Source: Rahnella sp. AA | GTDB lineage: Bacteria; Pseudomonadota; Gammaproteobacteria; Enterobacterales; Enterobacteriaceae | Length of the DNA: 64,000 bases | Assembly (NCBI RefSeq): GCF_002834385.1 | Contig: NZ_PITQ01000005.1 | Location: 310,001-374,000, forward strand | Direction: 5' to 3' | In this document: positions 1-64,000 of the stretch, one piece after another | Layout: each line of letters begins with the position of its first letter | Numbering within the stretch: the stretch's first letter is position 1 | Notes under the pieces: model-generated | The model's database searches: none | What the model saw: only the letters and a program-made list of their open reading frames with translations | Told to the model about the DNA's origin: nothing | Translations under genes and position numbers: made by a program

Positions 1-1
1 A

Positions 2-1465
2 GCCGACTTATTACAACAATGGGCGGCGGATCCGCAGCCGGAAAGATTGCCCCTGCTTGAGGCGCTGAAGCAGGAAAACGTCGTCATCGACGAAGCTAAA
101 CACGCCTTCACCCAAAATGGCGATCAGCTGACACCGCTCGACGGTGACGCGAAACCGCAGGGCGACACCAAAAAAGTGTGGCTGAACAACCGCCTGCGCA
201 TTCTGATTGCCAACGCATTATCCGCGCACCGCCTGGTCAGCATCGACAGCGCCGTACGTTTACAAGCCGCAAAATCCCTACAGCGTGAAGCGCAGGCCGA
301 CCAGTTGCCGCTGCTGACCCGTCGTCTCGGTGCGGAAAAAGACAGCGCGGTTCACGATGCGCTTGCCGTCGCGCTGGCGAATTTACAGCTGAGCGATCCT
401 AACCCGCAGGTGCGCCTGAAAGCCGTCGGGCTGCTCGGCACCTCCGGCGATCCGGATACGCAGGGTCGTTTACAAAGCCTGACTGACCCGAAAACTGAAG
501 CCGACGCCACCGTGCGCGCTGCGGCGCAGGCCAGCCTGAAAGCGGTTCAGCACCGCCTGCTGATCGGCGATTTACTCGGACAGGCATTTACCGGCTTATC
601 GCTCGGCTCGATTTTACTGCTCGCCGCGCTCGGGCTGGCGATCACCTACGGCCTGCTGGGCGTGATCAACATGGCGCACGGCGAAATGCTGATGCTCGGA
701 TCGTACTCGACCTACATGGTGCAGTCGCTGTTTCAGCATTACGCGCCGGGCCTGCTGGCGATCTACCCGCTGGTCGCGCTGCCGGTGGCGTTTTTTATCA
801 CCGCCGGGATCGGCATGGCGCTTGAGCGTACGGTGATCCGCCATTTATACGGCCGCCCGCTGGAAACCTTGCTGGCAACCTGGGGCATCAGCCTGATTCT
901 GATCCAGGGCGTGCGCGTGCTGTTTGGCGCACAGAACGTCGAAGTCGCCAACCCCGGCTGGCTCTCCGGCGGCATTCAGTTATTGCCCAATCTGGTGCTG
1001 CCGTACAACCGCATCGCCGTCATTATTTTTGTGCTGCTGGTGCTTGGCCTGACCTGGCTGCTGCTCAATAAAACGCGGCTCGGCATGAACGTGCGCGCCG
1101 TCACCCAAAACCGTGCGATGGCCGCCTGCTGCGGCGTGCCGACCGGTCGCGTGGATATGCTGGCGTTCGGCCTCGGCTCCGGCATCGCCGGACTGGGCGG
1201 CGTGGCGCTGTCGCAGCTCAGCAACGTCGGCCCGGAACTCGGCCAGGGTTACATCATCGATTCATTTTTAGTGGTTGTGCTTGGCGGCGTCGGCCAGCTG
1301 GCGGGAACCGTCGTCGCGGCCTTTGGTCTGGGCATCGTGAACAAAATTCTTGAGCCGGAAATCGGTGCCGTGCTGGGCAAAATCCTGATCCTCGCGCTGA
1401 TTATTCTGTTTATCCAGAAACGTCCTCAGGGACTCTTCGCCTTCAAAGGCAGGGTGATTGACTGA
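2..1465 (+). CDS. urtB: Urea ABC transporter permease UrtB (5' end outside window)
   Basis: Inner-membrane permease of the high-affinity ABC urea importer UrtABCDE, LivH-like family. The reading frame is open from base 2, so the start lies upstream of the window; the first possible internal start (TTG at 47) is unlikely to be real. The visible N-terminal 150-odd residues are a soluble, alanine/leucine-rich helical stretch (HEAT-like, seen in UrtB but not in LivH). A run of hydrophobic helices follows from about base 560 to the end, typical of branched-chain amino acid/urea permeases. The stop overlaps the urtC start by one base (TGATG), indicating translational coupling. UrtA (binding protein) is presumably just upstream. 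Confidence 0.93.
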   Translation, partial: ADLLQQWAADPQPERLPLLEALKQENVVIDEAKHAFTQNGDQLTPLDGDAKPQGDTKKVWLNNRLRILIANALSAHRLVSIDSAVRLQAAKSLQREAQADQLPLLTRRLGAEKDSAVHDALAVALANLQLSDPNPQVRLKAVGLLGTSGDPDTQGRLQSLTDPKTEADATVRAAAQASLKAVQHRLLIGDLLGQAFTGLSLGSILLLAALGLAITYGLLGVINMAHGEMLMLGSYSTYMVQSLFQHYAPGLLAIYPLVALPVAFFITAGIGMALERTVIRHLYGRPLETLLATWGISLILIQGVRVLFGAQNVEVANPGWLSGGIQLLPNLVLPYNRIAVIIFVLLVLGLTWLLLNKTRLGMNVRAVTQNRAMAACCGVPTGRVDMLAFGLGSGIAGLGGVALSQLSNVGPELGQGYIIDSFLVVVLGGVGQLAGTVVAAFGLGIVNKILEPEIGAVLGKILILALIILFIQKRPQGLFAFKGRVID

Positions 1466-2538
1466 TGAGCCAACCGTTAACGATTACCGGCGTGCAGAAG
1501 GCGCCGAAAATTGCGATTTCCGTGGGCACGCTGGCGCTGATCGTTCTGATTATCCTGCCGTTTCTGGCACTCCTTCCGGCAGACAGCCCGCTGTCAATTT
1601 CCACTTACACGCTAACGCTGATCGGTAAAATCCTCTGTTACGCCATTGTCGCGGTCGCGCTGGATCTGGTCTGGGGTTACGCCGGTTTGCTGTCGCTCGG
1701 CCACGGCTTGTTCTTTGCGCTCGGCGGTTACGCGATGGGCATGTATTTAATGCGTCAGGCGGCGGGCAGCGGCCTGCCGGATTTCATGTCGTTTCTGTCA
1801 TGGACCGAACTGCCGTGGTTCTGGGCCGGTACGCAGCATTTCGCCTGGGCGTTATGCCTGATCGTTCTGGTGCCCGGTGCGCTGGCGTTCGTGTTCGGCT
1901 ACTTCGCCTTCCGTTCAAAAATCAAAGGCGTCTATTTTTCGATCATGACCCAGGCGCTGACTTACGCCGGTATGTTGCTGTTTTTCCGCAATGAAACCGG
2001 TTTTGGCGGCAACAACGGCTTCACCGGTTTTACCACCCTGCTCGGCTTTCAGGTCACCGCCACCGGCACCCGCGTCGGATTATTTTTGATGACCGTTTTG
2101 GTGCTGGTCTTCAGCCTGGCGCTCGGTTTCGCACTGGCGCGCAGCAAATATGGCCGCGTGCTGACTGCCGTGCGCGACGCCGAAAACCGGCTGATTTTCT
2201 GCGGCTACGATCCGAAAGGTTTCAAGCTGTTCGTCTGGACGGTTTCCGCCATGCTGTGCGGGCTGGCGGGCGCGCTGTACGTGCCACAGGTCGGCATCAT
2301 CAACCCCAGCGAAATGTCGCCGACCAACTCTATCGAAGCCGCCATCTGGGTGGCGCTCGGCGGGCGCGGCACGCTGATCGGCCCGGTTATTGGCGCTGGC
2401 ATCGTCAACGGCGCGAAAAGCTGGTTTACCGTCGCCATCCCCGAATACTGGCAATTTGTTCTCGGCGGCATGTTCATCCTGGTGACGCTGTTCCTGCCAC
2501 AAGGCGTGATTGGCCTGCTGCGCAAAAGGAAATCCTGA
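1465..2538 (+). CDS. urtC: Urea ABC transporter permease UrtC
   Basis: Second inner-membrane permease of the urea ABC importer, LivM-like, 357 aa. About eight to ten hydrophobic segments are visible, including the WGYAGLLSLGHG stretch typical of LivM/UrtC proteins, and a C-terminal GVIGLLRKRKS tail. The start ATG overlaps the urtB stop by one base and the stop overlaps the urtD start by one base, so urtBCD form a tightly coupled operon. It should pair with UrtB to make the transmembrane channel energised by UrtD and UrtE. Confidence 0.94.
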   Translation: MSQPLTITGVQKAPKIAISVGTLALIVLIILPFLALLPADSPLSISTYTLTLIGKILCYAIVAVALDLVWGYAGLLSLGHGLFFALGGYAMGMYLMRQAAGSGLPDFMSFLSWTELPWFWAGTQHFAWALCLIVLVPGALAFVFGYFAFRSKIKGVYFSIMTQALTYAGMLLFFRNETGFGGNNGFTGFTTLLGFQVTATGTRVGLFLMTVLVLVFSLALGFALARSKYGRVLTAVRDAENRLIFCGYDPKGFKLFVWTVSAMLCGLAGALYVPQVGIINPSEMSPTNSIEAAIWVALGGRGTLIGPVIGAGIVNGAKSWFTVAIPEYWQFVLGGMFILVTLFLPQGVIGLLRKRKS

Positions 2539-3344
2539 TGACCCCGATGACCATGACCGAAGACCTTTTTACCCAGCCGCAGCGGGCAGATAAACATCGC
2601 GAACAGACCGATCCGATTTTGCAGCTGGAAAACATCAACGTCAGCTTTGATGGCTTTAAAGCGCTGACCAATTTGTCGCTGAACATCGGCGTTGGCGAGT
2701 TACGCTGCGTAATTGGCCCGAACGGCGCGGGGAAAACCACGCTGATGGACGTGATCACCGGTAAAACCAAACCGCAAAGCGGACGCGTTTTTTACGACCA
2801 GCGGACCGATCTGACGAAGCTCGATCCGGTACGCATCGCGCAGTCGGGCATTGGCCGTAAATTCCAAAAACCAACGGTATTCGAAGCGCTGACGGTCTTC
2901 GAAAATCTGGAAATCGCGCAGAAAACCAATAAATCGGTGTGGGCGTGTCTGCGCGCCAAAATGAACAGCGAACAGCGCGACCGCATCGACGAAATGCTCG
3001 GAACGCTGCGCCTCGCGGCAGAACGCCATCGCCCGGCGGGATTACTGTCCCACGGCCAGAAACAGTTTCTGGAGATCGGCATGTTACTGGTGCAGGAGCC
3101 GCATTTGCTGCTGCTCGACGAACCGGCGGCGGGCATGACCGACGCCGAAACCGAGTACACCGCCGAGCTGTTCAAACAGCTGGCGGGCAAACATTCGCTG
3201 ATGGTGGTTGAACACGACATGGGGTTTGTGGAAACCATCGCCGACCACGTCACCGTGCTGCATCAGGGCCAGGTGCTGGCAGAAGGTTCGCTGCGCGACG
3301 TGCAGGCCAATGAGCAGGTCATCGACGTTTATTTAGGGCGCTGA
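2538..3344 (+). CDS. urtD: Urea ABC transporter ATPase UrtD
   Basis: Cytoplasmic ATPase subunit of the urea importer (LivG-like), 268 aa from the ATG that overlaps the urtC stop. This start was chosen over a longer in-frame extension inside urtC because of the coupling overlap and family length. Walker A is GPNGAGKTT at residues 60-68, the signature is LSHGQKQ (an accepted variant of LSGGQ), and Walker B is LLLLDEP. It is followed by a 25-base gap before urtE, with purine-rich GAGGAATAA as a likely ribosome binding site for urtE. Confidence 0.94.
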   Translation: MTPMTMTEDLFTQPQRADKHREQTDPILQLENINVSFDGFKALTNLSLNIGVGELRCVIGPNGAGKTTLMDVITGKTKPQSGRVFYDQRTDLTKLDPVRIAQSGIGRKFQKPTVFEALTVFENLEIAQKTNKSVWACLRAKMNSEQRDRIDEMLGTLRLAAERHRPAGLLSHGQKQFLEIGMLLVQEPHLLLLDEPAAGMTDAETEYTAELFKQLAGKHSLMVVEHDMGFVETIADHVTVLHQGQVLAEGSLRDVQANEQVIDVYLGR

Positions 3345-3369
3345 GGCTTTTTTTCGAGGAATAACACGC

Positions 3370-4068
3370 ATGCTGGAAGTGAAAGAACTGAATCAGTTTT
3401 ACGGCGGCAGCCACATCCTGCGCGGCCTGTCCTTTGACGCAAAAATCGGTGAAGTCTCCTGCCTGCTGGGCCGCAACGGCGTGGGCAAAACCACGCTACT
3501 GAAATGCCTGATGGGGCTGATCCCGGCAAAATCCGGCACTATCAGCTGGCAGGATCAGGTAATCAATACCCGCAAACCGCACCAGCGGGTGCAGGCGGGC
3601 ATTGCCTACGTCCCGCAGGGACGCGAAATTTTTCCGCGCCTGACGGTAGAAGAAAATCTGCTGATGGGGCTTTCGCGCTTTTCCGGCAGCGCGGCAAAAC
3701 AGGTGCCTGACGACATCTATCACCTGTTCCCGATCCTGCTGGAAATGAAACACCGGCGCGGCGGTGATTTGTCCGGCGGCCAGCAACAGCAGCTGGCGAT
3801 TGGCCGTGCGTTAGCCTGCAAACCCGGCCTGCTGATCCTTGACGAACCTACCGAGGGCATTCAGCCTTCCGTCATCAAGGAAATCGGCGCAGTGATCAGA
3901 CAGCTCGCCGCTAAAGGCGACATGGCAATTTTGCTGGTCGAACAATTCTACGATTTCGCCGCTGAACTCGCCGACAGCTATCTGGTAATGTCGCGCGGCA
4001 GCATCGTGAAACGCGGGCGCGGTGAAGAGATGGAAGCTGACGGCGTACGCGGGCTGGTGGCCATTTAA
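3370..4068 (+). CDS. urtE: Urea ABC transporter ATPase UrtE
   Basis: Second ATPase of the urea importer (LivF-like), 232 aa. Walker A is GRNGVGKTT, the signature is LSGGQQQQ and Walker B is LLILDEP; the ILLVEQ stretch near the end carries the H-loop region as glutamine, as in many LivF/UrtE proteins. Last gene of the operon; no urease structural genes follow in the window, so urea use would depend on genes elsewhere. The operon faces the convergent yeaQ gene and a shared hairpin terminator. Confidence 0.94.
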   Translation: MLEVKELNQFYGGSHILRGLSFDAKIGEVSCLLGRNGVGKTTLLKCLMGLIPAKSGTISWQDQVINTRKPHQRVQAGIAYVPQGREIFPRLTVEENLLMGLSRFSGSAAKQVPDDIYHLFPILLEMKHRRGGDLSGGQQQQLAIGRALACKPGLLILDEPTEGIQPSVIKEIGAVIRQLAAKGDMAILLVEQFYDFAAELADSYLVMSRGSIVKRGRGEEMEADGVRGLVAI

Positions 4069-4291
4069 GGTTTCGAAAAAGTAACGGAGGAACTAATCAC
4101 GTTATTATTCATAATTCTACACGGCGCTGTGTTTTCCACTTGCCCATGTCGTATACATTTTGAAAAATACCGATACCCATATTTTTGTGGCCATTATGCA
4201 TCAAAGTCGATCACCCGCAGATATCATGCGCCAGCGGTTGCATGAGCCAGATATGGAATACCAAGCCACACCGCAGGAATAACAGAAACAA

Positions 4292-4317
4292 AAAAGCCGC
4301 GGCTCAGCGCGGCTTTT
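4292..4317. terminator. Bidirectional hairpin terminator between urtE and yeaQ
   Basis: Perfect 10-bp stem AAAAGCCGCG / CGCGGCTTTT with a 6-base loop between convergent genes. T runs occur on both sides, the longer one on the minus strand, so it probably serves yeaQ best. The rest of the 4069-4341 gap holds no convincing gene. Confidence 0.8.
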
Positions 4318-4341
4318 GCCATCAGGCGTAACGGGAAACCC

Positions 4342-4590
4342 TTACCGCCTGATTTTGTTATAGATAAACAGCACGACCAGCGCACCGATCACGGCGACAA
4401 CGAAGCTACCGAAGTTGAATCCGTCGACGCGGCCAAAACCGAAGAAAGTACTGATATACCCCCCGACAACGGCACCGACAATACCCAGAACGACGGTCAG
4501 AATAAAACCGCCACCATCTTTGCCTGGCATGATCCATTTCGCCAGAATACCGGCGATCAGACCAAATATAATCCAGGATAAAATTCCCAT
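4342..4590 (-). CDS. yeaQ: YeaQ/GlsB family stress-response membrane protein
   Basis: Small 82-aa inner-membrane protein of the transglycosylase-associated (Tag/GlsB/YeaQ/YmgE) family, nearly identical in layout to E. coli YeaQ. Three hydrophobic helices with glycine-zipper patterns are visible (GIVGAVVGGYIS). The start MGILSW was chosen because TGGAGGAG lies just upstream and the length equals that of E. coli YeaQ; five extra in-frame codons upstream would bury the ribosome site. Function is poorly known; homologues respond to general or acid stress. Confidence 0.93.
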   Translation of the reverse strand: MGILSWIIFGLIAGILAKWIMPGKDGGGFILTVVLGIVGAVVGGYISTFFGFGRVDGFNFGSFVVAVIGALVVLFIYNKIRR

Positions 4591-4994
4591 TTTTGACTCC
4601 TCCAAATGAATTTCCGATACCGTGAATATTGTTCAGCAAAGTCAGCCAAACAAAAGCAGAACAACTCAGGTTCTGCGGGCCGGATGTGCATAACACACAA
4701 GCCCCACTCTTTTTGTACAACAACTAAAGTTTAGTCGTGTTTGCACAAATCCGCCAAAAATCAGCATGAAGGGCATAAATCCAGAGAAATCTAAGGCAGT
4801 TTCAGGCAGTGTCAGCATTAATGCGGTTTCGTCAGCCACCCGCAGACGTGCGTAAAATTGCGTAAAAAGTAGACCAAATATTTTGAACGAGATACTCAAA
4901 TCAATCCGTTTTTCATCTCCCGCCATCAGGCCTATTATCACTCCATCGAAAGGCAAACACCTTTCACTCACATAACCTGAATGGAAAAATCATC
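4591..4994. other. Divergent intergenic region, yeaQ / DUF1471 gene
   Basis: About 400 bases between two divergent start codons. It is AT-richer than the neighbours and has no reading frame with a plausible ribosome site or family match. Presumably it contains the promoters of both genes; no specific regulator site could be assigned by eye. Confidence 0.5.
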
Positions 4995-5252
4995 ATGAAA
5001 AACGTCAAAATTTTTGCTGTAGCTGCAACCCTTTCCCTGATCTCTTTCGGTAGCTTTGCCGCTCAGGAGATTAACCAGCCATCAAACGATATGCAGAAAA
5101 TCGGTGTGATCTCTGCGGCTAACGCCACTACCCTTGGCGGCCTGGAAGCGAAGCTTTCCGAGCAAGCAAAAGAAGCCGGTGCTTCTTCTTACCGCATCAT
5201 CTCCGTGACAGGTAATAACAAACTGCACGCTGACGCAGAAATCTATAAATAA
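4995..5252 (+). CDS. DUF1471 (YdgH/BhsA/McbA) family periplasmic protein
   Basis: 85-aa secreted protein. A signal peptide is clear (lysines, then AVAATLSLISFGSFAA, cleavage after FAA), followed by a DUF1471 domain with the typical IGVISA...TLGGLEAKLSEQAKEAGASSY core and the ADAEIYK ending. Members such as BhsA, McbA and YhcN affect biofilm, outer-membrane permeability and responses to acid, peroxide or copper. Which paralogue this corresponds to cannot be fixed from sequence alone. It stands alone, with its own terminator. Confidence 0.9.
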   Translation: MKNVKIFAVAATLSLISFGSFAAQEINQPSNDMQKIGVISAANATTLGGLEAKLSEQAKEAGASSYRIISVTGNNKLHADAEIYK

Positions 5253-5273
5253 TCGATTCTCCAAAACCCTCTT

Positions 5274-5309
5274 AAAAGCCTGTGGAAGCCCAAACTTCCA
5301 CAGGCTTTT
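5274..5309 (+). terminator. Rho-independent terminator after the DUF1471 gene
   Basis: Perfect 15-bp stem AAAAGCCTGTGGAAG / CTTCCACAGGCTTTT with a 6-base loop, followed by further T residues. It lies 21 bases after the stop codon. Confidence 0.92.
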
Positions 5310-5388
5310 TTATTTCCCCGCCCGATTGCAAACCTTCCATCTGATTGTCTATCCTGAATTCTCCACGCTGAAAACAAGGAATGAAGCC

Positions 5389-5835
5389 ATGAAGTTACGT
5401 CTGACTCATGCGCCAACCGATGACGAGATTGAAGCGACTAAAGATGGCCTGCGCGCCTATAACAGACACTTTATCCCGGCAAAACTCCCGTGCCCGGTTG
5501 CCGTCTTTGCTGAAGATGAAAACGGTGAACAAAAAGCCGGTATCATCGCTGAAACGATGGGTAACTGGCTGATGATAAAGTATCTGTGGGTAGACGAATC
5601 CTTACGCGGGCAATACATCGGCTCATCGCTGATGCAGCGGGCAGAAGAAGAAGCAATGGCGCGCGGATGCCGCTATTCGATGGTGGATACATTCAGTTTC
5701 CAGGCCCGCCCCTTTTATGAGCGTCAGGGGTATGAATGCCAGATGGTGCTCGAAGATTTTCTGAATGACATTCGTTATTCACCGAATGGCGAGGCCAGCC
5801 ATTCCCGCATTTACCTGACCAAGACATTGCGCTGA
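5389..5835 (+). CDS. GNAT family N-acetyltransferase
   Basis: 148-aa GNAT fold acyltransferase. The acetyl-CoA loop is in LWVDESLRGQYIGSSLM (R/Q-x-x-G pattern), followed by the VDTFSFQARPFYERQGYE motif typical of GNAT beta5-alpha4. The start MKLRLTH was chosen because AAGGAATG precedes it; a longer in-frame extension from 5326 lacks one and reads through the preceding terminator tail. Substrate unknown. Convergent with yfcF and separated from it by a hairpin terminator. Confidence 0.85.
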   Translation: MKLRLTHAPTDDEIEATKDGLRAYNRHFIPAKLPCPVAVFAEDENGEQKAGIIAETMGNWLMIKYLWVDESLRGQYIGSSLMQRAEEEAMARGCRYSMVDTFSFQARPFYERQGYECQMVLEDFLNDIRYSPNGEASHSRIYLTKTLR

Positions 5836-5848
5836 AAGCTGAGAAAGC

Positions 5849-5880
5849 GTGCGCGGCCCGGAAAGCCGCGCACTTTGGTT
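5849..5880. terminator. Hairpin terminator between convergent GNAT and yfcF genes
   Basis: Perfect 9-bp GC-rich stem GTGCGCGGC / GCCGCGCAC with a 7-base loop, followed by a T-rich stretch on the plus strand. It lies between the GNAT stop and the yfcF stop. Confidence 0.75.
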
Positions 5881-6576
<696 letters not shown>

Positions 6577-6578
6577 TT

Positions 6579-6608
6579 AAAAAAGCCTTCATCCGGGCGG
6601 ATGAAGGC
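6579..6608 (-). terminator. Terminator of the dCache chemoreceptor gene
   Basis: Perfect 10-bp stem GCCTTCATCC / GGATGAAGGC with a 4-base loop. On the minus strand it is followed by six T residues, twelve bases past the chemoreceptor stop codon. Confidence 0.85.
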
Positions 6609-6619
6609 CGTGGGAAACG

Positions 6620-8623
6620 TTATCTCAGCCGGAACACCTGCACGATTTCATTGAGGCGGCGCGCCTGATCTTCCAGTGAAGCAGAGGCAGCAGAGGCCTG
6701 CTGAACCAGCGCGGAGTTTTGCTGCGTTACGCCATCCATTTCGTGAACCGCCTGGGTCACCTGGCTTATCCCACGCGACTGCTCATCAGAAGCAGAGACG
6801 ATTTCACTCATGATATCGCGTACATCGGTAATGGCTTTCATGATCTCTTTCATCGTTGCCCCCGCGTTTTTCACCAGCCCGACGCCGTGATCGACGCGCG
6901 TGGTGGATTCCTCAATCAGTGCAGAAATCTCTTTTACCGCATCGGCGCTGCGCTGCGCCAGGCTGCGCACTTCAGAGGCAACAACGGCAAATCCGCGCCC
7001 CTGCTCGCCTGCGCGGGCAGCTTCTACCGCCGCATTCAGCGCCAGAATATTGGTCTGAAACGCGATACCGTTAATCACTGACGTGATGTCAGCAATACGC
7101 CGGGAACTGTCGTCTATTTCCCCCATAATGCCGACAACATCCGACATAATGCTGTCACCTTTGCCGGCAATTTCGGTGGCGTTTGCCGTCAGTTCGGTGG
7201 CCACGTGCGCGTTATCGGCGTTCTGTTTTACCGTCGCCGTCAGCTGTTCCATGCTGGCAGCGGTTTCTTCCAGCGCGGCCGCCTGTTGCTCGGTCCGCGA
7301 AGCCAGATCGATATTCCCTGCCGCAATCTGCGACGCACCGCTGCCGACCGCGTGGCTGGTCGAAATAATGTCGGTCACCACATGCCGCAATTGCGACTGC
7401 ATGGTTTGCAGTGCGAAGAAGATGCTTGAGTGGTCATTTTTCTGTGTGACGATCGGATGCGTTAAGTCGCCATCGGCCACCGTCAGCGCAATTTTCGCTG
7501 CATCTGCGGGTTCACCACCGACCGGGCGCAGCACTTTGCGGGCAAATATCACACTCAGCACGGTAAACACCACCACGATGCTCAGCACCATCAGCACCAG
7601 CGCGTAATAAAGCTGACGCGTACTTTCTTTCATCACCGCGTTGACGGGGGCAACAATGCCCAGCATCCACGGCGTGCCGGTGTTGCCAATCTGAATCGGC
7701 ACAAACTCAGAGAAGGCGTTTTCGCCCAACACAGGATCCGGCTGTTCGCGGCTGGTCATCTGCCCCGCCTGAATACTTTTCAGCAACGACGCATCGTTTT
7801 CAAGCTTATGCGTCACCTGCTCTTTTTTCGGTGAAGAGATGTAATTACCGGACTGTGAAAACAGCATCGCATAGCCGGTGCCCTGATACGGTTTGATACC
7901 GTTGACCAGGGTCTGCAAGGTTTGCAGCGAGAAATCTGCGGTGATCGAACCGAGGAATTTACCGTCAACCATGATCGGCACCGCAATTGACGTCAGCAAG
8001 GTATCCACACCGTTATACGGATAGCTGTAAGGCTCAAGAATGACTTCTTTTTGCAGCTTACGCGGCAACAGATAGTAGTCGCCGCTGCCCGGCGTTTCGT
8101 AGTCGGTGAGATTGTGCAGCGCAATGTTTCCGCTGGTATCGCGGTCAACATACCGGACGTAGCGGCCTTGCGGATCCTGCCCCTCTTTTGCGGCAAAATC
8201 CCCGTCTTTGCCGTCAAATGCATCCGGTTCCCAGGCCAGCGACATTGACAGAAAATCCGGGTGACTCTTCAGGGCATTTTGCAACAGGGTATCAGCCAGT
8301 TTACGATCGGCATGACCGGCCTCACGCAGGCTAATCATGCTTTGCCCCAGGTCACGGGCTGCATGCAGCGCAGTATCGAGCTTCTGGCGGGCAAGATAGG
8401 CATCGGTATTCGCCGTTTGCTGGAGATAACGGCGGGCAATGTCACGCTGCTGATTCGCTGACTGCCAGCTCAGCAATCCGACCGTAATGATATAACCCAG
8501 GCTGATAGTAAGCAGCCCGACAATCAGCATCAGCGTACGGGTACGCATCGCTTTCTTAGGAACTTTTTTCTCTGGTGCAACCTCAACTCCGGCCGCCGTT
8601 GAAAGCGCCTGCATCTGACTCAT
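6620..8623 (-). CDS. Methyl-accepting chemotaxis protein, dCache type
   Basis: 667-aa transmembrane chemoreceptor. TM1 is near residues 28-50, a large periplasmic domain of about 280 residues resembling dCache_1 ([38 protein letters not shown]) follows, then TM2, HAMP and a cytoplasmic hairpin with the conserved tip [20 protein letters not shown]. It ends FRLR and lacks the C-terminal CheR/CheB-binding pentapeptide, so adaptation probably relies on receptors that have it. The start was chosen at MSQMQAL, preceded by CGGGGTG; upstream codons look non-coding. Ligand unknown; dCache receptors often sense amino acids or organic acids. A FliA-type promoter lies upstream. Confidence 0.93.
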
Positions 8624-8734
8624 AAAACACCCCGGAACAGTAAACGTACTGTGAAAGCTCACGATGAAAAAACGCAGGTTATCTGTCCCTGATACGTGTC
8701 CCCAGAACGGGCAGGAATTCCGTTATCGTCTGAA

Positions 8735-8762
8735 TTATCGGCATCACGCAGGCGAGGCTTTA
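8735..8762 (-). promoter_or_regulatory. FliA (sigma-28) type promoter for the dCache chemoreceptor
   Basis: On the minus strand, TAAAGCCT, 12 bases, then GCCGATAA. The -10 matches the sigma-28 consensus GCCGATAA completely and the -35 matches TAAAGTTT at six of eight positions. It lies about 110 bases upstream of the chemoreceptor start, as expected for a flagellar-regulon gene. Confidence 0.8.
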
Positions 8763-8871
8763 GCCAAAACGGTAAAAAACTGTTCCGCAAAGATAAACGT
8801 TCGCATCCTGCCGGTGTCTCCCTATACTGCTGTTATGTCGGCTGGCTCAGCACCTTGTTTGGGAAACTCCT

Positions 8872-9411
8872 ATGAAGTCATGGCTCTTACCACTTTTATT
8901 GCTTGTTCCGTTGTGCTCGCAGGCGGCGTCAACGCCAAAAGAAATCAAAGCACGTTTTAGCCAGTTTAAAGTCGGGGACAAAACTATCTGCCTGGATGAC
9001 GTGACCTACGCCAATAACAGCAAAATGAAGGTCATTGAGAATGGCTTCGTTGTGTCAAAGCGCAAAAATGTGCTGGTTTACCAGAGCAACACGTTATTTT
9101 TGCTCGGCAATGACATCACGGTGAACATCAAAGCGATTATTGAAAGCAAGGCGGGGAAAACATCGTTCAGCAACCAGTTCAAACAGGCGATGATTCAGGT
9201 CAACGGGATGGATGATCCGGCGCGTGCCGGCGAGAAAGCCAAAATCATTCAGTCTTTTGAAGATGTGATTTCCGACAAACACAATGAAACGCCGTACAGC
9301 TCGGTGGCGCTGACCGAAAAAGGCTACATCATCACGCAAATGGAAAGCCATTCCACCACCATCAGCGAGTGTTATGTCACTCCGTATAAAAAAGCGGAAA
9401 ATCCTAAATAA
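8872..9411 (+). CDS. Uncharacterised secreted protein
   Basis: 179-aa protein not recognised. It has a clear Sec signal peptide (MKSWLLPLLLLVPLCSQAA, cleavage before STPKEI), so the mature protein is periplasmic or exported. The mature part is lysine-rich and mostly polar, with two cysteines (CLDD and SECYV) near its two ends that could form a disulfide. No membrane helix after the signal. It is followed 11 bases later by a GNAT gene and may be co-transcribed. Function cannot be assigned. Confidence 0.8.
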   Translation: MKSWLLPLLLLVPLCSQAASTPKEIKARFSQFKVGDKTICLDDVTYANNSKMKVIENGFVVSKRKNVLVYQSNTLFLLGNDITVNIKAIIESKAGKTSFSNQFKQAMIQVNGMDDPARAGEKAKIIQSFEDVISDKHNETPYSSVALTEKGYIITQMESHSTTISECYVTPYKKAENPK

Positions 9412-9422
9412 ATCAGAGGGAA

Positions 9423-9896
9423 ATGATGACTATTCTAGTGCCAATGAGCGCTGCGTTTTATGAAGAATTTGCAGAACTGCTGGCGAAAGATTACGCCGAA
9501 GAGAATGTGACCGCCGGGCTGTGGCTGCCGGATACGGCGCTGGAACGTGCGCGCAGCTCCACGCAAAATGCGCTGCCGCAGGGCATTGATACGCCGGATC
9601 ACTACTTGTACGAAATCAGAGACGCAGAACCCGGCAAAACCGTGGGATATTTGTGGTTTGCCAATATTGAACGCTACGGCGTGCGCAGCGCTTTCGTGTA
9701 TGAGCTGACGGTTTATCCGCAATTTCGTCGTCAGGGACATGCGATAGCGGCGTTCCGGCTGATGGAAGAACGCCTGCGCGAGCTGGGCAGCGTGGCTATC
9801 GAACTGAACGTTTTCGCCAGCAATCCCGGCGCGCAGGCACTTTATGCCAGCCTCGGTTACGTCACCACCAAAATGAATATGCGCAAACCGCTTTAA
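9423..9896 (+). CDS. GNAT family N-acetyltransferase
   Basis: 157-aa GNAT enzyme. The acetyl-CoA binding segment is YELTVYPQFRRQGHAIAAF, with the R-R-Q-G-H pattern of motif A, and ELNVFASNPGAQALYASLGY is the motif B region. An upstream AGAGGGAA supports this ATG; the immediately following in-frame ATG at 9426 is an equal alternative. Its stop codon overlaps the stop of the convergent GNAT gene by three bases. Substrate unknown. Confidence 0.88.
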   Translation: MMTILVPMSAAFYEEFAELLAKDYAEENVTAGLWLPDTALERARSSTQNALPQGIDTPDHYLYEIRDAEPGKTVGYLWFANIERYGVRSAFVYELTVYPQFRRQGHAIAAFRLMEERLRELGSVAIELNVFASNPGAQALYASLGYVTTKMNMRKPL

Positions 9897-10345
9897 CGCA
9901 CATACTTCATAAAGTTGGTCGCTTTACCGATACGGTCATAGAGTTTGCGGGCAGTCAGATTGGTGGTTCGAGTTGTCCAGTACACATTGGCTTTGTTGTT
10001 CTGGTCCGCATAGGCGTAAATCGCCTCGATCAATGCCTGCCCCAGCCCCAGTTTGCGGGCGCTTTCATCGACAAACAAATCCTGCAAATAGACCACCGGC
10101 TCCAGTGACCAACCGTGGTCATGATTAATGCAGTTAGCGATCCCCACCATTTCCCCGCGATATTCGGCAACATAGCCGAACATCGACGCATATTCCGGAT
10201 CAGAAAGACGCAGGAAGGTATGCTGATACACCTCGTCTTCCAGTTTGCTTTCATAAAACGTCAGATACGCGTTCCAGAGTTTTTTCCAGCCCGCATAGTC
10301 AGCAGGCGTTAACGGACGAATAACAACATCTTGCGACTGGCTCAT
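9893..10345 (-). CDS. GNAT family N-acetyltransferase
   Basis: 150-aa GNAT enzyme with YLQDLFVDESARKLGLGQALI (motif A, R-K-x-G-x-G) and NLTARKLYDRIGK (motif B). This layout resembles small GNATs that act on polyamines, amino acids or antibiotics, but the substrate cannot be told. The upstream GAGGAGAATGACCT gives a good ribosome site. It sits 28 bases downstream of sutR on the same strand, so it may be expressed from the sutR promoter. Confidence 0.88.
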   Translation of the reverse strand: MSQSQDVVIRPLTPADYAGWKKLWNAYLTFYESKLEDEVYQHTFLRLSDPEYASMFGYVAEYRGEMVGIANCINHDHGWSLEPVVYLQDLFVDESARKLGLGQALIEAIYAYADQNNKANVYWTTRTTNLTARKLYDRIGKATNFMKYVR

Positions 10346-10373
10346 AGGTCATTCTCCTCGGCAAATTAAACGG

Positions 10374-10940
10374 TTACGCACGGGTATGGGGATAATGTAT
10401 CAGGTCGTGAAAACGCACGGAATCACCGCTTTCATTGCGGTAGGCATGCGGGCAATCAGCGGCAAAGCGCAATGCTTCACCGGCGCTGAGCGTGCGCGTG
10501 ACGCCGTCAACCGTCAGCGTCAGTTCGCCTTTAATGACAACCACATGCTCAACGACCCCTGCTTCGTGTGGCGTCGATTCGCTGTATCCGCCTGGTTTGA
10601 GATCGATAACAAACATATCCATCCGCAGCGTAGCATCATAAGGAAACAGCGGCACAACGCGCATTCCCGACGCATCGCTGTTGAATGTGGTGAGCAAACC
10701 ATGACGGTGCAACGCCGCAGACTGCACGGGCGGCGTTTCGAGAAATTCGGAGAAAGAGACGTTCAGCCCGCTGGCGATTTTCCACAGCGTCGCAACCGTC
10801 GGGCTGGATTCGCCGCGTTCAATCTGGCCGAGCATCGCCTTGCTGACACCGGTTTTTTCGGCTGTCTGGCTGAGGCTCCAGCCCCGTTCGCTGCGCACGG
10901 CTTTCAGTTGGCTACCGATGTGGCGGGTGAGTTCCTGCAT
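10374..10940 (-). CDS. sutR: XRE-cupin transcriptional regulator SutR
   Basis: 188-aa DNA-binding regulator: N-terminal XRE helix-turn-helix (residues 10-65; GWSLSQTAEKTGVSKAMLG, then IERGESSPTVATLWKIA) joined to a C-terminal cupin (STPHEAGVVEHVVVIKGEL, AGEALRFAADCPHAYRN). It matches E. coli YdcN/SutR along its length; SutR has been linked to control of sulfur-utilisation genes. As in E. coli it lies divergent to ydcO, with two strong palindromes between them, so it probably regulates itself and ydcO. Related regulators may bind a small ligand in the cupin. Confidence 0.92.
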   Translation of the reverse strand: MQELTRHIGSQLKAVRSERGWSLSQTAEKTGVSKAMLGQIERGESSPTVATLWKIASGLNVSFSEFLETPPVQSAALHRHGLLTTFNSDASGMRVVPLFPYDATLRMDMFVIDLKPGGYSESTPHEAGVVEHVVVIKGELTLTVDGVTRTLSAGEALRFAADCPHAYRNESGDSVRFHDLIHYPHTRA

Positions 10941-10979
10941 CCTGACTCCTCTGGCGGTCGGATTTTTGACGATCGCAAT

Positions 10980-10997
10980 TGTGCGTTATAACGCACA
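10980..10997. promoter_or_regulatory. Palindromic operator 1, sutR-ydcO intergenic
   Basis: Perfect 18-bp palindrome TGTGCGTTATAACGCACA in the divergent promoter region, 39 bp centre to centre from a second copy. Most likely the SutR binding site; this assignment is inferred from position. Confidence 0.75.
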
Positions 10998-11016
10998 GTG
11001 ATATCTTGAGCGCCAC

Positions 11017-11038
11017 GTTGTGCGCTATAACGCACAAC
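11017..11038. promoter_or_regulatory. Palindromic operator 2, sutR-ydcO intergenic
   Basis: 22-base near-palindrome with half-sites GTTGTGCG and CGCACAAC, and a single mismatched pair near the centre. It shares GTGCG-N6-CGCAC with operator 1. It lies 41 bases before the ydcO start. Confidence 0.75.
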
Positions 11039-11079
11039 AGCATAACGCCCGCGCCCGGTAACCAGAAGGATTTTCATCA

Positions 11080-12264
11080 ATGCCATCGCGTATCAGCTTT
11101 CATGATTTGACGTTTTCGGCGGTTATCGCCGGATTTGTCGCCGTTCTCGTCGGTTATACCAGCTCAGCGGCGATCATCTTTCAGGCTGCCGAAGCCGCCG
11201 GTGCCAGCGTGGCGCAGATAGGTGGGTGGCTGAGTATGCTCGGGCTGGGGATGGGCGTGACGAGTATCGGGCTGTCGCTGTATTACCGCACGCCGGTGGT
11301 GACGGCCTGGTCAACGCCGGGCGCCGCGCTGCTGGTCACCAGCCTGCACGGCACGACAATCAACGAGGCGATTGGCGTTTTTGTGTTTGCGACCGGGCTG
11401 ATTTTGCTGTGCGGCGTGACCGGGTTATTCGCCAGGCTGATGCAATACATTCCGCAGGCGCTTTCTGCCGCCATGCTCGGCGGGATTTTGCTGCGCTTCG
11501 GGCTGGATGCTTTTACCTCGCTGCACAGTAATTTTGCACTGGCAGGCACGATGTGTCTGGTTTATCTGCTGGCGAAACGCGCCCTGCCGCGCTACGCCGT
11601 GGTTCTCGCCCTCGCCGCCGGGCTGATGGTGGCCGGATTACAGGGCGATATTTCGCTGCACGGCCAAACCATGACGTTCGCCGCGCCTGTATTTGTTATG
11701 CCGCACTTTACGTGGTCTTCCATTATCGGCATCGGCATTCCGTTTTTCGTGGTGACCATGGCGTCACAAAATGCGCCGGGTATCGCCACGCTGAAAGCCC
11801 ACGGCTATCACCTGCCGGTTTCGCCGCTGATTTCATGGACGGCGCTGACCGCATTAGTTTTAGCGCCGTTCGGTGGTTTTACCGTCTGTATCGCTGCCAT
11901 TACCGCCGCAATCTGCATGGGCGAGGATATCCATCCGGATCCGAAAAAACGCTATATGGCCGCCGTCGCCGCCGGGATTTTCTACCTGATCGCCGGTGTG
12001 TTTGGCGGTTCAATCGGCCTGGTGTTTACCGCGCTGCCTCCCGCGCTTATTCATACCATCGCCGGGCTGGCGCTGCTCGGCACTATTGCCGGGAGTTTAT
12101 ACCGCGCACTGGAAAATGAACGCCAGCGCGATGCAGCGATTATCACGTTTCTGATCACCGCATCCGGCGTGACGCTGCTTGGCGTGGGCTCGGCGTTTTG
12201 GGGATTAACCGGCGGCGTGATCTCGCACCTGATCCTCAGTATTCCTGCGCGCAACAGGGCATAA
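11080..12264 (+). CDS. ydcO: BenE family benzoate/H+ symporter-like protein YdcO
   Basis: 394-aa polytopic inner-membrane protein of the BenE family, with about eleven to twelve hydrophobic helices and the family stretches FGGFTVCIAAITAAICMGED and GIPFFVVTMASQNAPGIA. Members are annotated as benzoate/proton symporters, but the true substrate of YdcO is not established. It is divergent from sutR, as in E. coli; the upstream AAGGATTTTCATCA gives a ribosome site. It is probably controlled through the two palindromes between the genes. Confidence 0.9.
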   Translation: MPSRISFHDLTFSAVIAGFVAVLVGYTSSAAIIFQAAEAAGASVAQIGGWLSMLGLGMGVTSIGLSLYYRTPVVTAWSTPGAALLVTSLHGTTINEAIGVFVFATGLILLCGVTGLFARLMQYIPQALSAAMLGGILLRFGLDAFTSLHSNFALAGTMCLVYLLAKRALPRYAVVLALAAGLMVAGLQGDISLHGQTMTFAAPVFVMPHFTWSSIIGIGIPFFVVTMASQNAPGIATLKAHGYHLPVSPLISWTALTALVLAPFGGFTVCIAAITAAICMGEDIHPDPKKRYMAAVAAGIFYLIAGVFGGSIGLVFTALPPALIHTIAGLALLGTIAGSLYRALENERQRDAAIITFLITASGVTLLGVGSAFWGLTGGVISHLILSIPARNRA

Positions 12265-12290
12265 CCGCCAGCGAAAGGTTGAGTCCGTTC

Positions 12291-12306
12291 AAGTTATGGG
12301 TAACAG
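12291..12306. promoter_or_regulatory. Putative GntR/IdnR-type operator upstream of idnD
   Basis: AAGTTATGGGTAACAG contains the inverted half-sites GTTA-N4-TAAC, the core of the E. coli gluconate/idonate operators (ATGTTA-N4-TAACAT). It lies about 110 bases upstream of idnD and beside a CRP-like site. Confidence 0.55.
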
Positions 12307-12326
12307 GTTTTCGTAACACGGCGCAA

Positions 12327-12342
12327 GGTGACAGTGATCACA
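12327..12342. promoter_or_regulatory. Putative CRP site upstream of idnD
   Basis: GGTGA-CAGTGA-TCACA matches the CRP consensus TGTGA-N6-TCACA at nine of ten core positions. It would be consistent with catabolite control of idonate use. Confidence 0.65.
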
Positions 12343-12415
12343 TTTTATGCGCAGCAAACGCTCTTTACTGGGAGCCATCAGGCCAAAAACGCCCCCTTTA
12401 AAGAGCGAGAATTCC

Positions 12416-13447
12416 ATGACGATTACCACTCAATCCTGCGTAGTGACCGGGAAAAAAGACGTCTCGGTCATCAACCAGACCATCGACTATGCGGGCCAGG
12501 GCACGCTGGTAAAAATGACCCGCGGCGGCATCTGCGGCTCTGATCTGCATTACTACGAGCACGGCTCGGTCGGGGATTTTAAAGTCCGCGAAGCGATGGT
12601 TCTCGGGCACGAAGTGGTCGGCGTGGTGGAAAAATCGGATAACCCGCGTTTGCAGCCGGGCCAGAAAGTCGCGCTGAACCCCAGCAAGCCGTGCAAAACC
12701 TGCAAATATTGCCTTTCGGGTGATGAAAACCAGTGCACCACCATGAAATTCTTCGGCAGCGCGATGTATTTCCCGCACATCAACGGCGCGTTCACGCAGT
12801 ATAAAATTGTCGACAGCGACCAGTGCATTCCTTACGACAATCAGGTCAGCGACCAGCTGATGGTTTTCGCTGAACCGCTGGCGGTGGCCATTCACGCGGT
12901 GAATCAGGCCGGGGATATTCGCGGCAAAACGGTGTTTGTTTCCGGCGTCGGCCCGATTGGCTGCTTAATCGTGCTGGCCGCTAAAGCCAAAGGTGCCGCG
13001 GAAATTGTGGTCACCGACCCGAGTGAACGCTGCCGTACGCTGGCGCTGGCCGTCGGTGCCAGCCAGGCACTTGACGCCGCGCAGGGCGATTTCTCCGCAT
13101 ATCAGGCCGAAAAAGGCTTTTTCGATGTGTCTTTCGATGCCTCCGGCCATCCCTCTTCTATCCGCCGTTGTCTGGAAGTCACCCGTGCGCGCGGCACGCT
13201 GGTGCAGGTCGGCATGGGGCCGGTGGTGAATGAATTCCCGCTGATGATGCTGATTGCTAAAGAAATTAACTGGGTCGGCAGCTTCCGCTTCACCGAAGAA
13301 TTCAATACGGCGGTGGAATGGCTGGCGAACAAAACCGTTGATCCGATGCCGCTGCTTTCCGCCGAATTCCCGCAACAGGATCTGGTGGAAGCGCTGGAGT
13401 TTGCGCTGGATAAATCCAGAGCGTCGAAAGTTCAGCTGGTTTTCTAG
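12416..13447 (+). CDS. idnD: L-idonate 5-dehydrogenase IdnD
   Basis: 343-aa zinc-dependent medium-chain dehydrogenase, the same length as E. coli IdnD and similar throughout. It oxidises L-idonate to 5-keto-D-gluconate with NAD(P)+. Catalytic-zinc residues sit in TRGGICGSDLHYYEHG and VLGHEVVG, structural-zinc cysteines in SKPCKTCKYCLSGDENQC, and the cofactor-binding Rossmann motif is VSGVGPIGCLIV. The start MTITTQS was chosen by alignment; an in-frame extension of 23 codons overlaps the operator region and is not family-like. The other idn genes (idnO, idnK, idnT) are not adjacent. Confidence 0.94.
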   Translation: MTITTQSCVVTGKKDVSVINQTIDYAGQGTLVKMTRGGICGSDLHYYEHGSVGDFKVREAMVLGHEVVGVVEKSDNPRLQPGQKVALNPSKPCKTCKYCLSGDENQCTTMKFFGSAMYFPHINGAFTQYKIVDSDQCIPYDNQVSDQLMVFAEPLAVAIHAVNQAGDIRGKTVFVSGVGPIGCLIVLAAKAKGAAEIVVTDPSERCRTLALAVGASQALDAAQGDFSAYQAEKGFFDVSFDASGHPSSIRRCLEVTRARGTLVQVGMGPVVNEFPLMMLIAKEINWVGSFRFTEEFNTAVEWLANKTVDPMPLLSAEFPQQDLVEALEFALDKSRASKVQLVF

Positions 13448-13491
13448 TCTGCAGACAGACTCACAATATCAAAACGCCGTTTCATTTTATG

Positions 13492-13522
13492 ATGTCCTCT
13501 GATTTTCATCCTCAGAGGACAT
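13492..13522 (+). promoter_or_regulatory. Inverted repeat overlapping the ribosome site of the DJ-1 gene
   Basis: Perfect 11-bp inverted repeat ATGTCCTCTGA / TCAGAGGACAT with a 9-base loop. The right arm contains GAGGA, the only good Shine-Dalgarno for the ATG at 13530, so an RNA hairpin would hide it. It could also be a protein operator or the weak terminator of idnD; it lacks a T run. Confidence 0.6.
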
Positions 13523-13529
13523 TTGCATT

Positions 13530-14126
13530 ATGGTGAAGGACAACGCGAAAAAGCAGGTCGCCCTGCTGCTGGCGGACGGATTCGAAGAAGGCGAAGCGGT
13601 GATCGTGCTCGATATTCTGGAGCGGCTGGAGATTCAGGTGACGACGCTGGCCTGCCAGAAAAGCCTGACGCTACGCACCTATCACGGCATTCAGATGCAG
13701 GCCAATGAATTGCTGAGCGCACAGGGCGACCGTTTGTATGACGCGGTGGTGATGCCCGGCGGCCCGGAAGGCTCGGTGGCGCTGGCGGCCAGCAAAGACG
13801 TCGTAGAATTTGTCCGCCGTCATGACGAAGCCGGAAAGCTGATTTGCCCGCTGTGCTCGGCGGCCGCGCGCGTTCTGGGCGGTAACGGCCTGCTGAAAGG
13901 GCGGCGTTATGTCTGTTCCGGCGATTTATACCAAGACGTCAAAGACGGCGTTTATGTGAATCAGTCTTTCGTCGAGGACGGCAATCTGCTCAGCGGCAAA
14001 GGCTTAGGGCTGGCGTTTGATTTCGCTTTCCAGCTGGCGTATCGCCTGACCGGCGACGCCCAAACCACCAATTTCCAGGCTGATCACATTGATTATCACC
14101 ACTGGCGGGCTGACCAGAAAATCTGA
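13530..14126 (+). CDS. DJ-1/PfpI family protein
   Basis: 198-aa protein of the DJ-1/ThiJ/PfpI superfamily, related to YajL and PfpI. Visible landmarks are the conserved acidic FEEGEA near residues 18-23, YDAVVMPGGPEGS, and the nucleophile elbow LICPLCSAAARVLGG, where Cys109 aligns with YajL Cys106. Family activities include deglycase/glyoxalase-like and chaperone or protease functions; which applies is unknown. It is followed by a cysteine hydrolase and a GlxA-type regulator, suggesting one small-molecule detoxification or catabolic unit. Confidence 0.88.
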   Translation: MVKDNAKKQVALLLADGFEEGEAVIVLDILERLEIQVTTLACQKSLTLRTYHGIQMQANELLSAQGDRLYDAVVMPGGPEGSVALAASKDVVEFVRRHDEAGKLICPLCSAAARVLGGNGLLKGRRYVCSGDLYQDVKDGVYVNQSFVEDGNLLSGKGLGLAFDFAFQLAYRLTGDAQTTNFQADHIDYHHWRADQKI

Positions 14127-14245
14127 TTATTACCGGCGGGCGATGCAGGTCGTCCGCCATCATCAGCATCATGTCCGTTTTTGGCATTCTCCCGACAGAC
14201 TTTCAGGCGCAGACTGGTTTCACACTCACCAGACGGAGTCCGAAA

Positions 14246-14800
14246 ATGGCCCACAGCGCCCTGTTAAATATCGATGTGCAACGTTCTTTCGAGCAAAAAG
14301 ACTTCTGGCAGCAGGATGATTTACCGGCTTTCAGCCAGGCATTAACCCGCCTGATAGACGGCTGTCAGACCCGCGACGTTCCCGTCATCGACGTGTTCCA
14401 CGTCAATCCTGACGGTGTGTTTTCGCTTGAATCCGGGCTGGTCACGCCGATGGCTTTTCTCACCCATCAGCCGCAGCACGTTGTCCATAAACATGTTCAC
14501 AATTCCCTGACCGAATCCGGCCTCGACGCGTGGCTGCGCGAACGCGGCATCACACATCTGATCATTGCCGGAATGCGTACCGAACAATGCTGTGAAACCA
14601 CGGCGCGCGTGGCGTCCGATCTGGGTTACACAGTGACGTTTGTTACCGAAGCGACGCTGACGTTTCCAATGACACACGCCAGCGGCGTGACGCTGAGCGC
14701 GGCTGAAATCAAATTGCGCACCGAGCTGGTACTGGCCGACCGTTTTGCCACGATTACCGACGTCAACGGCGCACTGGCGGAACTCGATCACGCTGTGTGA
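14246..14800 (+). CDS. Isochorismatase-family cysteine hydrolase
   Basis: 184-aa hydrolase of the isochorismatase/nicotinamidase superfamily. The likely catalytic triad is Asp10 (LNIDVQRSF), Lys82 (VHKHVHNS) and Cys115 (AGMRTEQCCETTARVA); the last two residues come from motif alignment by eye. Substrates in this family are usually amides or enol ethers such as nicotinamide, carbamoyl compounds or isochorismate. The start MAHSALL is preceded by ACGGAG; 25 upstream in-frame codons were rejected as not family-like. It lies just before a GlxA-type regulator, a common pairing. Confidence 0.88.
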   Translation: MAHSALLNIDVQRSFEQKDFWQQDDLPAFSQALTRLIDGCQTRDVPVIDVFHVNPDGVFSLESGLVTPMAFLTHQPQHVVHKHVHNSLTESGLDAWLRERGITHLIIAGMRTEQCCETTARVASDLGYTVTFVTEATLTFPMTHASGVTLSAAEIKLRTELVLADRFATITDVNGALAELDHAV

Positions 14801-14835
14801 AGATAAGCGCTGTGATGGTTAATCTGTGAGGCGAT

Positions 14836-15750
14836 ATGCAACGAAATGTCTACTTTATGACGCTGCCGGGCGTGATGGCCTTAGACCTGACCGGCCCGGC
14901 GGAAGCACTGCGTATCGCCGGGCAGTTTGCGTTGCACTACATCGGCCCCCTGCCGGAAATCACGATGTCCACCGGGCTGACGGTCAGCCATTTGCAGCCA
15001 CTGCCGGAAACATTGCCGGAAGGCAGCATTCTGATCATGCCCGGCGTTGATCGTTCAGAAGAAAATTTTTCCTCCCCCGTCGCCCAAATAGCCTGTGACT
15101 GGCTGAGTCAGCAAAAAAACGCCATCGAGAACGGCCTGCTGACGCTGGTTTGTATCTGTTCCGGCAGCCTTCTGGCGGGAAAAGCCGGGCTGCTCGACGG
15201 CTATCAGTGCACCACGCATCACGACGTGATCGCGCGTCTGCGCCAGCAGGTACCTGCCGCACAGGTGAAAGATAACCGGATATTTGTCGAGGACCGCTCC
15301 GTGCTGACCAGCGCGGGGATCAGCGCCGGTATCGATCTGGCACTGCACCTGATCGCCACACATCTCGGCCCGCAGGCCGCGCTGGACGTCGCCCGTGAAA
15401 TGGTGGTGTATTTCCGCCGCGGCGGCGATGACCCGCAGCTTTCCCCGTGGCTGCGCCACCGCAATCATCTGCATCCTGCCGTCCATCGTGCGCAAAACCT
15501 GATGGCCGCCGAACCGGAATCTCCGTGGCAGGTGGAAGACGTCGCCGCCAGAGCCCACATCAGCGGCCGCCACCTGACGCGCCTGTTCCGCCAGCATCTG
15601 GGCATCAGCGTACGCGACTACCACGAACAGCTGCGCATCGCCGTCGCACAACAACGCATCCAGCAAGGATCAGGCATCGAGAAAGCTGCCCTCGCCGCCG
15701 GATTCTCCTCCGGCAGGCAATTCAGACGGGCGCAGGAAAGGTGGAGTTGA
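14836..15750 (+). CDS. GlxA-type AraC family transcriptional regulator
   Basis: 304-aa regulator with an N-terminal DJ-1/PfpI-like (GATase1-like) domain (residues 1-170; TLPGVMALDLTGPAEAL, LVCICSGSLLAGKAGLLDG) and a C-terminal AraC helix-turn-helix (residues 215-304; VEDVAARAHISGRHLTRLFR, GISVRDYHEQLRIAVAQQRI). These regulators commonly control adjacent isochorismatase-like hydrolase genes. It is encoded 35 bases after the hydrolase on the same strand, with a good GTGAGG ribosome site. Ligand unknown. Confidence 0.9.
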   Translation: MQRNVYFMTLPGVMALDLTGPAEALRIAGQFALHYIGPLPEITMSTGLTVSHLQPLPETLPEGSILIMPGVDRSEENFSSPVAQIACDWLSQQKNAIENGLLTLVCICSGSLLAGKAGLLDGYQCTTHHDVIARLRQQVPAAQVKDNRIFVEDRSVLTSAGISAGIDLALHLIATHLGPQAALDVAREMVVYFRRGGDDPQLSPWLRHRNHLHPAVHRAQNLMAAEPESPWQVEDVAARAHISGRHLTRLFRQHLGISVRDYHEQLRIAVAQQRIQQGSGIEKAALAAGFSSGRQFRRAQERWS

Positions 15751-15756
15751 GTGGGT

Positions 15757-16752
15757 TTAACTCACCCAGTTCCGCCGGTCAATTCTCCCCAGCGCCATGG
15801 CCAGCAACAGGCCGCCGCCGAGCCCGCCGATAAACAGGAAGGCGACATTAAGCAGCGGAAATTGGGGGAAATCGAGATGGCGGCCGCGCAGCCCGATGAT
15901 GATCAGCGCATGAAAGCCGTAGATCGCCAGCGAATGGCGGGAGATAAGCGAAAATCCCGGCAGAATACGTTCTGCGAATGCATTTTTGAACGCAATAAAC
16001 AGCGCCATCGCGGAGATATACACCAGCGGGCCGGTGTAGACGTAGAAAGTATCGGCGAAATTCTGGTTAATCAGCATCTGCCGGTAAGTCCCACCGGCAA
16101 TCGCCAGCGTGCTGAGTACAAAAACAGCCGCGGCGGCCAGCGTCACGCCGGGTTTTCGGGTATCAAGCTGGCTGATGGCGCGCCCCATCAGGGCATAAAG
16201 GACGTAATAAAACGTGTCGCCGCTGATGTACAAATCCAGCGGCAGAAGATGGATTTTCCGCCAGGTGAGCGCCGGAAGCTGCGGGTTCGCCAGCACGCCC
16301 AGCAAAATCCCAGCGATCAGTAAATATTTCCCGGACACGGTTTTTACATTGATCAGCGGGGAAAGCAGGTAGATAACGATAATCGCATAGAAGAACCAAA
16401 GGTGATAAAACACCGGTTTTTCCAGAATCAGCCGCAGAGACGGCCAAAAACCAATTTTTGTCATCGTGACGATGTAAACCAGCGAGACAACACTGTAGAA
16501 CAACAGGCATAAACTGACGCGCAGAAAATGGCGCTTCTGCGCACTTTTCTCCCCCAAAAAAAGCGCGCCGGAGATCATAAAGAACAGCGGCACACAGACA
16601 CGGGACGCCGAATTCAGCAGGTTTGCCACAATCCATTCCGCCGTGTGTATCGCCGGGAAATTCACCACCAGTGACGTGCTGGCGTGAATCACCACCACCA
16701 TCATGCAGGCGAGCGCGCGCAGATTATCTATCCAGCTGATTTTTTGGCTCAT
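15757..16752 (-). CDS. wecH: O-acetyltransferase WecH-like acyltransferase
   Basis: 331-aa polytopic inner-membrane acyltransferase (acyl_transf_3 family), about ten TM segments. It starts SWIDNLRALACMMVVVIHAS, the conserved R-x-x-A...H motif of the family, and contains LNSASRVCVPLFFMISGALF and SRHSLAIYGFHALII as in E. coli WecH (YiaH), which O-acetylates enterobacterial common antigen. The length matches WecH. It is convergent with the GlxA-type gene, with six bases between the stops. Confidence 0.9.
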   Translation of the reverse strand: MSQKISWIDNLRALACMMVVVIHASTSLVVNFPAIHTAEWIVANLLNSASRVCVPLFFMISGALFLGEKSAQKRHFLRVSLCLLFYSVVSLVYIVTMTKIGFWPSLRLILEKPVFYHLWFFYAIIVIYLLSPLINVKTVSGKYLLIAGILLGVLANPQLPALTWRKIHLLPLDLYISGDTFYYVLYALMGRAISQLDTRKPGVTLAAAAVFVLSTLAIAGGTYRQMLINQNFADTFYVYTGPLVYISAMALFIAFKNAFAERILPGFSLISRHSLAIYGFHALIIIGLRGRHLDFPQFPLLNVAFLFIGGLGGGLLLAMALGRIDRRNWVS

Positions 16753-16989
16753 TACCTGCCATTTCCTTCCCGTTGATGTACTGTTTGCAGCGTAGTCACC
16801 TTTTTGAACGCTAACAAGGCAAAAGTGCCGTTCTCAGATCGTGCTTAACGTAAATCAGAAGATTGCGCTACGCTCAAAAAATCGGCAAAATAACGACCAT
16901 TACTGCCTCGCTTGCGAATCCCGCCCGGACAGTCTCTTATTTTTTCGCTAATGATCAACCGATTAGCCTTACGTCTGTGAAATAAAAAT

Positions 16990-18228
16990 ATGCATAATTC
17001 TCCAAATACTGCGTCCCTTCTGGGGCGGCAGGCGCTTTTGTTCCCTCTGTGTCTGGTGCTGTTCGAGTTTGCGACCTATATCGGCAACGATATGATCCAG
17101 CCGGGCATGCTGGCCGTCGTGGCTAATTTTAATGCCGGGGAAGAGTGGGTGCCCACCTCAATGACCGCGTATCTCGCGGGCGGAATGTTCCTGCAATGGC
17201 TGCTCGGGCCACTGTCCGACCGGCGCGGGCGTCGTCCGGTGATGCTTGCGGGTGTCAGCTTTTTCATCGTCACCTGCCTGGCGATTCTGTTCGTGCAGAA
17301 CATTGAACAATTTATGGTGATGCGTTTTCTTCAGGGTATCAGCCTGTGCTTTATCGGCGCGGTCGGGTATGCCGCGATACAGGAATCCTTCGAGGAATCC
17401 ATCTGCATCAAGATCACGGCCATGATGGCCAACGTTGCGCTGATCGCACCACTGCTGGGCCCGCTGGCCGGTGCGGCGCTGATCCACGTTGCGCCGTGGC
17501 AGCTGATGTTTGTGATTTTCGCCGTACTGGCTGCGATTTCGCTGTGGGGATTGTGGAAATCCATGCCGGAAACCGCGTCACGCCTCGGCGAGAAGTTTTC
17601 CATGCCAAGCCTGCTGCACGACTACAAACTGGTGCTCAAAAACCGCCAGTTCCTGTGTGGCGCACTGGCAATTGGCTTTGCCAGCCTGCCGCTGCTGACG
17701 TGGATTGCCCAGTCGCCGGTCATTTTAATCAGCGGAGAAGGTTTACCGGCGTACGATTACGGCCTGTTGCAGGTGCCGATTTTCGGTGCGCTGATTATCG
17801 GTAACGTCACGCTGGCGCGCCTGACCGGTAAACGGACGGTCGAATATCTGATTAAACTCGGCGCGGGCCCGATGGTCGTCGGTTTGCTGATCGCCGCCGC
17901 CGCAACCTTAGTGTCTTCCCACGCTTACCTGTGGATGACCGCCGGTCTGAGCCTGTACGCTTTCGGAATCGGTGTGGCGAACGCCGGTTTGTACCGCCTG
18001 ACGCTGTTCTCCAGCGACATGAGTAAAGGCACCGTTTCTGCAGCGATGGGCGTCATCAGCATGATGATTTTCACAGTAGGGATTGAGCTGGCGAAAGTGG
18101 CTTACGTCGAAGGCGGTGCGGGAATGTTTAACCTGTTCAACCTGCTGAGCGGCCTGTCGTGGCTGGCTCTGGTAGTCGGTTTCCTGCGCAGCCGTCAGGT
18201 TGTCTTGCCGCCGAACAGCGTGGTTTAA
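16990..18228 (+). CDS. mdfA: Multidrug efflux MFS transporter MdfA
   Basis: 412-aa proton-coupled drug antiporter of the MFS DHA1 family, very close to E. coli MdfA. N-terminal [31 protein letters not shown] includes the key membrane-embedded acidic pair (Glu26/Asp34 in E. coli numbering). The motif-A loop is [14 protein letters not shown]. Twelve TM helices are expected. The ribosome site is weak, and the 237-base upstream gap is AT-rich. The gene is followed by a REP-like repeat. Confidence 0.94.
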
Positions 18229-18248
18229 TGTAGTCCAGAGTCGCCTGC

Positions 18249-18344
18249 TAAACCCCCTCCCAGCCTCCCCCTTCGCAGGGGGAGGAGCCGAAAACCGATC
18301 TGCTCCCTCCCCTGCAAAGGGGAGGGCTGGGGTGGGGTATTAAT
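18249..18344. repeat. REP-like palindromic repeat pair (copy 1)
   Basis: Two inverted modules: CCCCCTCCCAGCCTCCCCC with the hairpin CCTCCCCCTTCGCAGGGGG, then about 13 bases, then the reverse-oriented module CTCCCTCCCCTGCAAAGGGG continuing to GGGTGGGGTATTA. The same modules recur at 33080-33208 in the opposite order. It lies between mdfA and aldB and may act as a transcription terminator for both. Confidence 0.85.
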
Positions 18345-18356
18345 GGCAACACCGAA

Positions 18357-19895
18357 TCAGAACAAGCCCATCGGTTTACTCGAATATGAAACGAGTAAAC
18401 ACTTGGTTTGCTGATAGTGATCCAACATCATCTTATGGGTTTCACGCCCGATACCGGATTGTTTATAGCCGCCGAACGCCGCATGCGCCGGATAGGCGTG
18501 GTAGCAGTTGGTCCAGACGCGACCGGCCTGAATGTTGCGCCCCATGTGGTACGCCACGTTGCCGTCGCGGCTCCAGACGCCCGCCCCCAGCCCGTACGCC
18601 GTATCGTTGGCGATTTGCAGCGCATCATCCATATCTTTAAACGTGGTCACCGCCAGCACTGGCCCGAAGATTTCTTCCTGGAACACGCGCATGTTGTTTT
18701 TACCCAGCAGGATGGTCGGTTGCAGGTAATAACCGTCATTCAGCGAACCTTCGAGTTTTTTCTTCGCGCCACCGGTCAGCACTTCCGCGCCCTCTTTCTT
18801 ACCGATTTCGATGTAATCCAGAATAGTTTTCATCTGTCCGGCAGAAACCTGCGCGCCCATTTGGGTTTCGATATCCAGCGGGTTACCGGTTTTGATGGCT
18901 TCGACGCGTTTAATGGCGCGTTCCATAAAGCGTTCGTAGATGGATTCCTGCACCAGCGCGCGGCTCGGGCAGGTACAAACTTCGCCCTGATTGAACGCAA
19001 ACAGTGCGAAACCCTCCAGCGCTTTGTCAAAGAAGTCGTCCTCTTTGTCCATCACGTCGGCGAAGAAAATGTTCGGGGATTTGCCGCCCAGCTCCAGCGT
19101 GGCCGGGATCAGGTTTTGTGCCGCGTAACCGGCAATTTGCTGGCCGACTTCGGTCGAGCCGGTAAAGGCGACTTTGGCGATACGTTTGGACGTCGCCAGA
19201 TATTCGCCGATTTCACCGCCTGAACCGTTCACCACGTTGATGACACCCGCAGGCAGAATGTCCTGCACCAGCTCCATCAGCAACAGCACAGAGAGCGGAG
19301 TCAGCTTGGCGGGTTTAAGCACAATGCAGTTACCGGCAGCCAGCGCCGGCGCCATTTTCCAGCACGCCATCAGCAGCGGGAAGTTCCACGGGATGATTTG
19401 CGCCACAACGCCCAGCGGCTCGTGGAAATGATAGGCAACGGTTTCGCTGTCGATTTCGCTGATCCCGCCTTCCTGCGCACGCACGCAGGACGCGAAATAG
19501 CGGAAATGGTCGATGGCTAACGGAACGTCCGCACCGCTGGTTTCGCGGATCGGCTTCCCGTTGTCCCAGGTTTCGGCGTTCGCCAGCAACTCAATGTTTT
19601 CTTCCATCCGGTCGGCGACTTTCAGCAGTAAATTCGCCCGCTGCTGCACCGGCATTTTGCCCCAGTAGCCCTTGGCTTTGTGCGCAGCATCCAGCGCCAG
19701 CTCAATATCATCGGTACTGGAACTGGCAACTTTGCACAGCACTTCTCCGGTCACCGGCGTCAGGTTGTCGTAATACTCTTTTTTCACCGGCGTGACCCAT
19801 TCGCCGCCAATGAAGTTGTCGTATTGTTTTTTGAGTTTGAGCGGGAAACCATATTCTTCCGGTTTTACGGCATGAGGATTTTTATCATAAGCCAT
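18357..19895 (-). CDS. aldB: Aldehyde dehydrogenase AldB
   Basis: 512-aa NAD(P)+-dependent aldehyde dehydrogenase, equal in length and closely similar to E. coli AldB, which oxidises acetaldehyde and other short aldehydes during stationary phase. The general-base glutamate lies in [10 protein letters not shown], the nucleophile cysteine in [15 protein letters not shown], and the cofactor motif is [11 protein letters not shown]. The upstream GGAGCCCC is the likely ribosome site. In E. coli the order is aldB-yiaY-selB-selA-yibF; here yibF follows aldB directly. Confidence 0.95.
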
Positions 19896-19996
19896 GATGG
19901 GGCTCCTTTATGCAGCAGGTTTTAGCAGAATGCTGCATAAAGTTTAGGCAGTGGAAATTTTACCGGCGGGATGTAAAGAGAACTCTTCGAGCGGCC

Positions 19997-20638
19997 TCAC
20001 ACCTTTTTTACTGCAACGCTGACGTTACCGCTTCCGGGAGGTGTTGTGCGCGCAAAACTCTCACGCTGAAACAGGCGTTCAACCAGCCGGATGAGTTCAG
20101 GGCGCGCTACACACCAGCCCGGCGCGATACGGCGAAAGTTGATATAACCGAGCGAACAGGCGGTTGCGATATCGGCAACGTTGAGGTTTTCAGAATTGAG
20201 CAACGTGCGGTTTTCAGCGTGTTTTTCCAGTGCGTCCAGCCCACGCAAAAGCTTTTCCCGTTGGCGGATAATCCAGGCTTCGTTTCGCTTATCCGCTTCG
20301 CGTCGGTTTTCCAGCACCAGCGCCACGGCGGCGTCCGTTACGCCATCGGCAAGCGCTTCGATCTGCTTTACGCGCAACGCCTCGAGCGGCTGCCACGGCA
20401 AAAAAGTCGGTGCGACGTTCATCAGTTCGATGTACTGCACAATAATAGGAGAATCGTAAAATACTTCGCCGTCGTCAGTGACCAGCGCGGGGACTTTTCC
20501 GAGAGGGTTAAACCGGGCAATTTTGCAGCCCGCTTCGTGCGGCACGTCGTTGATGAAATCAAACGGAATGCCTTTTTCCAGCAGCATCACCGAAATTTTG
20601 CGCACATACGGGCTGGTATAACTGCCGATCAATTTCAT
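19997..20638 (-). CDS. yibF: Glutathione S-transferase family protein YibF
   Basis: 213-aa GST-fold protein, matching E. coli YibF ([66 protein letters not shown]). The thioredoxin-fold N domain and helical C domain are both present. YibF lacks demonstrated activity with standard GST substrates. The start was chosen at MKLIGSY with GGAGGCTCTG upstream. It sits between fdhE and aldB; in E. coli selA and selB lie on the aldB side, and they are missing here. Confidence 0.93.
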
Positions 20639-20733
20639 CAGAGCCTCCACGTTTTTCGCCGGAACCTCTGTTAAAGCTAGCAGCCACGGCACGCTTTACC
20701 AGTAAAGACGCAGCGGGCTGCCAGCTTTGCGCA

Positions 20734-21645
20734 TCATCCGGCGGGGAACAGGAAAGGATTCACGCCGCTGCCGATGAAGCCTTTATCCTCCATGCGGTCA
20801 TCAAGCAACAGAGTGGCGAGATCGTCGGCAACAGCGTCGGCCTGCGGGTCTTTTTCCTGATAAATCACCTTCAGGTAAGCCCCGCAGTCATCGCAGGTCT
20901 CAGCTTTTACCGTTGCCTGTTCATCGTCGATTGACCAGTAGTGAAGATTGCCCATTTCGTCACAATTGCTGCATTTAGCGCGCACGACGTGCCATTCGCT
21001 TTCGCACAGATTGCAGTGCAGATAGCGCAGGCCGTTATTGGCACCCAGCGCAATCACCGCCGAAACCGGAATACTGCCGCACACCGGGCAGAACTGGCGG
21101 CTTTCACCATAATCGGCACGGCCAACGCCACGAAGCTGTGCGGCCATTTGCGCCCAGTACAACGACAGCGCCGCCCAGATAAACGGCGCTTTATCGGCGG
21201 GAACGTGTTTGAAATCCTGATTTAGCAACTGCGTCGCCATCATTTCCCGCTGAAGGCTCGGAGAATGCTCCAGTCGTTCCAGCACCCCGCGCACCGTTTC
21301 ATCCGCATCGGGTTTGAGCTGCACAATCAGCGCGTCCAGCAGAACCAGCCAGTGCGGGGTTCGCGGAAACAGGCTGCAGTCGAGCGGCGGTTTACCGGCG
21401 GCTTTTTGCAGCTCTTCGCTGAGATCGATTTCAAGCGGAAATGTCGCCAGAACGCGCTGCTGCGCGTCGCAAATCGTCGCGGCAAAATTCAGATACCCGT
21501 CCAGCGGGCTGTCTTCAGCCAGTGTGCGCAAACGGTCGGCGCGACGCTGGTAAAGGGTTTTCAGATTGGCAAACAGTACCGGCGGGATATTTCCCGCCGT
21601 TTTGCCGTCAGCCAGTTCGTCCTGTGGAACAATCTGTATGCTCAT
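20734..21645 (-). CDS. fdhE: Formate dehydrogenase accessory protein FdhE
   Basis: 303-aa cytoplasmic protein needed for assembly of respiratory formate dehydrogenases. Four CxxC pairs ([28 protein letters not shown]) form the rubredoxin-like iron/zinc site seen in E. coli FdhE. The start ATG overlaps the fdoI stop (ATGA), so it is translationally coupled as the last gene of fdoGHI-fdhE. Confidence 0.95.
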
Positions 21646-22295
21646 CCGGCTTTCCTTTCGTCCTTGTCTTTTTTCAGTTCTTCAGCACGCACCTGGCGAT
21701 ACCAGCGCGGATGATGATATTTCGCCCATGACGCCGGGATTTTACCTTCGGTCATGGCCGTGATAGAGCCTCTCGCCCAGGTCGCGGCGTAAACATGCAT
21801 GATGATCACCAGAATCAGCCCGATGCCAGCCAGCGAATGCACCAGTAATGCCAGGCGGATCAGCGGGATCGGGAAGTAACCGGCAAACCACGGACGCCAG
21901 ATAATCACGCCGCTCGCCATCAGCAGGACCAGACAGCTGATGGCCGCCCAGAATACGCACTTCTGACCAAAGTTATAGCGACCGGTGTCTCCGACTTCTT
22001 CATTCATCAGGACTTTATGAATATTTTTCGCCCACACGATGTCATCTTTTTCCGGCAGATTGTGCTTCCAGTAACGGAAGAACATCCCGAGGAACGAGAC
22101 GAACATCACCACACCGAAGAACGGGTGAAGGATGCGCGCCAGTTGCGGAGTGCCGTAAACATTCATCAGCCAGTTAAATGACGGGAAGAAGAAGCCAATA
22201 CCGCTGAGCGCCAGCGTCACAAAACAAAAAGCGACGATCCAGTGATTGAGGCGTTCCACCAGGTTATACCGCTGGATTAACTTCTCTTTTTTCAT
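21642..22295 (-). CDS. fdoI: Formate dehydrogenase-O gamma subunit (cytochrome b556)
   Basis: 217-aa inner-membrane diheme cytochrome b that passes electrons from FdoH to quinone. Four TM helices; likely heme ligands include the histidines in [40 protein letters not shown] and [13 protein letters not shown]. It overlaps both neighbours by four bases (ATGA). Close match to E. coli FdoI. A short lysine-rich cytoplasmic tail ends the protein. Confidence 0.95.
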
Positions 22296-23206
22296 GGGTG
22301 TGTCTCCTCATCATTCTGTTTTTCTTCCTCTTTCTCATCTACGTGATCTTCTTTCACGTAGTTTGGCCCCACGCCAAGGAAGTGGAAGGCCGCCGCCGCG
22401 AAGGTCACAGCAAAACCCACGGCCGCCAGCGGTTTCCAGATGCCTTTCCAGAGCGTGACCGCCGTGCTGATGGCCGGGTCTTTTGGCAGACCGTGGTACA
22501 ACTCGGGTTTATCGTTGTGATGCAGTACGTACATGACGTGCGTGCCGCCAACGCCCTGCGGATCGTACAGACCGGCCTGTTCAAAGCCGCGCCCTTTCAG
22601 CTCGCTGATACGCTCTGCCGCCAGATCCTGCATTTCCGTTTTGGTCCCGAAATGAATCGCACCGGTCGGGCAGGTTTTCACGCAGGCAGGTTCCTGCCCG
22701 ACGCTGACGCGGTCAACGCACAGCGTGCATTTGTAAGCGCGGTTATCCTGCGGGTTAATGCGCGGAATGTTGAACGGGCAACCGGCGATGCAGTAACCGC
22801 AGCCGATGCAGTGTTCCGACTGAAAATCGACGATGCCGTTGGCGTACTGAAGGATTGCGCCTTCCGCCGGGCACGCTTTCAGGCAGCCCGGATCGGCGCA
22901 GTGCATACAGCCGTCCTTGCGGATCAGCCATTCCAGCTTGCCGTTTTCTTCCACTTCCGAGAAACGCATGACCGTCCAGGATTTCGCGCTGAGATCCATC
23001 GGGTTGTCGTAAACGCCGGTATTCACGCCGACTTCATCGCGCAGGTCGTTCCATTCGGAACAGGCAACCTGACAGCCTTTGCAGCCGATGCAGGTGGTGA
23101 CGTCGATAAGCTTCGCCACTTCCTGCTGGTGATCGCGGGCACGCGGCGCAGGCGTGAACCCGTTGGTTGCGGACTTACGAAGTATGTCCTGAGATTGCAT
23201 TGCCAT
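22292..23206 (-). CDS. fdoH: Formate dehydrogenase-O beta subunit (4Fe-4S)
   Basis: 304-aa iron-sulfur subunit. Four ferredoxin-type cysteine clusters are visible ([63 protein letters not shown]...[10 protein letters not shown]), carrying four 4Fe-4S centres. A single C-terminal TM helix ([19 protein letters not shown]) anchors it to the inner membrane, followed by an acidic tail. It starts 12 bases after fdoG and overlaps fdoI by four bases. Confidence 0.96.
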
Positions 23207-23218
23207 AATTCGCCTCCG

Positions 23219-26200
23219 TTAAACCTTTTCCACGTTAACCAGGAACGCCTTGAACTCCGGCGTTTGCGAGTTAGCGTCGCCGACTGATGGCGTCAGCGTA
23301 TTGGCCAGATAACCTTTACGCGTCGCACCTTCAAAACCCCAGTGACACGTGATGCCGATGGTATCGACATGTTTGCCGTCGATGGTCAGCGGGCGGATGC
23401 GTTTGGTCACCACGGCTTTCGCCACGATAAAACCGCGTTTCGAGGAGACTTTAATCTCATCGCCCTGAGCGATATTTTTCGAGGCGGCAAGACTTTCGCC
23501 GATCTCGATAAACTGCTCAGGCTGCGCGATGGCGTTCAGCAAGGCGTGTTTGGTCCAGTGCCGGAAAAGTTCGGTGATCGAATAGGTGGTCGCGACGTAC
23601 GGAAAATCTTTGGCAGTGCCCATATTCGGTAAATCGCTGGCAAAAATGCGGGCGACCGGATTGGAAATCACGTTCGGGTGCAGCGGGTTGGTGCCAATCG
23701 GTGATTCGATCGGTTCGTAATGCTCCGGGAACGGGCCATCGGCCATTTTGTCGGTCGCAAACAAACGCCCGACGCCTTCCTGTTGCATGATGAACGGCCC
23801 GACGCCGCTGCCAGGCGCGGCGGTGCTGTAATCAGCCACGTCGAAACCGGTCCATTTCGCGCCATCCCAGCGGATGATTTCGCGTTTTGGATCCCACGGC
23901 TGGCCCTGCGGGTCAACGGAGGCGCGGTTATACAGAATGCGGCGGTTCAGCGGCCAGCTCCATGCCCAGCCGGACGTGCAGCCCAGACCGGACGGATCGG
24001 CGTTATCGCGGCGCGCCATCTGGTTACCGGCTTCGGTCCAGCTGCCGGCGTAAATCCAGCAGAAACTGGCGGTCGAACCGTCATTTTTCAGGTGCGCAAA
24101 GGTGGAAATCTGCTGGCCTTTTTTCGCCAGAATATTGCCCTGATCGTCGTGGATATCCGCCAGCGCTTTGCCGTTGGCTTCACGGGCGATTTCTTCCGGC
24201 AGCGGGTCAAGCGGATCCTGATAATCCCACGCCATGTTCATCACCGGCAGCGGATTCGCCCCGCCTTCTTTCCGGTACAGCTCGCGCAGTTTCATGAACA
24301 GACGTGCAATGATTTTGCCGTCGTGCAGCGCTTCACCCGGTGGCTCAGACGCCTGGAAGTGCCATTGCAGCCAGCGGCCGGAGTTCACGATTGAGCCATT
24401 TTCTTCCGCAAAACAGGAAGACGGCAGGCGGAACACTTCGGTCTGAATATCGGCGGTTTGCACGTCGTTCATCGCACCGTGGTTCTGCCAGAAGTTCGAA
24501 GACTCGGTCACGAGCGGGTCGATCACCACCATGTATTTCAGTTTTGAAAGCGCGCGCGAGGATTTGTTTTTATCCGGGAAAGCCGCCAGCGGGTTGAAGC
24601 CCTGAACGATATAGCCGTTGAGTTTGCCCTGAGTCATCAGCTCGGCCTGTTGCAGCACGTCGTAGCTTTTGTCCCATTTCGGCAACCAGTCATAACCCCA
24701 GTCGTTGTCCGCCGTGGCGTGTTCGCCCCAGAAACTTTTCATCATGCTGACGAAGAAGTTCGGCGTGTTTTTCCAGAAGTTAACCTGATTTTCGACCAGC
24801 GTTCCCGGCGTAATTTGTTTCAGGTAATCAGTAATATTGGTTTGTTTCTCAGATGGCAGCGGCATGTAGCCCGGCAGATTGAGCGACAGCAAACCGAGAT
24901 CGGTATAACCCTGAATATTCGAGTGGCCGCGCAGCGCATTCACGCCGCCACCGGGCATGCCGATATTGCCGAGCAGCAGCTGAATCATCGCCGCACAGCG
25001 GATGATTTGCGCGCCGCCTGTGTGGTGCGTCCAGCCCAGTGCATAAAGGATGGTGGAGGTTTTATCGCGCGCGCAGGTTTCCGCCAGAATCGAGCTTATC
25101 AGCAGGAAATCTTCTTTCGACGTGCCGCACAGGCGTTCGACCAGTTCAGGCGTATAACGGGAAACGTGCTCTTTCAGCAGATTCCAGACACAGCGCGGGT
25201 CTTGTAACGTTTTGTCCTGTTTCGCGATGCCCTTTTCATCGAGCTGATAATGCCAGCTGTCTTTGTTGTAGGCTTTTTTCGTGGCGTCGAAACCGCTGAA
25301 CAACCCGTCGTTAAAGGCATAATCTTCACGCACCAGCAGGCTGGCGTTGGTGTATTCCCTGACATATTCGGTCTGAATTTTATTGTGCGTAATCAGGTAA
25401 TTAACCATGCCTAGCAGGAAGGCGGTGTCGGAACCGGCGCGGATTGGCGCATAAATATCGGCTACGGCGGCGCTGCGGTTAAAGCGTGGATCGACAACAA
25501 TGACTTTGGCGTTATTTTTGGTTTTGGCTTCGATCACCCATTTGAATCCGACCGGGTGGGCTTCCGCCGCGTTACCGCCCATAATCAAAATGACGTTAGC
25601 GTTTTTGATATCCACCCAGTTGTTGGTCATCGCGCCGCGCCCGAAACTCGGCGCTAAGGCGGCAACGGTCGGCCCGTGGCACAGGCGAGCCTGGCAGTCG
25701 ATGGCGACCATACCCATTGCGCGGGTGAATTTTTGATCCAGCAGACCGGTTTCGTTACTGGCCGCAGACGAGCAGAGCATTCCGGTGGTCAGCCAGCGGT
25801 TGACCGTCACGTTGTTCTCATTTTTCTCCACAAAGTTGGCGTCGCGGTCATCTTTCATCAGGCGGGCGATACGGGAAATCGCCTCGTCCCAGGTGATGCG
25901 CTGCCATTTATCCGAGCCCGGCGCACGGTATTCCGGGTATCTCAGACGGCCTTCGCTGTGAATATAATCCAGTACACCGGCCCCTTTCGGGCACAGCGAG
26001 CCACGACTGACCGGGTGATCGGCGTCACCCTCAACATGGAAGATATTCTCGGTGACATTTTTCGCACCGTCACCCTGGCTGTAAATCAGCATTCCGCAGC
26101 CGACTGAGCAGTAGGTGCAGTTGTTGCGGGTTTCACGCGAACGGAGCAGTTTGTATTGGCGGGTTTCCGCCAGCGCCAGCGTCGGGGCGAACCCTAATAA

Positions 26201-26266
26201 CGCGGCTGTTGTACCGGCCATTCCGCCCGCACAGATTTTGAATAATTGTCTTCTGCTGACCTGCAT
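23219..26266 (-). CDS. fdoG: Formate dehydrogenase-O alpha subunit, cysteine form
   Basis: 1015-aa periplasm-facing molybdenum (bis-MGD) catalytic subunit that oxidises formate to CO2. It begins with a Tat signal (MQVSRRQLFKICAGG), followed by the 4Fe-4S motif NCTYCSVGCG. E. coli FdoG is 1016 aa with selenocysteine 196 in ARVUHGPT. Here residue 196 is cysteine, ARLCHGPT, encoded by TGC at 25679-25681, so no UGA recoding is needed. The conserved active-site His/Arg context is retained. The start MQVSRR was chosen over an in-frame upstream start because it matches the family and leaves the Tat motif at residue 4. Confidence 0.97.
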   Translation of the reverse strand: MQVSRRQLFKICAGGMAGTTAALLGFAPTLALAETRQYKLLRSRETRNNCTYCSVGCGMLIYSQGDGAKNVTENIFHVEGDADHPVSRGSLCPKGAGVLDYIHSEGRLRYPEYRAPGSDKWQRITWDEAISRIARLMKDDRDANFVEKNENNVTVNRWLTTGMLCSSAASNETGLLDQKFTRAMGMVAIDCQARLCHGPTVAALAPSFGRGAMTNNWVDIKNANVILIMGGNAAEAHPVGFKWVIEAKTKNNAKVIVVDPRFNRSAAVADIYAPIRAGSDTAFLLGMVNYLITHNKIQTEYVREYTNASLLVREDYAFNDGLFSGFDATKKAYNKDSWHYQLDEKGIAKQDKTLQDPRCVWNLLKEHVSRYTPELVERLCGTSKEDFLLISSILAETCARDKTSTILYALGWTHHTGGAQIIRCAAMIQLLLGNIGMPGGGVNALRGHSNIQGYTDLGLLSLNLPGYMPLPSEKQTNITDYLKQITPGTLVENQVNFWKNTPNFFVSMMKSFWGEHATADNDWGYDWLPKWDKSYDVLQQAELMTQGKLNGYIVQGFNPLAAFPDKNKSSRALSKLKYMVVIDPLVTESSNFWQNHGAMNDVQTADIQTEVFRLPSSCFAEENGSIVNSGRWLQWHFQASEPPGEALHDGKIIARLFMKLRELYRKEGGANPLPVMNMAWDYQDPLDPLPEEIAREANGKALADIHDDQGNILAKKGQQISTFAHLKNDGSTASFCWIYAGSWTEAGNQMARRDNADPSGLGCTSGWAWSWPLNRRILYNRASVDPQGQPWDPKREIIRWDGAKWTGFDVADYSTAAPGSGVGPFIMQQEGVGRLFATDKMADGPFPEHYEPIESPIGTNPLHPNVISNPVARIFASDLPNMGTAKDFPYVATTYSITELFRHWTKHALLNAIAQPEQFIEIGESLAASKNIAQGDEIKVSSKRGFIVAKAVVTKRIRPLTIDGKHVDTIGITCHWGFEGATRKGYLANTLTPSVGDANSQTPEFKAFLVNVEKV

Positions 26267-26412
26267 GAAAGACTCCTTCGCATCATTTGTTAACACATTG
26301 CTTTTCAAATTGGCGCTTTCCCCGTCAGAGGCGGAAGCGGTAAAATTAAGGCTGAATTACCCATATTTTTTGTACGGCTTATGTAGCCGGATTGTTTATA
26401 AGGTTATTGCCA

Positions 26413-27255
26413 ATGGATGTCCATCAAGTAAACGAACTGGGCGAAAAAGATGACAAAAAAGTGACTCAGATCATCGGAGCGCGCCAAAAAACGGTGATGC
26501 AGCGCGCCAGTCTGGATACGCCGGAAGAAGACTGGATTGCTGAAGAAGTGCCCGTCGCGCTGGTCTATAACGGGATATCGCACGTGGTGATGATGGCGTC
26601 GCCAAAAGACTTCGAAGCCTTCGCCCTGGGGTTTTCGCTCTCGGAAGGGATTATCGAATCGGCCGGCGACATTTACGGAATGGACGTCGCGCAAAACTGT
26701 AACGGAATCGAAGTTAATATTGAGTTATCGAGCCGACGCTTTGCCGGGCTGAAAGAACGCCGCCGCGCGATGGCGGGCCGTACCGGTTGCGGCGTCTGCG
26801 GCATCGAACAGCTGGGCGATCTGTTTCGCCCGCTCGCGCCGTTGCCGTTTACGCAAACCTTCGATCTGGCGAATCTGGACGCCGCGCTGCATCAGCTAAA
26901 ATCCGTTCAGACCATCGGCCAGCTGACCGGCTGCACGCACGCCGCCGCGTGGATCACACCGGAAGGCACGATGTCGGGTGGCTGCGAAGACGTTGGCCGC
27001 CACGTCGCACTGGATAAAATGCTCGGCCTGCGCGCCAGACAAAACGACTGGAACACCGGCGCCGCGCTGGTTTCAAGCCGCGCCAGTTATGAAATGGTGC
27101 AGAAAGCCGCAATGTGCGGTGTTGAAATCCTGTTCGCCGTCTCCGCCGCCACCACCCTTGCGGTAGACGTCGCAGAAAAATGTAACCTGACGCTGGTCGG
27201 TTTCAGCAAACCCGGCCGGGCAACGGTGTATACGCATCCTCAGCGGTTGCGGTAA
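26413..27255 (+). CDS. fdhD: Formate dehydrogenase sulfurtransferase FdhD
   Basis: 280-aa protein that transfers sulfur from IscS to the molybdenum cofactor before insertion into formate dehydrogenases. The active-site cysteines Cys126 and Cys129 are in [10 protein letters not shown], and other family stretches are [19 protein letters not shown] and [13 protein letters not shown]. It is divergent from fdoG, giving the usual fdhD/fdoGHI-fdhE arrangement. An AAGG at 26400-26403 supports the start MDVHQVN rather than the TTG further upstream. Confidence 0.95.
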
Positions 27256-27308
27256 ACTCAGCGCAGAATTTGAACAGTTCCCCTCAACTATAATTATAAG
27301 GAAATCAA

Positions 27309-28637
27309 ATGCGACAGCCGTACCGACTGGAAAGCATAACTCTCAGGGATGTGGGCGTATTTGAGAATACGCATTTTGATTTCCCACCGATTAAAAGCGC
27401 CGAGGCTGACGCGGAAAAGGCGGAGATTCATATCTTCACCGGCCCGAACGGCTGCGGTAAAAGTACGCTGCTGTATGCGCTGGCGGCGGTTTTTGAATAT
27501 ACATTCAGAAGTGAAAATTTACTTATCAGCCGATGTTCTAAGAATTCTTCAACAGTTGATTTCTCTTTTGCTTCACAGGCTAGCTCTATTTACTTAAAAA
27601 ATTATATTTATACTAAAAATAAAGGGCTTGGAATTACAGGACAAATGTTGGAGCCCTCCGAAAATGAGCAGTTAAAAAAATACCAACATTTTATGGTTAC
27701 AATGAACGGGGCAACTGATTTTGCAGCATTTGCCTATTCCGGCCAATCAAGTTCAAGTGATAAATTTGATGTCACTGCTATTGAAGAGATAACCGAGTCT
27801 CCCTTTGAAAAAGCTCTATCTTTCAATACAACAGTACGCCCTAAAATTGTCGCCCAATGGATTGCCCTTAATCGTTCCAATGCTGCATTAGCTTTGCAAG
27901 ATGGTGCACTTGAAGAAATTAAAAATTATGATCTGGCCCTCGAGCGCATCTCAAATTTCATCAAGACCGTCTGTGATTTAGACATCTCATTTCGTTTAGA
28001 AAGGAATCCGCGTTCTGTTTCTTTAATTATCAACGGCGAAATCGTCCCCTTTAACGTCCTGCCCGACGGTCTGAAATCCATTATCGGCTGGGTTGCTGAC
28101 CTCGCTCTGCGACTCGAAGCCATCCCATGGAAGGAAAGCCGCGATATCTTCTCGCAACCCATCATCTTATTCCTCGACGAAGTCGATATTCATCTGCACC
28201 CGAAATGGCAGCGCCGCATTCTTCCGGCGATTCAAAAATTACTGCCCAATGCGCAGGTTTTTGTTTCCACGCATTCGCCGTTTGTCGTGGGCTCAGTCGA
28301 AGATGCCTGGGTTTACCGGTTGCCCGATCCGCTGCGTCTGGTTTGCCGTGATCCGCATATTGCCGAAGTGATTACGCCGACGGAATCCGCAGGCGGGAAA
28401 AGTTATCAGGTGATTCTGGAAGAAGTGTTCGGCGTCGAAGAACAATTTGATGTTGAAACGGAAGAGCTATTAGAACAGCTCCGGCTTGCAAGAAATGGTT
28501 ATTTAGCTGGCACGCAGGATGACAATGAACTGAAGAAAACGGTTGAATTGCTGTTGGCCAAGAATAGCGAAGAATTGGAAGGTATTGTCCAGATGGAGAT
28601 GAGACAAGTTGCAAGGCGCAAACCTAAAGGGAATTAA
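27309..28637 (+). CDS. AAA/ABC-like ATPase, PtuA-like (Septu defence)
   Basis: 442-aa SMC/ABC-type ATPase (OLD/AAA_21-like). Walker A is GPNGCGKST (residues 45-53), a signature-like segment is LPDGLKSIIGWVADL, Walker B is ILFLDEVDIHLHP (near residue 287) and the H-switch is VFVSTHSPFVVGS. The C-terminal 90 residues are charged and helical. It is followed one base later by a TIGR02646-like HNH gene, the layout of Septu PtuA-PtuB. Bases 27500-28015 are distinctly AT-richer than the ends, suggesting foreign or mosaic origin. AAGGAAATCAA precedes the ATG. It could instead be another ATPase-nuclease anti-phage pair; no reverse transcriptase is adjacent, so it is not an obvious retron effector. Confidence 0.78.
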   Translation: MRQPYRLESITLRDVGVFENTHFDFPPIKSAEADAEKAEIHIFTGPNGCGKSTLLYALAAVFEYTFRSENLLISRCSKNSSTVDFSFASQASSIYLKNYIYTKNKGLGITGQMLEPSENEQLKKYQHFMVTMNGATDFAAFAYSGQSSSSDKFDVTAIEEITESPFEKALSFNTTVRPKIVAQWIALNRSNAALALQDGALEEIKNYDLALERISNFIKTVCDLDISFRLERNPRSVSLIINGEIVPFNVLPDGLKSIIGWVADLALRLEAIPWKESRDIFSQPIILFLDEVDIHLHPKWQRRILPAIQKLLPNAQVFVSTHSPFVVGSVEDAWVYRLPDPLRLVCRDPHIAEVITPTESAGGKSYQVILEEVFGVEEQFDVETEELLEQLRLARNGYLAGTQDDNELKKTVELLLAKNSEELEGIVQMEMRQVARRKPKGN

Positions 28638-28638
28638 T

Positions 28639-29220
28639 ATGTTAAAAATTACCAGACCGGCTTGCCCGCCGCTTTTAGCAACAAGGCATGCAAAGTGGGC
28701 GGATGATTTTGTGACCGCCAGAGCTGCAAATTCTAATTCGAAATTTAGCTGGCGATCCAAAAAAAGCTATCAGCAAATGCGTGAAGCGCTTTTAGCCATG
28801 ACGCTGAATCATTGCGCTTTTTGTGATGGAATCATCGGCATTGAAAGCCTGGAAACTGTTGAGCATTTTCAACCGAAAAAACATTTCCCAGCGCTGGCTT
28901 ATACGTGGGGAAATTTATTCCCCTGCTGCAACCGATGTCAGGAACAGAAGGGCGAGAAGTACAATCCTGCGCTGCTAAAACCCGATGACGTTCTCTACGA
29001 TTTTGAACACTTTTTTGTATGTAATGATGATGGTTCGATTGAACCTTCTGCCGCAGCAACTGTGCAGGATCAGGAAAGGGCGCAAGTAACGATCGACCTT
29101 TACGGGCTAAATCTGCCTGCACGCAAAAAACAACGCCGTACTCAGCAAAAGTTATATCGCAGCGGCGCACACGGTCTGTCTCTGGATGATTTGCCTTACC
29201 GGTTTTATCTTGCTGGCTGA
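28639..29220 (+). CDS. HNH endonuclease, PtuB-like (Septu defence)
   Basis: 193-aa putative HNH nuclease, with CAFC (59-62), EHFQPKK (75-81), WGNLFPCCNRCQEQKGEKYNP (90-110), the TIGR02646/PtuB pattern of paired cysteines around a central EH-P and N-L-x-x-C-C-x-x-C-x-x-x-K. Two CxxC pairs probably bind zinc. Start ATG is one base after the ATPase stop with AAAGGGA upstream, so it is co-translated. Together with the ATPase it likely cuts nucleic acid upon phage infection; this is inferred from the family. An in-frame TTG at 28609 would give a slightly longer protein. Confidence 0.75.
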   Translation: MLKITRPACPPLLATRHAKWADDFVTARAANSNSKFSWRSKKSYQQMREALLAMTLNHCAFCDGIIGIESLETVEHFQPKKHFPALAYTWGNLFPCCNRCQEQKGEKYNPALLKPDDVLYDFEHFFVCNDDGSIEPSAAATVQDQERAQVTIDLYGLNLPARKKQRRTQQKLYRSGAHGLSLDDLPYRFYLAG

Positions 29221-29293
29221 AGAATCAATGATTGAACCCTCTAAGCACTCAGTGCCTTTAGACAATTTAGGATTGTTTGCGATTATCTGGTTC

Positions 29294-29317
29294 TAAGCCC
29301 CGAATAACAGGGGCTTA
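29294..29317 (+). terminator. Possible terminator downstream of the ATPase-HNH pair
   Basis: Perfect 8-bp stem TAAGCCCC / GGGGCTTA with an 8-base loop, 73 bases after the HNH stop. It lacks a T run, so it is only a weak candidate; it could also be part of the sodA control region. Confidence 0.4.
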
Positions 29318-29345
29318 CGCATGGCCTTACGAAGTGTCTGGCTTA

Positions 29346-29364
29346 GATAATCATTTTCAATATC
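29346..29364. promoter_or_regulatory. Fur-box-like sequence upstream of sodA
   Basis: GATAATCATTTTCAATATC matches the 19-base Fur consensus at 15 positions, about 80 bases upstream of the sodA start. E. coli sodA is also Fur-repressed. Confidence 0.65.
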
Positions 29365-29444
29365 ATTTAATTAACTATAATGATCCGACTGATTACGCGG
29401 TGCTCACAAAGACGGTGCCGCCCTACACTATGGAGACGATGAAC

Positions 29445-30065
29445 ATGAGTTATTCACTGCCATCACTGCCTTACGCATACGACGCACTCGAACCGCATTT
29501 CGACAAAGAAACGATGGAAATCCATCACTCTAAACACCACCAGGCTTACGTTAACAACGCTAACGCCGCGCTGGAAAGCCTGCCAGAACTGGCTGCGCTG
29601 TCTGTTGAAGAGCTGATTGCTAACCTGGACAAAGTGCCTGCGGACAAGAAAGTTGCACTGCGTAACAACGCAGGTGGCCACGCTAACCACAGCCTGTTCT
29701 GGAAAGGCCTGAAAACTGGCACCACCTTACAGGGCGAACTGAAATCTGCGATCGAACGCGATTTCGGCAGCGTTGACGCTTTCAAAGAAGCTTTCGAAAA
29801 AGCAGCAGCAACCCGTTTCGGTTCTGGCTGGGCTTGGCTGGTTCTGAAAGACGGTAAACTGGCGGTTGTTTCTACAGCTAACCAGGACAGCCCGCTGATG
29901 GGCGAAGCAGTTTCAGGCGTTTCCGGTTATCCGCTGCTGGGTCTGGACGTTTGGGAACACGCTTACTACCTGAAATATCAGAACAAACGCCCTGATTACA
30001 TCAAAGCCTTCTGGGCTGTTGTAAACTGGGACGAAGCAGCAAAACGTCTGGCTGAAGCGAAATAA
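29445..30065 (+). CDS. sodA: Manganese superoxide dismutase SodA
   Basis: 206-aa cytoplasmic MnSOD, same length as E. coli SodA, converting superoxide to hydrogen peroxide and oxygen. Metal ligands are recognisable: His27 (MEIHHSKHH), His82 ([10 protein letters not shown]), Asp168 and His172 (LDVWEHAYY). The start MSYSLPSLP was chosen by alignment; an in-frame extension of 56 codons covers the promoter region and is not coding. Normally fdhD or fdoG neighbours are near sodA in relatives; here the ATPase-HNH pair intervenes. Confidence 0.97.
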
Positions 30066-30107
30066 TTTCGCTTTACCGCCCGTAGCGGGCACGATGTTTT
30101 TTGCAAG

Positions 30108-30133
30108 AGGCAGGTCTGTGACCTGCCTTTTTT
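30108..30133 (+). terminator. Rho-independent terminator after sodA
   Basis: Perfect 9-bp stem AGGCAGGTC / GACCTGCCT with a 3-base loop and a trailing run of T. Confidence 0.9.
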
Positions 30134-30252
30134 ATGTCTCGTTTTCATCCCTAAAACGTAAGCCTGATCACTGTATTTCAGCGAATTATCCTTCCCCCTT
30201 CCACCATTTTTAGACCGCCCTCTCATTAATCAAAAATACACCACAGATCCTA

Positions 30253-30280
30253 TAAAGTTTGCCGAAAAGACTACCGATAG
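30253..30280 (+). promoter_or_regulatory. FliA (sigma-28) type promoter for the second chemoreceptor
   Basis: TAAAGTTT, 12 bases, then ACCGATAG. The -35 matches the consensus completely and the -10 matches CCGATA of GCCGATAA. It lies about 64 bases upstream of the chemoreceptor start. Confidence 0.82.
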
Positions 30281-30343
30281 AACTTTCACAAAGGCGTCAC
30301 AAAATCGCTAACTTTTCGCAGGGATGTTTGACGGAGAAAAACT

Positions 30344-32287
30344 ATGGGCAACGGATCGGGTCTTTCGCAGTGGATGAATAATCTCAAAGTCGGCACTAAA
30401 CTCGGGCTCGGCTTCGGGTTGGTTCTTTTGATTGCCGCGGTGATCACCGCAGCCGGAATGATTAAGTTTAACGACATCAGCCAGCGCGCTGAAAAAGTTG
30501 ATTTCAGTAATCAGATGAATGCGTTGCTTAATGATGCCCGCCTAAGCCGCACGCTTTATCAGCTCAATTACGACCCCGCCTACCTCAAGCAAAATCAGGA
30601 CAAAATCAATGCGCTGTCACAGCTGATTGCACAGTCGAAAGACAAGCTGGAATGGGATGCGACCAGCCAGGCCGATCTCAATCAGGTGCCGGTAAAAATC
30701 CGGGAATACCAGGCCGCGCAGGACGCCTTCAAACAGGCAGTCGACAGAAAAGATGCCGTGCGTGCCAGCTGGAATCTTTCCGAAACCGAGGCCGTGGTGA
30801 AGCGCCTGCAGGAACAGCTGCGCGTAGAAGATGCCGATCCCTCTATTCGTCTTTCCCTTGCGGAAGTCGTTCAGAAACTGATCAGCGTGCGTTATTACGT
30901 GCGTGGCCTGTTGCTGAACATTAACAAAGAATCCGAAGCCACTTTACTGCAGGCTATCGACGATACACAGGCCAATGCTAAAAAGCTGAACGCGTTGCTG
31001 TTGCCCAATCAGCAGGCAACGCTGGCCCCGCTGATGACGGCGCTGGCGACTTACAAAAGCCACGTCGTCGCTTACATGCCAGCCTATGAAGATGAACAGA
31101 AAAACTCGCAACTTCTGTCGGTGAAAGCCACCGAGATGAACGCGCTGGTGGCAAAAATTTTCAAAAATGAACTGGATAACACACATCAGGATATTACCCA
31201 TGCACAGATGATCATGCTGGTGATTACGCTGATTGTGATGCTGGCCGGTATCCTGATTGCATGGCGAATTACCCGCCAGATTGCACAGCCAATCCGCGAT
31301 ACGCTGAAAACGGCTGAAGCGATTGCGCAGGGCGATCTGACTGCCGCGCGCACTACAACGCGCCGCGACGAACTGGGTATGCTGATGAACGCAGTGGCTG
31401 CGATGAGCCAAAATCTCAGCACGATGATTTATGAAATCCGTTCAGGCGTTTCGCAGGTTTCCCACGCGGCAGCTGAAATCGCCGCCGGGAACACCGATTT
31501 ATCCTCACGCACCGAACAACAGGCCGCAGCGGTTGAAGAAACCGCCGCCAGCATGGAAGAACTGAGCGCCACGGTGAAACAGAATGCCGATAATGCTCAT
31601 CACGCCAGCAAGCTGGCGAGCGAAGCATCAGGCACCGCAACACTCGGCGGCAAGCAGGTCGGCGAAGTCGTCGAAACGATGCAGCAGATTTCCGGCAGTT
31701 CAAAACGTATTGCTGAAATCACTTCTGTCATCAACGGCATTGCCTTCCAGACCAACATTCTGGCACTGAACGCCGCCGTGGAAGCCGCAAGAGCCGGTGA
31801 ACAAGGGCGCGGGTTCTCGGTAGTGGCTTCTGAAGTCCGCACGCTGGCACAGCGCAGTGCACAGGCGGCAAAAGAGATCGAAGGGCTGATTGCAGAATCA
31901 GTCGAACGGGTGAATACCGGTGCGAAGCTGGTGGAAAACACGGGTAACACCATGCAGGACATCGTGAAATCCGTCTCGCACGTCCGCGATATTATGGGAG
32001 AAATTGCGTCGGCCTCTGACGAACAAAGTCGCGGGATCAGCCAGATTTCTCAGGCAATTGTCGAGATGGACAGCACCACTCAGCAGAACGCCGCGCTGGT
32101 TGAGCAATCTTCAGCAGCCGCAGATTCTCTGGAAGATCAGGCCGCAACGCTGACGCAGGCGGTGTCGGTATTCCGTCTGGCCGATAACGGCAATATGCTG
32201 AAAGCACCGGCGTCCGGTGCGCTGCGCCGCCCGGTTCTCCCGGCAGTGCAGAATAAAACCAGCCAGGATAACTGGGAAACCTTCTGA
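30344..32287 (+). CDS. Methyl-accepting chemotaxis protein with NWETF tail
   Basis: 647-aa chemoreceptor. TM1 ([19 protein letters not shown]) near residue 20, then an approximately 245-residue all-helical periplasmic domain that is longer than a Tar-type four-helix bundle and fits a helical bimodular (HBM) layout, TM2, HAMP and the signalling hairpin with [20 protein letters not shown]. The C-terminal residues NWETF form the CheR/CheB-docking pentapeptide found in Tar/Tsr-type high-abundance receptors. Ligand unknown; HBM receptors bind organic acids. A good sigma-28 promoter lies upstream. GAGAAAAACT precedes the start. Confidence 0.93.
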
Positions 32288-32395
32288 TTTACCTCACATC
32301 GCCCCGTGTGATTTTCATGCGGGGTGATTCCTGATACGCCAAACCGACAATGCGGGTTATGCTGAGCTCAACGACTGATTTCTCGCGGAGACCTT

Positions 32396-33076
32396 ATGCA
32401 TTATCCCGACGTCTATATCGGCAATATCGAAAGCTATCCTGATTATTCGCCCAGCGCGATTGCCAAACGGCAGATTGATGGCGCGGTTGTTCTGACCTCC
32501 GCCGGGCTTGAAGGCGATCAGCAGGCCGAAAAGAGTTATCACGGCGGCGCAGACCGTGCGCTGTGCCATTTTCCGCGCGAGCATTACGCCTGGCTGCGTC
32601 AGCAGTTTCCCGAAGAAGAAGACCGCTTTCATCCTCCCGCTTTTGGCGAAAATCTCTCAACGCTCGGCATGACGGAAGATAATGTGTTTATCGGCGATAT
32701 TTTCCGCTGGGGCGAAGCGCTGATTCAGGTCACACAGCCGCGTGCGCCCTGCTATAAGCTCAATCATTTTCTGGGATGCAAAAACCTGTCGCCGTTGCTG
32801 CAACAAAGCGGGCGCTGCGGATGGCTTTATCGCGTCATCGGCACCGGAAATGTCAGCGGCGATCGCCCGCTGGAGTTGCTGACGCGCAACAGCGAGGTAT
32901 CCGTCGCGGAAGCGATTTCTATTGCCTTTAACATGCCGTTTGATGAGGAACAGTATCGCCGTCTGATGTCGGCCGCCGGGCTTTCTGCCAGCTGGAGCAA
33001 GACGATGCAAACACGCCTGGTTCAGCGCAAGATCGAGGATTTTGGACGGAGATTGTTCGGTTCGGAAGGGAAGTAA
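32396..33076 (+). CDS. yiiM: MOSC domain protein YiiM
   Basis: 226-aa MOSC-domain protein matching E. coli YiiM, which reduces N-hydroxylated compounds such as 6-hydroxylaminopurine with molybdenum cofactor. The MOSC core includes LEGDQQAEKSYHGGADRAL, FGENLSTLGMTEDNVFIGD and the conserved catalytic Cys in TQPRAPCYKLN. A 3-alpha C-terminal domain (SVAEAISIAFN...) follows. E. coli yiiM lies close to sodA, so the order is conserved apart from the chemoreceptor insertion. GGAGACCTT precedes the ATG. Confidence 0.93.
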   Translation: MHYPDVYIGNIESYPDYSPSAIAKRQIDGAVVLTSAGLEGDQQAEKSYHGGADRALCHFPREHYAWLRQQFPEEEDRFHPPAFGENLSTLGMTEDNVFIGDIFRWGEALIQVTQPRAPCYKLNHFLGCKNLSPLLQQSGRCGWLYRVIGTGNVSGDRPLELLTRNSEVSVAEAISIAFNMPFDEEQYRRLMSAAGLSASWSKTMQTRLVQRKIEDFGRRLFGSEGK

Positions 33077-33079
33077 TTT

Positions 33080-33208
33080 TAGCTCCCTCCCCTGCGAAGG
33101 GGAGGGTTGGGTTGGGGTATTAAGGTCAAAAACATAAGTTAAAGTGTGCTTTAGCTATTGTGTTGCCAGCTACCCCCCTCCCGGCCTCCCCCTTCGCAGG
33201 GGGAGGAG
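33080..33208. repeat. REP-like palindromic repeat pair (copy 2)
   Basis: Module CTCCCTCCCCTGCGAAGGGG continuing to GGTTGGGTTGGGGTATTA, about 54 bases of unrelated sequence, then CCCCCTCCCGGCCTCCCCC with the hairpin CCTCCCCCTTCGCAGGGGG. These are the same modules as at 18249-18344 but in the reverse order and with a longer spacer. Located between yiiM and yibL. Confidence 0.85.
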
Positions 33209-33239
33209 CAGGGCCGACTCGTCTGCCGTGGAGCTAAAA

Positions 33240-33599
33240 TCAGAAGGCTTTTTTAGAGAAACCGGTAACGACTTTCAGGCCCATTTCGCGGCCCAGTGCG
33301 GTCATCGGGTGAACCACCACGATCCCGCGTACGGTTTTCTTCAGCGTGCCCATGTCAGCCTGTTCTTTCTTGGTGATTTCACGGCTGAACAGCTTTTCCA
33401 GCTTCTGCGCTTCGGTGCTGAGTTTTTTTACGCGAACTTCTTTCAGACGCGCGATCTCAGCAGTCAGCTTCTCTTTTTCTTCTTCGTGCGCGGCGATAAG
33501 CTCTGAATTACCCGCCTGAATAACGGTCGCATCTTTGTGGTTCAGGGCATCCAGCATGTCGCTAAGGCGCTTAATCTCGGCTTTTTCGATTTCTTTCAT
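33240..33599 (-). CDS. yibL: YibL family ribosome-associated protein
   Basis: 119-aa protein matching E. coli YibL ([58 protein letters not shown]). It has a long coiled-coil/charged helix in the first 80 residues and a short conserved C-terminal segment; E. coli YibL co-fractionates with ribosomes. The start MKEIEK was chosen by alignment. In E. coli yibL lies next to mtlADR, as it approximately does here with two extra genes between. Confidence 0.93.
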
Positions 33600-33686
33600 G
33601 GTCTCAGTCCGTTCATGCCGCAGCGGGCACAACTGTAAAAAGGGATAATAACGCTCAGTGTATCAGAAAGTGCACGGTTCTTCAGT

Positions 33687-35165
33687 TCACTCCTGCACTT
33701 GCACAAGCCCTGGCGGTAAGCCGCACATCTCACAAGCCCGCTCGCCGATGCGGATCATCGCTGAAATATAGCGCGTATCGAACACATAACAGCAGGATAA
33801 ACGCAGGCCGTTACTGTAACGCCCGCTCGGGGAATACAGCTGGCCAGGCGTCATACAGATTTTATCTTTCAGCAGTTGATGGAACAGCCTGACGCAATCC
33901 ACTTCCGGCGGGAAATCGACCCAGATGACGAAACCGCCCGCCGGTTGGGTCGCTCGTGTGCCCTGCGGGAAATGCTGAGCAATCAGCGCGCGCGCCTGTT
34001 CGACCTGCGAGGCATACCGGCGGCGCAACGCCCGCAGATGATGGTCGTAGCCGCCGGACTCCAGAAACAGCGTCAGCGTCTGTGAAAGCAGGGCCGATTC
34101 CGCCATCGAGGAAACGGCTTTCAGTTTATGCAGCCGGTCGGCAAAACGGCCACCTTCCACCCAGCCAATGCGAAAATCCGGTGCGAGCGTTTTGGTAAAA
34201 CTGGTGCAAAACAGGATCCAGCCATCGGTATCAAACGATTTCACCGCCGGAGAGAGCGTCGCACCGAACTGGATTTCGGCATAAAGACCATCTTCAATCA
34301 GCGGTACCTGATGAACGTTCATCAACCGCGCCAGTCGTTTTTTCGCATCCAGCGGCATGGTAAAGCCCAGCGGATTTTGCGCTGTCGGCATCGCGATAAC
34401 CGCATTCAGGCGCTTCTCGCTGAGCAGCATTTCCAGCACGTCCAGAGAAAGCCCGGTTTGCGGATCGGTCGGGATTTCCACCGCTTTCAGCCCGAGGCTC
34501 GCCAGCATCGGCAGCAGATAAAAATAGGTCGGCGTTTCCAGCCCGACGCTGTCGCCCGGTTTGGTCGTCACGCGCAATGCCAGCTGCAACGCTTCCATAC
34601 AACCGTGCGTAATCGTGATATCGGTCGGTTCTAAAATCATGCCCAGCGCCAGCGCGCGGCGGGCGATTTGTTGCCGCAGCGCCGGATGCCCCGGCGGCAA
34701 AGCATATTTCCCGATCAGGTCCGGCTGACGGCGCAACAGGGACGACATAATGCGCCCGAGTTTTCCGCTCGGATAAAAGTCATTGGACTGCGGGCAGGCC
34801 AGCGACAGATTGGTGTACGCCGGGTCGGTTTGCGAGGCAAAAACAGTGTCGATCAGATCCAGTACTTCGTCTGCCGGTTCGGCAGCTGACGTCTGCGGCT
34901 GTTCCTGCGGCGGCTGATGTTCCAGCGCGGGCAATGCGGCGCGCACATAAAAACCGGACTGCGGGCGGGCCTCAATAAAACCGCGATCTTCCAGCCGCCG
35001 GTACGCCGCGACTACCGTATTAATGCTGACCGACCAGGTTTGCGCACTGCGCCGCACCGACGGTAACCGGCTGCCCGGTGCCAGCGTGCCGCGGCGAATG
35101 GCTTCGGCCAGTTGTTCCGCCAGCTGGTTGTAACGGGTGTCGGGCAGTTCCGCAATATCGGTCAT
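33687..35165 (-). CDS. MocR family PLP-dependent transcriptional regulator
   Basis: 492-aa GntR-MocR protein. An N-terminal winged helix (residues 5-75; YNQLAEQLAEAIRRGTLAPG, then LPSVRRSAQTWSVSINTVVAAYRRLEDRG) is fused to a fold-type I aminotransferase domain; the expected PLP-lysine is in FCTSFTKTLAPDFRIGW and the PLP-stacking region in THGCMEALQLAL. MocR proteins sense PLP adducts of amines. It is divergent from a LysE-family exporter, so it probably controls that exporter; a strong inverted repeat lies between. The start MTDIAELP is the first with family-like sequence. Confidence 0.92.
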   Translation of the reverse strand: MTDIAELPDTRYNQLAEQLAEAIRRGTLAPGSRLPSVRRSAQTWSVSINTVVAAYRRLEDRGFIEARPQSGFYVRAALPALEHQPPQEQPQTSAAEPADEVLDLIDTVFASQTDPAYTNLSLACPQSNDFYPSGKLGRIMSSLLRRQPDLIGKYALPPGHPALRQQIARRALALGMILEPTDITITHGCMEALQLALRVTTKPGDSVGLETPTYFYLLPMLASLGLKAVEIPTDPQTGLSLDVLEMLLSEKRLNAVIAMPTAQNPLGFTMPLDAKKRLARLMNVHQVPLIEDGLYAEIQFGATLSPAVKSFDTDGWILFCTSFTKTLAPDFRIGWVEGGRFADRLHKLKAVSSMAESALLSQTLTLFLESGGYDHHLRALRRRYASQVEQARALIAQHFPQGTRATQPAGGFVIWVDFPPEVDCVRLFHQLLKDKICMTPGQLYSPSGRYSNGLRLSCCYVFDTRYISAMIRIGERACEMCGLPPGLVQVQE

Positions 35166-35188
35166 GGTGTCAGTTCCGTAAAATTGAA

Positions 35189-35223
35189 AGGGTACAGTTT
35201 TTCCCTGTTGAAACTGTAACCCT
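35189..35223. promoter_or_regulatory. Inverted repeat in the MocR-LysE divergent promoter
   Basis: AGGGTACAGTTT and AAACTGTAACCCT form an inverted repeat (one base bulge) with a 10-base loop between the divergent start codons. Candidate operator for the MocR regulator; inferred from position. Confidence 0.6.
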
Positions 35224-35304
35224 AACAATAGCGTATTTCTGGTTCTGTTACCTTCCTCCTGAGCTGATTATTCTGGTTGTCTGGAACACAGGGGAAAATA
35301 AAAA

Positions 35305-35913
35305 ATGATAGATACCGCTTTTGTCAGTTACGTCACCGTGATGTCGATTACGCCGGGCCCGAATAATCTGTTGCTGGCGGCGTCCGGGGTTAATTTCGGG
35401 TTACGCCGCAGCGTGCCGATGATGCTGGGGATCACGCTGGGCTGCGTGGTGCAATGCGCACTGATGACCTCCATGCTGGCGATTTTACTGAGCTGGATGA
35501 ACGTCGTGCGCCTGCCGATGGCCGTGGTGGGGTGTACTTATCTGTTCTGGCTGTCGTGGAAAATTTACCGATCCGGCACGCCGAAAGAAGGCGAAAAACA
35601 GCAACCGATGAATATGGTCGGCGGCGCGCTTTTTCAGGCAATTAACCCGAAAGCATGGCTGATGGCGACTAACGTGGCGATCCTGTTTACACCTCCGGAC
35701 GGCAATATGCTGCATCACACGCTGCTGATTTGCGTCGGCTTCGCGCTGATCAATCTGCCATGCATTCTGATCTGGGTGGTGATGGGTGACAGATTGCGTC
35801 AGGCGTTACGTGTGGAATGGAAGCTGAAACTGTTCAATACAATTATGGGCGGAATGATGGCGTTAACCGCACTGTGGCTGCTGGTCGGCGAAGTGCGTCA
35901 CGCGCTTAACTAA
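35305..35913 (+). CDS. LysE/RhtB family amino acid exporter
   Basis: 202-aa inner-membrane protein of the LysE/RhtB superfamily, about six TM helices. Family hallmarks are SITPGPNNLLLAASGVNFGLR near residue 15-36 and ALFQAINPKAWLMATNVAI. LysE relatives export basic or neutral amino acids; the substrate is unknown, though a MocR partner suggests an amine or amino acid inducer. Divergent to the MocR gene with a shared candidate operator. Confidence 0.9.
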   Translation: MIDTAFVSYVTVMSITPGPNNLLLAASGVNFGLRRSVPMMLGITLGCVVQCALMTSMLAILLSWMNVVRLPMAVVGCTYLFWLSWKIYRSGTPKEGEKQQPMNMVGGALFQAINPKAWLMATNVAILFTPPDGNMLHHTLLICVGFALINLPCILIWVVMGDRLRQALRVEWKLKLFNTIMGGMMALTALWLLVGEVRHALN

Positions 35914-36043
35914 AGCGAATCCCCAAGATAGTTCGGGTTGCAGAAAGGCGGCAAGTGATGGGATCCCGATGAGCTTACTCAGGTAAGTGATTCGGGTGAG
36001 TGAACGCAGTCAACGCATCTGCGGATCGAAGTATGACGGGGAT

Positions 36044-36646
36044 TTATTTTTTGACCGGGGAAAGCCGTGAAGGCTGCTGATTGCTGATATGCGCGATCAG
36101 GCCGGTAATGGAAAGCACCATCGTGGAGCGGACGATTTGCTGGTAGCGCTGACGTTGCATAGCGATCAGTGATTCGTCGGCTTCGCCGGGTTTGAGGAAG
36201 GTGGGTGCAGGCGGTAGCTCCGTCACGCAATGTAATTCTCCGAACGGGCCGAGAATTTCATCGTCAGTGAAACGATACTCTTCGCCGTCGTAATTCAGCT
36301 CTTCACGCAGCGCCATCAGTAATTCCGCGTCTTCATACTCATGACGGCTGATCACGCCTAACGCGTAAATCAGTTTCAGGCGTACGGAGAGATCGCCAAG
36401 CGGGCCGGTGCCGGTCAGCAGGGGTTCAACGGCGTACTTCACTGCATAATCGTCTTTGCGAAAAACCTGCACAACCAGGATATCCAGCGCTTCGGCCAGC
36501 AATTCTACGGCGGTCATCAAAAAGCTGCGCACAGTTTTACCCGCATTGAGCTTTTCCAGTACACGGTTTTCAAACGCCTGAGCTTTTTCCATAGGGCTTA
36601 CTTGCAGTAAAGAACCGGTGCTAACAGCGCCCCTGGCGTCATCCAT
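36044..36646 (-). CDS. mtlR: Mannitol operon repressor MtlR
   Basis: 200-aa regulator matching E. coli MtlR (AQAFENRVLEKLNAGKTVRSFL, VQVFRKDDYAVKYAVEPLL, GDLSVRLKLIYALGVISR, YRFTDDEILGPFGELHCV). It represses mtlADR. It is the last gene of the mannitol operon, 82 bases after mtlD. The start at 36646 gives a length near the E. coli 195 aa; ATG at 36595 (MEKAQAF) is a shorter alternative, and neither has a strong ribosome site. Confidence 0.9.
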   Translation of the reverse strand: MDDARGAVSTGSLLQVSPMEKAQAFENRVLEKLNAGKTVRSFLMTAVELLAEALDILVVQVFRKDDYAVKYAVEPLLTGTGPLGDLSVRLKLIYALGVISRHEYEDAELLMALREELNYDGEEYRFTDDEILGPFGELHCVTELPPAPTFLKPGEADESLIAMQRQRYQQIVRSTMVLSITGLIAHISNQQPSRLSPVKK

Positions 36647-36728
36647 GATGCGCACATGAAGGGCAGGAAGATCCTGCCCGACAGGGCTTTCTTTGCCTGG
36701 TGTTGGCGAAATCAAAATAAACGCAGTA

Positions 36729-37877
36729 TTAGTGCATCGATTCGTAGAGAGCGACGGCTTTCGCCACAACTTCGCCTTCTTCTGGCAGACCTGAAATCTG
36801 GGCGAGGGCAGCTTTTGGCCCGACTTTCTCCAGCAGTTCTACCAGCTCTTTAGCTTGCGGATCCTGCTCGCTGCGATAATGCATCGCGGCAGCAATCCCT
36901 GTCACCAGGTTGTCGTGTGGAAGGCGATATTCCTGTGTCCCCAGCAACGGCTTAATCAGGCGATCGCCTGCGCTCAGTTTACGCAGTGGCTGGCGGCCAA
37001 CGCGTTCAACATCATCATGCAGATACGGGTTTTCGAAACGGGACAGAATCTTTTCGATGTATGCAGCGTGTTTTTCCGGATCAAAACCGTAACGACGGAT
37101 CAGCACTTCGCCACTCTCTACCATCGCGCCGCGAACCACCAGACGCACTTTCTCGTCAAGGATCGCATCACGGATTGTCGCGTGGCCCGCCTGCTGACCG
37201 AGATAGGCGGTGATCGCATGGCCGGTATTGAGGGTGAAGAGTTTGCGTTCCACAAATGCCATCAGGTTATCGGTCAGCTCCATTCCGGCGATTTGCGGCA
37301 GAGGGCCTTTAAACTGTGTTTTATCCACAATCCACTCGCTGAAGGTTTCAACGGTGACTTCCAGCGGATCAGTCGAACCGGCGGCGGCCGGTGGGACGAT
37401 ACGGTCAACGGCAGAATCGACAAAGCCGATATGCGCTTCAACCCAAGCTTTTTCATCCTCCGGCAGCGCGTTGAATACGTGCTGTTTGAACTGGCTGGTG
37501 CCGCGCACCATATTCTCACAGGCAATAATATTCAGTGGCTTTTCGTTGCCCTGCTGGTGACGCAGCACCAGACCTTTCGCCACATTTGGCGCGATTTTTT
37601 CGAGCACGGTCGGGCCAACGGCGGTGGTCACTAAATCGACTTCGGCAATCAGGTTGATGGCATCCTGACCGGCGCTGTTGACGGCATTCACATTGCTGAC
37701 AGGCTCAACGGTGGCCTGTTCACCGACAACGTGCACGTTATAGCCTTTGCGGCTGTTCAGTGCATCCAGTAAAGCAGGGCTGACATCGGCAAATGTCAGT
37801 TCAGCCCCGGCATCAGCAAGTAATTTACCGATAAAACCGCGACCAATGTTACCTGCGCCAAAATGTAATGCTTTCAT
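36729..37877 (-). CDS. mtlD: Mannitol-1-phosphate 5-dehydrogenase MtlD
   Basis: 382-aa NAD+-dependent dehydrogenase, same length as E. coli MtlD, converting mannitol 1-phosphate to fructose 6-phosphate. The Rossmann motif [15 protein letters not shown] is at the N-terminus, and other conserved stretches are [31 protein letters not shown] and [16 protein letters not shown]. Second gene of mtlADR, separated from mtlA by 125 bases that include a hairpin. Confidence 0.96.
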
Positions 37878-37958
37878 AATATTTCCTTCAAATCGGGGGC
37901 CATACTTTCTGGTAAAAAGCTTTAGGTAAAGCTGGGAGCCGCCCGGCTCCGAATCAAC

Positions 37959-37986
37959 AAGCGGGTCTCAATATCAAGACCCGCTT
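37959..37986 (-). other. Intercistronic hairpin mtlA-mtlD
   Basis: Perfect 10-bp stem AAGCGGGTCT / AGACCCGCTT with an 8-base loop in the 125-base gap between mtlA and mtlD. No T run follows in the direction of transcription, so it more likely stabilises the mtlA message or tunes expression than ends it. Confidence 0.7.
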
Positions 37987-38002
37987 AGTAACGCTCTACT
38001 GA

Positions 38003-39916
38003 TTAACCGCGAAGAATCGTCAGAACTTCTTCAACGCTGGTGGTGTTCGCCAGACGTTCGATAACACCGTCTTCGTCAAGCGCCGTCGTCAGCTTGGTGA
38101 TCACGTTGATGTGTTCATTATTACGCGCGGCGATACCGACTACCAGGCGCGCTGAATCATCTTCGTCTTCACCCCAGCGGATGCCCGCCGGATACTGACA
38201 GAACACGATACCGGTTTTCAGTACGCGATCTTTCGCTTCGATTGTACCGTGTGGCACCGCGATTGACTCGCCCAGATACGTGGAGGTCAGTTGCTCACGC
38301 GCCAGCATCGCTTCAACATATTCTGCCTGAACGTAACCGCCTTTAACCAGTTGTTCACCCGCAAAACGAATGGCGTCTTCTTTCGTTGCCGCCTGCAGGC
38401 CCAGGAAGATGTTGCTTTCGCTGATGCGGAACAGGTTTTCGTTTTCACTGTCGGAGACAATACTGTCGCCCAACGTGGTGGTCACTTTCTCTTTGTACTG
38501 GCTGCTTTTGTTCACTTCAACCAGGCGTGAAGTCAGGTCAGTGTACAGGCCGCTGTCGAGGAAGTTGGTCAGCGAGATGTGCTGGGCATGTGGCACCTGG
38601 CGCATCGCACGTTCAGTCAGGTCACGGTGTGTAATGACCAGGTCAACGTCGTCCGGCAAATTGTTGATTGCACTGTTAGTCACGCTGATGTTGGTCAGCC
38701 CTGCATCCTGCACTTTTTTACGCAGCACGCCGGCGCCCATTGCGCTGGAACCCATGCCGGCATCACAGGCAACGATGATTTTACGTACGGTAGACAGGTC
38801 GCCAGCAACGCCAGTCGCGCCTGGTTTACCGCCTTTAGATTCGGCTTTCATGTCCTGAACGCGACGGGTTGCGTCTTCCAGATCATCACCTTCTTTTGCT
38901 TTCGTTGTTTTCAGCAAGAATGAAGAGATGACGAAAGAAACCGCAAACGCAGCCACGATAGCGGCGATGTTAGCGAAATAAGCACCTTTTGGCGTCATCG
39001 CCAGCACGGCCAGGATTGACCCCGGAGAAGCCGGAGAAACCAGACCACCGTTCAGTACGGTCAGGGTGAATACGCCCGTCATACCACCCAGAATTACCGC
39101 CAGCAGCAGACGTGGGTTCATCAGAACGTATGGGAAATAAATTTCGTGGATACCACCCAGGAAGTGGATGATTGCCGCGCCGCCAGCAGATTGCTTAGCG
39201 CTGCCACGACCGAAGAACATGTACGCCATCAGGACGCCCATACCCGGCCCCGGGTTCGCTTCGATCAGGAAGAAGATTGATTTACCGGTTTCAGTCGCCT
39301 GCTGGATACCCAGCGGAGAGAAGATACCGTGGTTGATGGCGTTGTTGAGGAACAGGATTTTCGCCGGTTCAACAAAGATAGAGGCCAGCGGCAACAGGTT
39401 ATGAATAACCATGATGTGCACGCCTGCGGCCAGCACTTTAGACAGCGCTTCTACCAGCGGACCGATAGCCAGGAAGGCGAGGATCGCCAGCAGCATACCG
39501 ATAATCCCGGCGGAGAAGTTGTTAACCAACATCTCGAAGCCGCTTTTGATTTTACCGTCAACCCAGCGGTCGAAACGCTTAATTGCCCAGCCGCCCAGCG
39601 GACCTGCAATCATTGCGCCGAGGAACATTGGCATATCCGCACCGACGATAACACCCATAACGGTGATTGCGCCGACCACACCACCGCGATCACCACCGAC
39701 CAGACGACCACCGGTGAAACCGATGAGCAGTGGCAGGAGATAAGTGATCATCGGGCCAACCAGCTTCGCTAATGTTTCATTAGGGATCCAGCCGGTAGGA
39801 ATGAACAGAGCAGTAATGATACCCCAGGCGATAAATGCGCCGATGTTGGGCATTACCATGTTACTCAGGAAGCGACCAAAGTTTTGAACCTTGATCTTAA
39901 CGTCTGGTGAAAACAT
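38003..39916 (-). CDS. mtlA: Mannitol-specific PTS enzyme IICBA MtlA
   Basis: 637-aa mannitol transporter/kinase, same length as E. coli MtlA. An N-terminal membrane domain IIC (residues 1-340; FGRFLSNMVMPNIGAFIAWG, NHGIFSPLGIQQATETGKS, GGIHEIYFPYVLMNP) is followed by IIB with phosphorylated Cys384 (IIVACDAGMGSSAMGAG) and IIA with phosphorylated His556 (YLGESIAVPHGTIEAKD). It takes up mannitol as mannitol 1-phosphate. First gene of the operon. The start MFSPDVK was chosen by alignment; two extra in-frame methionine codons just upstream are unlikely. Confidence 0.97.
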   Translation of the reverse strand: MFSPDVKIKVQNFGRFLSNMVMPNIGAFIAWGIITALFIPTGWIPNETLAKLVGPMITYLLPLLIGFTGGRLVGGDRGGVVGAITVMGVIVGADMPMFLGAMIAGPLGGWAIKRFDRWVDGKIKSGFEMLVNNFSAGIIGMLLAILAFLAIGPLVEALSKVLAAGVHIMVIHNLLPLASIFVEPAKILFLNNAINHGIFSPLGIQQATETGKSIFFLIEANPGPGMGVLMAYMFFGRGSAKQSAGGAAIIHFLGGIHEIYFPYVLMNPRLLLAVILGGMTGVFTLTVLNGGLVSPASPGSILAVLAMTPKGAYFANIAAIVAAFAVSFVISSFLLKTTKAKEGDDLEDATRRVQDMKAESKGGKPGATGVAGDLSTVRKIIVACDAGMGSSAMGAGVLRKKVQDAGLTNISVTNSAINNLPDDVDLVITHRDLTERAMRQVPHAQHISLTNFLDSGLYTDLTSRLVEVNKSSQYKEKVTTTLGDSIVSDSENENLFRISESNIFLGLQAATKEDAIRFAGEQLVKGGYVQAEYVEAMLAREQLTSTYLGESIAVPHGTIEAKDRVLKTGIVFCQYPAGIRWGEDEDDSARLVVGIAARNNEHINVITKLTTALDEDGVIERLANTTSVEEVLTILRG

Positions 39917-40089
39917 AAAACGCACCCCTATTGATACGCGCTGACAATAGAGCGCGTGATATCAGTTAATTATCGGTGACGGTTAATTCGGTTTTTGTGC
40001 CACTACTTTAAAAATCCGTCCGTCGAATTGCTGTCTGCGAGGCGGACTCTACCATGCGATTATAGGCCCCGCGTAGTCACCCGACAGCC

Positions 40090-40105
40090 CGTGATGAAGA
40101 TCACA
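40090..40105. promoter_or_regulatory. CRP-like site 1, mtlA upstream
   Basis: CGTGA-TGAAGA-TCACA, nine of ten core positions of the CRP consensus, about 175 bases before mtlA. Confidence 0.7.
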
Positions 40106-40133
40106 CATACACAGCCATCACCCCCTACATTTT

Positions 40134-40149
40134 GGTGATCACGATCACA
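40134..40149. promoter_or_regulatory. CRP-like site 2, mtlA upstream
   Basis: GGTGA-TCACGA-TCACA, nine of ten core positions of the CRP consensus. Confidence 0.7.
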
Positions 40150-40206
40150 AAAACAGCCTGTAACCCAGCTACACTGCAGATAATTTAATCAATTCACCGA
40201 CAACAA

Positions 40207-40222
40207 TGTGACTTAAGTCACG
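40207..40222. promoter_or_regulatory. CRP-like site 3, mtlA upstream
   Basis: TGTGA-CTTAAG-TCACG, nine of ten core positions of the CRP consensus. Confidence 0.72.
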
Positions 40223-40250
40223 TTTTATTAACGACTCTTTATCATTAAAA

Positions 40251-40266
40251 TGTGATATTCATCACA
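40251..40266. promoter_or_regulatory. CRP-like site 4, mtlA upstream
   Basis: TGTGA-TATTCA-TCACA, a perfect core match. The whole gap 39917-40438 has no gene: it holds these four sites, the mtlA leader and the terminator of the DsbA-like gene. E. coli mtlA also has multiple CRP sites. Confidence 0.78.
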
Positions 40267-40382
40267 AAGTATTTTTCACCAGACTTGTGTATTTCGTTTA
40301 AAAACCGTTCAGACGTGTCAGGTGAATGCGGAATTGAGTTTACGGGGAAGATATTGAAATAAAATTACAGGAGGCGGGTAAG

Positions 40383-40416
40383 AAAAACGGCGGCTGTTTC
40401 AGACAGTCCGCCGTTT
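40383..40416 (-). terminator. Terminator of the DsbA-like gene
   Basis: Stem AAACGGCGG / CCGCCGTTT with an inner CTGT/ACAG pairing; on the minus strand it ends in a T run. It lies just beyond the stop codon. Confidence 0.82.
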
Positions 40417-40438
40417 GATATCGGTTTTTCAGCAGAGA

Positions 40439-41236
40439 TTACTTCCCGCCTTGCGCCTTCACGATGGCGGCCTGCAATTCTTCGGCAGACACGGCACCTG
40501 GCAGCACGGTGGTGTTTTCTGCGGTCGCGCCGCTGGTTGGCATCACGACAAAACCAGGCGTGCCGCTAAAGCCTAACGTGCGGGCAAGTTCATCGTTAGC
40601 GGCGATAGCGTCATGCGTTGCTTTACGCTGCGCGTCGGTTGGGGTTGTCGCTTTCGCCGCTTTCACAGCACCAGCAATATCCGCGTCGGTCAGTTTGCCT
40701 TCGTCATGGCCGGTGCGATAAATGCTGTTGTGGTAGTCGAAGTAAGCTTGTGCGCCCTTTTCTTTCCAGATAGCCATACCGGTTTCAGCCGCAGTGATGG
40801 ACGCTTTCCAGCGGTCACCGAAGATTGGCCATTCTTTGAAGACGAAACGAACGTTCGGGTTGGCTTTCACCGTCTGCTCAACCAGTGGCGCCATGTGGCT
40901 GCAATACAGGCACTGGTAATCAAAGAATTCTACAAAGGCCACTTTGGCATCTTTCGGGCCGTAACTCGGCGTTGCTGGATCTTCAATCAGTGCTTTTGAA
41001 TTTGCCAGCACGGCGCTCAGGGTTTCCTGTTGCTGCTGATCGGCCTGTTTAGCCTGAAGCTTCTGGCTGACCTGCACCAGAATTTCAGGGTGCTGAAGCA
41101 TGTAATCAGCCGCAATTTTACCAATGGCTTCCTGCTGCGCCGGGGTGAAATCTGCCGTTGCGCTGTCGGCGGCGTTGGCCAGCGCAGGTGCCAGCACCAG
41201 AGAGGCCAACAGAGTCATCGTCTGACGTTTCATCAA
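40439..41236 (-). CDS. DsbA family periplasmic thiol-disulfide protein
   Basis: 265-aa secreted thioredoxin-fold protein. A signal peptide (MTLLASLVLAPALANAA) is followed by a glutamine-rich helical N-terminal region (residues 30-80), then a DsbA-like domain with FFDYQCLYCSHMAP and the cis-proline segment FSGTPGFVV. This layout (N-terminal helix plus DsbA) resembles ScsC/Com1-type isomerases, whose N-terminal part mediates oligomerisation. The active site reads CLYC rather than the usual CPHC or CPYC. Partner redox protein unknown. It stands alone between mtlA and yiaF. Two ATGs (MM) are possible starts. Confidence 0.85.
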   Translation of the reverse strand: MMKRQTMTLLASLVLAPALANAADSATADFTPAQQEAIGKIAADYMLQHPEILVQVSQKLQAKQADQQQQETLSAVLANSKALIEDPATPSYGPKDAKVAFVEFFDYQCLYCSHMAPLVEQTVKANPNVRFVFKEWPIFGDRWKASITAAETGMAIWKEKGAQAYFDYHNSIYRTGHDEGKLTDADIAGAVKAAKATTPTDAQRKATHDAIAANDELARTLGFSGTPGFVVMPTSGATAENTTVLPGAVSAEELQAAIVKAQGGK

Positions 41237-41370
41237 AAAATCCTTAGAGTGAAAAACGGGGAAAATCGGACAGTTGCGATCAAAAGTAGAGGAAATCTAC
41301 AAAATTTGCAGGCAATAAATTGTCATTTTTTATAAATATGCGGCACCGGAGCACTGGTTTGACCCAATAA

Positions 41371-41400
41371 AAAAGCCACGCATAAAATGACGTGGCTTTT
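41371..41400 (-). terminator. Terminator of yiaF
   Basis: Perfect 10-bp stem AAAAGCCACG / CGTGGCTTTT with a 10-base loop; on the minus strand the T run TTTTATT follows. It lies 18 bases after the yiaF stop. Confidence 0.88.
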
Positions 41401-41417
41401 GTCACTCAGGGTCGCGC

Positions 41418-42140
41418 TTAGTTGCTGAAATCGCCTTGTGCGACTTTCTGCGCCTGAAGCAATGTCTGCTGTTTACCCACGAGATTTGTCATCATAGTGT
41501 TGTACTGCGTCGCCTGCTGCTGAGTGGGGAACTGTACGCCGCCGTTAGCAAAAGCAACCTGAGTCCCCTGCTGTTGCAGGAAGTCACCCACGGAGACGAT
41601 ATCCTGCGTGAAGCTTTGCAGCGCAGGCACCAGCGGGGTCAGCACGTTCGCCGGCTGAGTCACCACCGAGTTGTAGACCTGGCCGTAAACCGCTTTCAGG
41701 TCATCCGGCTGCTTAAGTACAGCCATCGCAGTATCCGCTTTCACTTTCGAATCGCGTAGCTGTGCATTCAGCAAGCTCAGCGTGCTGGCGGCCTGTTGCA
41801 GTGCGCTGCGCTGGGTCATGTAATCCTGCGGTGTACGCACCTGACCGATGGCACTGACGACCGGGGCAAAGCTGCCTTCAACAGCACCTTTCATCTGACG
41901 GGAGAATGACAGGATGATGCCGTAGTCATTCGCGTAATTACCAAAACGTTGCTTCTGATCTTCACTCAGCGATGGCAGGTTTTGCCCGCTGCGCATCACG
42001 GTATTTTGCAAATAATCGATAAAGGCTTTGCGTTGTTCCGGTTCTTTATCGCCACATGCGGTAAGTTGAAACACTACCAGCAGTGCAATAAACGGCGCCA
42101 GCCAGCGAGAAAATGCACCGCTTCTGATCCCTACAGCCAT
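41418..42140 (-). CDS. yiaF: DUF3053 lipoprotein YiaF
   Basis: 240-aa probable lipoprotein matching E. coli YiaF (DUF3053): QRKAFIDYLQNTVMRSG, PQDYMTQ, QQGTQVAFANGGVQFPTQQQA. The N-terminus WLAPFIALLVVFQLTACGD has a lipobox (LTAC), so Cys29 is the likely lipidated residue. Function unknown. In E. coli yiaF sits near ghrB and tag; here glyQS and an autotransporter lie between. Confidence 0.9.
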   Translation of the reverse strand: MAVGIRSGAFSRWLAPFIALLVVFQLTACGDKEPEQRKAFIDYLQNTVMRSGQNLPSLSEDQKQRFGNYANDYGIILSFSRQMKGAVEGSFAPVVSAIGQVRTPQDYMTQRSALQQAASTLSLLNAQLRDSKVKADTAMAVLKQPDDLKAVYGQVYNSVVTQPANVLTPLVPALQSFTQDIVSVGDFLQQQGTQVAFANGGVQFPTQQQATQYNTMMTNLVGKQQTLLQAQKVAQGDFSN

Positions 42141-42942
42141 GAGTCCTGACTCCTGATTTCAATGTTCTTCTACCGGCGAATTCCCTGCCGATGCTGTGCA
42201 TCCCATGCGGGGTATAGGATAGAACATCTGGGGGGGATGTGATACTTAAGGCTGCGCCTTAAAATCCCTTTTTTTGCCGAGGCTCAGCTGTTGAGCTTTT
42301 TAAATTCAACGTCCATAACTTGGGTTACCACCCAAACTGGCGTTACTGGCCTTAATGCTAAAAGAAGAACCGCGACAATTTCGGTTTCTCAATTGCAGCG
42401 CTCACTTAACGCTTTGCGCCGAAACCGCCCAAAAGAGGCCAGGACGGGCCTCTCTTGGATCTCTCCCGTCTTTTTACTGCGCGCTACCGCTCGCTGGCTA
42501 TATTTCAGAAGCGACCGCTATTGCCGCGAAAACTTGCCGCTGCGCGGTTCCTTCGTATCGGTATTCGAGCCTTGCGGTCTCGAAACTCTCACTCAGCAAG
42601 TCTTCTGAAAGCGGCTGGAGGCTTTTTAAGTCAAAGGAAGATTTGAGAATCAGCCAGTAAGGTTGTGCTTTAGAAAGCCAGTGGCCGCTTTCAAAAATCA
42701 CGCCGGAGGAGTGGTGGAAAACCGCGTGTCTTTTTACGCGGGTTGTAGCCCGAACGTAGGGAACCGCGAAGCGGCGGGATTTTGCGGCAATAAGAGGAGT
42801 GTCTGAAACATAGCCAGCGAGCGGTAGCGCGCAGTGAAAGAGCCCGGGGGTCTTGGGGGCGGCGGCGATATGCCGCCCCCAAGTCGGTGTGGGCCGACGC
42901 CCACGACCTTGACCTGATTTTGACTTTTGAAAAGTTGCTTAC
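42141..42942. repeat. Noncoding repeat region with an 80-bp inverted repeat
   Basis: No plausible gene. It carries an inverted repeat of about 83 bp: left arm 42471-42552 and right arm 42758-42841, sharing for example ACTGCGCGCTACCGCTCGCT, ATTGCCGC and CGCGGTTCC. The arms are separated by about 205 bases. A perfect 12-bp hairpin (CTTGGGGGCGGC, 42852-42883) and the short hairpin TTGGGT-N4-ACCCAA at about 42322 are nearby. It is most like an intergenic repeat or MITE; transposase-like coding was not seen. Confidence 0.8.
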
Positions 42943-45012
42943 TTACTGAAGTAAAGAAATATCCGCCACTTGTAAGAACAACTCCCTCAGCTTGGACAGT
43001 AACGTCAACCGGTTGATTCGAATCGCTTCGCTCTCATCCATCACCATCACGGTGTCAAAGAACGTATCCACGGTTTCACGCAGGGCTGCCAGTTCGACCA
43101 GCGCTTCTTTGTACTGACCGGCAGCAAACAGCGGCTCCAGTTTGTCACGCAGAACCACCAGATGCGTAGCCAGTTTCAGCTCAGCGGGTTCTTTCAGCAC
43201 GGAGGCGTGAACGTGATCCAGCAGAACGTCGGTGGATTTCGCCAGGATGTTGGAAACGCGTTTGTTGGCCGCAGCCAGCGTTGCCGCTTCATCCAGCGTA
43301 CGGAAGTAGCTCACCGCTTTTACACGGGCGTCGAAATCAGCCGGTTTGGTTGGACGACGCGCCAGCACGGCCTGAATGGTATCGACCGCGTGACCTTCTT
43401 CCTGATACCACGCGCGGAAACGACCGAGCATGAAATCAACCACCTCATCGACAACCTTGGCGTTAGTCAGCTTGTCACCGTACAGGCGCACCGCTTCTTC
43501 GGTCAGGGTTTGCAGATCAAGAGACAGGTTTTTCTCAACGATAATACGCAGCACGCCCAGCGCAGCACGGCGCAGTGCAAACGGGTCTTTATCGCCTTTT
43601 GGATGTTGGCCAATGCCGAAGATACCGGCCAGCGTGTCCATCTTGTCTGCGATAGCCAGCGCACAAGCCACCAGCGATGCCGGTAATTCGTCGCCCGCAA
43701 AGCGTGGCTGATACTGTTCGTTCAGCGCAACCGCGACTTCTTCCTGCTCGCCGTCGTGACGCGCATAGTGCATGCCCATCACGCCCTGTGTGTCGGTGAA
43801 TTCGAAGACCATGTTGGTCATCAGATCACATTTGGACAGCAGACCCGCGCGTTTTGCGTTTTCAACGTTGGCACCGATTTTCCCGGCAATCCAGCCAGAC
43901 AGCGCCTGAATGCGGTCCGTTTTGTCACGTAGCGTACCCAGCTGTTTCTGGAACAATACGGTTTCCAGACGCGGCAGGTTATCTTCGAGACGTTTTTTAC
44001 GGTCAGTGTTGAAGAAGAATTCCGCATCGGCCAGACGCGGGCGAACCACTTTCTCGTTACCGGAGATGATTTGCTGCGGATCTTTCGATTCGATGTTGGC
44101 CACGAAGATGAAGTTCGGCAAAAGTTTGCCCGCGGCGTCGTACACCGGGAAATACTTCTGGTCGCCTTTCATGGTGTAAACCAGCGCTTCCGCCGGAACT
44201 GCCAGGAATTTCTCTTCGAATTTAGCGGTCAGAACCACCGGCCATTCCACCAGAGAAGCCACTTCTTCCAGCAGGCTTTCGCTGAGATCGGCAATACCGC
44301 CAATCTCTTTCGCCGCTTTCTCAGCATCCTGTTTGATGATGGCTTTACGCTGCTCGTAATCCGCAATGACTTTGCCGCGTTCCAGCAGGATTTGCGGGTA
44401 CTGATCGGCGTTATCGATAGTGAATTCCGGCTCGCCCATGAAACGGTGGCCGCGAATGGTACGCGCAGAATCGATACCGAGGATTTTCGCCGGGATCAGT
44501 TCATCGCCCAACAACAACGTCACGGTGTGAACCGGACGCACAAACTGCACGTCGGAATCGCCCCAGCGCATCAGTTTAGGAATAGGCAATTTGGACAAAG
44601 ATGTCGCGATCATTGCAGGCAGCAGTTGTTGCGCGCTTTCGCCTTTGACGTGTGCGCGGTAAACCAGCCATTCGCCTTTGTCGGTGACCAGACGGTCAGC
44701 CTGTTCGACGGTGATGCCGCAACCACGAGCCCAGCCTTCTGCGGCTTTGCTTGGTTTGCCTTCTGCATCAAACGCCTGCGCCACAGCCGGGCCGCGTTTT
44801 TCAACTTCGCGATCGGCCTGTGATTCATGCAGACCGGAGACTTTCAGCGCCAGACGGCGCGGTGCAGCAAACCATTTAACGTCCCCGTGTGGCAGATTCG
44901 CCGCATCGAGTTCCGCAGTCAGATTAGCGGCAAAGGATTCAGCAAGGCTACGAAGGGCCTTCGGTGGCAGTTCTTCCGTGCCGATTTCCACCAGAAAAGT
45001 TTTTTCAGTCAT
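42943..45012 (-). CDS. glyS: Glycyl-tRNA synthetase beta subunit
   Basis: 689-aa beta subunit of the alpha2beta2 glycyl-tRNA synthetase; the same length as E. coli GlyS. It starts [20 protein letters not shown] and contains TRRKK/ DLKKRLEDN-type and [16 protein letters not shown] stretches, ending in an anticodon-binding/DALR-like helical domain ([20 protein letters not shown]). It is nine bases after glyQ on the minus strand, forming the conserved glyQS pair. Confidence 0.97.
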
Positions 45013-45021
45013 GGCTGTTTC

Positions 45022-45936
45022 TCACTTCTCGTTCTTTTTGCACATCGGGAAGCCCAGCACTTCGCGGGAAGCGTAATACGCCTCAGCTACCGCTTTAGTC
45101 AGGGTACGGATGCGCAGAATGTAGCGCTGACGTTCAGTCACAGAAATCGCTTTACGCGCGTCGAGCAGGTTGAAGCAATGTGCAGCTTTCAGGATGCGCT
45201 CGTAAGCAGGCAGTGCCAGCGGCTTTTCGAGAGCCAGCAGGGTTTGCGCTTCTTTCTCGTGCTGTTCAAAACAGGAGAACAGGAAATCGACATCGGCATA
45301 TTCGAAGTTATAGGTGGATTGCTCCACTTCGTTCTGATGGAACACGTCGCCGTAAGTCGTTTTGCCCAGCGGACCGTTGCTCCAGACCAGATCGTAAACG
45401 CTGTCCACGCCCTGGATGTACATCGCCAGACGCTCAAGACCGTAGGTGATTTCGCCGGTCACAGGTTTACATTCCAGGCCGCCGACCTGCTGGAAGTAAG
45501 TGAACTGCGTCACTTCCATGCCGTTCAGCCACACTTCCCAGCCGAGACCCCAGGCGCCGAGCGTCGGGTTTTCCCAGTTATCTTCTACGAAGCGGATATC
45601 GTGGATAAGCGGGTCAAGGCCCAGCTCTTTCAGGGAACCGAGGTACAGTTCCTGAATGTTTTCCGGTGACGGTTTGATCATCACCTGGAACTGATAATAG
45701 TGTTGCAGGCGGTTCGGGTTCTCACCGTAGCGACCGTCGGTCGGGCGGCGGGAAGGCTGAACATAGGCTGCCGCAAAAGGCTCAGGGCCGAGTGCGCGCA
45801 GGCTGGTCATCGGGTGCGAGGTGCCCGCGCCGACTTCCATATCCAGCGGTTGAACAATGGTGCAGCCCTGCTGCGCCCAATAATCTTGCAGTGTCAGGAT
45901 CAGGCCCTGAAATGTCTTGGTATCAAACTTTTGCAT
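45022..45936 (-). CDS. glyQ: Glycyl-tRNA synthetase alpha subunit
   Basis: 304-aa alpha subunit carrying the class II catalytic core, matching E. coli GlyQ ([77 protein letters not shown]). Upstream of glyS in the usual operon. A hairpin (9-bp stem, 46015-46037) separates it from the next gene. Confidence 0.97.
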
Positions 45937-46014
45937 GTTGGATTCGCACGCGAGAAAGTGGGTTTATAAAGAGTCGGACAGTATACCCGCTGAACGGAAG
46001 ATAATCAGCCAGAA

Positions 46015-46037
46015 TCAGGTAAGTGCAGCTTACCTGA
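46015..46037. other. Intergenic hairpin between glyQ and the esterase gene
   Basis: Perfect 9-bp stem TCAGGTAAG / CTTACCTGA with a 5-base loop, no T run. It could be a terminator-like structure for the esterase gene (with the hairpin at 46068-46083) or part of the glyQ leader. Confidence 0.5.
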
Positions 46038-46067
46038 GAGAAAGTGTTTAATTTAAGGCAGGAATAC

Positions 46068-46083
46068 GGGGGCCTTCGCCCCC
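46068..46083 (-). terminator. Possible terminator of the esterase autotransporter
   Basis: Perfect 6-bp stem GGGGGC / GCCCCC with loop CTTC, eight bases after the stop codon on the minus strand; weak T content afterwards. Confidence 0.5.
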
Positions 46084-46090
46084 TGGAGAG

Positions 46091-48085
46091 TTAAAATCTT
46101 GCGCTGATCCCCGCATTGTATGACGTTTGTTCGCCGGAATCCAGGCCGGTGGTCTGGGAGACGGCGGCGAAGGCGGAAATGCTGTGGGTGATCTGGACGT
46201 TGGCGCCCACGGTCATGTCGACCCAGTCGTCGTCCTGCTCGCCGGTGGTGCGGCTAAAATGCGTGCGGGTGGATTTGATGGCGCCGGTCGCGGTATAGGT
46301 TTTGTCGCCGAACTGGCGGTCATACGTGACCTGTGCATACGGATTCACGATGCCCAGCTCCGCGTTCAGACGCCAGCCCAGCGCGCCGATTTGTGAGTGC
46401 GAGGTCTGGTCGCCAAAGCGCATCGACGTGCTGTTATTGCCCTTCTCGCTGTAACCCTCAATGCTGCTGTAATCCCAGCTGTACTGCGCCACCGGGCCGG
46501 TTTTCAGCACCGGTAAAATCGGGAAATCCCAGCCGGCGGTGATGCGGCCGCCAATCTGCTTACCGTCGGTTTCGCCGCGCTCAGTGCGGGTGGTTGGCCC
46601 GAGTTTGATGCTGCGGTTGATGTCGTCATAATTCAGCGAGCCGTAGTGGACATCGCCGTTGATCCAGCCGTTTTCGGCGATTTTCACGCCGGTAAACGCC
46701 GTCGCCATCCAGCCACGTGTGCGGTAACTGTAATGGTCAGTCGGATCCTGTTTATCGTCGGAACCGGAAATCATCAGCCCCATCATCCAGCGATCGGTCA
46801 TCTGATAATCCATCCCGATATTGAGCGAATTCGAGGTCAGGGAGCCATCACCCAGCGACGGGTAAATTTTGCTGTCCGCACTTTGCCCGGCGTAACCGCC
46901 GAACATGCCGAAGGTTCCGGCGTCGTTATCCTGTGTGCGTAATTGCTGATAACGGCTGTCGAGAATTCCCTGCGTATTTCGCGCCAGTGCCAGCGAGCCC
47001 TGATTCAGCGCTGTGGCTTCCAGCGGGCCGTTGAGCACGGACTGCATGTATTCAGCGATCAGCGCGTGCGCCTGCGGTGTCGGGTGAAAGTGGTCAGCAA
47101 ACAGAAAAGCTTTGCTGCTGTCGAAACCCGGCAGATTTGACGTACATTCGGAAGCTGAAGTCCCGACCGGGCATGCCGTGCCCGCCGTATTCGCGAACCC
47201 GTACAGCGCCGGATCGGCGATCACTTCATTGAACAAACCGTTAATGTCCACGCGCGCAATATTGCCGCCGGTTTTCGCCAGCGCAATATCCTCGGTCGTG
47301 TTGTAAGTGTCGGTCAGCCCGCCTGCGACGTCCTTCAGTGCGTCATAAGCGGCGGCCAGCCCTTTCGCAATCACATCCTGAACCAGCGGAATATTCGAAC
47401 CTTCGGCCGCCGCGGCCGCAAGCGCGTTATGAATCGCTTCGGTACGCGCTGCGGCGTCCGGCGTGTTCTGCGCATTCAGATATTGATAGGCCGCTTCCAG
47501 CGCCTGCTGCTGAACCGGCAGCAATCCGACCTGAATAATTCCTTCCATCAGCACCGGCGTCAGCCCAATATTTGGCACCGTCGGCACAATCACCGTTCCG
47601 GCACCCGCTTTCAGCAAATCGTTTACCTGGGACGCGGCCTGCGTCGCGCTGTTGGTGGCGATATCCAGCGCGTTCAGCGGATTGAGCGCCGCCGCCGCCA
47701 GATCGTTTCCGCCAATCCAGTGAATATACAGCCCGTTGGGATCGGCTTTGCCACCGGTCGAGGCCAGATAACTTTTCACCTGATCCTGCGTGGTGTAATC
47801 AGAATCCAGCCCCGGCACCGCGACGCCGCCGCCTTCGGCATAGTTCAGCCCGCCTTGTGACGAAGGTTTTAAGGTTATGCCGATATCGTTCGCCAGGATC
47901 TCGTCATAAAGCTGATGCGTGCTGCTGTCGAAGGTCCAGCGGCCGATATTGCCGGTATCACTCAGACTGTCGCCAAAAACATAAAGCTGATCGTAAGCCT
48001 GTGCGGAAACCTGCGTTCCGAGGCAAAGCGCCACGGCGAATGCGCCCTGCGTCAGCCGTGTTGCGTACTTTTTTGTGCCTGCCAT
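46091..48085 (-). CDS. GDSL esterase autotransporter (EstA/ApeE-like)
   Basis: 664-aa self-secreting lipase/esterase. A signal peptide runs to about residue 30; the GDSL domain follows with nucleophile Ser40 (YVFGDSLSDTGN), the GxND block HWIGGNDLAAA and the catalytic DHFHPTPQAHALIAEYM near residue 350. The C-terminal 270 residues form a beta-barrel ending in the aromatic NAGISARF. It resembles Pseudomonas EstA and Salmonella ApeE, surface esterases that hydrolyse short-chain esters and affect motility or rhamnolipids in EstA. Divergent to tag. The upstream GGAAAACAGGTTTATGGC gives the start. Confidence 0.92.
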   Translation of the reverse strand: MAGTKKYATRLTQGAFAVALCLGTQVSAQAYDQLYVFGDSLSDTGNIGRWTFDSSTHQLYDEILANDIGITLKPSSQGGLNYAEGGGVAVPGLDSDYTTQDQVKSYLASTGGKADPNGLYIHWIGGNDLAAAALNPLNALDIATNSATQAASQVNDLLKAGAGTVIVPTVPNIGLTPVLMEGIIQVGLLPVQQQALEAAYQYLNAQNTPDAAARTEAIHNALAAAAAEGSNIPLVQDVIAKGLAAAYDALKDVAGGLTDTYNTTEDIALAKTGGNIARVDINGLFNEVIADPALYGFANTAGTACPVGTSASECTSNLPGFDSSKAFLFADHFHPTPQAHALIAEYMQSVLNGPLEATALNQGSLALARNTQGILDSRYQQLRTQDNDAGTFGMFGGYAGQSADSKIYPSLGDGSLTSNSLNIGMDYQMTDRWMMGLMISGSDDKQDPTDHYSYRTRGWMATAFTGVKIAENGWINGDVHYGSLNYDDINRSIKLGPTTRTERGETDGKQIGGRITAGWDFPILPVLKTGPVAQYSWDYSSIEGYSEKGNNSTSMRFGDQTSHSQIGALGWRLNAELGIVNPYAQVTYDRQFGDKTYTATGAIKSTRTHFSRTTGEQDDDWVDMTVGANVQITHSISAFAAVSQTTGLDSGEQTSYNAGISARF

Positions 48086-48267
48086 AAACCTGTTTTCCTG
48101 AAGTTTCAGCGGCGCATGCCCCTGATTAAATGTAAGGAATTCGTAATGAATGGCTTTAAATATTGTTCAGATCCGACCAGCGTCAAGTTCGTGACAGGTA
48201 AATTGCGACGTTGCAGAGTTATCCGAGAAACCACACACTGGAGCCACGCTTTCAAGGAGAAAACGAG

Positions 48268-48834
48268 ATGACGCGCTGCAGCTGGGTTTCAAAAGAACCG
48301 ATTTACCTCGATTACCACGATAAAGAATGGGGCGTGCCGGTCAAAGATGGCCGTGAGTTATTTGAAATGCTGTGCCTCGAAGGCCAGCAGGCCGGGCTTT
48401 CGTGGATAACGGTGCTGAGAAAGCGCGAAAATTATCGCCAGAACTTCCACGCGTTTGATCCGGTGAAAATTGTCAAAATGACCGACGACGACGTCGAACG
48501 CCTGGTGCTGGATGCCGGTATCATTCGTCATCGGGGAAAAATCAAAGCCATCATCGGCAACGCACAGGCTTATCTGGCGATGCAGGCCAGCGGCGAGGAC
48601 TTCTCAGATTTCATCTGGAGCTTCGTGGGCAATCAACCGGTCATCAATAATCCACTCGGCCCGGAAGGCGTTCCGGCCAAAACGACGGTGTCCGATGCAA
48701 TGTCCAAAGCACTGAAAAAGAAAGGCTTTAAGTTTATCGGCTCAACGATTTGTTATGCCTTTATGCAGGCGGCAGGCCTGGTGAACGATCACCAGTCTTA
48801 TTGCTTCTGCCATCCGGCGAATCAGCCGTCATGA
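48268..48834 (+). CDS. tag: DNA-3-methyladenine glycosylase I
   Basis: 188-aa base-excision repair glycosylase removing 3-methyladenine. The zinc-snap residues Cys4 and His17 (MTRCSWVSKE, DYHDKEWG) and the C-terminal His/Cys pair (DHQSYCFCH) are present, as is catalytic Glu38 (CLEGQQAGLSW). The start MTRCSW follows AAGGAG; an upstream extension was rejected. The stop overlaps the yiaC start (ATGA). Confidence 0.95.
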   Translation: MTRCSWVSKEPIYLDYHDKEWGVPVKDGRELFEMLCLEGQQAGLSWITVLRKRENYRQNFHAFDPVKIVKMTDDDVERLVLDAGIIRHRGKIKAIIGNAQAYLAMQASGEDFSDFIWSFVGNQPVINNPLGPEGVPAKTTVSDAMSKALKKKGFKFIGSTICYAFMQAAGLVNDHQSYCFCHPANQPS

Positions 48835-49274
48835 TCCGCCTTGCGCAGCCCGCCGATCACGAAGCCATTCTGTTGCTCTGGCTGCGCAGTTCCCTGATCT
48901 CTCATTCTTTCATTGCCGAATCCTACTGGATTGAAAGCCTGCAAATGGTAAGGGAAGATTTTTTGCCTAAAGCCCGGACCTGGGTTGAGTGTGACGAAAA
49001 AGGTCATATCGGCGGGTTTATCAGCGTGCTGAATCAGCAGTTTATCGGCGCGCTGTTTGTGGAAGAAAGCCGCTACGGCGACGGCACAGCACAGCGCCTG
49101 ATGGCCGCAGCCAAAACGGAATATCCGGTTCTGTTGCTGGAGGTGTATCAGCAAAATCACCGGGCGATGGCGTTCTATCGCAAGGAGAACTTTGAGATCA
49201 CCGCTGAAACTTGCCACCCCGGAACCAACCTGCCGACATGGATCCTTCGCTGGTACTCTCCCCTTTCCGGATAA
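48831..49274 (+). CDS. yiaC: GNAT lysine acetyltransferase YiaC
   Basis: 147-aa GNAT protein like E. coli YiaC, a protein lysine acetyltransferase that affects motility. The start MIRLAQPADHEAILLLW overlaps the tag stop by four bases, the same pair order as E. coli tag-yiaC. The acetyl-CoA segment is GALFVEESRYGDGTAQRLM. In E. coli bisC comes next before yiaD; here it is absent. Confidence 0.92.
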   Translation: MIRLAQPADHEAILLLWLRSSLISHSFIAESYWIESLQMVREDFLPKARTWVECDEKGHIGGFISVLNQQFIGALFVEESRYGDGTAQRLMAAAKTEYPVLLLEVYQQNHRAMAFYRKENFEITAETCHPGTNLPTWILRWYSPLSG

Positions 49275-49487
49275 GCCTCCAAATCTGCAAAAACGGATAA
49301 CCGGAATTCTCCTACTGCTTAATCCTTCAAAATTACGCATAAAGAGCGCCAGAACGCCGCAGGGCTGAACTCTGCCTGTTGCATTTGTTTATGTTTTGAC
49401 ACCTTTTTATGTGCAACTTGCCGTTAAGAGCGCGGTCATAATGCAGCAGTAAAGTTCTAAAAAATAAACATCCAGAAAGGAATTACG

Positions 49488-50150
49488 ATGAACAAAAGAC
49501 TTCTAGTAGTTGCGGGCGTGCTGTGTGTGACGATGGGCCTGTCAGCCTGTACTACCAACCCTTACACCGGGGAATCAGAAGCAGGCAAAGCGGGCATCGG
49601 TGCCGGGCTGGGCGCCGCACTCGGCGCTGGCGTTGGCATGCTTTCCTCATCCAAGCACGACCGCGGCAAAGGCGCGCTGATCGGGGCAGCGGCGGGGGCG
49701 GCACTGGGTGGTGGCGCAGGTTATTACATGGATGTGCAGGAGTCTAAACTGCGCGATAAAATGAAAGGCACCGGCGTCAGCGTGACCCGTCAGGGCGACA
49801 ATATCGTGCTGAATATGCCGAACAACGTGACCTTCGACACCAACAGCAGCACGCTGAAACCGGCAGGCGCGAACACGCTGACCGGCGTGGCGATGGTACT
49901 GAAAGAGTATCCGAAAACCGCCGTAAACGTCGTCGGTTATACCGACAGCACCGGTACCCGTGCACTCAATATGAAACTGTCGCAGCAACGTGCTGACGGC
50001 GTGGGCAGCGCGTTGATCACACAGGGCGTTGAAGGCAGCCGTGTGAGGACAACCGGCGCAGGCCCGGATAATCCGATTGCCAGCAACAGCACTGAGGCCG
50101 GTAAAGCGCAGAACCGCCGCGTGGAAATCACCCTCAGCCCGATGCAATAA
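49488..50150 (+). CDS. yiaD: OmpA-like lipoprotein YiaD
   Basis: 220-aa lipoprotein like E. coli YiaD, an outer-membrane protein linked to BAM-complex function. A lipobox is seen in VTMGLSACTT (Cys21), then a glycine-zipper region (GIGAGLGAALGAGVGML, GAAAGAALGGGAGYYMD) and a C-terminal OmpA-like peptidoglycan-binding domain (NVTFDTNSSTLKPAG, NMKLSQQRADGVGSAL, NRRVEITLSPMQ). AGAAAGGAATTACG is a good ribosome site. Confidence 0.94.
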   Translation: MNKRLLVVAGVLCVTMGLSACTTNPYTGESEAGKAGIGAGLGAALGAGVGMLSSSKHDRGKGALIGAAAGAALGGGAGYYMDVQESKLRDKMKGTGVSVTRQGDNIVLNMPNNVTFDTNSSTLKPAGANTLTGVAMVLKEYPKTAVNVVGYTDSTGTRALNMKLSQQRADGVGSALITQGVEGSRVRTTGAGPDNPIASNSTEAGKAQNRRVEITLSPMQ

Positions 50151-50169
50151 TCGAGTTAATATCCAAAAT

Positions 50170-50197
50170 TAAAACGGGGCCTCAGGGCTCCGTTTTA
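50170..50197 (+). terminator. Terminator of yiaD
   Basis: Stem AAAACGGGGCC / GGGCTCCGTTTT (one mismatch) with a short loop and trailing T/A-rich sequence. A related half sequence recurs near 54265. Confidence 0.78.
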
Positions 50198-50485
50198 ATT
50201 AAATAACGGACTAGTTCGCTTAAATTAAACGTATCACTTGAGATACTAACGATAGATAACAACGCGCCACCTCAGCATCAATTTATTATTTATATACTTT
50301 ACCGCGACGGTATAAATTGTTTATATATTTAAAACAAACAAAACCTGAAAGACATATTGAAAAAACTAACAATGATTTTAATAAATAATTAATCCTTCAT
50401 TTCTATTCGTGACGACGACCCTTAATTATTACAACTTGCGTAGTTTATAGTGGGCCTCATTTTAAAAGGAAAATAAGGCCCGAAA
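50198..50485. other. AT-rich upstream region of the S6 protease gene
   Basis: About 290 bases, strongly AT-rich with runs of A/T that differ from neighbouring genes, and no plausible gene. The lower base content continues into the first part of the protease gene, suggesting it was acquired horizontally. It presumably contains the protease promoter. Confidence 0.55.
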
Positions 50486-53400
50486 ATGGAATGGAAACCG
50501 AATTTATTCGTTACACTACTATCCTGTGCAATATTTAATACATATGCGGGCGTGATGCGTGAAGACGTATCCGTTCAGGATTACCGCGACTTTGCCGAAA
50601 ACTTGGGTAAATACACGCCTGGCACTGAAAATATTGAAGTGTTTAAAACTGATGGCACATCTGCCGGCTTTCTTAATTTCCCGATGCCGGATTTTAGTTC
50701 TTCAGATGACAGCGCCGTTGCGACGTTAATATCACCGTCTCATATTGTTAGCGTTGCACATAATGGGGGTTATGGCGGGGTTAAATTTGGAAATGGCGCA
50801 AAATATTCCTATAGCTTTAAAATTATTAGCAGGAATATAGATCCTTCAGGTAAAGATTTTCATACCCCACGCTTAAATAAAGTTGTCACTGATGTAGCCC
50901 CCTCCTCCATGGTCATCGCCAATGACGTACGCAACGATCATGAGCGATATAAATATTTTTCGCGTGTCGGCTCAGGTACTCAATATCAGATCGACGCAGC
51001 CACACAAAAAAATAAATGGCTAAGCGGAGCTTATAATTGGATAAGTGGCGGTACGATTGTAAACCCCACTTTTGAAAACTGGCGGTTGCGGTGGACAAAT
51101 TATGGCCCGAAAGATTCACGTGTACAGCCTTTCAGCAGTGCGGGGCAAGGGGGTGACAGCGGGAGCCCGCTCTTTGTCTACGACAGCCTGGAAAAACACT
51201 GGAAGTTATACGGCGTTTTAACGTCTGGCTCAGATTACGGCGTTTATAACATCACGACTTATGCCTTGGATTTGCAGACAGCATTTATACAATCCGTCAT
51301 TAATGCAACGACCGATCCCGATGTCACAGATACGAAAGCGGATGGCAATATTCACTGGGGCAAGCTGGCGATAGCTCAGGGCAACTCTCAGTGGAAATGG
51401 CATGGCCTGAATTATGCGTTGCCCACTCAGGCCAGTTATGAAGAACTGAATACGACACACGACCTGCGTTTTAACGGCGAGGGCGGGCTGATCGTACTGG
51501 ATTCTTCCGTCAATCACGGCGCGGCAAAACTCCAGTTTTCCAATGATTATCGGGTTATCTCAGCGGAAGGAGCAAACTCAACCTGGGTCGGTGGCGGTGT
51601 TGAAGTAGATGCAGGTAAAACCGTCAGCTGGGAAGTTAATGGGCTCGCGGGCGATAACCTTCACAAAATTGGTGAAGGCACGTTGCATGTTAATGCCACT
51701 GGAGTTAACGGAGGGGGATTGAGGGTTGGGGACGGCACTGTCATTCTGGCACAACACGCCGATCAACATAATCAGCGGCAGGCATTTTCCACCGTCACAC
51801 TGGTCAGTGGCCGCCCTGTAGTACAGCTTGGCGATGCCGGCCAAATTACGGGGGACCAAATACAGTTCGGTACGCGCGGGGGTACGCTGGATCTCAATGG
51901 CTATGATCTGTCCTTCACCACCATTAATCATAATGACGCGGGTGCCGTTATTGCCAATACCAACGATGCTCATGCGTCTACGGTGACATTGAACAACACT
52001 TCCGCACAGGTATTTGTCGGCCATTTAGGCTCTGCGGAGCATCCCGACTCACTCAATATTGTCTACGCTCCGGTCGGAAATCAAAGCTGGAACTTCGCGG
52101 GTGGCGGCAATGTTAACAACATGGCATTGCAAGCTGGAACCACGATTTTTAGCGGGCGGCCCACACCCCATGCAGCCAGAGTGGTATTCAGCGATGACTG
52201 GATTAACGAAAGCTACCATGTGAATAATCTGCAGGTAAAAAGCGGTGCACATTTCGTTCTGAATGAACATGCATCCCTGTCTGGTGGCGTCACGCTTGCT
52301 GAACAAGCTGACATGGTCATGGCAGGCAAAACACATTTTACCGGCAATATTGAGGTGAACAAACTCGCGAAACTGATCATGGTGAATGATCCAACAACGC
52401 TGGCCAGCACCGATGGCTCCGCAGACAACTGGCTTATCGGTCGCGTGACAGGGGAAGGCTCGCTGGAAAAATATGGCGGCAACACCCTGTTCTGGAAGGG
52501 TGAAAATACCCTGAACGGTGGGGTTACTGTTTATGGTGGAACCCTGAATCTTGATGGCTCTGTAAATTCTGATGTGCATATGTACGAGGGTACAACCCTG
52601 GCAGGTGTCGCCACAGTCAATAATCTCACGCTGGGCGATAGCGTTTCGCTGCATCCTTTTGATGATTCAAATTCGGGGCTGCTAAAAGCGGGGAGTTTTG
52701 CCGCTGTTTCACAAACAGTGACTGGAAATTTAGTGGCTGCAAATAATACCCGTCTTAACTTACGCAGCTACCTGGGCGAGCAGCAATCTGCGAGTGATAC
52801 GTTGCTGGTTGCGGGGAATGTTGATGCAACACGGGAAGCCATAACGATACAGGTTGATCTGCTCGGGGAAGGTTATATGACCGATCTGAACAGTAGCGGT
52901 ATTGCAGGGGCTAAAGAAGGGATGTCACTGGTACAAGTAGGTGGAATGTCAACTAAAGACAGTTTCCAGCTTGAGCATGGTTATGTCGCCAATGGCCCAT
53001 GGCAATATTCACTTTATGCGTTTGCACCCGGCAAAAGTGACGAAGCAGGCCGTAAAGTTAGCGGCAGTGGCGGGTACTGGGATTATCGTCTGGAATCTCG
53101 CTATCTGACTGAGGGCGATGAACCAACGCCCGTTCCAGACCCAACACCGGATGAACCAGTTGTGATCCCAGATCCCACTCAAGATGTGCCTGATAGCGGA
53201 GCTTACGATCCTGTTACGCCTTTGCAGCCAAGCCGGCTTGCTGTCATTCCACAGGTTCCGTCTTACTTATCGTTGCCATCCGCGCTGCTCAGTTATAACA
53301 GCAGAATAAATCAGACATTTCGTAATCTGGCGCAAACCTCGATCATGGCAGGGAAAGAGAGCGAACATTACCCGGTCTGGTTGCAGTACATCAATGGTGA

Positions 53401-54211
53401 AGACACCTATCATTCCTCCCTGGATTTTGCCCATTATGGTTACGATTACACCCAGAAAGAGCAGGGCTGGCTGCTGGGTGGGAAAGTGATGCATCTGGGT
53501 AATGATGAGCAATATCTGGCGTGGAATGTAGCTATCTCAAACGCCGACTTGAAAGTGACTCCGGATGCCAGGGACGGCAACAGCGAAGGGAATTACACGA
53601 CGTATGGCCTGACCTCGCAGCTCACCTTCCGCCATCAAAACGGATGGACCTTTGACCTCGGCGCGGATATCACAAAATACGATGGAGATGTTTCGACCGA
53701 TGCGCGCGGTAAAGTGGCCAACATTGACGCTTATTCCTGGAGCGGTACGCTTGAAAGTAGCTACCCGTTTGTCTTTGGCGACCACGAAATTGCTCCTGTA
53801 GTGGGTGCGGGTATCCAGGTATTAAAGGTGGACGACTTCACCGATATAGACGGTACTGCAGTGCACTACGACAATATCGTTCGCCCAACCGGGCAAACTG
53901 GTGCCCGTTATCGTTACAAACTACGCAATAGCGCAGCGGGTAACCTGATGTTCTACTCCAACGCTTATCTCACCAAAGACTTCAGCAATACGCCGGATGT
54001 ATGGATTGGCAGCGCCCGTAATCACGATAACGCTTCCACGTTCAATATGGGAATGCCGGGGAGTTCGGCAAGTATTGATGTCGGTATCATTAGTGAGATT
54101 ACCCCCCTCATCTCAGTGAATACTGGCGTTCAGTATCAGCAGCGTTTAAGTCGTAGCGATGAAGGTATCAGCTCATGGCAGGCAAATGCCGGCATGAGGA
54201 TTACGTTCTAA
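50486..54211 (+). CDS. S6-type serine protease autotransporter
   Basis: 1241-aa autotransporter of the IgA1-protease/SPATE family. A short signal peptide (about 21 residues, TLLSCAIFNTYA) leads to a chymotrypsin-like passenger: His92 (SVAHNGGYGG), Asp124 (GKDFHTPRLNK) and Ser225 (GQGGDSGSPLFVYD) are the likely triad by alignment. Long beta-helix repeats follow, then a proline-rich linker (near residues 877-915) and a C-terminal beta-barrel of about 280 residues ending ANAGMRITF. The signal lacks the extended N-terminal region of SPATEs. It stands alone, and is convergent with nothing. Targets are unknown. Confidence 0.88.
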   Translation: MEWKPNLFVTLLSCAIFNTYAGVMREDVSVQDYRDFAENLGKYTPGTENIEVFKTDGTSAGFLNFPMPDFSSSDDSAVATLISPSHIVSVAHNGGYGGVKFGNGAKYSYSFKIISRNIDPSGKDFHTPRLNKVVTDVAPSSMVIANDVRNDHERYKYFSRVGSGTQYQIDAATQKNKWLSGAYNWISGGTIVNPTFENWRLRWTNYGPKDSRVQPFSSAGQGGDSGSPLFVYDSLEKHWKLYGVLTSGSDYGVYNITTYALDLQTAFIQSVINATTDPDVTDTKADGNIHWGKLAIAQGNSQWKWHGLNYALPTQASYEELNTTHDLRFNGEGGLIVLDSSVNHGAAKLQFSNDYRVISAEGANSTWVGGGVEVDAGKTVSWEVNGLAGDNLHKIGEGTLHVNATGVNGGGLRVGDGTVILAQHADQHNQRQAFSTVTLVSGRPVVQLGDAGQITGDQIQFGTRGGTLDLNGYDLSFTTINHNDAGAVIANTNDAHASTVTLNNTSAQVFVGHLGSAEHPDSLNIVYAPVGNQSWNFAGGGNVNNMALQAGTTIFSGRPTPHAARVVFSDDWINESYHVNNLQVKSGAHFVLNEHASLSGGVTLAEQADMVMAGKTHFTGNIEVNKLAKLIMVNDPTTLASTDGSADNWLIGRVTGEGSLEKYGGNTLFWKGENTLNGGVTVYGGTLNLDGSVNSDVHMYEGTTLAGVATVNNLTLGDSVSLHPFDDSNSGLLKAGSFAAVSQTVTGNLVAANNTRLNLRSYLGEQQSASDTLLVAGNVDATREAITIQVDLLGEGYMTDLNSSGIAGAKEGMSLVQVGGMSTKDSFQLEHGYVANGPWQYSLYAFAPGKSDEAGRKVSGSGGYWDYRLESRYLTEGDEPTPVPDPTPDEPVVIPDPTQDVPDSGAYDPVTPLQPSRLAVIPQVPSYLSLPSALLSYNSRINQTFRNLAQTSIMAGKESEHYPVWLQYINGEDTYHSSLDFAHYGYDYTQKEQGWLLGGKVMHLGNDEQYLAWNVAISNADLKVTPDARDGNSEGNYTTYGLTSQLTFRHQNGWTFDLGADITKYDGDVSTDARGKVANIDAYSWSGTLESSYPFVFGDHEIAPVVGAGIQVLKVDDFTDIDGTAVHYDNIVRPTGQTGARYRYKLRNSAAGNLMFYSNAYLTKDFSNTPDVWIGSARNHDNASTFNMGMPGSSASIDVGIISEITPLISVNTGVQYQQRLSRSDEGISSWQANAGMRITF

Positions 54212-54264
54212 TAAAGCAAATGAATATCCACCTCTTTGAGAGGTGGATATTACACTGACAATAA

Positions 54265-54290
54265 GAACGGAGCCTCAGGGGTTCGTTTTT
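54265..54290 (+). terminator. Possible terminator of the S6 protease gene
   Basis: AACGGAGCC...GGGTTCGTTTTTC forms an imperfect hairpin followed by T5, about 55 bases after the protease stop and upstream of the LacI start. Confidence 0.5.
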
Positions 54291-54346
54291 CGTTTATGCT
54301 ATTCTCCGCCAAAGCCTCTTCCCCCACCTGCGCAACGGAACTCAGC

Positions 54347-55354
54347 ATGTCGCTAAAAGCTATCGCGAAAGATCTCGGTCTCTCTGTCACCACCGTCAGC
54401 CGTGCGCTGAACGGTTACGATGACGTTTCAGCAGACACCAAAGCGCGGGTTCAGGCGGCGGCAGATTTACGCGGTTATCGCCCGAACACCCTTGCCCGCC
54501 GGTTGAAAATGGGCAAGATCGATGCCGTCGGTCTGATTTTCCCGTTCACTTCACACCCTTTAAGCAATTCTGCGTTCATCGAAATGGTCGGCTGTATTAC
54601 CCGCGAACTGGCGAAATATGAAATCGATTTGCTGCTGGTGCCGGACGAACTCGGCACATTTTCGTGGCGGCGGCTTATCGAAAGTAAACGCGTCGATGCC
54701 ATGCTGGTGGCGCATACGCTGGATAACGACCCGCGCCTGCTGGATTTGCAGCAGCGTAATTTCCCGTTTCTGGCGCTGGGGCGCAGCCAGTGTCTGACGC
54801 AGGATTACGCCTGGTTTGATTTCGATAACCGCGCCGGCATGCAGATGGCGGTCGATCATCTGGCCGCGCTCGGCCACAGCCGTATCGCGTTTCTCGGCGA
54901 GAACAATCAGCAATCGTTTATTGGCCAGCGCCATCAGGGTTATCTCGATGGTTTGCAGGCAAACAACCTGCCGCTCAATCCAGGTTACGCGCATAAAGTC
55001 AGCCCCAGCCGCCGTGCCGGTTATCAGGCCACGCAGGCGCTGCTGGCGTTACCTCAGCCGCCAACCGCAATTGTCTGCGACTGTAATATGCACGGCGAAG
55101 GCGCGGCGCTGGCGTTGCACGAAGCTGGTTTACTGCTCAGCGGCGGCGTTTCGCTGATTATTTTTGACGGATTACCTTCCGACAGCGTGCCCGACGTCGC
55201 CGTCACGGCTGTCCGTCAGGGCACGCGCGAAGCGGTCGGGCTGCAAATTGCCGACATGACGCGGGCGCTGATCCGCAATGAGCCGGTAAACAATTTGCAG
55301 GTACTCTGGCAGCCGGAATTACAGGCGGGCGTCACCGCACATCCACCACGCTGA
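54347..55354 (+). CDS. LacI family regulator (probable alpha-galactoside repressor)
   Basis: 335-aa repressor with an N-terminal helix-turn-helix (MSLKAIAKDLGLSVTTVS, RALNGYDDVSADTKARV) and a periplasmic-binding-like core with the usual DFDNRAGMQMAVDHLAALGHSRIAFLGE and effector-domain segments. It resembles raffinose/melibiose-type RafR proteins, and sits directly upstream of aga and a LacY-family permease on the same strand, with a perfect 18-bp operator between. The start MSLKAIAK was chosen by alignment; upstream in-frame codons are not family-like. Confidence 0.9.
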   Translation: MSLKAIAKDLGLSVTTVSRALNGYDDVSADTKARVQAAADLRGYRPNTLARRLKMGKIDAVGLIFPFTSHPLSNSAFIEMVGCITRELAKYEIDLLLVPDELGTFSWRRLIESKRVDAMLVAHTLDNDPRLLDLQQRNFPFLALGRSQCLTQDYAWFDFDNRAGMQMAVDHLAALGHSRIAFLGENNQQSFIGQRHQGYLDGLQANNLPLNPGYAHKVSPSRRAGYQATQALLALPQPPTAIVCDCNMHGEGAALALHEAGLLLSGGVSLIIFDGLPSDSVPDVAVTAVRQGTREAVGLQIADMTRALIRNEPVNNLQVLWQPELQAGVTAHPPR

Positions 55355-55414
55355 TACTTCCCTTTTAGATTATTTTTCCACTCTATATCACAAATTTGGA
55401 CGGTTATATTTCCA

Positions 55415-55432
55415 ATCCGAAACGTTTCGGAT
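55415..55432. promoter_or_regulatory. LacI-family operator upstream of the alpha-galactosidase gene
   Basis: Perfect 18-bp palindrome ATCCGAAACGTTTCGGAT, core AAACGTTT typical of LacI-family sites, 63 bases upstream of the aga start. Probably bound by the adjacent LacI protein. Confidence 0.85.
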
Positions 55433-55495
55433 CAATAGTTACTCCACAAAATCGCGTTTTATCGCTGCATTTTACCCTTGTGGAGTTGTGACAAT

Positions 55496-57622
55496 ATGGA
55501 AAACCAGACCGTCCATTTAACCAGTGAACACACCAGCCTGATTGTGCGCTGCACGCCGTTCGCCGAAATCCTTTACTGGGGAAAACGCCTCAGCCAGTTT
55601 TCAGAGCAAGATCTGATTTCCCTGGCTCGTGCGGTGCCCAATGGCCGTATTGATGTCGATGCACCGGTCAATCTCAGCGCCGATTCCGGGCGCGGCTTGT
55701 TCGGTACGCCGGGCGTGGAAGGCCATCGCGACGGTCTGGACTGGTCACCGGTGTTCCATACGACGGACGTCAGGCATCACGGTAATCAGCTGACCATCAC
55801 CACCGAAGACCCGATCGCCGGTCTGCAATTTCGCAGTGAACTGCATCTGGATGCCAGTGGCATTTTGCAGGCACGAAATGCGCTGACCAACCTCAAACCC
55901 GGCACTTATCAGCTGACGCGTCTGGCCGTTACGCTGCCGCTGCCAGAGCGCGCTGCCGAAGTGATGGCGTTTCATGGCCGCTGGATCAAAGAGTTTCAGC
56001 CGCACCGCACGTTGCTGGATCACGGCGGCATCGTTCAGGAAAACCGCCGTGGCAAAACCTCTTCTGAACATTTTCCGGCGATGATGATCGGTCATCGGGG
56101 TTTCAGCGAAGAACAGGGCGAAGTCTGGGGAATGCATCTGGGCTGGAGCGGCAATCACCGCCTGCGGGCAGATATCAAAACCGATGGCCGCCGCGTGGTG
56201 CAGGCTGAAGCCCTGTATTTCCCCGGCGAACAGCGTCTCGAAGAAGGAGAAACGCTGGAAACGCCATGGCTCTACGCCAGTTATTCCGCCAGCGGTCTGA
56301 ACCGCATGAGCCAGCAGTTTCACCGGTTTGTGCGTGAGCAGATCCTGCGCTTCCCGGTGGAAAAACCGCGTCCGGTGCACCTCAACACCTGGGAAGGCAT
56401 CTATTTCGATCACGATCCCGGCTACATCATGCAGATGGCGACAGAATCCGCGGCGTTAGGCGTTGAACGCTTCATTATCGACGACGGCTGGTTCCGCGGG
56501 CGCGATCATGACCGCGCCGCGCTGGGCGACTGGTATCTCGACGAAAAGAAATACCCGAACGGGCTGAAACCGGTGATTGACCATGTCAAAAAACTCGGCA
56601 TGGAATTTGGTATCTGGGTTGAACCGGAAATGATTAACCCGGATTCGGATTTGTACCGCGCACATCCGGACTGGCTGCTGGCGTTGCCGGGTTATCAGCA
56701 ACCGAGTGGCCGTCATCAGTTCGTGCTCGATCTGAATAATCCGCAGGTCTTTGATTATCTGGTGGAACGCATGAGCTGGCTGCTCGGCGAGCACGACGTG
56801 GATTATGTGAAATGGGACATGAACCGCGAAATCGTTCAGCCGGGGCATGAAGGCCGCGCGGCGCTGACAAACCAGACGCGGCAGTTTTATCGTCTGCTCG
56901 ACGTACTCGGCGGGCGCTTCCCGCACATTGAGTTTGAATCCTGCGCGTCGGGCGGCGGGCGCATTGATTATGAGGTACTCAAACGCAGCCATCGTTTCTG
57001 GACATCTGACAACAACGACGCGCTGGAGCGGCAGAAAATTCAACGCGGCATGAGCTATTTCTTCCCGCCGGAAGTGATGGGATCGCACATCGGCAACAAG
57101 CTGTGCCACGCCACCTCGCGCCAGCACAGCATTGCGTTTCGCGGCCTGACGGCGCTGTTCGGGCACATGGGTATTGAGCTTGATCCGGTGAAAGAAGGCG
57201 ACGCCGAACGCGCCGGATTTGCGAAATATACCCGGCTACATCAGCAGTTGCGGCCATTGCTGCACAGCGGCGATGTGTACCGCATCGACAGCCACGATGA
57301 TTCCATGCTGATTAACGGCGTGGTCAGCAAAAACGGCGATCACGCGGTGTTTCTGGTCAGCCAGCTTGCGATGCCGACCTGGTCACTGCCGGGAACGCTT
57401 CGGGTGCCAGGGCTAAACCCAGACGCCCGTTATCGCGTCACGGTGCTGGATGAACCGGAATTGCTGGCAGGCGGCGGAAGCGGCCACACCATGCGCGCAC
57501 AACCGGCGTGGTTGCACGAATCACCGGTGCTGGGCGGTGAATGGCTGGCGAACGCCGGGCTGACATTGCCGGTGCTGGATCCGGAAAGCGCCCTGCTGTT
57601 GGGCTTTGAAGAAATGAAATAA
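55496..57622 (+). CDS. GH36 alpha-galactosidase (RafA-like)
   Basis: 708-aa cytoplasmic alpha-galactosidase. GH36 landmarks are [20 protein letters not shown], the nucleophile Asp441 in [12 protein letters not shown], the [13 protein letters not shown] block and acid/base Asp505 in [11 protein letters not shown]. It would hydrolyse raffinose, stachyose or melibiose. The start MENQTVHL follows GTGGAGTTGTGAC. It precedes a LacY-family permease, forming an alpha-galactoside utilisation unit. No sucrose hydrolase is nearby, so released sucrose must be processed elsewhere. Confidence 0.92.
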
Positions 57623-57680
57623 CAACAAAAAACGCCGGTACGCAGGTGCCGGTTTTCATGGTTTCGGCAAGGAAATCACT

Positions 57681-58967
57681 ATGAACCCTACACAAACTTC
57701 CGATCGCTGTTTCTATAAAAAAAATACTAACTTCTGGATATTTGGTGCCTATTTCTTTCTCTACTTCTTCATTATGGCGACCTGTTATCCGTTTTTACCG
57801 ATCTGGCTTTCGGACATTATCGGCCTTAGCAAAACGGAAACCGGCATCGTATTTTCCAGCATGTCACTGTTTGCCATTCTGTTTCAGCCTATTTTCGGCG
57901 TTATTTCTGACAAGCTCGGCCTCAAAAAACATCTTCTGTGGATTATCGCGGTGCTGCTTTTTCTGTTTGCGCCGTTCTTTATTTACGTCTTCGCTCCGCT
58001 GCTGAAAATTAATATCGTGCTCGGCGCGATACTCGGCGGCGCATATATCGGCTTCGTTTTTGCCGGCGGTTCCGGCGCAACCGAGGCGTATATCGAAAGG
58101 GTCAGCCGCAACAGCGCTTTTGAATACGGTAAGGCGCGGATGTTCGGCTGTTTTGGCTGGGGGATTTGCGCCTCGACCGCAGGCGTGTTGTTTAACATCA
58201 ACCCGAATATCGTGTTCTGGATGGGTTCCGGCGCGGCATTGATCCTGATGGTTCTGCTGCTGATTTCCCGTCCGCAGGAAAACAAGAATGCCGTGGTGAT
58301 GGACAAACTGGGTGCCAATCAGCCGCAATTTTCGCTGAAAACGGCGGCGTTGCTGCTGAAAGAACGCAAACTGTGGATGCTGATTTTGTACGTGATCGGC
58401 GTTGCCTGCGTCTATGACGTATTTGATCAGCAATTCGCCACGTTCTTCAAAACCTTCTTTGCCTCACCGCAGCAGGGTACGGAAATGTTCGGCTACGTCA
58501 CCACTGCGGGCGAGCTGTGCAACGCGCTGATCATGTTCTGTTCGCCGTGGATTATTAACCGCATCGGCGCGAAAAATACGCTGCTGCTGGCAGGCACCAT
58601 TATGTCGATCCGCATTGTAGGCTCGTCATTTGCGACCACCGCCATCGAAGTCATTCTGCTGAAAATGCTGCACGCACTGGAAGTGCCGTTCCTTCTGGTC
58701 GGCGTGTTCAAATACATCACGCAGATTTTTGATGTCCGGTTCTCGGCGACCATTTATCTGATCGGGTTTAACTTTGCCAAACAGCTGGCGGCAATTTTCC
58801 TTTCGGCGTTCGCCGGCAGCTTGTATGACCGCATCGGGTTCAGCGACACCTATCTGATCCTTGGCGGTATCGCGTTTGGCGTCACGATCATTTCCGCGTT
58901 TACGCTCAGTAACCGGCCGGAGAAACAGGCGGTTCCGGCGGCAAGACCGGCGGAAGGATTGCGCTGA
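57681..58967 (+). CDS. LacY-family oligosaccharide:H+ symporter (RafB-like)
   Basis: 428-aa MFS permease of the oligosaccharide:H+ symporter family. Residues equivalent to LacY Glu126 and Arg144 occur in [20 protein letters not shown] and [14 protein letters not shown]; the His322/Glu325 pair occurs in [13 protein letters not shown] and the Arg302 region in [13 protein letters not shown]. It likely imports raffinose or melibiose with protons for the upstream alpha-galactosidase. It is followed by an unrelated LacI gene 67 bases downstream. Confidence 0.92.
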
Positions 58968-59034
58968 GTAACGGATGCAGCCTTTCGGCACTCTGTGCTA
59001 GTCTCCGTGGGAAAAGCATGACGGGGGAAAGGTT

Positions 59035-60069
59035 GTGAGCAAAAAACAGGAACCGGCCGCGGCGGTACGCGCAACAATACGCGATGTCGCCAGCGCCGCG
59101 AAAACGGGCAAAACCAGCGTTTCACGCTATCTCAATGGTGAAAAAGACCTGCTGTCCGACGCGTTAAAAGAGCGCATCGGGCGGGCGATCGCCCTGCTCG
59201 ATTATCAGCCCAGCCAGATGGCCCGTAGCCTGAAAAGCGGCCAGACGCGTCTTGTCGGGCTGATTATTGCCGATATCACCAATCCCTATTCTGTAGAAGT
59301 CATGCGTGGCGTTGAAGCGGCCTGCCGTCAGGAAGGGCTGACGCTGCTGGTCTGTAATACCAATAACGAGCTCGATCAGGAAAAGCATTACCTGCAATTG
59401 CTCAGCAGTTATCGCGTGGACGGCATTGTGGTCAACGCCGTCGGTATGCGCGAGGCGGCGATTTCCACACTGCAACAGGCCAATTTACCGATGGTGCTGA
59501 TCGACCGTAAAGTCGCGGATTTCGCCTGCGACGTCATTGGTCTGAACAACGTGGAAGCGACGCAGATGATGACCAATCACCTCCTGCAACAGGGTTTCGA
59601 AGCCCTGCTTTTCATCAGTGAACCCGCCACGATTAATACCCGTTTTGACCGTTTGCGCACTTTTCTCCAGCGCATGCAGCAATCACCGCAATACATCGCT
59701 GAACAGGGCGAGATTGAGATCAGTAATACCGAAGGGCTGGACACCCTGCTCAGAGAGTTCATCAGTCGGCATCCGGATAAACATAAAGCAGTAATGTGTG
59801 TAAATGGCACCCTGACCCTGCAGGTGACACGCGCAATGCGCCGCCTCGGTATTGTCTGGGGGCCTGATATCGGGTTATCCGGCTTTGACGAACTGGTCTG
59901 GGCCGAACTGGCAGGCGTCGGGATCACTACGCTGAAACAGCCGACCTACGATATGGGTGTCGCTGCACTCAAACGGCTTGTGACCCGCATACAGGGAAAT
60001 ACTGAACCGGTCACTGACCTGGAATTTTCCGGCGAGCTGATTGCGCGCGGTTCCACGGCGGCGCGCTGA
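59035..60069 (+). CDS. LacI family regulator, PtxS-like
   Basis: 344-aa LacI-family repressor with GTG start (GGGGGAAAGGTT upstream). The N-terminal HTH is IRDVASAAKTGKTSVSRYLNG, the core has ARSLKSGQTRLVGLIIADIT and effector-binding residues. It resembles Pseudomonas PtxS, the 2-ketogluconate repressor, by neighbourhood: isomerase, transporter and reductase genes follow. An 18-bp perfect palindrome with an AACCGGTT core lies just downstream, probably its operator. Confidence 0.88.
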   Translation: MSKKQEPAAAVRATIRDVASAAKTGKTSVSRYLNGEKDLLSDALKERIGRAIALLDYQPSQMARSLKSGQTRLVGLIIADITNPYSVEVMRGVEAACRQEGLTLLVCNTNNELDQEKHYLQLLSSYRVDGIVVNAVGMREAAISTLQQANLPMVLIDRKVADFACDVIGLNNVEATQMMTNHLLQQGFEALLFISEPATINTRFDRLRTFLQRMQQSPQYIAEQGEIEISNTEGLDTLLREFISRHPDKHKAVMCVNGTLTLQVTRAMRRLGIVWGPDIGLSGFDELVWAELAGVGITTLKQPTYDMGVAALKRLVTRIQGNTEPVTDLEFSGELIARGSTAAR

Positions 60070-60139
60070 ATCTTTTTCTGTCCGGTTATCTCCCCGTTCT
60101 TCGTGAGCGGGATCATATTTTGGGCCTTTTTTCCTGTTG

Positions 60140-60157
60140 ATTGGAACCGGTTCCAAT
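60140..60157. promoter_or_regulatory. LacI/PtxS-type operator upstream of the kguE-like gene
   Basis: Perfect 18-bp palindrome ATTGGAACCGGTTCCAAT, similar in core to the PtxS operator (AACCGGTT), located 125 bases before the epimerase start. Confidence 0.82.
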
Positions 60158-60281
60158 TAGGTTGTATAAAACGAAACAAAACATTAACAACATCTCCGGC
60201 TGCCGTTTGTTTTACTAAAATGATGTTTTGGATTTGATCGCCTGCGCCGCCGCAGTGGCGCGTTTACCAGGATACACACGC

Positions 60282-61031
60282 ATGAAAAGAGAAGTCGTCA
60301 TTGTCACCGCCGCTTACGGCAACAGCGTGGTGAAGGCCCTTGGCGGGCAGGCCGCGCTGCTTTCTATCATTGCAGACGCACAGGCTGACGGTGTGGAAAT
60401 TCGTCGCGAACTCTTCGGTGCAGAAGAGCTGAATTCCCTGCCCGAACTGGCGGAAAACATTAAGCGCCACGGACTGTTTTCGGTTTACTCAGTGCCCTTC
60501 CCGCTGTTCATCTCAGGCGGGAAACTGAATCCGGATGCAAAACAGTATTTTTCCGAAGCGCATGTTTTAGGTGCCCGCACCATTAAGTTTTCGCTGGGCG
60601 AATTCGAACCGGGTGCAGATCTGACGCCGTTGCGCGTGCTGCTGAATTCTCAGAGCGTCAAACTGGTGGTGGAAAATGACCAGTCGAGCGACTGCGGAAT
60701 TTTGTCGCGCATTAATGCCTTTGCGTTTGCCGCGGAATCCCTGCATCTGCCCCTGAGCCTGACGTTTGATATGGCGAACTGGCTGTGGGTTGGGCAGGAT
60801 CCGGCCGCTGCCGCCGAGCGTCTGGCGCGACATGTGGGTTATGTACATGTGAAAGCCGCGGAAAATCGCGCGGGGAAATGGCACGCCGTGGCGCTCGATA
60901 ACAGCGATGGCAGTTGGGAACCCTTGCTGAAAATTTTGCCGCAGGATGTGCCGCGCGGCATCGAATTCCCGCTGGAAGGGGATGACCTGACCGCCGTGAC
61001 GCGTTACTACACCGAACTGCTGCGTAAATAA
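60282..61031 (+). CDS. Sugar phosphate isomerase/epimerase, KguE-like
   Basis: 249-aa TIM-barrel protein of the xylose-isomerase-like/AP endonuclease 2 family. Metal- and substrate-site stretches are visible (IKFSLGEFEPG, LVVENDQSSDC, LTFDMANWLWVGQD, YVHVKAAENRAG). It matches KguE of the Pseudomonas 2-ketogluconate operon. The start MKREVVIVTAAYG follows AGGATACACACG; eighteen in-frame upstream codons were rejected. Its exact reaction is not established. Confidence 0.82.
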   Translation: MKREVVIVTAAYGNSVVKALGGQAALLSIIADAQADGVEIRRELFGAEELNSLPELAENIKRHGLFSVYSVPFPLFISGGKLNPDAKQYFSEAHVLGARTIKFSLGEFEPGADLTPLRVLLNSQSVKLVVENDQSSDCGILSRINAFAFAAESLHLPLSLTFDMANWLWVGQDPAAAAERLARHVGYVHVKAAENRAGKWHAVALDNSDGSWEPLLKILPQDVPRGIEFPLEGDDLTAVTRYYTELLRK

Positions 61032-61059
61032 TTCTGATGCCTCATCAGGAGAAATCGCC

Positions 61060-62337
61060 ATGAAACAGCCCGGGATCGCCACCCGCCGGTGGTGGTACAT
61101 CATGCCGGTCGTGTTCATCACGTACAGCCTGGCCTATGTCGACCGCTCAAACTTCAGTTTCGCATCGGCGGCGGGCATTAATGACGATCTGGGCATCACC
61201 AAAGGCATGTCATCCCTGCTGGGCGCGCTGTTTTTCTTAGGCTATTTCTTCTTCCAAATCCCCGGCACGGTTTACGCCGAGCGGCGCAGCGTTAAAAAGC
61301 TGATTTTCTGGTGTTTATTGCTGTGGGGCGGATTCGCCTCACTCACCGGTGTCGTCACCGATATTCCGATGCTGGCGGTGATCCGTTTCGCACTGGGCGT
61401 GGTGGAAGCCGCGGTCATGCCCGCCATGCTGGTGTATATCAGCAACTGGTTTACGAAGTCCGAACGCTCGCGCGCCAATACGTTTCTGATCCTCGGCAAT
61501 CCGGTCACGGTGCTGTGGATGTCGGTGCTTTCCGGCTATCTGATCAAGTCATTCGGCTGGCGGGAGATGTTTATTTTCGAGGGTATTCCGGCGGTGATCT
61601 GGGCGATTATCTGGTGGTTCACCGTTAAAGATAAACCCGAAGAAGTCAGCTGGCTGAGCAGTCAGGAAAAGAAAGCGCTGGCCGAACAGCTGGAAAAAGA
61701 GCAGGAAAGTATTCAGGCGGTGGGCGGTTATCGCGAAGCCTTCCGCTCGCGGAACGTCATTTTCCTTTGCCTGCAATATTTCTTCTGGAGCATCGGCGTA
61801 TACGGCTTTGTGCTGTGGCTGCCGTCGATTTTGCGCGACGGCAAATCGATGGGTATGGTAGAAGCCGGCTGGCTCTCTTCTGCACCTTATCTGGCGGCCA
61901 CCATCGCGATGATTGTCGTGTCATGGGCCTCAGACAAAATGCAAAACCGCCGGTTATTTGTCTGGCCGTTGTTACTGGTCGGCGCGCTGGCATTTTTCGG
62001 TTCATGGGCCGTTGGCACAAACAATTTCTGGCTTTCGTACAGTTTACTGGTGGTCGCCGCCGCCGCAATGTATGCCCCGTATGGTCCGTTTTTTGCAATC
62101 ATTCCTGAAATGCTGCCGAAGAATGTTTCCGGCGGCGCGATGGCGTTAATCAACAGCCTCGGGGCGCTTGGCTCATTCTTTGGTTCCTGGTTTGTCGGCT
62201 ATCTGAACGGTAATACCGGCAGCCCGGCAGCCTCCTTTATTTTTATGGCCGTGTCGTTACTGGTTTCCGCAGGATTAACCCTGCTGGTAAAACCGCGACA
62301 ATCTGAAATGAAACAAAAAGAAGTTTCCTTAACCTGA
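61060..62337 (+). CDS. MFS transporter, KguT-like (2-ketogluconate)
   Basis: 425-aa MFS permease of the anion:cation symporter family. It has twelve TM segments, a typical RWWYIMPVVFITYSLAYVDRSN N-terminus (ACS hallmark) and KLIFWCLLLWGGFASLTG. Located between the epimerase and ghrB, it fits a 2-ketogluconate uptake role (KguT). Other hexuronate or gluconate-like acids are possible. AGGAGAAATCGCC precedes the ATG. Confidence 0.85.
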   Translation: MKQPGIATRRWWYIMPVVFITYSLAYVDRSNFSFASAAGINDDLGITKGMSSLLGALFFLGYFFFQIPGTVYAERRSVKKLIFWCLLLWGGFASLTGVVTDIPMLAVIRFALGVVEAAVMPAMLVYISNWFTKSERSRANTFLILGNPVTVLWMSVLSGYLIKSFGWREMFIFEGIPAVIWAIIWWFTVKDKPEEVSWLSSQEKKALAEQLEKEQESIQAVGGYREAFRSRNVIFLCLQYFFWSIGVYGFVLWLPSILRDGKSMGMVEAGWLSSAPYLAATIAMIVVSWASDKMQNRRLFVWPLLLVGALAFFGSWAVGTNNFWLSYSLLVVAAAAMYAPYGPFFAIIPEMLPKNVSGGAMALINSLGALGSFFGSWFVGYLNGNTGSPAASFIFMAVSLLVSAGLTLLVKPRQSEMKQKEVSLT

Positions 62338-62348
62338 GGGAGTTGTAA

Positions 62349-63329
62349 TTGATGAAGCCGTCTATCGTTGTGTATAAGAAACAACCCGCAGACCTGCAGC
62401 AACGCCTGGAACAGCATTTCGCCATCACCCAATTTGATGACATCACTGAAGAAAACCGTGCGCAGGTTTTAGACGCATTGCAGAACGCAGAAGGGTTACT
62501 CGGCTCAGGCGGGCGGGTGGATAAAGATTTGCTGGATCACGCACCGCGCCTGCGCGCCGTTTCCACCAGCTCCGTCGGCTATGATAATTTTGACGTCGCT
62601 GAACTGACGCGTCGTGAAATCCCGCTGATGCACACCCCGACCGCGCTGACCGATACGGTCGCCGATACCGTGATGGCGCTGGTGCTGGCGACTGCCCGCC
62701 GTGTCGTGAATCTGGCCGAACGAGTGAAAGCGGGCGAATGGACAGAAAACGTCGGACCCGACTGGTTCAGCATTGATGTTCACCACAAAACCATGGGCAT
62801 TATCGGCATGGGCCGCATCGGCCTGGCGCTCGCGCAACGTGCGCATTTCGGTTTTGATATGCCGATTCTGTACAACGCCCGCAGCCAGCATACCGAAGCA
62901 GAAGAGCGTTTTGGCGCACGTAAATGTGAGCTGGACGAACTGCTGGAGAAATCTGACTTTGTCTGTGTTCTGCTGCCGATGACCAAACAAACTTTCCATC
63001 TGATTGGCAAGGAACAGCTGGCGAAAATGAAATCCAGCGCCGTGCTGGTCAGCGCCGGTCGTGGCCCGGTGATTGATGAACCCGCACTGATTGAAGCACT
63101 GAAAGACGGGACGATTTATGGTGCCGGAATGGACGTGTTTGAGAAAGAACCGCTGCCGAAAGATTCCCCGCTGCTGAGCCTGCCAAACGTGGTGGCGCTG
63201 CCACATGTGGGTTCCGCTACCCATCAGACCCGCTATGATATGGCGGCCTGCGCGGTGGATAACCTGATTGCGGCCCTGAACGGTGAAGTAAAACAGTTCT
63301 GCGTTAATCCGGAAGTCCTCAGGAAGTAA
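62349..63329 (+). CDS. ghrB: 2-ketogluconate/glyoxylate reductase GhrB
   Basis: 326-aa D-2-hydroxyacid dehydrogenase, close to E. coli GhrB (YiaE/TkrA), which reduces glyoxylate, hydroxypyruvate and 2-keto-D-gluconate. The Rossmann motif is [20 protein letters not shown], with the catalytic Arg/Glu/His in [21 protein letters not shown] and [11 protein letters not shown]. In the Pseudomonas operon the equivalent gene is kguD. In E. coli ghrB lies directly after yiaD; here a 12-kb block separates them. GAGGGAGTTGTAATTG precedes the start. Confidence 0.92.
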
Positions 63330-63336
63330 TCCTCTG

Positions 63337-63376
63337 TTCTCATTCCCTTTCAGTATCAACGGAGAGGGAATGAGAA
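63337..63376. other. Hairpin between ghrB and avtA
   Basis: Perfect 12-bp inverted repeat TTCTCATTCCCT / AGGGAATGAGAA with a 16-base loop, directly after the ghrB stop. It could be a rho-independent terminator with a poor T run or an operator for avtA; no T run is present. Confidence 0.6.
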
Positions 63377-63460
63377 ATTCAAATCCCGGTGGTCCGATTG
63401 CACTGCTTTGCCGCAGGCGTTATGGTGGTCATCACATTTCGATAACATACAAAGCTTTCT

Positions 63461-64000
63461 ATGACGTTTTCTGCTTTCGGTGACAAATTTACCCGCTTTT
63501 CAGGCATTACACGCCTGATGGGCGATATGAATGACGGTTTACGCACACCAGGTGCTGTGATGTTGGGCGGCGGTAATCCGGCGCAGATCCCTGAGATGCA
63601 GGATTATTTCCAGACGCTGCTGACGGAAATGCTGGCCGAGGGCAAGCTGACCGAAGCACTGTGCAATTACGATGGCCCGCAGGGCAAGGACGTACTGCGT
63701 CACGCACTGGCAGAAATGTTGCAGAAAGAACTCGGCTGGCAGCTCGATGCGCAAAATATCGCGCTGACCAACGGCAGCCAGAGCGCCTTCTTCTATTTGT
63801 TTAACCTGTTCGCCGGACGTCGCGCCGACGGCAGCATGTCAAAAGTGCTGTTCCCGCTGGCACCGGAATATCTGGGATACGCCGACGCAGGCCTGGATGA
63901 AAATCTGTTTATCTCTGCCAAGCCGAATATTGAATTGCTGCCGGAAGGCCAGTTCAAATATCACGTCGATTTTGATCACCTGAATATTACCGATGATATC
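63461..64000 (+). CDS. avtA: Valine-pyruvate aminotransferase AvtA (3' end outside window)
   Basis: First 180 codons of AvtA, matching E. coli AvtA throughout (FSAFGDKFTRFSGITRLMGD, LGGGNPAQIPEMQDYFQTLL, ALCNYDGPQGKDVLRHAL, FYLFNLFAGRRADG). This PLP-dependent transaminase makes valine from 2-ketoisovalerate with alanine. The reading frame is open to the last base, so it continues beyond the window. A weak ribosome site precedes the ATG; the gene was identified directly from the sequence at the window end. Confidence 0.95.
   Translation, partial: MTFSAFGDKFTRFSGITRLMGDMNDGLRTPGAVMLGGGNPAQIPEMQDYFQTLLTEMLAEGKLTEALCNYDGPQGKDVLRHALAEMLQKELGWQLDAQNIALTNGSQSAFFYLFNLFAGRRADGSMSKVLFPLAPEYLGYADAGLDENLFISAKPNIELLPEGQFKYHVDFDHLNITDDI

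Follow-up and report, generated by a model that had tools for sequence, protein, structure and literature searches.

We analysed a stretch of 64,000 nucleotides from Rahnella sp. AA (the window), whose assembly comprises 5.85 Mb in 34 contigs. Between fdhD and sodA the window holds two genes, ptuA and ptuB, and judged by sequence the pair is an intact type I Septu system, with a PtuA ATPase and a PtuB HNH nuclease and without a reverse transcriptase. The features of the locus, in window coordinates, are:

26392-27255, plus strand: fdhD, the left neighbour, with Septu directly 3' of it (PF02634, TIGR00129)
27256-27308, plus strand: gap between fdhD and ptuA, 53 bases, no promoter-like site listed
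27309-28637, plus strand: ptuA, 442 amino acids, type I Septu ATPase (PDLC00281, 597 bits)
27309-27494, plus strand: ptuA codons 1-62, constant end containing Walker A
27495-28142, plus strand: ptuA codons 63-278, exchanged central module, of which codons 63-136 are hypervariable
28143-28463, plus strand: ptuA codons 279-385, constant core containing Walker B and STHSPF
28464-28634, plus strand: ptuA codons 386-442, tail co-varying with PtuB (Spearman 0.81, 78 pairs)
28639-29220, plus strand: ptuB, 193 amino acids, HNH nuclease (PDLC00351, 237 bits; the profile begins at the ATG at 28639)
29221-29444, plus strand: rest of the fdhD-sodA intergenic DNA, 224 bases, counterpart of the 211-213 base interval in eight empty relatives
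29445-30065, plus strand: sodA, the right neighbour (NF008177, 430 bits)

Because the gap behind fdhD is 53 bases and no promoter-like site is listed in it, ptuA is possibly co-transcribed with fdhD. The initial annotation had the two Septu genes overlapping. The ptuA TAA lies at 28635-28637 and the ptuB ATG follows one base later, at 28639; the apparent overlap stems from a TTG at 28609, and since the PtuB profile starts at the ATG, the genes abut without overlap. The rest of its description of the neighbourhood agreed with our results. The flanks are ordinary housekeeping DNA, in that the nine flanking window genes tested were metabolic, transport or chemotaxis genes (fdoG was named by eye), and three of these nine had no PADLOC match at 1e-15. 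The interval consists of ptuA and ptuB with 53 bases before and 224 after them, and therefore, as had been stated, no reverse transcriptase or integrase is adjacent. In the fdoG start region we also observed an Rfam FdoG1_thermometer match (window 26237-26427, minus strand) at 34.5 bits, below its gathering score of 50.

The protein families proposed from the letters alone were recovered by profile searches. PADLOC PtuA1 (PDLC00281) spans residues 2-440 of the ATPase at 597 bits (profile 1-444 of 448), and PtuB1 (PDLC00351) matches the HNH partner at 237 bits (profile 1-193 of 195), which also scores as a TIGR02646 protein (55.1 bits, cut-off 52.15). The expected ATPase motifs lie at residues 45-53 (GPNGCGKST), 287-293 (LFLDEVD) and 320-325 (STHSPF). 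Pfam detected AAA_21 and AAA_15 in PtuA and, below its cut-off, HNH in PtuB. Residues K51, D290 and E291 were invariant in an alignment of 10 PtuA rows, as were H76 and N92 in one of 9 PtuB rows; by eye we equated the latter with H75 and N91 of Septu EcB88. That E. coli system is a ptuA-ptuB pair reported to require its ATPase and HNH motifs for defence, with H75/N91 as the HNH residues and tRNA-Tyr as the target (PMC13096335). Compared by gene content and motifs, the two systems are both ptuA-ptuB pairs with ATPase and HNH motifs. The pair resembles type I Septu in its gene order and its Walker and HNH motifs, in matching the family profiles over their full length and in lacking a reverse transcriptase, and the block exchange in the PtuA middle described below is a feature of the alleles studied here. 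A single-sequence structure model of PtuA had a pLDDT of 39.3.

Two related systems were considered and rejected. The effectors of type I-A retrons (the PtuAB of Ec78/Eco7 and Ec83/Eco4) are related by weak matches of the pair to their PtuA and PtuB models and include solved relatives, but the interval contains no reverse transcriptase, an Rfam scan of 26000-30500 found no retron RNA, and the NCBIfam retron Ec78 PtuA and PtuB equivalogs scored 122.7 and 67.9 bits, under their cut-offs of 500 and 150. PARIS AriA resembles PtuA as an ATPase family, yet its model scored 83 bits against 597 for PtuA1, and the partner gene matches PtuB1. For a diversity-generating retroelement, a reverse transcriptase was looked for within the fdhD-sodA interval, and none was there.

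The fdhD-sodA interval was inspected in each of 14 genomes of the genus, the source genome (G000) included. An intact Septu system was present in four (G000, G010, G007 and G006), a broken remnant in an interval of 1139 bases in one (G008) and a different gene of 513 amino acids in one (G002); the interval was empty, at 211-213 bases, in eight. The initial annotation regarded a non-defence family for the ATPase together with the same pair, at normal base composition, at this spot in all relatives as evidence against its proposal; the intact pair was found in 4 of 14. A PtuA search matched all 14 genomes, and beyond the interval it picked up other loci with weaker, partial similarity to the ATPase. 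Preserved in the G008 remnant are the constant start and a piece of a G006-type PtuB, together with a middle-like piece (best match G007, only 38% over 29 residues). The G002 gene (L049 1826-3367, minus strand) matched only fn3 in Pfam, and by eye its remainder is chitinase-like.

We also examined what lies 3' of fdhD in 20 genomes outside the genus, a non-random set picked by FdhD similarity or by membership of genus g126. In g126, hereafter the second genus, Septu lay directly 3' of fdhD in two of four genomes, with a next gene other than sodA, and the remaining two had no Septu after fdhD. Fifteen genomes of other genera had a short interval of 133-281 bases, and in another genus (G052, L091) the same spot holds a HigB-like toxin with an HTH antitoxin. 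The differing contents within the genus and the second genus with Septu 3' of fdhD support the suggestion that the spot is reused. At least 9 of 392 genomes in a family panel matched PtuA at 1e-40 (G000, G006, two of g126 and five more from four genera), and at least 2 of 394 in an order panel did so at 1e-60, both from the window's own genus; with at most four candidates scored per genome, both counts are lower bounds. Five ptuAB pairs in four genera (L060-L064) lie behind a gene identified by eye as nuoN. Because the pairs follow fdhD or nuoN, the subfamily occupies no fewer than two spots, both of them 3' of housekeeping genes.

The middle of ptuA had been described as AT-rich, consistent with recent transfer or mosaic assembly. 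Windows of 300 bases from 27450, 27600 and 27750 indeed had 37.7, 37.7 and 40.0% GC, compared with 53-63% in fdhD and 54.0% at 28050-28349; most windows in ptuB and the 3' part of ptuA were likewise low, at 43-47%. In all six fdhD-locus alleles codons 63-136 had 32-39% GC and a GC3 of 0.27-0.32, and the N-module of these alleles had a GC3 of 0.45-0.63; in five nuoN-locus genes codons 63-136 had 36-55% GC. Since codons 63-136 are AT-rich in all six fdhD-locus alleles, the AT-rich patch is the exchanged module.

Comparison of G000 with its relative G007 separated the two readings of this patch. DNA identity in 100-base windows was 94-100% for starts 27053-27403, 39-71% for starts 27453-28053, and 84-100% for starts from 28103 onward through ptuB. 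Synonymous divergence (dS) was 0.11 in fdhD, 0.13 in sodA and 0.02 in ptuA codons 1-62, saturated in codons 63-136, 137-255 and 256-282, and 0.12, 0.04 and 0.15 in codons 283-345, 346-385 and 386-442; in PtuB it was 0.37 in codons 1-50 and 0.04 from codon 51. Faster protein change alone would not saturate dS in the middle, which therefore indicates replacement. A similar pattern was found in the second genus between G239 and G138, where dS was 0.29 in fdhD, 0.31 in ptuA codons 1-62 with no amino-acid change, saturated in codons 63-136, 1.46 in 137-255 and 0.68 in 256-282, and 0.29, 0.17 and 0.33 in codons 283-345, 346-385 and 386-442. Their PtuB was less tidy (0.25 in codons 1-50, 0.80 from codon 51). 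In G239 the ptuB frame (L058, L095) also diverges from its relatives near the C-terminus in a frameshift-like manner.

Fourfold sites gave the same picture. Identical and different sites numbered 91 and 6 in the ends against 16 and 29 in the middle for G000/G007 (Fisher p 3e-13), and 78 and 16 against 16 and 26 for G239/G138 (p 5e-7). No such difference was seen in the control pairs G000/G010 (91/9 and 78/14, p 0.27) and G170/G323 (54/34 and 66/27, p 0.21). A two-breakpoint scan placed the divergent segment at residues 63-278 for G000/G007, 63-260 for G239/G138 and 63-135 for G000/G006, with no permutation out of 300 reaching any of these results, and found weaker patches in the controls, at 243-278 for G000/G010 (1/300) and 19-38 for G170/G323 (3/300). 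Codons 1-62 contain 1 differing codon in G000/G007 and 10 in G239/G138, none altering the protein, and from codon 63 on nearly all codons differ in both pairs. The shared boundary at codon 63 may be the edge of a module, or merely the limit of the homologous end. Clear middle-only exchange was seen in these two pairs, one in each genus. Four genera of 3 or 4 genomes were checked for further allele pairs; only g10 had two carriers, which were used as a control, and a search in three more genera returned just genomes already in the set. Separately, PtuB codons 1-50 (window 28639-28788) were locally diverged even between G000 and G010, which share a PtuA middle (dS 0.55 and dN 0.134, compared with 0.25 and 0.018 in the rest of PtuB).

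We conclude from these comparisons of close relatives that recombination has replaced the central block of ptuA, from codon 63 to about codon 260-282, leaving in place the P-loop end, the core with Walker B and STHSPF, and codons 51 onward of PtuB. A like exchange, its divergence beginning at the same codon, took place in the second genus. Of the two earlier readings, mosaic assembly is therefore upheld by dS, fourfold sites and trees, and recent transfer of the whole gene is disfavoured, because in G000/G007 the ptuA ends and PtuB from codon 51 track the dS of fdhD and sodA and the middle does not.

We built trees from 13 sequences, using codons 1-62 and 283-385 as the ends and codons 63-255 as the middle. 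The ends tree grouped the six fdhD-locus rows (support 95/94) and placed G239 with G138 (89/86). The middle tree rejected both the six-row clade (p-AU 0.0025) and G239 with G138 (p-AU 0.007), placing G138 beside two viral-contig rows and G246 and G284 from the nuoN locus; the same groupings were rejected with codons 137-255 by themselves (0.008 and 0.005, respectively). Three rows of the middle tree are long branches. Because the middle tree does not reject G000, G010 and G007 together (p 0.31), the case for exchange within the source genus rests on synonymous divergence. Patchy presence (4/14) and the AT-rich middle could also be explained if the whole system had arrived recently and separately in each species, with no exchange of blocks. 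We disfavour this account and regard it as very improbable, as divergence in the ptuA ends follows that of the flanking genes but is saturated in the middle, the fourfold-site counts of the two parts differ, and the trees conflict; separate arrivals would need, each time, a donor that combined the same ends with another middle.

We found no donor of the window's middle among plasmid, phage, E. coli, viral-contig and genome searches. Apart from that of G010, the nearest middle is that of G006, whose DNA is 60% identical across codons 63-255 and 74% across codons 137-255. A plasmid collection had no PtuA match at 1e-50 and 21 records at 1e-12, the first-listed with 28.5% identity over 94%; a phage collection gave 5 records of 26-30% identity, and three ptuAB DNA queries had no match in complete E. 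coli genomes. Viral contigs contained two PtuA relatives (L098 and L099) and had no match to PtuB as a query. The L098 relative belongs to a ptuAB pair of the subfamily, carried on a viral contig of 36 kb that may be a prophage. Silent ptuA copies in the same genome were rejected as a source: a search with whole PtuA as the query, which could overlook an isolated middle of very different sequence, gave one true ptuA (1.9e-297) and three partial, weak matches (best 3.3e-7). A pattern scan of genome contigs returned generic ATPases, at 13 distant loci; in one, from Bosea (L065 2264-5305), a 1014-codon frame ends in a PtuA-like ATPase, with a stretch before it that by eye is SIR2-like.

Mean amino-acid identity over 78 pairs was 78% in PtuA codons 1-62, 20% in 63-136, 55% in 137-255, 92% in 283-345, 64% in 346-385 and 44% in 386-442, and 53% in PtuB. 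Among the matches listed were five solved relatives, in which the profile alignment covers the neighbourhood of the P-loop, resumes at about 207-234 and leaves out most of the middle. One explanation of the pattern is that the middle is weakly constrained and was exchanged without benefit. Codons 63-136 are on average 20% identical and vary in length, and homologous ends suffice for exchange. On the other hand, the frame was intact in 13 of 13 intact ptuA genes compared, and codons 137-255 retain many invariant residues; we consider exchange without benefit improbable.

Identity of the PtuA tail and identity of PtuB were correlated (Spearman 0.81, 78 pairs, uncorrected for relatedness), and thus tail and PtuB appear to vary together. 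On the same uncorrected basis PtuB gave 0.14 with codons 1-62, 0.13 with codons 283-345, and 0.31 and 0.28 with the middle. Between G006 and G000 the middle, tail and PtuB all differ strongly and codons 283-345 differ little (dS 0.26, compared with 0.66 in fdhD). Because tail and PtuB co-vary, and G006 differs in middle, tail and PtuB but little in codons 283-345, two parts seem to be exchanged as units, one being the middle and the other the tail together with PtuB. These data also bear on the idea that the middle sets the target of the effector, that is, which tRNA or DNA is cut, rather than detection. Different targets have been reported for PtuAB relatives (PMC11555353). However, PtuB co-varies with the tail and not with the middle, and from codon 51 the PtuB proteins of G000 and G007 are nearly identical (dS 0.04) despite different middles. 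We therefore regard target choice as unlikely.

The reading that we favour, and hold to be reasonably probable, is that the locus is an intact type I Septu system 3' of fdhD with a mosaic ptuA, whose central module is the recognition part, set within an ATPase core that stays constant. Under this model fdhD and the constant ptuA ends would serve as homology arms; the central module would face the phage, recognise its trigger and signal via the constant ATPase core to the HNH effector at the tail. The effector would then cut tRNA or DNA, a step carried over from studied PtuAB relatives. Retron Eco7 PtuAB is reported to deplete tRNA-Tyr, and another Septu to act on nicked DNA (PMC11555353). PtuAB of a retron is described as inactive inside the retron complex until infection releases it (PMC12887533). 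The passages available to us on PtuAB do not state the phage-detecting part of a stand-alone Septu. As a stand-alone Septu has no retron sensor, its own ATPase is a natural candidate for phage detection, and the hypervariable exchanged module between the P-loop and Walker B is a likely place for it. The central module probably sets recognition.

Target-domain exchange in HsdS of type I restriction offers a parallel, in which a variable recognition block is swapped between constant blocks. PtuA is like HsdS in having a variable block between constant ones; the protein families differ, and recognition is known for HsdS. By analogy, module exchange in PtuA might alter which phages are detected. 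More tentatively, we suggest that species share a pool of central modules through the fdhD, P-loop and Walker B arms, so that the chassis is re-aimed, with residues 63-136 as the phage-recognition surface. The exchanged middle could instead be the surface bound by phage inhibitors of Septu, with exchange serving as escape and the trigger sensed elsewhere. Escape would likewise keep the catalytic core constant (92% identity) next to a block that is hypervariable (20%), and escape and trigger recognition are equally compatible with the data; we judge escape rather unlikely as the explanation.

The system itself is already known as type I Septu. In the literature on Septu and PtuA, covered mostly as titles and abstracts and with few subscription papers, we found no report of PtuA mosaicism or block exchange. 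The exchange pattern points to the part of the ATPase that may decide what the system recognises. Because nearly everything but one ATPase block is common to both members of a natural allele pair, such pairs are ready-made chimeras, and comparing two such alleles would show directly whether the block sets phage range. Block exchange of one module is known from restriction specificity genes; if recognition by the central module is true, such exchange would extend to an ATPase-nuclease defence system.
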